Source: a virus
IMG/VR virus record: IMGVR_UViG_3300025894_000051
Coordinates: 1 to 27,346 of that record
Length of the DNA: 27,346 bases
Strand: one strand, 5' to 3'
The position numbers and the translations under genes were made by a program. Below are positions 1 to 27,346 of the stretch, in pieces. Position 1 is the stretch's first letter; every line of letters starts with the position of its first letter. The notes under the pieces were generated by a model that did no database searches, had not been told where the DNA came from, and saw nothing but the letters and a program-made list of their open reading frames with translations.

Positions 1-578
1 TTGAAATCATTGGAGCAGTTCCTGATCCAAGCGATAGTTATTTCTTTGGAGATTTCCCAGCTTGGTGTGGTTGGGTAGCAGGGCTTAGTTTTATCTTTGG
101 AATATTCTTCATAAACAGAAATGAAAAGGTTGCTAGCGCTTGTATTGCAATAGGAGTATGGCTTCCATTAGTTCTGATAAACCTTGAACGACCAATAGTT
201 CTTATCATTGTAACTGTAATTGCTTTTTACTGCGTAAAAAACTTTTGGCGTGAAGAGTTTGGAGAGCCTGAAACTACTGATAGCAGACCTGAACCCTTTG
301 AAGGCAAGTTCAATGAAAAAGATGAGAGGGACGGATATTGGATCGAGTGGTATGATATGGATCGAAAGCGGAAAAAGTCTCATGCTTTTTACAGAGATGG
401 CAAAATGATTTCATGTGAGGTATGGAAGCCAAATGGTGATAAATGTGATGAAACAAAAATTATAGATGGAAACGGAATAATGGTTCAATATTGGGACTCA
501 ATTGATAAAGACGGAACTTTCCATAAAGATTATGAGTTTGAATATAAAGAAGGTGAGATGGTTGATGGAAGAGGCTAA
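1..578 (+). CDS. Partial membrane protein with MORN/YwqK-like tail (5' end cut off)
   Basis: An open frame enters from the left edge (first full codon at base 3) and ends with TAA at 576-578, so the true start lies outside. About 191 residues are visible. Up to three hydrophobic segments (around visible residues 21-36, 43-61 and 64-82) are followed by a soluble, charged part. The last 70 residues have a repeated pattern of short strands such as FYRDGKMI, IDGNGIMVQYWD and EFEYKEGEMVDGRG, which resembles MORN or YwqK-type beta-hairpin repeats. An internal ATG at 357 would give only 73 residues, but the open frame and membrane segments upstream argue for the longer gene. It ends tail-to-tail with the next gene, 7 bases apart. 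The function is unknown; an accessory envelope protein is the best guess. Confidence 0.6.
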   Translation, partial: EIIGAVPDPSDSYFFGDFPAWCGWVAGLSFIFGIFFINRNEKVASACIAIGVWLPLVLINLERPIVLIIVTVIAFYCVKNFWREEFGEPETTDSRPEPFEGKFNEKDERDGYWIEWYDMDRKRKKSHAFYRDGKMISCEVWKPNGDKCDETKIIDGNGIMVQYWDSIDKDGTFHKDYEFEYKEGEMVDGRG

Positions 579-585
579 CTAATTA

Positions 586-1092
586 TTACAGATCCTTCGT
601 ATCAACCTCAATAGCATCCTTCTTCATCTCAGCTAATTCTCGCCTGACGTCATCTATGCTGACTGATGCTTTATGTTCGATCACGCTGGTCGCCATACCA
701 AGATCATTCTTCTCCTTGTCACGAAGGATGCCAAAGGTGATTGGTAACACTCCAGCCGGAATCTCATCTCGATCTAATTTCTCGATGATCTTCATCAGGC
801 AAGTTTGCGATGCATAGCTGGTCAAGCCAGCGGTCAATGATTGGACAGCATCCACACTCTTTGACTCTCGCTTTAGGATAGCGGAGACAGTTTCAGGAGC
901 GACCTTCTCCGACTTAGCGATCCTCGACAAAGGCTTACCTTCTCCCAGGTTCTGAACGATCCTCGCATACTTCTCAGGATCCTTCTCTGCAAGCTTTTGA
1001 CCAGTAAACAAACTAGGGCAAGTTTCTTCGGGAGCTGTGAGAGCTGGTAGATTATCAGGAATGATATTGATTCGTTTTTTCTTTGTAGGCAT
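586..1092 (-). CDS. Helix-turn-helix protein, possible terminase small subunit
   Basis: This 168-residue, highly charged protein has no membrane segment. The N-terminus is basic (MPTKKKR). A helix-turn-helix-like stretch, LSRIAKSEKVAPETVSAILK, lies near residues 55-74 and is followed by a long, mostly helical region and an acidic/basic C-terminus. A DNA-binding N-domain followed by a helical, probably oligomerising region is the usual layout of small terminase subunits. Its place one small gene and a gap before TerL fits that role. Its opposite orientation to TerL is unusual and lowers confidence; a transcriptional regulator is the main alternative. The ATG at 1090-1092 is only 9 bases from the start of the divergent gene at 1102, which leaves almost no room for a promoter between them. 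Confidence 0.6.
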   Translation of the reverse strand: MPTKKKRINIIPDNLPALTAPEETCPSLFTGQKLAEKDPEKYARIVQNLGEGKPLSRIAKSEKVAPETVSAILKRESKSVDAVQSLTAGLTSYASQTCLMKIIEKLDRDEIPAGVLPITFGILRDKEKNDLGMATSVIEHKASVSIDDVRRELAEMKKDAIEVDTKDL

Positions 1093-1101
1093 GATTAAGT
1101 T

Positions 1102-1320
1102 ATGTTTGAGAGTTTAAGGAGATTATGCGTATTTGCCTTGTATGTCGGATCCATTGCTTGGATCACGCTTGGAAAGCTTCGACTTGAAATCCTGATCAAT
1201 TCCTTGATTGAATTTGAGGCTAAGGCATATGGCTTTGTAGTTGGGGTTATAGTAGCAATTGCTGTAGTCCATAAGAGCATTAATTGGATATTCCAAAAAG
1301 GTAAGAAAGCTAAAGATTAG
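1102..1320 (+). CDS. Small two-helix membrane protein, holin candidate
   Basis: This 72-residue protein has two hydrophobic helices, around residues 8-23 (VFALYVGSIAWITLG) and 43-57 (GFVVGVIVAIAVVHK). A strongly basic tail, FQKGKKAKD, follows. Two transmembrane segments, small size and a charged C-terminus are the layout of class II holins such as that of T7. That is an analogy of shape only, because no lysis partner lies next to it. There is no clear Shine-Dalgarno sequence before the ATG. An overlapping minus-strand frame is low in complexity and was not preferred. The gene is followed by a 300-base gap before TerL. Confidence 0.5.
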   Translation: MFESLRRLCVFALYVGSIAWITLGKLRLEILINSLIEFEAKAYGFVVGVIVAIAVVHKSINWIFQKGKKAKD

Positions 1321-1339
1321 TAATAGTTAGATTAGTGTA

Positions 1340-1361
1340 CACCTATCTAAGATTATAGGTG
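1340..1361. repeat. Inverted repeat, 7-bp stem and 8-base loop
   Basis: CACCTAT at 1340-1346 pairs perfectly with ATAGGTG at 1355-1361 around the loop CTAAGATT. It lies 20 bases after the stop codon of the small membrane protein gene. No T-run follows on the + strand, so it is not a classic intrinsic terminator. It may be a weak terminator, an operator or an mRNA-stabilising hairpin. Confidence 0.45.
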
Positions 1362-1480
1362 CAAGTGAACAGAAAGTTTCCATCAACTATGCTGGGATCC
1401 ATCATAAGAAGACTCAAAGTCCCTGACTCTACCGCCTGATACCCTATTGAAATAGCGGATCCTCATCTTAGTTGGTCGCT

Positions 1481-1504
1481 CGATGGAACGAATTTGTTCC
1501 ATCG
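1481..1504. repeat. Perfect 9-bp inverted repeat before the G-rich tract
   Basis: CGATGGAAC at 1481-1489 pairs with GTTCCATCG at 1496-1504 around the loop GAATTT. The stem is perfect and runs directly into the G-rich tract at 1504-1521. It lies about 120 bases before the TerL start. It could be a protein-binding operator, a hairpin in the TerL leader or part of a packaging site; the sequence does not decide between these. Confidence 0.6.
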
Positions 1505-1521
1505 GGTAGGGGGGAGGGGGG
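1504..1521 (+). other. G-rich tract (GGG, GGGGGG, GGGGGG)
   Basis: Three G-runs of 3, 6 and 6 bases are separated only by TA and A. The base make-up contrasts sharply with the AT-rich surroundings. The runs are packed too tightly to give four separate G3 runs with loops of at least one base, so the strict G-quadruplex pattern is not met, although two-tetrad or bulged forms are possible. Together with the adjoining perfect hairpin it is the most unusual DNA element in the gap before TerL. Confidence 0.5.
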
Positions 1522-1622
1522 TCGAGAAAGCCAGCCCGATTTTCCGCTGACCAGTTCGCTCAAACAAAAAAAAATTTCCAATTTGTCACGATTCATCTCG
1601 AAGACCGCAAATATGGTTGTGA

Positions 1623-3251
1623 ATGAGTTTGATATGGACACCGCACCCCTTGTTAGAAGTTCCCTCAAAAAAGGAACAAATCGCTATGGGAGCAGAGAAG
1701 CTTCTGCAATATTGGGAGCGAAGAGAAGGAGCTATCGAAAGAGAGCGAGAAGACCCATATCGCTTTGGAACAGAATTACCGCATTGGAAACTTGCTGACG
1801 ATCAACTCGCAGATCATTCAGAGCTTTTAATATGTGGAGGCAACCGCTCTGCGAAAACAAATTTTTGTGCGAAGCGAGTAGTCGAATGTTTAGTCAAAAA
1901 CGCTGGAGCGACAATTTGGTGTTTCACGACATCCTCTCAAAACTCAATCGCTCATCAACAAGCGATCATTTATCATTACCTCCCCAAAGAGTTCAAAAAG
2001 CTTGGTCGCTCAAGAACCTATTACGTCTCTTATTCAAATAAGAACGGCTTTACCTCCGGATCTTTTATACTTCCGAATAAGAGCCAATGCGTATTTCGCA
2101 ACTTCCAACAAGACATTAAAACAGTTGAAGGTGGAGAATGCGGATTGATAGATGATCCAGTTGCTGGAACTCATTCAATAGGTTGCTGGCTTGACGAAGA
2201 GTATAACCTTTCATGGCTTTCTACACTTCGCTATCGCTGTCTTACTAGAGCGGATTCTAAAGGAATCCCAGCTCGTATTATCAGTAGCTTCACAACGGTC
2301 TCAGGTTGGACAAATGTAGTTAGCCAATATTTGACCGGAGCTAGGACTCTTGAAACCAAGAAAGCTGAACTTCTCAACAATGAAGAAGTTCCAGTTTTAC
2401 AGCATAGTATCCGCAACGCTCGAATCGTCTATTTTCACACAAAGGAGAATCCTTACAATTCTTGGGAAGCTACGAAGAATCAGCTTAAAGGAGCAAATCG
2501 TGATGAGATTTTAACAAGGGCTTATGGAGTCCCGACCAAGCCAGCTAACACAGTTTTCAGAAATCTTGATGACAAGGTCATCATGAAACATAGCGAGATT
2601 CCCATAATCAAAAACCCGAAGGACAATCCATGTACATATGTCCTTTCAATTGATCCGGCTGGGGCAAAACCTTGGTTCATGATACTGGTAGGAATCTCCG
2701 CAAATGGGACTCACTATGTCATAGACGAATACCCTGATCCTTCATATGGAGCATGGGCTGATATGGAGAAAGGAACTCAGGGAAGACCTGGGGAAGCTTG
2801 CCAGCCAAACGGCTATGGAATCGCTGATTATGCTGAAGTAATCAGGGAAATGACCAAGGGGCTTGAGAATGTTGATATGATCATAGACCCTCGTCTTGGA
2901 TCTGCGAGCTATCAAAAATCAGAAGGGACTTCCAACATCATAAGCGACCTTGCTGATGAAGAAATTTATGTAAATCCAGCCGAAGGCTTAGACATTGAAA
3001 CTGGTCTTCAGGCAATCAATTCACTTTTAGCTTACGATACATCGAAACCCATTGGTTTCGATAATCACTCAAAGCTTATATTCAGCGACAAGTGCGGTAA
3101 TACGATCCATTGCTGTTCTAACTATCAGGTAGAGCATGGGCCAAAAGGAGTCTGCAAAGATGGAGTCGATTCACTCAGGTACGTCGCAATAGGGAATTAC
3201 AAATACTACGAAGATCATGAATTGGTCTCGACCGGAGCTGGAGGATACTAA
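1623..3251 (+). CDS. terL: Terminase large subunit
   Basis: This 542-residue protein is the ATP-driven DNA packaging motor and headful or site-specific nuclease. The N-terminal ATPase has a Walker A motif, GGNRSAKT (residues 72-79), and a Walker B-like GCWLDEEY (187-194) with the acidic pair after a hydrophobic strand. The C-terminal RNase H-like nuclease shows the expected acidic residues: D344 in LSIDPAG, D422 in MIIDPRLGS and D513/D516 in KDGVDSLRY. Length is normal for TerL. The ATG at 1623 has no clear Shine-Dalgarno sequence; an in-frame ATG at 1686, before LLQYWERREG, is an alternative. The stop overlaps the next start as TAATG. It heads a seven-gene coupled chain that runs to the portal gene. 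Confidence 0.95.
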   Translation: MSLIWTPHPLLEVPSKKEQIAMGAEKLLQYWERREGAIEREREDPYRFGTELPHWKLADDQLADHSELLICGGNRSAKTNFCAKRVVECLVKNAGATIWCFTTSSQNSIAHQQAIIYHYLPKEFKKLGRSRTYYVSYSNKNGFTSGSFILPNKSQCVFRNFQQDIKTVEGGECGLIDDPVAGTHSIGCWLDEEYNLSWLSTLRYRCLTRADSKGIPARIISSFTTVSGWTNVVSQYLTGARTLETKKAELLNNEEVPVLQHSIRNARIVYFHTKENPYNSWEATKNQLKGANRDEILTRAYGVPTKPANTVFRNLDDKVIMKHSEIPIIKNPKDNPCTYVLSIDPAGAKPWFMILVGISANGTHYVIDEYPDPSYGAWADMEKGTQGRPGEACQPNGYGIADYAEVIREMTKGLENVDMIIDPRLGSASYQKSEGTSNIISDLADEEIYVNPAEGLDIETGLQAINSLLAYDTSKPIGFDNHSKLIFSDKCGNTIHCCSNYQVEHGPKGVCKDGVDSLRYVAIGNYKYYEDHELVSTGAGGY

Positions 3252-3757
3252 TGGCAATTATAAACAAAAAGCTAGTTGATGGCATTAAAGTAGAACTCGA
3301 TCATTCTGAGATTCAGTACTGCCAAATGGTTGGCAGAAACCGAAGCTTGGTTGCTCGTGGCAACAATGTAAAAGACGCGAAAATGGGCAATCAGGACGGA
3401 GCTGATGCTGATGTTTTAGGCTTTATGGGAGAATACGCTTTCGCAAAGCATTTCAATCTATTCCCTGACATTGGATGGAGTCCAAGAAGCGGATCCCAAG
3501 ACGGCGTCTACAAGGGAAAGCGATACGATGTTAAATCAACAAAGAATCAAACCTCTCAGTTGCTTTGCACATTAAAAGATAACCCTGATGTGGATTTCTA
3601 TGTCTTATGCGTAGTACAAGGATCAGTTGTTGAGATTAAAGGTTGGGCTTGGAAGAGCGAATTAGTCAAAGAGGATAATAAAGTAGATTACGGCTATGGT
3701 TGGAGCTATGGATTGGATCAAAGATGCCTCACCCAATTCAAGGAGGACGGCAAATGA
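3251..3757 (+). CDS. PD-(D/E)XK-like nuclease-family protein
   Basis: The protein has 168 residues. A conserved-looking core starts with LGFMGEYAFAKHF (E61), continues with SGSQDGVYKGKRYDVKSTKN (D84, D93, K95) and ends with a hydrophobic strand and a GWAWKSEL motif. An early Glu, then Asp-X(n)-D-X-K at the end of a beta hairpin, is the active-site layout of PD-(D/E)XK nucleases. Small phage proteins of this general pattern (GxxGE...D...D/VxK...GW) are usually annotated as hypothetical. A GGAGGA sequence at 3240-3245 sits 5 bases before the ATG, which overlaps the TerL stop. Being next to TerL suggests a role in DNA processing or packaging; a restriction role with the downstream methyltransferase is a second option. 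Catalytic activity is inferred. Confidence 0.55.
   Translation: MAIINKKLVDGIKVELDHSEIQYCQMVGRNRSLVARGNNVKDAKMGNQDGADADVLGFMGEYAFAKHFNLFPDIGWSPRSGSQDGVYKGKRYDVKSTKNQTSQLLCTLKDNPDVDFYVLCVVQGSVVEIKGWAWKSELVKEDNKVDYGYGWSYGLDQRCLTQFKEDGK
3740..3746 (+). promoter_or_regulatory. Strong ribosome binding site that fixes the start at 3754
   Basis: AAGGAGG lies 7 bases before the ATG at 3754. An upstream in-frame ATG at 3700 would also open this frame, but the strong site and the ATGA overlap with the previous stop favour 3754. Confidence 0.8.
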
Positions 3758-3978
3758 GGGACGAAGAATTAATGGAAGACGCCCTCCAAAAGTTTAAAAG
3801 CGAGGCTCGATCAAAATTCCTAAAAGGAATCTTGGAACATAATCCTGACGGAACAAAAGGTCTATCAAGGATGCATCTGCTTCAAAAGATAGATGCGTGT
3901 AAAGAGGAGGTCATCGACTTGTGGTTTTACCTCTATGCGATGGAACAAGACATTTGTGAAGGGAGACGCAACGACTGA
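3754..3978 (+). CDS. Small MazG-like helical protein
   Basis: The protein has 74 residues from the ATG chosen by the AAGGAGG site. The centre reads LEHNPDGTKGLSRM (27-40), followed by KIDACKEEVIDLWFYLYAME. The EExxD helix (E51, E52, D55) followed by an aromatic helix matches the metal-binding helix of the all-alpha NTP pyrophosphohydrolase (MazG-like) fold. Similar short phage proteins with an HNPDGTKGL motif are known. Only half of the usual two-helix acidic set is visible, so it may need to dimerise or may have lost activity. If active it would hydrolyse nucleoside triphosphates to monophosphates in the cytoplasm. The start overlaps the previous stop (ATGA) and the stop overlaps the methyltransferase start (TGATG). 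Confidence 0.6.
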   Translation: MRDEELMEDALQKFKSEARSKFLKGILEHNPDGTKGLSRMHLLQKIDACKEEVIDLWFYLYAMEQDICEGRRND

Positions 3979-5405
3979 TGGCATTTCGCTGGATTTCAAT
4001 GTTTAGCGGAGCTGGTTGTGGTGACCTTGGATTAGTACGAGCTGGACATGAGATTGTCGCTGGTATCGAGAACGACAAACAAGCAGCAGGGGTTTTCGCA
4101 TACAACTTTCCCGGTGTTCCAATATTCTCAGATATTGAAAAAGTCACCGCTGATGACCTACCCGATGCCGATGGGGTTTTATACTCATTCCCATGCCAAG
4201 ATCTTTCCGTTGCTGGTCAACGGAAAGGATTAGAAGGAGACCGATCTACACTTTATGGAGAAGCAATCAGAATTATTTCAGGACTTAAAGAGCGTGGGCT
4301 TATCCTCTCGCTTGCCGAAAACGTTGCCGGACTCATGTCCAGCGGAGATAAAAACGACTTTGCTAGGTTCATCAAAGACCTATCCGAAGTCGGGCATCGT
4401 GAGATCGGATGGACGCACTTGGACTCTCAACACGTCGCCTTCAGTTTTCCACAGAATCGAGGGAGCGACAAACGAGGAGTTAGGCAAGCAGTCCCTCAGC
4501 GGAGGTTGCGAGTGTTTGTACTTGGGACTCTCTGCGATATTGGATCCGAAGCCATTGAAGAAATATTCACTTTCAAACACCGCGTGTCAGGGCATTTTAA
4601 GGAGGGCAGAAAAACGAGGAAAGTTGGAAAGTCTCCCCCCGATCCTAAGGCAAGCGCTCGAATCTACTGCAAAGAAGTAGCTTCGACACTTCAAACAAGT
4701 TGCAATGACTACTCAAGAGCTGACAGCTTTGAGATGGTAACTCAATGCACTTGCTACGAAAACCATGCTCAGGATAGTCGCATCAAAGAGACTGGAGAAA
4801 TTAGCCCCACTCTTACAAAGAAGGCTGGTACTGGAGGGAATAATTTACCCATCTTAACTCAGGGCTGTAATGTCTATGCTGGAGTTGTAACTGGAGATAT
4901 TGCTCCAACTTTAACTTGTGCATCAGGCATCAGTAATGCAACTGGGCCAAAAGTTTGTTGCTGGAATGGAGATCATACTCCAAAGGCAAAAGAAGATGTA
5001 TCTTTAACATTACGCGCCCAGCAAGGAGGTGAAGGAATGGGTTTTGCTCATGCAGTCGCTCTCGCTGGTAAATCAATTGGACGAAATGAAAAATGCGACA
5101 CTAATGGACTAGGTATCAGCGATGATGGAGTTCAATACACTTTAACAATTGGTGACACTCATGCGGTATCACATGATTTGATTGTCCGTAAAATCACTCC
5201 TTTGGAGGCAGAGCGTCTTCAGGGTCTATCAGATGATTTCACTAAGTTCAGGGAAGACCTTGAGCTGGTGGACAACAAATGGATCAAGAAAGGTAAGGTT
5301 ATAGAACTCAAAGACGCACCAAGATACCGGATGTTAGGAAATGGAATCACCGCTCATGTCATGGAGTGGATAGCAAGGAGAATAAGTTTGGTTACAGGAA
5401 AATGA
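3978..5405 (+). CDS. DNA (cytosine-5-)-methyltransferase, Dcm-like
   Basis: This 475-residue protein transfers a methyl group from S-adenosylmethionine to cytosine C5 in DNA. The motifs appear in the standard order: I (MFSGAGCGDLGL, near the N-terminus), IV with the catalytic cysteine (SFPCQDLSVAG, C73), VI (AENVAGL, E114), VIII (PQRRLRVFVLG), IX (RKITPLEAERLQG) and X (RYRMLGNGITAHVMEWI). Between VIII and IX is a long target-recognition region (about residues 200-410) holding five related segments with a (P/S)TL(T/R/Q) core. All key residues look intact, so it should be active. No classical restriction enzyme gene is adjacent, but a PD-(D/E)XK-like protein lies two genes upstream. Likely roles are protection of phage DNA from host restriction or marking of phage DNA. 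The target site cannot be read from the sequence. Confidence 0.95.
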   Translation: MAFRWISMFSGAGCGDLGLVRAGHEIVAGIENDKQAAGVFAYNFPGVPIFSDIEKVTADDLPDADGVLYSFPCQDLSVAGQRKGLEGDRSTLYGEAIRIISGLKERGLILSLAENVAGLMSSGDKNDFARFIKDLSEVGHREIGWTHLDSQHVAFSFPQNRGSDKRGVRQAVPQRRLRVFVLGTLCDIGSEAIEEIFTFKHRVSGHFKEGRKTRKVGKSPPDPKASARIYCKEVASTLQTSCNDYSRADSFEMVTQCTCYENHAQDSRIKETGEISPTLTKKAGTGGNNLPILTQGCNVYAGVVTGDIAPTLTCASGISNATGPKVCCWNGDHTPKAKEDVSLTLRAQQGGEGMGFAHAVALAGKSIGRNEKCDTNGLGISDDGVQYTLTIGDTHAVSHDLIVRKITPLEAERLQGLSDDFTKFREDLELVDNKWIKKGKVIELKDAPRYRMLGNGITAHVMEWIARRISLVTGK

Positions 5406-5725
5406 AAATTTCAGGAGACAAAATTAAGGAAGTTTTAAAGCTAAAAGCTGATGGAGTCACTAACGCCAAGATTGCTAAGGATCTAGGAATAAGTACTGCC
5501 AGCGTAGGAAGAATATTAAAGGCTGATAAAAAGCTACAAGGTGAGGAACTCAAAGCGTGGGTCTACAAATTATGCCCCAATCCAAGGATCATATTTATCC
5601 ATTTTGGCGACTTTGACAATGTCTCCAAATGTGTTGTTAGAGCTAACGGCAACCACTTTTTAGACAAGCCATTGAAAGTTAAAAGGATTGAAACATCAGA
5701 TGAAGAACTATTTCGGGAGATTTGA
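5402..5725 (+). CDS. Small helix-turn-helix protein, resolvase-type HTH
   Basis: The protein has 107 residues from the ATG at 5402, which overlaps the methyltransferase stop (ATGA). The N-terminus holds a clear helix-turn-helix: VLKLKADGVTNAKIAKDLGI then STASVGRILK (about residues 11-40), of the type at the C-terminus of resolvases and invertases and in small regulators. The remaining 60 residues (WVYKLCPNPRIIFIHFGDF and onward) look like a small beta-rich domain that I do not recognise. An upstream in-frame start at 5366 would lie inside the methyltransferase gene and is less likely. It probably regulates transcription or binds phage DNA. Its 3' end overlaps the next gene by about 26 bases. 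Confidence 0.65.
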   Translation: MKISGDKIKEVLKLKADGVTNAKIAKDLGISTASVGRILKADKKLQGEELKAWVYKLCPNPRIIFIHFGDFDNVSKCVVRANGNHFLDKPLKVKRIETSDEELFREI

Positions 5726-5930
5726 GAGCAGAAAAGAGACTGAAGAAAGAATAGGAGCTATGTTAAAATCTTTAGTCATTGAAACAACTTTGTATTGCTG
5801 GGTGTTCGATAAGCCGTTCCCAAAGTTTACGAGAACCCAAATAGCAGATTACTGCGGTTGTTCAAATGATACCATCAGAAGAATCGAAGAAGACGCTTTG
5901 AGCAAATTGAATGATAATTCTGCAAAGTGA
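5700..5930 (+). CDS. Sigma-70 region 4-like small DNA-binding protein
   Basis: The protein has 76 residues from the ATG at 5700. A TTG at 5688 is in frame but less likely. The C-terminal half, TQIADYCGCSNDTIRRIEED then ALSKL (46-70), follows the pattern of sigma-70 region 4.2, in which a helix-turn-helix that contacts the -35 element ends in an IExxAL(x)KL helix. The N-terminal half is helical (ERIGAMLKSLVIETTLYCW). There is no region 2, so it cannot be a full sigma factor. It could be an anti-sigma-like or co-activator protein, or a regulator that borrowed this fold. It overlaps both neighbours; the downstream overlap is GTGA or near it. Confidence 0.6.
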   Translation: MKNYFGRFESRKETEERIGAMLKSLVIETTLYCWVFDKPFPKFTRTQIADYCGCSNDTIRRIEEDALSKLNDNSAK

Positions 5931-8011
5931 AAGATATGGCAGAACTAGAAAACGAACTTTATGAACACGAAACGAAGCCTGACATCGATTTTCTCAAAAG
6001 CGATTTTGACAGATGTAGGCATAACCTTTCTTACCACTTAGACCTTGCAGAAGAAGCTAGGGACATTCGTAGAAATGTTTGGGTAGGCAAGTCAAAGACT
6101 GGAAGAAAAGAGGATCCTGATGCATTTCCTTGGCAAGGAGCCAGCGATTTAGAACCAAATTTAGTATCACCACTAATTGATGGAGACATCGCTCTTTTGA
6201 AATCCTCAGTTAACAAGGGTAACCTCATTGCTTCACCAGTTGAATCAAATGATATTACTACTTCGGCAATCGTCACCCAATTCATGCGATGGAGGATGTC
6301 TACGATGGACGAACTTCCAAGAGAAGTAGGTGTTGCTGCCAACTATTTGCTGGAACAAGGACTTTGTTTTTTAGGCGTACATTTTCGTAGGGAAGTGACT
6401 AGGGTTTTACAACCCATCACACTTCAGGAGATTTCAGCCCTTTCTCCTGAGCTTGGTTCTGCCATAACCGATCCCGACATGAAGGAAGGCGCTTTGGATC
6501 TTGTTCAAAGCGCCTTCCCTAATCTTTCCAAGAAGCGAGTCAGAAAAATGGTTCGTGACTTAGCTTCCAAAGGTGAAGCTGAGATTCCACAAGAAAAGGT
6601 CATAACTAACAGACCGACAATTAAAGCCTACGAGTTAGGCAGAGATCTAATTGTTGATTCAAATATTCTCGATCTTGAAAGTGCGAGAGCAATTTACACA
6701 GTTAACTATTACTCACCGGAGCAACTAAAAGAGAAAGTTGTGACTGATGGATTCGATGCAGACTTTGTCGATGAGGTGATCACAAATACGACCGGAGACT
6801 ATGATCATAAACACGATGGTTATTCAGAGGCTACTATGTATGGTGACAACGCTCCTGACCATTATGATGGATTAATCCGACTAGTCGGCTGTTACCGCAA
6901 AGAGATTGATGAAGATGGAATACCAATTTGCACTTACACTTGCTTCAGCGAACAAGCAGAGGGTTATGGTAAAACCTACACTATGTCTGCTGATGAGGGT
7001 AGGTATCCATTCGTAGCTATAACACGAGAACAGCTTTCTCGCAGATTGCTTGATAGTCGAGGTTACCCTGAGATCCTTCGCAGTTATCAGATTTGCGTTA
7101 AGAGTCTGATGGACGCGCGAAAAGACCGAGAAAGTCTATCAACTTGTCCTCCTTTAGAATATAGAATCGGAACGCGTCCTGAGAGGATCGGAGCTGGTAG
7201 TCAAATTCCAGTCAGAAGGCGCGGTGATATTGGGTACATGGAAATCCCCCCTCAAAGTGGAGATAATATGGCTGTTGAAATGCAGATCCGTGAGCTGGCT
7301 GAAAAGCTTACCGGACGAGCTACAAGTCAAGCTGATGCAGTCGAAGCAAACTTGATTCGTCAGTCTTTGGTGAACAATTTTCTTCACGGCTTTTCCCAGG
7401 TTCTCAAGAAGATGTGGGCTTATGATCGTAGCTATAATTCTGAGGTTTGGTTCAGAGTCACTCAGAACGCTCGTGGTCAAAATATCATAATGGATGAAAT
7501 GGCATCGATCTACGATTTCCAGCTCACATTTAACTCGATGAACAATGACGAGGAGAAGGTAGTCTCGAAGCTAGAGATGATTGGTAAAATTATGTCACAA
7601 TTTGATCGTCAGGGTGTTAGCCGATTTGACCAGTACCTCAGAGTATTCATTGATGCTATTGATCCGAATTTATCCGATCAATTGTTGATACCTCAGCAAG
7701 AAGCTTCGACCAAAGAAATTATCGAGACTTCCAATGACATAGCCAAGATTTCTAGCGGTCAGGTAGTCAACGCTCCCCAGCAAAATGCAAATCCACAATT
7801 ACGACTTCAAGTTATCCAGCAATACTTGCAAGGAACCGAAGACATAAGTGGTGAGGACATTCAAGCTAGGCTCCAACAAGATGAAAAGTTTAAGGCTAGG
7901 CTGGAGAAATATTCCAATCAGTTAACCTTCATGATTCAGCAACAAGAGAACGCTAGAACTGGAGCCTTAGGAACTACTGCTGGAAATATCCCAGCATCTG
8001 TAGCGGTATGA
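5927..8011 (+). CDS. Portal protein (head-tail connector)
   Basis: This 694-residue protein is the dodecameric ring at the capsid vertex through which DNA passes. The N-terminal region has DPDAFPWQGASDLEPNLVSP, a sequence type typical of large portal proteins of podoviruses (FPWxGASD). The middle is mixed alpha/beta (RPTIKAYELGRDLIVDSNIL). A long helical stem and wing region follows (QIRELAEKLTGRATSQADA), and the C-terminus is Gln-rich and helical, with two QQ-rich stretches that could form a barrel. Length fits the long-barrel portal class. The GTG at 5927 overlaps the previous stop; an ATG at 5936 is a good alternative. Position after TerL and before scaffold and capsid supports the call. 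Confidence 0.9.
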   Translation: MKDMAELENELYEHETKPDIDFLKSDFDRCRHNLSYHLDLAEEARDIRRNVWVGKSKTGRKEDPDAFPWQGASDLEPNLVSPLIDGDIALLKSSVNKGNLIASPVESNDITTSAIVTQFMRWRMSTMDELPREVGVAANYLLEQGLCFLGVHFRREVTRVLQPITLQEISALSPELGSAITDPDMKEGALDLVQSAFPNLSKKRVRKMVRDLASKGEAEIPQEKVITNRPTIKAYELGRDLIVDSNILDLESARAIYTVNYYSPEQLKEKVVTDGFDADFVDEVITNTTGDYDHKHDGYSEATMYGDNAPDHYDGLIRLVGCYRKEIDEDGIPICTYTCFSEQAEGYGKTYTMSADEGRYPFVAITREQLSRRLLDSRGYPEILRSYQICVKSLMDARKDRESLSTCPPLEYRIGTRPERIGAGSQIPVRRRGDIGYMEIPPQSGDNMAVEMQIRELAEKLTGRATSQADAVEANLIRQSLVNNFLHGFSQVLKKMWAYDRSYNSEVWFRVTQNARGQNIIMDEMASIYDFQLTFNSMNNDEEKVVSKLEMIGKIMSQFDRQGVSRFDQYLRVFIDAIDPNLSDQLLIPQQEASTKEIIETSNDIAKISSGQVVNAPQQNANPQLRLQVIQQYLQGTEDISGEDIQARLQQDEKFKARLEKYSNQLTFMIQQQENARTGALGTTAGNIPASVAV

Positions 8012-8047
8012 CAGAATTATTAAATAACTATCACTCCTATAAACAGA

Positions 8048-8446
8048 TCAAGTTGTCTGTGACTTAAAACCAACAATGATCCACCGCAATCCATATATAA
8101 AAATTAAACCAACCACACTTGGGCCAAAACACGATATATAGAACCAATGTATTCCAAATTGTGAGTCGAGTACACTAAAGCTCAAGCTAAAGCTCCCCTT
8201 AGCAACATAGAATAGCCAATAATTATCATACTTAATCCTATTTTCCGAGCTTACCTCCCGTGAATAAGTTACGCCAGCTTCTTCCTGTTGAGCGAGTAAT
8301 AATTTAGCAACTGAAGCTGTTTTTTCCCAACTATAATAACACCAAACATTAAATCCTACTATCCACAGAAAACTACAAAGTAACCAAATTCTCATCCAAG
8401 GATTTTTAAAAAACTTTTTCATATTAATTTTAATAGCCTTAAACAT
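8048..8446 (-). CDS. Two-helix membrane protein, antisense accessory gene
   Basis: The protein has 132 residues from the ATG at 8446; a TTG at 8458 is in frame. A basic N-terminus (KKFFKNPWMR) leads into a hydrophobic helix (IWLLCSFLWIVGFNVWCYY). A roughly 55-residue extracytoplasmic loop follows, then a second helix (FYISCFGPSVVGLIFIYGL) and a short basic tail. This looks like an inner-membrane protein with both ends in the cytoplasm. No family is recognised. It is oriented against the late genes, between portal and the next structural gene, as expected for a moron-type insertion. Its start lies only 18 bases from the divergent start at 8465, so its promoter would lie inside that gene. Confidence 0.55.
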   Translation of the reverse strand: MFKAIKINMKKFFKNPWMRIWLLCSFLWIVGFNVWCYYSWEKTASVAKLLLAQQEEAGVTYSREVSSENRIKYDNYWLFYVAKGSFSLSFSVLDSQFGIHWFYISCFGPSVVGLIFIYGLRWIIVGFKSQTT

Positions 8447-8464
8447 ATTTCCTAACAAATAAAA

Positions 8465-8671
8465 ATGACATTAGCAGAAGCAGTAAAAGCATTAAGGCAT
8501 AACGATGATTTTAAGGTGATTCTTGAAAATCTATCCAAGGAAAGAGAAGTCTTAATTAATGACTTTCACCAGCCTGAGGTTTTAGAAAATCCCCAAGCTT
8601 TAGCTCGACTAGGTGGAGAAATTGCATCCGTTGATCGGATTATCAAATCACTCACTTATGAGTCGGAGTGA
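8465..8671 (+). CDS. Small conserved-type virion-region protein between portal and scaffold
   Basis: This 68-residue, entirely helical, charged protein starts MTLAEAVKALRHNDDFKVIL and continues with a long amphipathic helix and IASVDRIIKSL. Podovirus genomes often have a short helical protein of this kind between portal and scaffold, though its role is not established. It has no membrane segment. The upstream bases are AT-rich (ACAAATAAAA) with no Shine-Dalgarno sequence. It is flanked on both sides by minus-strand genes and ends 2 bases from the stop of the next one, so it would have to be transcribed through them from the portal operon. Confidence 0.6.
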   Translation: MTLAEAVKALRHNDDFKVILENLSKEREVLINDFHQPEVLENPQALARLGGEIASVDRIIKSLTYESE

Positions 8672-8673
8672 AT

Positions 8674-8877
8674 CTATCGGTTAATTTGACCCTTCCCCTT
8701 TTTTGCATCTAGATAACCTTGTTCATACCCTTTGTCCCAGCCTGAAGAGTATCCATCATCGCTTCCATTTTCATACCCCCAATCGTAATCATTTTCGTAA
8801 TAATCAGGTCTCTCCCTATCACTTTCTCCGCACCCAACTATAAGCATAACGAAAAAAAAGATAGTTTTGTTTTTCAT
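8674..8877 (-). CDS. Small acidic lipoprotein with Gly-Tyr repeats
   Basis: The protein has 67 residues. The N-terminus is a lipoprotein signal: basic MKNK, hydrophobic core TIFFFVMLIV, lipobox LIVGC with C16. After the cysteine comes a short, acidic and aromatic mature part with a repeated pattern, WGYENGSDDGYSSGWDKGYE then QGYLDAKKG, in which Gly, Tyr/Trp and Asp recur every three to four residues. This is probably anchored to the outer membrane or the outer face of the inner membrane. Its ATG directly follows the TAG of the upstream minus-strand lipoprotein gene, with an AGGGAGGA site about 9-10 bases before it, so the two form an operon. The function is unknown; an accessory envelope protein is likely. 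Confidence 0.6.
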   Translation of the reverse strand: MKNKTIFFFVMLIVGCGESDRERPDYYENDYDWGYENGSDDGYSSGWDKGYEQGYLDAKKGKGQINR

Positions 8878-9300
8878 CTAAAGGAATCCTCCCTTTTTAA
8901 CTAAATCCTTGGCAATTTCGTAGACAGTTTTATCAACAGATTTTTTTGCGCCATCTAGCATTATTTGAATTAAGTCATCGGTCATCCTACGATTTCTTTG
9001 TTCAGAAAGTTTGAAGTGACTAAGATAAGATTGGCGAACAGCGTCATTAATTTCGTCTTCAAAGTGGTATTCAATAAATTTAATAACTTCACGGAGTGTT
9101 ATCGATTCCTCATTTCCAAATCTTCTTTTAAAAAGTGATTCAAGTCCACCTTCGACGAATTTTGCCTCTAAATCTGACTTGGCTTGTTTTGACTCCTCCA
9201 TCATGAGCCAAAAGGCTTGGCTATTTTCTTTCTTTTGCTGTTCCGACATACAGCCAATCATGAATGTAGTTATAAAAAGAATGATTAATGTAAATCTCAT
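8878..9300 (-). CDS. Predicted lipoprotein, antisense accessory gene
   Basis: The protein has 140 residues. It has a signal sequence (MRFTLIILFITTFMIGC) with a lipobox-like FMIGC and lipid-acceptor C17. The mature part is helical and charged (KQAKSDLEAKFVEGGLESLF, LREVIKFIEYHFEDEI, LIQIMLDGAKKSVDKTVYEI). No family is recognised. It is the first gene of a two-gene minus-strand operon with the lipoprotein at 8674-8877. Its upstream region (9301-9435) is shared with the divergent scaffold gene and is large enough to hold promoters for both. Expression from its own promoter would be expected of a moron, including a lysogenic conversion or superinfection-exclusion gene, but this is inference. Confidence 0.6.
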   Translation of the reverse strand: MRFTLIILFITTFMIGCMSEQQKKENSQAFWLMMEESKQAKSDLEAKFVEGGLESLFKRRFGNEESITLREVIKFIEYHFEDEINDAVRQSYLSHFKLSEQRNRRMTDDLIQIMLDGAKKSVDKTVYEIAKDLVKKGGFL

Positions 9301-9384
9301 CTATCCAACAAACCACTTTCCTAATTTTTCGTCAATATTTCAACTCTGAGCTTTGAGCCTTTAATTTCTGCATACTGAGTAATG

Positions 9385-9400
9385 ACGAGCATCCGCTCGT
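9385..9400. repeat. Perfect 6-bp hairpin in the scaffold leader region
   Basis: ACGAGC at 9385-9390 pairs with GCTCGT at 9395-9400 around the loop ATCC. It lies about 35 bases before the scaffold ATG in the 135-base gap between divergent genes. No T-run follows. It may be an operator or leader hairpin. No convincing -35/-10 pair was found in this gap on either strand. Confidence 0.45.
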
Positions 9401-9435
9401 AGAGAGAGTGCGAACTCCAGTTAAACGCAGAAATT

Positions 9436-10416
9436 ATGGAAAATACAGATATTACCAGCGAGACTTCCGCTGAAAACGAAGTAGACACTAATGCTAACAC
9501 CAATCTTTCGCTGGAGGATTTTGCTTCTTCATTCATGGAGAAAGTCGAAACCAACGCGAATGAGTCTTCAACCGAGGCGACAGATGATATTACGGAAACA
9601 GAAGTCGTAGATGCGGAAGAAGAGGAGTCAGAAGTTCTTTCCCAGTCTAACACCGAAACCGAGGATGAATCTGAAGAAGAGGAAACAGAGGAATCGGATG
9701 AACCTCAACCAAAGGGATTATCAAAAGCTATTAAGCAGATTGGACGTCTTACCGCTCGTGCAAAAGGAGCAGAGGAAGAAGTACAATCCCTAAGGGAAGA
9801 GATCCAATCATTAAAGTCTTCGCCAGCAAAAGAGACCCAAGATCAGAAACCAGCTCTAGACAAAGTTAACTCTTTGGAGGATTTGGAAGCTCTGAGAAAA
9901 GAGGCTCTTTCAGCAAAGAAGTGGGCAATGCAAAACATTGGTCGTGACTATGTTGAAATTGACGGCAAGGAATACGAAGATCAGGACATCCGGAACATCT
10001 TAACTGAAGCTGAAGATCACTTGTCAGAACGGATACCCGAAAGGGCAAAATATCTACAAGAGAAACAAGCTTGGGCAGAAGATACTGCCAAAATGTTTCC
10101 CTACATATACGAAGCCGAAGGCTCCGAATATGAAAGGTATGTTCAGATCAGGCAAGCTCCTCAATACAAAACGATTTTGGATAACCTTCCAAATGGAGAT
10201 TTTGTAGCTGGAGTCCTATGTAAAGGAATTGAGGCAATCGAAGCAGAACAGAAAACAAAACCTAAAGCTAAGAAACCTCAAAGCCCACCACCTGATGAAG
10301 GGGGAGCGGTAGCTCCACCAGTTCAGTCGAAGGAAGTTAGACAGCAGAAAGCGAAAGAAAAGGCTCTAGGAAAAGGCAATGTATCAGTCCGCCAATTTGC
10401 AGAATTTCTAACTTAA
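9436..10416 (+). CDS. Capsid scaffolding protein
   Basis: This 326-residue protein would guide assembly of the capsid shell and leave or be digested before DNA packaging. The N-terminal third is extremely acidic and low in complexity, rich in Glu, Asp, Ser and Thr (EEEESEV, EDESEEEETEESDE). It is followed by a helical, coiled-coil-like segment (ARAKGAEEEVQSLREEIQSL) and a basic C-terminus (TKPKAKKPQ, VRQQKAKEKALGKG). An acidic, disordered N-part, coiled coil and basic C-terminal capsid-binding tail make up the usual layout of podovirus scaffolds. Position between portal and major capsid protein supports the call. The ATG has an A-rich leader and no Shine-Dalgarno sequence. Confidence 0.8.
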   Translation: MENTDITSETSAENEVDTNANTNLSLEDFASSFMEKVETNANESSTEATDDITETEVVDAEEEESEVLSQSNTETEDESEEEETEESDEPQPKGLSKAIKQIGRLTARAKGAEEEVQSLREEIQSLKSSPAKETQDQKPALDKVNSLEDLEALRKEALSAKKWAMQNIGRDYVEIDGKEYEDQDIRNILTEAEDHLSERIPERAKYLQEKQAWAEDTAKMFPYIYEAEGSEYERYVQIRQAPQYKTILDNLPNGDFVAGVLCKGIEAIEAEQKTKPKAKKPQSPPPDEGGAVAPPVQSKEVRQQKAKEKALGKGNVSVRQFAEFLT

Positions 10417-10437
10417 CAAACAAACTTTTATACTACT

Positions 10438-11466
10438 ATGGCTCAAGCAACATCATACGGAATAACTTCAGTTCAGGGGGCGAGGGAAGACCTCAGCAAC
10501 CAACTCAAACGTGTCGCACCCGAAGACACTCCAATGTACTCTCTTCTCCCACAATCAGCCGCGCCAAAAGCGGTCGAAACAAGCTGGATTGCAGATACTC
10601 TCGACAATCCATCATTTGGAACTCCTCCAATCGATGGAGCAGATTTAGCATTTCCTTCTGCTTCTTACACAGATGAAATTGCAAATCGCGTACGATTAGG
10701 AAACTTAATTCAAACCTTTCAGAGACAATCGAGTGTTAGTCCTATCGCAGAGGCTATCGATGTAAGTGGCCCACAGACCTCACTTTTGGCGGCGTCAAAA
10801 GCTAGAGTCTTGACCCAGCTCAAAACTGACATAGAAGGTGCAATCGGATCTTCTAATGTACAATCTGCTGGATCCTCTACTGCTGGCTCAAAAATGTCAG
10901 GTCTTCTTCATGTTACAGATCCAGCATCGACTAGTGGGTTTTTCAGTACTACTGCAAAGCAAGGATTTAGATCGGTAAGCGGAAGTAGACACGGATCAGG
11001 AACTCTCACCGAAGGTGCGTTTCGGACTGTTGTTCAGTCTATATACGAGGCTGGAGGTAAAGCCCAAAACTACCGCTTGTTCTGCGGAAGTTCGATCATG
11101 AATGCTCTTACTGGATTCAGTCGAGCAACCAATATCGTTGGAGGAACTCAGGCAAACTTTGATGCAAATATTCAAGGTACTACTTTGACCCTCTCTGTTG
11201 TAGAAATCATCGGAGATTACGGAAAAATCGTAGTGATTCCTGACCTTTTTATTAACAGGACGAGTGGATCGGGACTTACCGCATTATCAAAGAAATCGGG
11301 AGTTCTTATTCCTGAAGATGACAATGTAAGTCTCAAAATGCTTCAGCCTATATCAGTTCAGGATCTTCCTGATGTTGGTGGAGGCGGTGAGCGTTTTCTC
11401 ACTAGGGCGATTCTTACCTTGTGTGTTTTGAACCCAAGAGCATTGGGATCAATCATCTCAGTTTAA
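10438..11466 (+). CDS. Major capsid protein, SU10/DUF5309-like (HK97 fold)
   Basis: This 342-residue protein is the main shell subunit. The start (SYGITSVQGAREDLSNQLKR then VAPEDTPMYSLLP) matches the signature of the SU10-type or DUF5309 capsid family, in which 'RED L.. .i..i.P.dTP..s.i' is followed by a W/Y-rich strand (KAVETSWIADTLDNPSFGTP). Later features are the helical spine-like segment (AASKARVLTQLKTDIEGAIG) and the C-terminal P/A-domain strands (LTLSVVEIIGDYGKIVVIPD). Size and position immediately after the scaffold fit well. Gly/Ser-rich spacing near residues 140-190 may be a surface loop. The leader is AT-rich without a Shine-Dalgarno sequence, which is striking for what should be the most highly expressed gene. 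Confidence 0.92.
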   Translation: MAQATSYGITSVQGAREDLSNQLKRVAPEDTPMYSLLPQSAAPKAVETSWIADTLDNPSFGTPPIDGADLAFPSASYTDEIANRVRLGNLIQTFQRQSSVSPIAEAIDVSGPQTSLLAASKARVLTQLKTDIEGAIGSSNVQSAGSSTAGSKMSGLLHVTDPASTSGFFSTTAKQGFRSVSGSRHGSGTLTEGAFRTVVQSIYEAGGKAQNYRLFCGSSIMNALTGFSRATNIVGGTQANFDANIQGTTLTLSVVEIIGDYGKIVVIPDLFINRTSGSGLTALSKKSGVLIPEDDNVSLKMLQPISVQDLPDVGGGGERFLTRAILTLCVLNPRALGSIISV

Positions 11467-11489
11467 TCTTTAAATTTTAACCAATGGCA

Positions 11490-11520
11490 AGGGCTGGGAC
11501 TGCGTAGCGGTCTCAGCCTT
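11490..11520 (+). terminator. Stable hairpin after the capsid gene, terminator-like without T-run
   Basis: AGGGCTGGGAC at 11490-11500 pairs with GTCTCAGCCTT at 11510-11520 (11 pairs, two of them G-T) around the loop TGCGTAGCG. It begins 23 bases after the capsid stop. The bases after it (AGTCGCATCT) are not a T-run. It could reduce transcription beyond the capsid gene, protect the capsid mRNA 3' end, or both. Confidence 0.6.
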
Positions 11521-11537
11521 AGTCGCATCTATAAATC

Positions 11538-11834
11538 ATGTCTTTAAATATAATAGTCAGAAAAGGTGGACGAAAAATGAGTGACGAGGAACTAGCTCAT
11601 TATATGTCCAAGCAAAACGAGGAAGCTGTCATTCGTGAGAAAGCGACCTATAAGGAGAGATCACGAAGGATCCGCAAGGAAGCCGAAAATATCCAGCTAC
11701 CCAAAGGAATGAAAGTTCAGGGCGTTTACGATGCCCGAACCTACTTTCGTCATGAAGCTGAAAACCCAGGTTGTACTTCAGATGAAAGCTACATGAGAGA
11801 GCTTCGTAGGGACAACGATGAGATGAAAATGTGA
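11538..11834 (+). CDS. Small charged protein between capsid and adaptor genes
   Basis: This 98-residue, strongly charged, mostly helical protein starts with a short strand (MSLNIIVRKGGRKMSDEEL). Its middle is a Lys/Arg/Glu-rich helix (ATYKERSRRIRKEAENIQLP) and its acidic tail is YMRELRRDNDEMKM. No membrane segment, signal or known motif is seen. Its place between capsid and adaptor suggests a minor head or connector-associated protein. No Shine-Dalgarno sequence precedes the ATG. The stop overlaps the GTG of the next gene (GTGA), which starts a coupled chain running to 14340. I do not recognise the family. Confidence 0.6.
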   Translation: MSLNIIVRKGGRKMSDEELAHYMSKQNEEAVIREKATYKERSRRIRKEAENIQLPKGMKVQGVYDARTYFRHEAENPGCTSDESYMRELRRDNDEMKM

Positions 11835-12487
11835 GGACGATTACCTACCAAGATCTACTTAAGAAATACACTTCATTAAGAGGTGTAGACTTGTTGCTGG
11901 ATTCGGAAAAAACCGATTTCAGTAATTCACTCAATCACCGAATAAAACAGATTTGGGTGAAGGCAAAGTGGAGTGATCTGTTGGTAGTTGTCGAAAAGAC
12001 AATTCAAGTAATTAGTACCGATACCTTAAAAGCTGAAAATGCTGTCAGAATAGATGATGCTATTGATCTCTATGATGTCTTCGGGGTTTATAACAAAAAC
12101 CCATATGAAGATACCGGAGCTATACGAATCGATCACACTTTGATCGATGGTTATTTAGTTCTACCAAGATCAACTACAGCCACATCTGTATTTGTGGTGG
12201 GATCGAAGGTTCCAGCAGACGACTACGGAGAGGGATATTTTTCAGGTCAAGGTAGGACAGATATTCCGGCATTCATGGAGTGGGCGTTACTTAGTTACGC
12301 AATGCATGACCATTTCTTGGCAGATGGGCAAAGCGACAAAGCATTAGTCGAACTACAAAAAGCTCAAGAGTATCTAGCAGAGGCAATGGAAAGATTTGAG
12401 CGAATCGAATCTCAAAACAAAGTCTCAGTTAATACCTATCCTTCATATCATACTACCAATCTAAATCTTGCTCAAAGAAACATATGA
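11831..12487 (+). CDS. Head-tail adaptor / tail tubular protein A-like
   Basis: The protein has 218 residues and starts with GTG overlapping the previous stop. The N-terminus (TITYQDLLKKYTSL then LLLDSEKTDFSNSLNHRIKQ) and the central IWVKAKWSDLLVV are followed by a beta-rich section and a helical C-terminal part (AFMEWALLSYAMHDHFLADG then KALVELQKAQEYLAEAMERF). The alpha-bundle with a beta excursion, the size near 200 and the position between capsid and nozzle fit the T7 gp11-like adaptor that joins portal to nozzle. The sequence alone gives only moderate support; another head-completion protein is possible. It overlaps the glycosyltransferase start (ATGA). Confidence 0.7.
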   Translation: MRTITYQDLLKKYTSLRGVDLLLDSEKTDFSNSLNHRIKQIWVKAKWSDLLVVVEKTIQVISTDTLKAENAVRIDDAIDLYDVFGVYNKNPYEDTGAIRIDHTLIDGYLVLPRSTTATSVFVVGSKVPADDYGEGYFSGQGRTDIPAFMEWALLSYAMHDHFLADGQSDKALVELQKAQEYLAEAMERFERIESQNKVSVNTYPSYHTTNLNLAQRNI

Positions 12488-13287
12488 TCAAATCCTTCTC
12501 AGTCTGCGCTAACGATAGGGCAAAGCGAGAAGTCGCCTTGCTCATTAAAAGCATTCGTCAGTTCTACGACTGCCCGGTATTCGTATCTTGCGATATATCA
12601 ACTAAGACTTTCTTGGAAAGTCTTAGGTTCAAAAATATCGAGTATAGAGTCAATCTTGAGCCTGAAAACTTAGAGCGTAAAGATAGGCTTGTTCGTCATG
12701 TGGTAGACCAAAATGATTTTCATTCCAAATCTATCATTTTATCCAAAATGGATTGCATCGAGTGGGCATTAAAATCAACTGATGAAACTACCTTTGTTGA
12801 TGCCGACATAGTTTTGATAAAGCCTATCAATGAGGATATTGATCGATCAATGGAATTGATGATTTCACCTCACTTCCATGTTGAGGATAAGGTAAAGCAA
12901 AACCGAACATATGGAGCGTTCAATGCTGGTTACCTTTGGACAAAATCAAAAGACTTTCCACAAGCGTGGAGAGATGTCTATCTAACTCGATCTAAGTTCT
13001 ATGAACAAGAGGGTTTGATCCATATGTTCGAGCAATTCGACATAAGGACATTTAGCAAGAATCATAATGTTGGTTTTTGGAGATTCGCTAAAACATGGAA
13101 TCGTGGGAATCTCAGTCTTCAGGATTCGGTTGAAAATTGGGATAAGGTTAAGTCAGTTCATTTCCATTCCTTCCCTGAAACTTATGCTCATGCCGATAAA
13201 GGGCTAATCAAAGGATATGATCTATTGAAAGAGATCATATTTCCCAAGTTGCCGGACGAACTAAAGGAGTTTGCCAATGCTATATAG
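12484..13287 (+). CDS. GT-A-type glycosyltransferase-like protein
   Basis: The protein has 267 residues. The N-terminus (SFSVCANDRAKREVALLIKS) and a strand-helix-strand pattern (YDCPVFVSCD) suggest a nucleotide-sugar-binding Rossmann-like half. The DXD motif lies in TTFVDADIVLIKPI (D106-A-D108), the metal/nucleotide-sugar site of GT-A enzymes. FNAGYLW (a typical acceptor-side FN(S/A)G motif) and HFHSFPETYAHADKG near the C-terminus add support. It should transfer a sugar from a nucleotide donor, with unknown acceptor. Translation is coupled on both sides: ATGA with the adaptor gene and an 11-base overlap with the sulfotransferase gene. The pair may modify virion proteins or a host surface glycan. 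It is a plain cytoplasmic enzyme with no membrane segment. Confidence 0.75.
   Translation: MIKSFSVCANDRAKREVALLIKSIRQFYDCPVFVSCDISTKTFLESLRFKNIEYRVNLEPENLERKDRLVRHVVDQNDFHSKSIILSKMDCIEWALKSTDETTFVDADIVLIKPINEDIDRSMELMISPHFHVEDKVKQNRTYGAFNAGYLWTKSKDFPQAWRDVYLTRSKFYEQEGLIHMFEQFDIRTFSKNHNVGFWRFAKTWNRGNLSLQDSVENWDKVKSVHFHSFPETYAHADKGLIKGYDLLKEIIFPKLPDELKEFANAI
13264..13269 (+). promoter_or_regulatory. Ribosome binding site that fixes the sulfotransferase start at ATG 13277
   Basis: AAGGAG lies 7 bases before the ATG at 13277 but only 1 base before an in-frame TTG at 13271. The ATG is therefore the likely start. The site lies inside the end of the glycosyltransferase gene. Confidence 0.8.
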
Positions 13288-13924
13288 CAAGGTAAATACC
13301 TGGGCTTTTGTTCATGTTCCCAAGAATGCTGGAACATCTGTAGAGGCTCCTTTTCTCAGGTATAGTAATCCTGATTTTGAAAGCGAAAGATCTCATTACC
13401 AAGTCGATGCATTTGAGGTTAAACCTCAGGCTCATCATAACAAATGGAACTATTGGTCAGAGCGTCCTGAAGTAAAGGGATTAACCCCAGTTGCATTGTT
13501 ACGGAATCCTTGGGATAGGGCATTATCAATTTATACCTACAACCTTAAAAACGCTTCTAAAAACCTAGATCAGGATTGGGGTCAGATAGATCATGGAATC
13601 TTAACAAAGCAAGGTTTCAAAGAATCTTGGATGGATGGTGGATTCTTCGTAGATGGACATGGAAGGCAGTTTGAATACAACGAAAAAACTTGTCGAGCAT
13701 GGGGTCAGGATGATGACCAATATTCATGGCTAGAAGGCGAAGGTAAATGGTTCAGGATAGAAGACCAATGGGATGACTTTTGTTCCTTCACTAAACTACC
13801 TAAGCCCAAGAAAATCAACACTACCAAAAGAGGCGATTATAGGAATTACTACGACGATGAGTTAGCCGAAAGAATAGCAACTTTGTTTGCGAGAGATGTA
13901 GAGCTAGGAGGTTACACATTTTGA
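13277..13924 (+). CDS. Sulfotransferase family protein
   Basis: The protein has 215 residues and is predicted to transfer a sulfuryl group from PAPS to a hydroxyl or amine, often on a carbohydrate. The 5'-phosphosulfate-binding loop is FVHVPKNAGTS (residues 11-21, K16), matching the FxHxPKxAGTS signature of carbohydrate sulfotransferases. The 3'-phosphate site is ALLRNPWDRALSIY (R76, S84), matching RxPxxRxxSxY. Both key sites are intact. Length is in the normal short range. Coupling to the glycosyltransferase upstream strongly suggests they act on the same glycan. The stop overlaps the TTG start of the next gene (TTGA). Phage-encoded sulfotransferases are known in environmental viruses, but their substrates are generally undefined. 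Confidence 0.88.
   Translation: MLYSKVNTWAFVHVPKNAGTSVEAPFLRYSNPDFESERSHYQVDAFEVKPQAHHNKWNYWSERPEVKGLTPVALLRNPWDRALSIYTYNLKNASKNLDQDWGQIDHGILTKQGFKESWMDGGFFVDGHGRQFEYNEKTCRAWGQDDDQYSWLEGEGKWFRIEDQWDDFCSFTKLPKPKKINTTKRGDYRNYYDDELAERIATLFARDVELGGYTF
13906..13911 (+). promoter_or_regulatory. Strong ribosome binding site supporting the TTG start at 13921
   Basis: AGGAGG lies 9 bases before the TTG at 13921. It supports this non-ATG start, which is needed to include the lipoprotein signal of the next protein. Confidence 0.75.
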
Positions 13925-14340
13925 AACTATTAATCATATGCCTGACTCTTCTTGCTGGTTGTTCAATGAAGCAATGGTATCCAACTATGGGAGCTGTAGT
14001 TGGCGGTGGAGCTGGATCATTAGGTGGCCCAGTTGGATCTGCTCTTGGAGCTGGAGGTGGAGCATTGATAGGTGAGGTTGTTAAAGGTAATGCGGAAATT
14101 GAAGAGGCGAGAGAAACCATTTCAGCTTTATCTCATGGCGATGTACAAAAGTTGGTCGAGAAGGGAATGGAGCAACACGCCAGCGGATTTGAATCATTCA
14201 CAACCACAATCAAACGAATCCTGATAGGAGCTTTTGTAATTCTTCTTTGCTACCTTGCGATCCCAATATTTGTAGCTCGAAAATGTTCGAGGTCTGAGGC
14301 TCAAAAACACCTAACTCGTCCACCTTTTCCGACGAAATGA
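13921..14340 (+). CDS. Lipoprotein with C-terminal membrane helix, unimolecular spanin candidate
   Basis: The protein has 139 residues and starts with TTG (AGGAGG site at good spacing). The N-terminus is a lipoprotein signal (MKLLIICLTLLAGC, lipobox LLAGC, lipid-acceptor C14). A Gly-rich stretch (AVVGGGAGSLGGPVGSALGA) follows, then a charged helix, and a C-terminal transmembrane helix (RILIGAFVILLCYLAIPIFV, about residues 99-119) with a basic tail. Having both an outer-membrane lipid anchor and an inner-membrane helix is the defining layout of unimolecular spanins such as T1 gp11, which fuse the two membranes at lysis; length is similar. The Gly-rich part also resembles a glycine zipper. It is the last gene of the coupled chain. 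A virion or accessory lipoprotein is the alternative. Confidence 0.65.
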   Translation: MKLLIICLTLLAGCSMKQWYPTMGAVVGGGAGSLGGPVGSALGAGGGALIGEVVKGNAEIEEARETISALSHGDVQKLVEKGMEQHASGFESFTTTIKRILIGAFVILLCYLAIPIFVARKCSRSEAQKHLTRPPFPTK

Positions 14341-14350
14341 TGATGATATA

Positions 14351-14725
14351 TCAGAAGGTCTTGGAGAATGCGTCCCAAAAAATTGAAATTACTGAATAAG
14401 CAATCGAAATAAATATAACCACCACCACAATCATAATCATAATTCCAAATTGTTTCGAGCTCATCTTCCCTTCGCGCATTTTATCCAATTTATCAATATA
14501 CTCTAATGCATAGGGGTTATCTCTCCACTTATGACGCAAATCATTAAAGTTGTCGGTTACATAATCAAGCTCTTGTGTGATCAAAGATTCGATTTCCTGT
14601 TGTTGTTTTTCCTCATCCGAAAGATCAAAAAAACCAACTTTGTGTTTTCTGCCACAATTTGGGCATATCGTTCCATTAGCATCAGAGTGTTTTGCCCCAC
14701 AGTCAGTACAATTCATTAATCCCAT
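14351..14725 (-). CDS. Zinc-ribbon protein with C-terminal membrane helix
   Basis: The protein has 124 residues. A short zinc ribbon lies at the N-terminus: C6xxC9 and C21xxC24 (MNCTDCG, TICPNCGRKHK). It is followed by an acidic, Glu/Gln-rich helical region (DLSDEEKQQQEIESLITQEL) and a second charged helix. The C-terminal hydrophobic helix (FGIMIMIVVVVIFISIAYSV) is near residues 98-118. The layout is that of a tail-anchored or single-pass inner-membrane protein with a cytoplasmic zinc-binding head. An ATG at 14716 (MNCTDC) is an alternative start. The family is not recognised. It lies antisense within the tail/lysis region, tail-to-tail with the spanin candidate. Confidence 0.6.
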   Translation of the reverse strand: MGLMNCTDCGAKHSDANGTICPNCGRKHKVGFFDLSDEEKQQQEIESLITQELDYVTDNFNDLRHKWRDNPYALEYIDKLDKMREGKMSSKQFGIMIMIVVVVIFISIAYSVISIFWDAFSKTF

Positions 14726-14761
14726 AAAAAATAATAATATCTAAATTTTTAGTATGTAAAG

Positions 14762-14878
14762 ATGAAAAACCTCAAACTACTAACTGAAAAATACAAATCC
14801 CTAACCAAGCGAGGAAAGATGATCACTTGCCTACTTATTCTTATGATTCTGATCTTCATACTCGATCTCTTTGCCTAG
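14762..14878 (+). CDS. Tiny single-helix membrane protein
   Basis: The protein has 38 residues: a basic N-terminus (MKNLKLLTEKYKSLTKRGKM) followed directly by one hydrophobic helix (ITCLLILMILIFILDLF). A basic leader and one C-terminal helix are common in small phage membrane proteins near lysis and tail genes. Similar KYKSL..RGKM-type short proteins occur in marine podoviruses as far as I recall, but I cannot search for them. Its end overlaps the antisense zinc-ribbon gene by 48 bases. No Shine-Dalgarno sequence is seen. It may be a holin or antiholin; short length and overlap make it less certain as a real gene. Confidence 0.5.
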   Translation: MKNLKLLTEKYKSLTKRGKMITCLLILMILIFILDLFA

Positions 14879-15373
14879 AAATTCATGACCACAATCAGAG
14901 CATTTAAAACAATTTTCGAGCGTTTCGATAGTAGATATAGGATAGCTGTTTGGCGGACTTTTATGAATATCACGAACAAGTTCATCATAAATAAATGTCC
15001 CGCCTTTCTTATTACATTTTGGGCATTCAACCCCTTCTTTAGGGTTACCAGCTGGATACCAATTATGCTTACACATCCAACATTGCCACAGCCCTTTAAA
15101 AGTCAAAGTCGAATATGCCTCCCCTCGTCCCAATTCTTTGTGTCCTCCCTTTGTGTCGCACTTCGGGCATTTCATAAATTTGTCTTCAAACTGAGCCAAG
15201 AGAAAACATCCAATTACAAGAAATAAACAAGACCCTAGAAATGTCACAAAACCATGAGCCAAAAAATCAAAAAATGTCCACGAATCTTCAAAGTTTTTTA
15301 ACACCTCATAAAGAGGGTACAACAGGCTTAAGATATAAAACCAAAAACTACCTATGAAACTTCTTATTTTCAT
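14831..15373 (-). CDS. Membrane protein with two zinc ribbons
   Basis: The protein has 180 residues. Two hydrophobic helices lie at the N-terminus (FIGSFWFYILSLLYPLYEVL near 6-25 and FVTFLGSCLFLVIGCFLL near 42-59). The soluble rest holds four CxxC pairs: C69/C72, C98/C101, C117/C120 and C158/C161, with ECPKCNKKGG and CSDCGHEF as clear zinc-ribbon knuckles. These would form two zinc ribbons on the cytoplasmic side. No catalytic motif is visible. It lies antisense between the tiny membrane gene and the 47-residue gene. A second zinc-ribbon membrane gene 105 bases away on the same strand suggests a common role, but none can be named. Confidence 0.6.
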   Translation of the reverse strand: MKIRSFIGSFWFYILSLLYPLYEVLKNFEDSWTFFDFLAHGFVTFLGSCLFLVIGCFLLAQFEDKFMKCPKCDTKGGHKELGRGEAYSTLTFKGLWQCWMCKHNWYPAGNPKEGVECPKCNKKGGTFIYDELVRDIHKSPPNSYPISTIETLENCFKCSDCGHEFLGKEIEYEDQNHKNK

Positions 15374-15415
15374 TTACCCAAATTACTTACCTAAAAATTT
15401 AATTACAATCAGCTA

Positions 15416-15559
15416 ATGGATAGAGCAACGATATTTGGAATGACTGGTACATTTGCCTCATACGGCTTAGGGCAAATCCACGCCATAGTCGGTATTATTG
15501 CTGGTCTAGCAACCATCATTTACATGAGCATCAAGATTTGGGAGTTGCTTAAAAAATGA
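15416..15559 (+). CDS. 47-residue membrane protein, holin-like
   Basis: Short but convincing: ATG at 15416, stop TGA at 15557-15559 overlapping the nozzle start (ATGA). A hydrophobic, glycine-containing helix (AIVGIIAGLATIIYMSIKIW) follows a mildly hydrophobic N-terminus (MDRATIFGMTGTFASYG), and the tail ends in KK. The first part could insert weakly, giving one or two helices. This is the usual appearance of very small holin-like proteins in podovirus tail regions. The stop-start overlap with the nozzle gene argues that it is translated. Alternatives are an antiholin or a virion membrane-active peptide. No Shine-Dalgarno sequence is seen. Confidence 0.6.
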   Translation: MDRATIFGMTGTFASYGLGQIHAIVGIIAGLATIIYMSIKIWELLKK

Positions 15560-17961
15560 GTCGTTACCGGGCATATGGCAAATTAGATGACCCTTATATC
15601 GAAGAGGGTGATACATTCTTTAACAGAATGAATAGTCGTGTTCGCCCATCACAACTTCAGGCTGGAGAAGTTCAATTAAGTAAAAATGGACGAATGGATA
15701 TTGATGGAACTTGGCAACCTAGAAAGGGAGTCGAAACTCTTGCTGGTAAAATTACACTAGATCAAAACTCTACTTTACTGCCGTTTGTTATAACCAAGGC
15801 AAATAGGGAAAATGATGTAATAACAATAACTTTACGCTTTAGCCCGAATAGAAGCTTTAAGGTCGGAAATCAAATAACCATTGAAGGCATTACTGGATTT
15901 ACTACAGACCCAAATGGAACTTACACAATCTCCTCAATTAGCTTTGTAAACAAAGAGATTAAATTTGCTCAGGTTGGAGGAGATGAATTTTTCGTTTGTT
16001 CTGAAAATTCAATTGCTGATGGAGGATCAAGAATTTCTACAAAACTTGATTTTACTTTATTAGATCAAGGTTCAGCCACTAGTGTATTTGGGTCTGCATT
16101 ATTCTCAGACCCAAGCTCTGAGTTTATTGATGATTTTATCTTCACAGCCACAGATAGCTACTGCTCTATACTTAGACTCAAGGACAAGCTAGAGTTTAGA
16201 GCTAATTATCCATCAGGTGAACGCGTAACTAAGCGATGTCAGTTGCTTCAAGCCTTCAGTAAGCTTTTTATATTCCGGCAAGATAAAACAACATTGGTCT
16301 CAACGCCTATTTTATCAACGGCATTAATCACTAGCGCTTCTTTAAGTGGGAGTGTAGTTACGATTAATGCGACCGGACATGGTTTAAATGGTAATGACTA
16401 TGTCACTATTTCAGGAATACAAAACTTCACAACAAATCCCAATGGGGCTTATTTAGTAACATCAGCAACAGCTAATAGCTTCACCTATGAGATAGAAAAT
16501 AGTGGCTCTGAAACTTACAATGTCTTTGGAGCAAGCGCTGGTTACTTCTCTAATTTCACTAATGTAAAAAGCGGTCAGTATACAATGCCCAGTTACATTA
16601 TTGATTCTAACGCGACATCAGCAAATGGAGTGGTAACTATCAATGAGACCAATCATGGGTTAGAACTTGGTCAGGAATTAACCATTGTGAAAGGGGAGGG
16701 TAATTTCTCGAATCTTGCTGATACAAAAGTTAAAGTCTCATCCACAACTGCTGATTCATTTGAGTTTAATTTAGCAGTAGAGGACACCGCAAGTGAGTTG
16801 CTCGTCTTATCACAACGGACTCCAATATCTTACTTTATTCACCAACCTGCTGCCCCCTTTGGAGTATTGAATCAGAGGAGGCTTTGGCTTCCTTATTTCT
16901 TTACCTCTGATTCAAATCCAACAAAGCGTCCAACTACAGATGAAATCATCGCTTCTGACATTTTGGATTCTGACACTTATGATGTAATCGGGAATCAATT
17001 TAAAATAACCGGAGGCAGTTCAGACTTCATCACAGCAATTGAACCTTTTACCGAAAACACCTTGGTGGTTTTCGGTAGGCGATCCGTCCATCGTCTAAAT
17101 GGAGTAAGCGGATCCCTTCAGGATGTTCAGGTTAATGTGATCACTCCTGATCTAGGATGTGCGTCAAGAAACTCAGTAGCCCAGGTCGCAAACAAGATGA
17201 TCTTTCTTAGCGACCAAGGTGTGTACGCACTTACCTTTATGGATGAGTACAATCTTCGTGGACTAGAAGTTCCATTATCAGAGCCGATCACTCCAACCAT
17301 GCAAAGGATCAACCAGCAGTATGTTGATCAGGCGACTGGAGTCTATTTCGATAACCGATATTTCTTGGCAGTACCTTTAGATGGAGCAGTAGAAAATTCT
17401 CACATCCTTGTTTACAATTTCATCAACCAAGGCTGGGAATCAATCGATTCAATTAACAGCCTGACATTCAATGTCAGAGATATGGTAGTTGGTAGAGAGG
17501 GATCTCAAAACTTTTTATACCTTATCAGTTCAAGTGGATCTATCCACAAATACGAAGGATATGAGGGCGGTGATCAGATCAGCATAACGACAGCTACTGC
17601 ATCACCTCAAATACTTGATGTCTCAAGCGAACTAAGAACAAGGGAATACGCGTTTAAGACGATCAATAGAAAGAACTTTAATAGGGCTGAAGTTCATATG
17701 AAATCTAGCCCTTTTTCCAAGAGTAATGGAACAATTCAATTTCAAACAACTGATCCTGATTCAGTAAGATCTGCTAGAAGTGTGGATACCCTACTTGGAG
17801 CAGAATTAGACTCTAATGAAGATACCAGCATTCGATCAAGCGTCAGGCTAAGAGGGTATGGTTGCTCTGCAACAATTACTCCAACCAAAGGCAGACCCTA
17901 TGTCAGGGCAGTCAAACTGGACTCAAGAATTATTAACCGACAAACCACATCTGTAACTTAA
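15556..17961 (+). CDS. Tail nozzle / tail tubular protein B-like, with inserted beta repeats
   Basis: The protein has 801 residues, close to the length of T7 gp12 (tail tubular protein B), which forms the nozzle below the adaptor. The start reads RVRPSQLQAGEVQLSKNGRM then WQPRKGVETLA, the opening typical of these nozzle proteins. The C-terminal half holds beta-propeller-like strands (TENTLVVFGRRSVHRLNGVS, KMIFLSDQGVYALTFMDEYN, HILVYNFINQGWESIDSI). Between roughly residues 78 and 412 are three related beta modules (near 78-145, 256-320 and 347-412) with GHGLxxG(D/N)xVxIxG and NGxYxVxxxxxxxF patterns, like E1-FCCH-type repeats in phage structural proteins. Position after the capsid-adaptor block and before the fibre fits. 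Confidence 0.8.
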   Translation: MSRYRAYGKLDDPYIEEGDTFFNRMNSRVRPSQLQAGEVQLSKNGRMDIDGTWQPRKGVETLAGKITLDQNSTLLPFVITKANRENDVITITLRFSPNRSFKVGNQITIEGITGFTTDPNGTYTISSISFVNKEIKFAQVGGDEFFVCSENSIADGGSRISTKLDFTLLDQGSATSVFGSALFSDPSSEFIDDFIFTATDSYCSILRLKDKLEFRANYPSGERVTKRCQLLQAFSKLFIFRQDKTTLVSTPILSTALITSASLSGSVVTINATGHGLNGNDYVTISGIQNFTTNPNGAYLVTSATANSFTYEIENSGSETYNVFGASAGYFSNFTNVKSGQYTMPSYIIDSNATSANGVVTINETNHGLELGQELTIVKGEGNFSNLADTKVKVSSTTADSFEFNLAVEDTASELLVLSQRTPISYFIHQPAAPFGVLNQRRLWLPYFFTSDSNPTKRPTTDEIIASDILDSDTYDVIGNQFKITGGSSDFITAIEPFTENTLVVFGRRSVHRLNGVSGSLQDVQVNVITPDLGCASRNSVAQVANKMIFLSDQGVYALTFMDEYNLRGLEVPLSEPITPTMQRINQQYVDQATGVYFDNRYFLAVPLDGAVENSHILVYNFINQGWESIDSINSLTFNVRDMVVGREGSQNFLYLISSSGSIHKYEGYEGGDQISITTATASPQILDVSSELRTREYAFKTINRKNFNRAEVHMKSSPFSKSNGTIQFQTTDPDSVRSARSVDTLLGAELDSNEDTSIRSSVRLRGYGCSATITPTKGRPYVRAVKLDSRIINRQTTSVT

Positions 17962-17963
17962 TC

Positions 17964-19382
17964 ATGGCTATTTTAAACAAAGGAACAACTTACGCAGAAG
18001 GCTCTTCTGTTACTGCAAATAATTTAAATGAACACGTGGACAATGCCCAGTTTGTTGCTGGAGCTGGAAACACAACTGATGATTCAACACTTGAGGTTCA
18101 TGCAGATGGATATTTGAAGATCAAGGATGGTGGAATTACATCTGAAAAATTGGCATCTGATGCAATCTCAGGGAACGATACTATTGTAATCAATAATAAC
18201 AATTTTACCTCTAATTCCATCAATGGAGATAAGTTGGTTAACCAATCAGTAACTTCTACTCAAATTGCAAATGGAGCTATAGATTCTTCAAAGCTTGCGA
18301 GTGGCTTAACAGTTACTCCATCCGCTCACACTCATAGTAATGCAAGTTCATCAAGCGCTGGTTTTATGTCTTCTACTGATAAGACTAAGTTAGATGGCTT
18401 GAGCGCGAGTAGCGGTGGAGGTTCAAATCAAAATACTAGTGGTGAAGTTGCTCTTGGCAACGCTACTCAAGAAAGTGGGTATAGTGTAACGATTGATAAA
18501 AATTTATACATCGATGCAGAAGAATACAACACGAGTCATTCTGATGGAGCTTTGGTTCTAAATATTCATCAAGACCTTCGGGAGTGGCCCGATGGTACAC
18601 AAGGTCATCGAGGTCTTTACACATCTAATGGAGGTACACCAAGTAAAACTATAAATGGTGTTTCTTACGCCTCTAATAATTTTGCTACGATCAAACAATC
18701 GGTTTATTCATATCATCCAACGATCAATGGCTTTGAAGGAAATCCCGGTGTTGTTCAGCATGAACATTTTGCAAATTGGAGCAGATTTACAGGAGGTGTC
18801 GGTTTTGATGCTTTGGAGTACGACTTCAGATTTCAAAAAATCGTAGGAGCTTGGCCCCCATTCTTCTACGACAATGGATTAAAATTTAGATTCCAAGCAT
18901 ACCAAGATACTAGTAGTGCGAACATTTTCTACACATCATCAGTTTTACCATATTCATTTGAGTATACCTTCGGGATACCTACTAGAAGATGGGGTAGAAT
19001 CTTTACTGGTTATGCAGTAGATACAAGTTCAGACCGAGACTTAAAAACTGATATTGAGGAGTTGGATGAGGTTGAGAAAAGAGTAGCGGTTAAAGCGAAA
19101 GGTTTGATCCGAAAATTCAAATACAAGATCGCAGTTGAAAGCAAAAAAGAGAGAGCTAAAACTCACTTTGGAATTATCGCTCAAGACTTAGAGCAAGCCT
19201 TTATTGATGAAGGTTTAGACCCATCAAAATACGGAATCCTCAAGAAATACGATGTTTGGGTTGGTGAAGATGAGGACGGCAACCGCAAGCAAGAGACTGC
19301 CGAGTTTGAGGGGGCAACTAAGAAGGAAGAAATGTCGGTAAGGTATGATGAATTATGGGCATTCATCATTTCAGCTTTGTGA
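17964..19382 (+). CDS. Tail fibre/spike with C-terminal S74 self-cleaving chaperone domain
   Basis: The protein has 472 residues. The N-terminus (AILNKGTTYAEGSSVTANNL) is a likely virion-attachment part. It is followed by shaft-like repeats (GGITSEKLASDA, NGAIDSSKLASG) and the fibre motif SSAGFMSSTDKTKLDGL. The centre is a Tyr/Asn-rich head candidate. The C-terminus is a peptidase S74 intramolecular chaperone: cleavage motif SSDRDLKTD with the Ser356-Lys361 dyad, then RKFKYKI and FGIIAQDLEQAF. S74 domains trimerise the fibre and then cut themselves off. The domain ends soon after VRYDELWAFIISAL without the long trailing coiled coil often seen. The stop TGA overlaps the next ATG. Confidence 0.85.
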   Translation: MAILNKGTTYAEGSSVTANNLNEHVDNAQFVAGAGNTTDDSTLEVHADGYLKIKDGGITSEKLASDAISGNDTIVINNNNFTSNSINGDKLVNQSVTSTQIANGAIDSSKLASGLTVTPSAHTHSNASSSSAGFMSSTDKTKLDGLSASSGGGSNQNTSGEVALGNATQESGYSVTIDKNLYIDAEEYNTSHSDGALVLNIHQDLREWPDGTQGHRGLYTSNGGTPSKTINGVSYASNNFATIKQSVYSYHPTINGFEGNPGVVQHEHFANWSRFTGGVGFDALEYDFRFQKIVGAWPPFFYDNGLKFRFQAYQDTSSANIFYTSSVLPYSFEYTFGIPTRRWGRIFTGYAVDTSSDRDLKTDIEELDEVEKRVAVKAKGLIRKFKYKIAVESKKERAKTHFGIIAQDLEQAFIDEGLDPSKYGILKKYDVWVGEDEDGNRKQETAEFEGATKKEEMSVRYDELWAFIISAL

Positions 19383-19771
19383 TGGGTAGCCTAAAAATAG
19401 AACTTTTAAACAAGCTCAAGCATTTGCCACCATTTGAGCAAGTGGTCTCTTTGTACGAAAACAAATCAGAGTTTTTTAAAGAGATGCATAACTATTTGAT
19501 TGGAGGTCTTGTAATCTCCAATCCACAGCTTTTTATGATGCTAAAACCAATTGATGGTTCCGCAGATCCGCAAGGGCAATGGTATGTGAAAAATCCTGAC
19601 ACATGGTATGTTCGTTGGGTAGCTGGTCAGGGTCAGCTAAAGGCAATGATGGATAATGTAAGCCCACTACCATTTGTGATGTTTCGCAGAATAACACCAA
19701 ATGGCGATACAAAGATTAGAACTTATAAATGGGAAACTATGTACAGAAAGGTAGCAGAAAATGAAGTTTAA
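19382..19771 (+). CDS. Small internal virion protein A-like protein
   Basis: The protein has 129 residues. The ATG at 19382 overlaps the fibre stop (TGATG) and is preferred over an in-frame ATG at 19355 inside the fibre gene. The sequence is a compact alpha/beta domain with PDTWYVRWVAGQGQLKAMMD then SPLPFVMFRR and TYKWETMYRKV. This resembles the small acyltransferase-fold proteins at the gp13 (internal virion protein A) position in T7-like marine podoviruses, where DTW.v...AG and PF..F.R patterns recur. The family match is by eye and by order of genes only. It may be a small ejection or core protein, or a GNAT-like remnant. Confidence 0.5.
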   Translation: MGSLKIELLNKLKHLPPFEQVVSLYENKSEFFKEMHNYLIGGLVISNPQLFMMLKPIDGSADPQGQWYVKNPDTWYVRWVAGQGQLKAMMDNVSPLPFVMFRRITPNGDTKIRTYKWETMYRKVAENEV

Positions 19772-21257
19772 TTCAGAAAAGACACCTCCGAGAAAACAAT
19801 ATACACCAGTTTTTATGGATTCATCAGGGCAGATGTATTCGCAATCGTTTAGACCGATGAACAGCCAAGACGCCCAAGATAACCCTATGCTTGGGGTAGC
19901 TAATAAACGCGGAGCAGAATTGCAAGTTCCCCAGTATACAGCAATGAATCAAAATGCATTTAATTATGGTGGGGGAGGAAAGTATGGAACAGCAAAGAAA
20001 TATAACCCAAACGCTGTACCAAGCTACGATCCAGTAAACCCACAAGAAGACGCTATCTCTCAAAGTCCTACATTAAAAAAGTCAGCTCAAGTTTTAAATC
20101 AAAACGCTCCGACTGGTGAGAGACTTGCTTTTATTAATCCTTTTGAGGAAGCAGTACTTAAAAATATGGGAGGATCGGGAAAGCCTTCTGCTGGAGGTGT
20201 TCCTTCTTATAAAAAAGGAGATGTAGATGCTCCTCCACCAAGAAACTATGGTCAGGAAACAAGAGACACATTACAAGCTCAAGTAGATTTAGCTCCTGAT
20301 CTATATCGTAACGAAGCTCAGTTTCGTCCCCAATATGCAAACCTTGAAAGGGGGATCATGTTAGAACAGCTTGGTTTAGACCCAAGTATGGGGCTACTTC
20401 AGGCATATGAAGATCATATTGTACCAGCCCAAGGAAGACAGAAGGCGAGGGCAACCGCTGATGAAATTCAAATGATACAAGACCTTGGCCCAAAACTTGT
20501 AGAAGCCCAAAGGTCTGCCGATCCGTTAGCTGAAGGTATAAGGCAAGACATAATGGGTAGTGCAAAAGAAGGTCTTCGTGCGGAAAATCCATTTGATGAT
20601 ATGGTTTCTGATAAACAACAGAACCTTGGAGGTTCAGAGGATTTTGACAGAATTGTAAATCAAGCGAGAGAGGAATATCAAGCTGGTCAGGGTTTAACTG
20701 AGACTGAGCAACGAGACTTGGATCAACAAATTTTAGAGGGAGCTAGTGATCGGGGGATGGAAGATCAGAGAGCCACATTTGCGTCAGCCGTGGAACAAAG
20801 GCTGTCTGCAAATCGTCAATTAGGTAAGGACAGAACTAGTGGTCTCATAAACGCTCTTACCAATCGTGATCAATATGGAAGGCAAAGAGAAAATGATTAC
20901 GCTAGAGCAATTTCAAACCAGCAAGCATACCGCCAGCAAGCTTTACAGAATGCTGGAACCGCGTATCAGATGGGTAACTTTGATGTTCTTCAAGCTTTGA
21001 CCGGAAGATCAGGTAATGCCCCAATGATGGCTCAACAGCAATTCGGATCAGCCGGATTTTCATTAGATTCAAGCCCAGCGATATTTAATCCTGAGTCTCA
21101 ATATGCTGGAGCGCTTGCGACACAAAACTATCAGGGACAGATGGATGCTCGAACCGCAACAGCTTCAAATCGGGCTGGTGTGTTACAAGGGTTAATGGGA
21201 ATGGGCGGTGGAATTATAGGCGGTATGGCAAAGGGAGGAACAGGGCTTTTTAGATAG
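19761..21257 (+). CDS. Putative internal virion (ejection) protein, B-like
   Basis: The protein has 498 residues. The first third is disordered and rich in Gln, Asn, Pro and Gly (NAFNYGGGGKYGTAKKYNPN). The middle is helical and charged (LYRNEAQFRPQYANLERGIM, RQDIMGSAKEGLRAENPFDD). The C-terminus is Gln/Ala-rich (YARAISNQQAYRQQALQNAG) and ends in a glycine-rich hydrophobic segment (LMGMGGGIIGGMAKGGTGLF) that could touch a membrane. Such proteins occur at the gp14 (internal virion protein B) position and are ejected to help form the DNA channel. There is no catalytic motif. The ATG overlaps the previous stop by 11 bases. The call rests on composition and order. Confidence 0.6.
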   Translation: MKFNSEKTPPRKQYTPVFMDSSGQMYSQSFRPMNSQDAQDNPMLGVANKRGAELQVPQYTAMNQNAFNYGGGGKYGTAKKYNPNAVPSYDPVNPQEDAISQSPTLKKSAQVLNQNAPTGERLAFINPFEEAVLKNMGGSGKPSAGGVPSYKKGDVDAPPPRNYGQETRDTLQAQVDLAPDLYRNEAQFRPQYANLERGIMLEQLGLDPSMGLLQAYEDHIVPAQGRQKARATADEIQMIQDLGPKLVEAQRSADPLAEGIRQDIMGSAKEGLRAENPFDDMVSDKQQNLGGSEDFDRIVNQAREEYQAGQGLTETEQRDLDQQILEGASDRGMEDQRATFASAVEQRLSANRQLGKDRTSGLINALTNRDQYGRQRENDYARAISNQQAYRQQALQNAGTAYQMGNFDVLQALTGRSGNAPMMAQQQFGSAGFSLDSSPAIFNPESQYAGALATQNYQGQMDARTATASNRAGVLQGLMGMGGGIIGGMAKGGTGLFR

Positions 21258-21261
21258 GAGG
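21256..21261 (+). promoter_or_regulatory. Strong ribosome binding site for the gene at 21269
   Basis: AGGAGG lies 7 bases before the ATG at 21269. It contrasts with the capsid and scaffold genes, which have no such site. Confidence 0.75.
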
Positions 21262-21268
21262 ATATTTT

Positions 21269-22681
21269 ATGAGTAGAAGACCATTTTACGGACAAACCCC
21301 AGCTCCTCCAATTGCGAGGATGGATATGCAATCAGCGACAGCGCCTGGGCGATCTTTTGCAAATGCCTTTAACCAATTGGGAATAGCAATCGGTGGAGCT
21401 ATCGCAAAAAACGCAGAAAATAAAGAAAAGAAGGAAAATCAACAACTAGCAGAAAACGCATTTATTTCCGCTGGGATGCAACCTGAGCAAGCCAAGATTG
21501 CTTCACGAGATCCGCAAGTCGGAAAGATGCTACAGCAGTTCATGCAAATGGATGAGACTCGTAGGGTAAATGATGCCCAGCTTGCTCAAGGTGATCGTCA
21601 AATAGATATTCAAGGTCGGCAAGTGGGCGTTCAGGAGGATCAGTTGGGATTCAATATTGATAAGTATAATCAAGGTCAACAGAAGGAACAAGAACTTGAG
21701 GATGAATTGGAAGCTGGCAATCGTTTGATGATTTCTCCTACCGAAAGAATGCCAACTAGATCAGAGGGAGGTAGAAGAGTCCAAGAAGCTCTTATGAAGG
21801 GTGAACCACTTCCTCCACCAGCAAAGATGATCCAAGAAGATTCTCCAGTAGTTCAAGAATTACCTGACCGCTTTAAAGGTTTTGGAAGAAATGTTCAAGA
21901 AGCTGTTAAAGAAGGTAAAATTTCTCCGAGAGTTGGAATGTCCATGATTGAGGAAAAGAAAGCAATCGCTCAGGAACAAGCGAGTCGTGAGGCTGAGTTT
22001 GATGACAAGGTCAGTCTTGAGTTATTCAAACACAACTTGAAACAAGGGGAGGGAAAACAAGCTGATTTGAGTGGTTCGCTAGTTGTGAATGACACTATCG
22101 ATAGATCTTTTGGTTTGATAACTCCATACTCAACTGGATTTGGATCATTCTTAAAATCGATACCTCAAACAGACGCTTTGGCTCTCAACAAATCATTAGA
22201 GACGATCAAAGCTAATATAGGTTTCGATAAGCTTCAGGCGATGCGTGAAGCATCGCCAACTGGAGGAGCCTTAGGTCAGGTCTCCAATCAGGAGCTTAGT
22301 TCATTACAAGCGGTTTTTGGTAACCTAGATCAAGCTCAGGATGATAAGGACTTGAAGTATAACTTAGGTCTACTTCGTCATGTTTATAATGATGTGGTTC
22401 ATGGAAGAGGTAATCATCCTTACCTTCATCCTAACGACTCTAATTACAAAGAAATTCTACAAATGCCAGCGACTTCACAAGTGACCGGAGATCCTAATGC
22501 AGAGGCTTCTCCTGAGCTATTAGCAAGATTGAAAGAGTTGGAAGAAATGGAGAGTAAGAGGAATCTTGGGTATGAATCAGAGATGGGCAATAACGCCCCA
22601 ACACCAGTTCAAAGAACTCCAGTACCAACAAGAAATAGCCCACTTCTTGATAGAGTCGAGAGTGGAGATCTTTTGGAATAA
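21269..22681 (+). CDS. Putative internal virion (ejection) protein, C-like
   Basis: The protein has 470 residues. After a short Pro-rich start it is almost wholly helical and Gln/Glu/Lys-rich, with likely coiled coils (GGAIAKNAENKEKKENQQLA, DIQGRQVGVQEDQLGFNIDK, QGQQKEQELEDELEAGN). A segment near residues 255-375 (SFGLITPYSTGFGSFLKSIP, LALNKSLETIKANIGFDKL) reads like a small helical domain. The C-terminus is disordered (NNAPTPVQRTPVPTRNSPLL). It fits the gp15-like (internal virion protein C) position between the B-like and the giant D-like proteins. It could equally be a minor virion protein of unknown role. A strong AGGAGG precedes the start. Confidence 0.6.
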   Translation: MSRRPFYGQTPAPPIARMDMQSATAPGRSFANAFNQLGIAIGGAIAKNAENKEKKENQQLAENAFISAGMQPEQAKIASRDPQVGKMLQQFMQMDETRRVNDAQLAQGDRQIDIQGRQVGVQEDQLGFNIDKYNQGQQKEQELEDELEAGNRLMISPTERMPTRSEGGRRVQEALMKGEPLPPPAKMIQEDSPVVQELPDRFKGFGRNVQEAVKEGKISPRVGMSMIEEKKAIAQEQASREAEFDDKVSLELFKHNLKQGEGKQADLSGSLVVNDTIDRSFGLITPYSTGFGSFLKSIPQTDALALNKSLETIKANIGFDKLQAMREASPTGGALGQVSNQELSSLQAVFGNLDQAQDDKDLKYNLGLLRHVYNDVVHGRGNHPYLHPNDSNYKEILQMPATSQVTGDPNAEASPELLARLKELEEMESKRNLGYESEMGNNAPTPVQRTPVPTRNSPLLDRVESGDLLE

Positions 22682-22683
22682 TT

Positions 22684-25600
22684 ATGCCTTCGGAACAAGA
22701 AGTACTATCCAAGATTAACGCCTTGGAGAACAAGCTTGGGATAGAAAAAGATTTCATCTCCCAAGCTGATGTTCTTTCTCAAATTAATGCGGTGGAGCAA
22801 AGAATTGCTAGTACTCCAATGTCGATAGATCAGTTTGTAGAAAAGAGACGAGCAGACTCTGTTAAGTCTACGAGTGAAAAAGCATCTGCTTTTGGGACTG
22901 GTCTTGTCGAAGGTGTAAAAGGAATGGCTAAAGAAGGAGGTGAAGCATTAGAAGAGGTTCCTTGGTATTGGGCGACTGGAGTAGGAGCTTTAGCCGATTA
23001 CGATACACTTGGAGATATTCTTAATATAGGATCTAGAGACTTTACTAGATTCGCAAAAACCTTGGGTGGAGCCATCATGGATAAGGCTGGGCCATATTCT
23101 ACCGCAGAAGAAATACAGCGAGAATATAAGCGGTATCGGGAAAACTTTGACTACTATGAAAAGGTTCGTCCAAAGATGCTTGAAAGCGATGACATTGAGC
23201 ATAAAAAATTAGTTTCATTTGGAGCAAACTTCGTAGATCCATTTATGATCTTTCCGGTCGCAAAGGCTGGAGCGTTTGCTACCAAAACAACATTAAGGGC
23301 AACCCAAGCTGGACTGACTGCTGGAGCAAAACTTTCTAGATCTCAGGGTCTAGTAAATGTTGCCAACAAGATGAAAAGTTCTAGACGAGCTGTACAGAAG
23401 CTTGAAAGAGGAGTTGATATTGCTGGAAAGATCGGAGCGTACCCGACAGAAATGGCAGCAAGGGTAACGGCTAAAGCTTTAAGGAAAGGATTAAAGGGGA
23501 CTTCCTATGTAGCTGGAGTCGGTCTTAAAGGAGTTGGTAGACTAGGGCAAGGGACGGCTTTTATGGCATCACTCCCAAGAAAGGCAGTTGAGAAAACAGC
23601 GAAAGCTATCAGCAAGAAGGCAGAAGATGTAAGCGGTTTTGCAGTTGGAGGTCAGTTGGTCGGAGGTGTGACTGGATCTATCCCATTGGCAATGGAGCTT
23701 GGTATCGCTGAAGGGGTCGGGCTAATTGCTAAAAAAGTAGGATTAGGATTTGGTGAAGTTCTCAAAACTCTTGGTCAGCCAGCCAGCAACAAAAGGTTTT
23801 TATATCGTTTGGCTACCAACAGCAAAGTCTCTCCATCTACACGAAAAAGAGCGATGTATGCTTATAATCACTATGGAACTGCGGTAGGTGATGCGATGTT
23901 CAACATGGTTGCTAACGGAGTCAGCGTTGGAGCCATAAATGCCGGACTAGCTGGGCTTGCCGGGGAAGACTATGAAAATATGGGAGCTATGGCTGGAGGA
24001 GGCTTTTTAGCTGGAGGTTTTATTCCAACTGGTCAGCAAGGGATGAAGGCTGGGAAAACTAATTTTGCGAGAGATACAGCCTCCATTGATGCTCATATGA
24101 AAAACAAGTTAACTGAAGATCAGCGGAAGGCATTTGTTAAAATGCCTAGACCAGCTCAGGTCATGTTATCGACTCTTCAAGAAGCTGGAATTGGATCTCC
24201 GAAGTTCATGATCATGGAGCCAAAGGCATACCTAGATTTTCTCAATGAATCTCGTAGACAGAATAACCTTCCTGAGTTGGATCGCGCTCCAAAGGGGCAT
24301 TTTGATAAGCCAAGTCGGACTATTTACATCAACGAAAGTAATCTTCCACAAAGCTCAAGGGTAGCGACTGAGTTGATCGCTCACGAGACTGGTCACGATT
24401 TCATTTATCGAGCAATTGGAGATGATCCAACAATGCTCCAATTACTGCTTGAGCCGTACAGAACTAAAGAGGGTAAAGGTACAGCCTTTCATTACAGATA
24501 CGATGACAAAGGAAATCCTCTTGGAGATCCGATATACCTAGATGATACGGCTGTTGCTATCCAAAGAGATTACGATTCAAAGCAAAGGGGTAGACCAGCA
24601 ACCTCTGAGGACGTCGCAAAAGGCTTGGCTCAAAGAGAGGGAGAACTGATTGGGGGTATTTCGATTGGCAAAGACGCTTCCAAACTAGCTCAAGAAATTG
24701 GAGCCGAACAATTTGCAATGATGTTCACTAAGGATCCAAATGCATTTGAGAATTTTCATCCAAGACTAAGACGCTATCTGTTGGATTCCAGTAGAAGACT
24801 TCTTGGAATTTTAGGAGTGGTAGAACCAAGCTCAGGTAATCCATTGAGCAATCCAATATCAAAAGCTCAGTTAGATAATCCTTCGATCCGAAGGATCTAT
24901 GAGAATTATGGTAGAGCAAGGGCAATTGAGCTAGATGAGAAAGGGCAACTAGCAAAGAAGGGTATGTTGATCCAACCCAAGAAAGGGCAAACTGGTGAGG
25001 ATCGCTTTGTTGAATTGTTTGGAGGTAATGGCTTGAGTCTGACTGATGCCAAGAATCTTGTAATTTCAAACAAGTCTCTTCGCAGAGAAATCGACGCTAT
25101 GAAAAAGCGTTATAAGGAAAATCCTGAAGATGGATGGTCTACGACAAAGCGAGGTTTTCTCATCGGCAAAAAGCTGACCAACGATCTTAGGACAATCTTC
25201 ACTCGCAACGATCCGTTCAGGAACGTTGCGACTATTTTAAACGCCTTACAAGAAGCTATAGATCAAAGGGTAGGTATTGTCTTTGGCTATCGAAGCGGAA
25301 CCAAGTCTAAAAGACAGAATCCATTTAGGATCCGTGATGTAGCAATCTATGGATGGCAAGTCTCCGCTGGAACATTAAAGGTCTTAGGATACGACCAAGC
25401 TGTTGTCCGGCAGAATATGCAAACTCTAGTTGAGAAGGGCTATGTAAAGGACATCAAGGATTTTGAGAAGAGATTAGCAGAACAAGGGCAGAAAGCCTTA
25501 GCAGATCCTGAAGGAAGAATTAACCCTGAGGGTCGCAAGGAAAACGAAATAATGACTGTTGCCTTCGGCTTAAAAGAGTCTGCTGGTGAGATTGCATCAC

Positions 25601-27198
25601 CTGGGCTTCGGGATTTACTTGAGTCAGGAGTAATCAAGAAAAGCTTCAAGTCTTTCGATGTCGAAGCCCTAGCTGGAATAAGGCGTGGGGAGAAAAAGGC
25701 TTTTGCATTTGATTACGAAAATATCAGGAACAACTACAATCCCTTTAGGCAAAGTGAGCAGTTGTTCATGCCTGTTGAAGTTCAGGAAGGTTCACCATCA
25801 AGTCCATTTAAAAGAAGGTCTGCCGGAAACAAGCTCTCTAAGACAAGAAACTTCAAGAACTCAGTTTACATGAAAGACGGATCTCGTTTGTCAGGCGTGG
25901 CTGACAATGAAACTCAAGACCCATTCATTGGTTTTGATAAGAGCGGTCAGGCATTCAGTATCCAACGCGAGTTCGTAAAGCCTGAGGACATTACTGGATC
26001 AAAGGATGGTGATAAAATCGCTAACACCATCAAAGGAGAATTAGAGAATAAAGGAGTTTATCCTATCTATAAAAATCCTAAGAAAGCTATTGATGAAGGT
26101 ACTCATGGAGCTGTTGTTCAAAAGGGTATCAGGATCGATCAGAAGTTAGCGGATCAGCTCTTCAGTCCAGCTTCTGCTGCCTATTTTGACGCTGGTTTTT
26201 CTCCCGAAACTTATGTTGGTAAAGCCGGATTTCCAATGATGGCTGACCGAATGAAAACCACTCCTCATGTCGCTAGGGATGGGACAGAGTTTGAGCTTAG
26301 AGGTGGCCCTGATCATCCCGATATACCTATTAACGAAGGTAAAGTGGGCTGGGCTTCAATGGCTGGAGGTCAGGCAACACAGCTACAAAATGCAATAAAT
26401 TCAACTGATGGAATTGGTCTCGTAACTTTAATGAATGAAGACGCAGTAGCCAGCAACAGAACTTTTGCTCGAATTATGATTCATGAGTTAAAGCATGATC
26501 GTAAAACCAACAAGGAAGCTCGTAAGATTCTGCCTGAGAAGATAAAGAATGCATCCCAAGCGATAAGAGAATGGGCAGAGAAGAATGACAAGAAGTCGCT
26601 CAAGAAGTTTAAAGTAAAAACTTTGGAGGATATTGAGGCTATTTATGAAGATCTCAGCTTTGAAGTCCGGAAGATTCTTTTTACTAAAATTGCAGACATA
26701 ACCTACAAGAGAAAGGTCGGTGGATTCTTTTGGAAAGATCTCATGAGAGAAGTAATTGCCTACAAGAACGAAGATGGATACAGAACTGGCGACATTGTAA
26801 AAGTCATCAAATTTGAACAGGGCGATTCAATAGTAAATCTTGAGGATCTTGGAATACCTCCCGATCCGACTTATGATACCAGCTTCAAGGGGCAATCTAT
26901 ATCAAATGTTCAGGGTAGGGTAAGTGTATTTCAGGTCATGAGAAATGCCTTCGATCTAATAGCAGAAGAGAGCGGAAAAGAGGGTAGGACAATGACTGAT
27001 GAAAATGCGGTTGGTGCGCAAGCTTTTAGAACTGTTCAAATGCGTGGTTTAACCGATGAAAGATTCCATCAAAAACTTAGTCCAAGTAGTTTAGACCCTA
27101 GAGGTTATGACCCGATCAAATTCAAGTCCAAGAGTGGCCCTGAAAGGAGATCGCTTGAGGTCAGACAAGCTGAAAATAAGTTTATGCAGACCAAGTAG
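22684..27198 (+). CDS. Giant ejection-protein candidate with two HExxH metallopeptidase-like motifs
   Basis: The protein has 1504 residues, similar in scale and position to T7 gp16 (internal virion protein D), but no lytic transglycosylase motif is evident. Helical and Gly/Ala-rich hydrophobic segments (AVGGQLVGGVTGSIPLAMEL, SVGAINAGLAGLAG, GAMAGGGFLAGGF) lie between about residues 300 and 455 and could insert into membranes. Two zincin-like motifs follow: H567-E-T-G-H571 in ATELIAHETGHDFIYRAIG, and H1267-E-L-K-H1271 in RTFARIMIHELKHDRKTNK. The stretch LRGGPDHPDI and VGWASMAGG just before the second motif recalls the metallopeptidase domains of large polyvalent phage proteins. It probably enters the host with the DNA. 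Domain borders cannot be set by eye. Confidence 0.65.
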   Translation: MPSEQEVLSKINALENKLGIEKDFISQADVLSQINAVEQRIASTPMSIDQFVEKRRADSVKSTSEKASAFGTGLVEGVKGMAKEGGEALEEVPWYWATGVGALADYDTLGDILNIGSRDFTRFAKTLGGAIMDKAGPYSTAEEIQREYKRYRENFDYYEKVRPKMLESDDIEHKKLVSFGANFVDPFMIFPVAKAGAFATKTTLRATQAGLTAGAKLSRSQGLVNVANKMKSSRRAVQKLERGVDIAGKIGAYPTEMAARVTAKALRKGLKGTSYVAGVGLKGVGRLGQGTAFMASLPRKAVEKTAKAISKKAEDVSGFAVGGQLVGGVTGSIPLAMELGIAEGVGLIAKKVGLGFGEVLKTLGQPASNKRFLYRLATNSKVSPSTRKRAMYAYNHYGTAVGDAMFNMVANGVSVGAINAGLAGLAGEDYENMGAMAGGGFLAGGFIPTGQQGMKAGKTNFARDTASIDAHMKNKLTEDQRKAFVKMPRPAQVMLSTLQEAGIGSPKFMIMEPKAYLDFLNESRRQNNLPELDRAPKGHFDKPSRTIYINESNLPQSSRVATELIAHETGHDFIYRAIGDDPTMLQLLLEPYRTKEGKGTAFHYRYDDKGNPLGDPIYLDDTAVAIQRDYDSKQRGRPATSEDVAKGLAQREGELIGGISIGKDASKLAQEIGAEQFAMMFTKDPNAFENFHPRLRRYLLDSSRRLLGILGVVEPSSGNPLSNPISKAQLDNPSIRRIYENYGRARAIELDEKGQLAKKGMLIQPKKGQTGEDRFVELFGGNGLSLTDAKNLVISNKSLRREIDAMKKRYKENPEDGWSTTKRGFLIGKKLTNDLRTIFTRNDPFRNVATILNALQEAIDQRVGIVFGYRSGTKSKRQNPFRIRDVAIYGWQVSAGTLKVLGYDQAVVRQNMQTLVEKGYVKDIKDFEKRLAEQGQKALADPEGRINPEGRKENEIMTVAFGLKESAGEIASPGLRDLLESGVIKKSFKSFDVEALAGIRRGEKKAFAFDYENIRNNYNPFRQSEQLFMPVEVQEGSPSSPFKRRSAGNKLSKTRNFKNSVYMKDGSRLSGVADNETQDPFIGFDKSGQAFSIQREFVKPEDITGSKDGDKIANTIKGELENKGVYPIYKNPKKAIDEGTHGAVVQKGIRIDQKLADQLFSPASAAYFDAGFSPETYVGKAGFPMMADRMKTTPHVARDGTEFELRGGPDHPDIPINEGKVGWASMAGGQATQLQNAINSTDGIGLVTLMNEDAVASNRTFARIMIHELKHDRKTNKEARKILPEKIKNASQAIREWAEKNDKKSLKKFKVKTLEDIEAIYEDLSFEVRKILFTKIADITYKRKVGGFFWKDLMREVIAYKNEDGYRTGDIVKVIKFEQGDSIVNLEDLGIPPDPTYDTSFKGQSISNVQGRVSVFQVMRNAFDLIAEESGKEGRTMTDENAVGAQAFRTVQMRGLTDERFHQKLSPSSLDPRGYDPIKFKSKSGPERRSLEVRQAENKFMQTK

Positions 27199-27252
27199 TC
27201 AGATGCTTCCTTCTAGCAATGCTACTGCACAAGAGCTTGATCGGTTTGGTAA

Positions 27253-27345
27253 TTAGTCACCTAAACTATTACCAGCCATTATAGCCAACGAGTCATCTAT
27301 GAAGTTAAAAAGATCATTTGGAGAATACCAATCAATATACTGATT
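27253..27345 (-). CDS. Possible partial gene entering from the right edge (C-terminus only)
   Basis: A minus-strand frame is open from the right edge to TAA at 27253-27255, giving 30 residues: NQYIDWYSPNDLFNFIDDSL then AIMAGNSLGD. The mix of aromatic, acidic and hydrophobic residues is protein-like, and it would end tail-to-tail with the giant gene 55 bases away, as other minus-strand genes here do. It is too short to assign and could be chance. Confidence 0.3.
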   Translation of the reverse strand, partial: NQYIDWYSPNDLFNFIDDSLAIMAGNSLGD

Positions 27346-27346
27346 G

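Follow-up and report, generated by a model that had tools for sequence, protein, structure and literature searches.

A conserved, overlapping glycosyltransferase-sulfotransferase gene pair as a candidate glycan-sulfation module in two phage backbones

Introduction

Why should a phage carry, among its capsid genes, a glycosyltransferase-like gene that overlaps a sulfotransferase gene, and what would the two products modify? Sulfotransferases are encoded by marine phages, and their biological function was described as unclear in 2023 (PMC10580990); others without an assigned function have also been reported (PMC10829341). We found no description of a coupled glycosyltransferase-sulfotransferase cassette, or of a sulfated phage virion, in the open-access literature that we searched. 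The locus analyzed here gives this question a concrete form, as its two overlapping genes are under selection and are common to two phage backbones, and as one relative is tied through an attachment site to a PAPS-making single-cell genome (SAG) that appears to produce a sulfated polysaccharide. The acceptor can thereby be narrowed to two main candidates, a virion protein or a host polysaccharide.

Results

The locus and its gene overlaps

The window, by which we mean the whole 27,346-nucleotide stretch analyzed, is the 27-kb virus record IMGVR_UViG_3300025894_000051, and it contains an SU10-type capsid gene. A near-identical 41-kb contig (G001) additionally holds replication genes and an integrase-like gene that reads as a tyrosine integrase. 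The last ~1.6 kb of the window (25767-27346) has no match in G001; the large ORF at this end is identical to its G001 counterpart over the first 737 residues and diverges later, reflecting either strain variation or a chimera. On the plus strand, the capsid gene is followed by a run of genes, the glycosyltransferase candidate (GT1), the sulfotransferase gene (ST) and a lipoprotein-like gene at 13921:

10438-11466, plus strand: major capsid protein (SU10_MCP; PF17236, E = 1.8e-38; phrog_1328)
11831-12487, plus strand: upstream gene, 218 aa, adjoining the block of capsid genes; putative head-tail adaptor, judged from its position
12484-13287, plus strand: GT1, GT8-like (GT-A) glycosyltransferase, 267 aa; a tentative assignment from the DXD motif and an AF2 model
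13263-13287, plus strand: putative translation-coupling region, from sequence, with AAAGGAG and the ST start codon inside the GT1 3' end
13277-13924, plus strand: ST, predicted from profiles as a PAPS-dependent sulfotransferase of the Sulfotransfer_2/phrog_3347 type, 215 aa from the ATG
13921-14340, plus strand: candidate spanin-like protein, 139 aa, with a lipobox, a glycine zipper and one transmembrane segment

An earlier note made from the sequence alone had described these genes as mutually overlapping, and they are: the GT1 ATG at 12484 overlaps the stop of the preceding gene by 4 nt (ATGA), GT1 and ST overlap by 11 nt, and ST and the lipoprotein gene by 4 nt. The ST start assumed in that note, TTG 13271, where the ORF opens and which would make the second overlap 17 nt, is probably wrong. 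ATG 13277 is the better choice, since a Shine-Dalgarno-like AAAGGAG lies just 5' of it and homologous STs, in a second phage group described below, begin at the equivalent position with M-I/L-Y-S. No promoter or terminator of the cassette's own stood out, the scan giving fewer sites than shuffled sequences.

The upstream gene had been called a head-tail adaptor, a label that we do not retain as a family assignment: it rests on position, as the product has no significant family match even when searched together with its relatives. The downstream gene product carries LLAGCS, which resembles a lipobox, along with a single strong hydrophobic segment, and it is plausibly a unimolecular spanin; a homologue also follows the cassette in five relatives (L005-L007, L013 and L035). 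Within the late region, the minus strand at 14351-15373 encodes two small, cysteine-rich (zinc-ribbon-like) membrane proteins.

The two predicted enzymes

Both proposed reading frames exist, and profile searches were informative for ST. It matches PF03567 (Sulfotransfer_2) at 22.9 bits, just above the cut-off of 22, and phrog_3347 over its full length (E = 1.6e-10). The two PAPS-binding motifs read earlier from the sequence are indeed there, the 5'-PSB as HVPKNAGTS (residues 15-23) and the 3'-PB as LRNPWDRALSIY (residues 77-88), and the PAPS site is kept in relatives, with VPKNAG, H56-N57-K58 and RNPW invariant in seven ST homologues. Aligned by hhalign with a set of five host-cell and four phage sulfotransferases, the ST profile gave 99.6% probability over 200 columns, a comparison that is not fully independent as four of the nine are phage proteins found with the ST family. 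From these profiles and motifs, ST is predicted to be a Sulfotransfer_2-type, PAPS-dependent enzyme. Its AF2 model is poor (pLDDT 49, pTM 0.47) and gave no PDB match. Annotated phage genomes yielded just four weak ST matches at 23-30% identity, including Stenotrophomonas phage DLP_6 and Pelagibacter phage Mosig; identity within the cassette cluster is 53-63%.

GT1 matches no Pfam or PHROG family, PF01501 (GT8) included, and has no homologue in annotated phage genomes; searches of the PDB by sequence, with the GT1 and ST alignments as queries, gave no meaningful match. The DXD motif is found at D106-A107-D108, as the note had claimed, and is invariant together with N147-A-G-Y across nine homologues (48-74% identity), which also keep many aromatic and charged residues. 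An AF2 model from a thin alignment (pTM 0.69, pLDDT 59) is good over the first ~70 residues (block means 74-94) and poor over residues 107-150, around and after the DXD. Searched against the PDB with Foldseek, this low-confidence model returned 33 matches at E<=1e-3, all of them to glycogenin (GT8) with TM scores of 0.36-0.51. A GT-A-like match, as foreseen for GT1, was thus obtained from a weak model, and GT1 is probably a GT-A/GT8-like enzyme whose membership of GT8 is structural and tentative. Transmembrane segments are absent from both proteins.

The pair recurs in two unrelated phage backbones

Scans of viral contigs identified seven GT1 loci and 22 sulfotransferase loci, plus one single-cell genome. 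The overlapping GT1-ST pair is present in five relatives with the window backbone (L005, L006, L007, L035 and L009) and in five with an unrelated backbone (L018, L019, L020, L022 and L023), which has a different capsid protein (phrog_334) and a different terminase. In the window and G001 the layout is GT1-ST-lipoprotein; in L005, L006, L007 and L035 it is GT1-ST-GT2-fibre-like protein-lipoprotein; and in the second group GT1-ST-GT2, in the same overlapping order, lies immediately before the terminase. The tie that the earlier note drew to adaptor and lysis genes in particular is therefore not a general one. GT2, a second glycosyltransferase candidate with a DXD motif, is found in most cassette-bearing relatives and scores 22.1-24.9 bits against PF01501 (cut-off 24.3). 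Descent of GT1 and GT2 by duplication is unsupported, as their profiles gave no significant alignment.

The widespread occurrence of the pair in related phages has one apparent exception, L009 (contig G003), where the layout is similar to that of L005 and the ORFs are split. We do not take these broken copies as a real loss; in G002, the other contig assembled from that sample, the capsid ORF is likewise interrupted, so that the split copy looks like a sequencing error. In two further relatives (L008 and L013) the order is GT1-DUF6625-Sulfotransfer_4 (PF17784)-PF04488 glycosyltransferase, which reads as a non-orthologous replacement of ST by PF17784 beside the DUF6625 and PF04488 glycosyltransferases. 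That the sulfotransferase was swapped in these relatives and not lost suggests that sulfation is the conserved trait. A scan with the upstream gene likewise showed that every relative whose contig runs past it has GT1 and a sulfotransferase, with none continuing past it without them.

Both genes are under purifying selection, with dN/dS in close pairs of 0.05-0.09 for GT1 and 0.10 for ST. Taken with the sequence families and the recurrence of the same overlapping pair elsewhere, the low dN/dS argues that the association is more than chance. The coupling of a sugar-adding with a sulfating step, as the note had proposed, is strongly supported by the overlapping pair in two unrelated backbones, and also by the relatives in which ST is missing and a sulfotransferase of another family sits beside other glycosyltransferases.

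More distant ST homologues lie in the head and tail blocks of three unrelated contigs, two of them with adjoining glycosyltransferases: protease-capsid-..-methyltransferase-ST-GT in L025, GT8-like-ST..head-tail adaptor in L026 and ST..tail terminator-tail tube in L030.

Between the upstream gene and the lipoprotein gene lies a slot whose gene content varies among relatives. After GT2, three relatives encode a fibre-like protein in which a TDAHLLNRANHTGTQ-type motif is repeated (L005:4101-4922, L006:10978-11487 and L035:5685-6539); at the corresponding place in the window phage, this protein and GT2 are both missing. Both phage types encode a 61-aa protein close to the cassette (L035:7115-7405 and L044:2600-2785, 59% identical), which points to gene exchange and perhaps to hosts in common.

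A relative is integrated in a marine Verrucomicrobial genome

L035 is contig 22 of the uncultured marine Verrucomicrobia SAG AG-908-P09, and its phage genes pass into ordinary chromosomal genes, one of which reads as hisA. A homologue (66%) of the integrase, matching PF00589 above cut-off, lies at the end of SAG contig 10 and adjoins a tRNA-Phe gene. Both SAG junctions have a 39-bp repeat whose sequence is that of one half of this tRNA-Phe, and an exact copy of the 39 bp precedes the integrase in the free virus G002:

L048/L049 (SAG contig 22), L059:10411-10449 and L041:13779: prophage/att sites, 39-bp core

With attL, attR and, from G002, attP accounted for, L035 is an integrated prophage, which is a new finding here and marks the virus family as temperate. 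A search of 286 genomes of the SAG's class for GT1 returned this prophage as the only match.

The SAG encodes an APS kinase, indicating that this host can make PAPS. Its contig 43 (L067) carries Wzt with a Wzt_C domain, GT2/GT4 enzymes, methyltransferases and six sulfotransferases, five of which belong to the same broad family as the phage ST, so this host is likely to assemble a surface polymer that is sulfated. The SAG also has 81 sulfatase-family matches, 80 of them over the cut-off and some representing pieces of a single gene; together with the contig 43 cluster, the ~80 matches make this host seem one that both makes and digests sulfated glycans.

For the window phage, the attP region before the integrase differs and appears to contain the 3' portion of a tRNA-Cys; it had no exact match among 384 genomes of the SAG's class, four of which matched with two mismatches. 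Any host proposed for the window phage is for these reasons drawn from its relative.

Discussion

We tentatively favor a late-expressed, cytosolic, two-enzyme module for glycan sulfation that uses host PAPS and has a virion protein as its preferred acceptor. The GT8-like enzyme would transfer a sugar from a host nucleotide-sugar to the acceptor, ST would next add sulfate from host PAPS to that sugar, and in most relatives GT2 would extend or vary the glycan. The acceptor would most likely be a capsid, neck or tail protein, giving the particle a negatively charged, sulfated glycan. Such a glycan could imitate the sulfated polysaccharide on the host's own surface; alternatively, it could stop progeny from adhering to debris and the sulfated polymers on which the host lives.

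We place a virion protein first among the candidate acceptors, given that the cassette lies among capsid genes and that distant ST homologues lie in head and tail blocks. From the gene order we infer that the cassette is made together with virion proteins; in relatives with the window backbone a conserved phage-encoded glycosyltransferase accompanies virion genes, and a cytosolic protein acceptor fits the lack of transmembrane segments in GT1 and ST. The fibre-like protein cannot be the only acceptor, as the window lacks it at this position. Against a virion acceptor, the second phage group has its cassette before the terminase and not with capsid genes, and the Wzt-exported polysaccharide of the SAG host, rich in glycosyltransferases and sulfotransferases, would be an equally cytosolic target. 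The predicted activities themselves have to be read with a GT1 model of low confidence near the DXD and a poor ST model. It is possible, although doubtful, that this phage family uses the two enzymes to place a sulfated glycan on its own particle that mimics the sulfated polysaccharides of a Verrucomicrobial host, which would both bear and digest such polymers; if so, sulfation would be both a modification of virions and a form of molecular mimicry.

Wzm/Wzt-type polysaccharide assembly finishes in the cytoplasm. As the SAG host assembles its polymer there, that polysaccharide is the main rival acceptor, and soluble enzymes such as GT1 and ST would suit it. The two enzymes would then alter the sulfation or capping of the polymer before export, and the same phage would no longer adsorb to infected or lysogenic cells or to the debris they leave; the prophage state of L035 in a genome with the contig 43 cluster and its ST-like sulfotransferases is in keeping with this. 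We nevertheless regard it as rather unlikely: the cassette is packed into a late operon with no detectable promoter of its own, unlike typical lysogenic-conversion genes, and known phage O-antigen modification (gtr) depends on membrane proteins, which are absent here.

Less probable still is that the genes are mobile morons with a role in host metabolism or on small molecules, such as sulfation of a glycolipid or an osmolyte, for which the place next to the capsid genes is simply a tolerated insertion site. The varying contents of the slot and the different location of the cassette in the other phage type would suit such an origin, but strong purifying selection and the retention of GT1 and a sulfotransferase in all relatives that have the upstream gene and extend far enough past it argue against it. 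Hypermodification of DNA, with GT1 glycosylating modified cytosines and ST decorating them for protection from restriction, has a precedent in glycosyltransferase- and sulfotransferase-based base modification in phages (Iyer et al., 2013, cited in PMC10829341) and a C5-cytosine DNA methyltransferase in the window and G001 phage (3978-5405), yet it is highly improbable, since that methyltransferase does not travel with the cassette, not being found in the sequence of the other cassette-bearing contigs, PF12851 (TET/JBP) gave no matches in eight records (nor did the control give any), the cassette is placed among late genes, and the best structural matches of GT1 are to glycogenin, a protein-modifying glycosyltransferase.

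The closest precedent for a virion acceptor is the glycosylation of mycobacteriophage capsids (Che8 and Rita) by phage-encoded glycosyltransferases (Freeman et al., 2023, cited in PMC11256854). There, as here, the phage encodes its own glycosyltransferases, although a capsid or tail acceptor is hypothetical in our case; the account given in PMC11256854 names no sulfotransferase, the host belongs to a different phylum, and our GT1 has no PHROG or Pfam family. GT1 tentatively resembles glycogenin in the GT-A-like match of its weak model, its DXD and the N-A-G segment that follows it, and differs in having no Pfam GT8 match or match by sequence to a solved structure. ST shares with phrog_3347 ('Galactose-3-O-sulfotransferase') and PF03567 a full-length profile match and both PAPS motifs; the substrate in that name is an annotation, and ST is only 23-30% identical to the four matched phage records, DLP_6 and Mosig among them. 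Pelagibacter phage Mosig EXVC030M encodes its sulfotransferase close to two annotated glycosyltransferases and a pair of methyltransferases, but in a 141-kb Kyanoviridae genome, near RuvC and with other glycosyltransferases, and ST is 23% identical to it over about half its length. Finally, the sulfated exopolysaccharide clusters of Verrucomicrobiota such as Pontiella (PMC7356697) combine glycosyltransferase and sulfotransferase chemistry in the same phylum and are akin to the SAG contig 43 cluster, although they serve chromosomal polymer synthesis, unlike the phage cassette described here.
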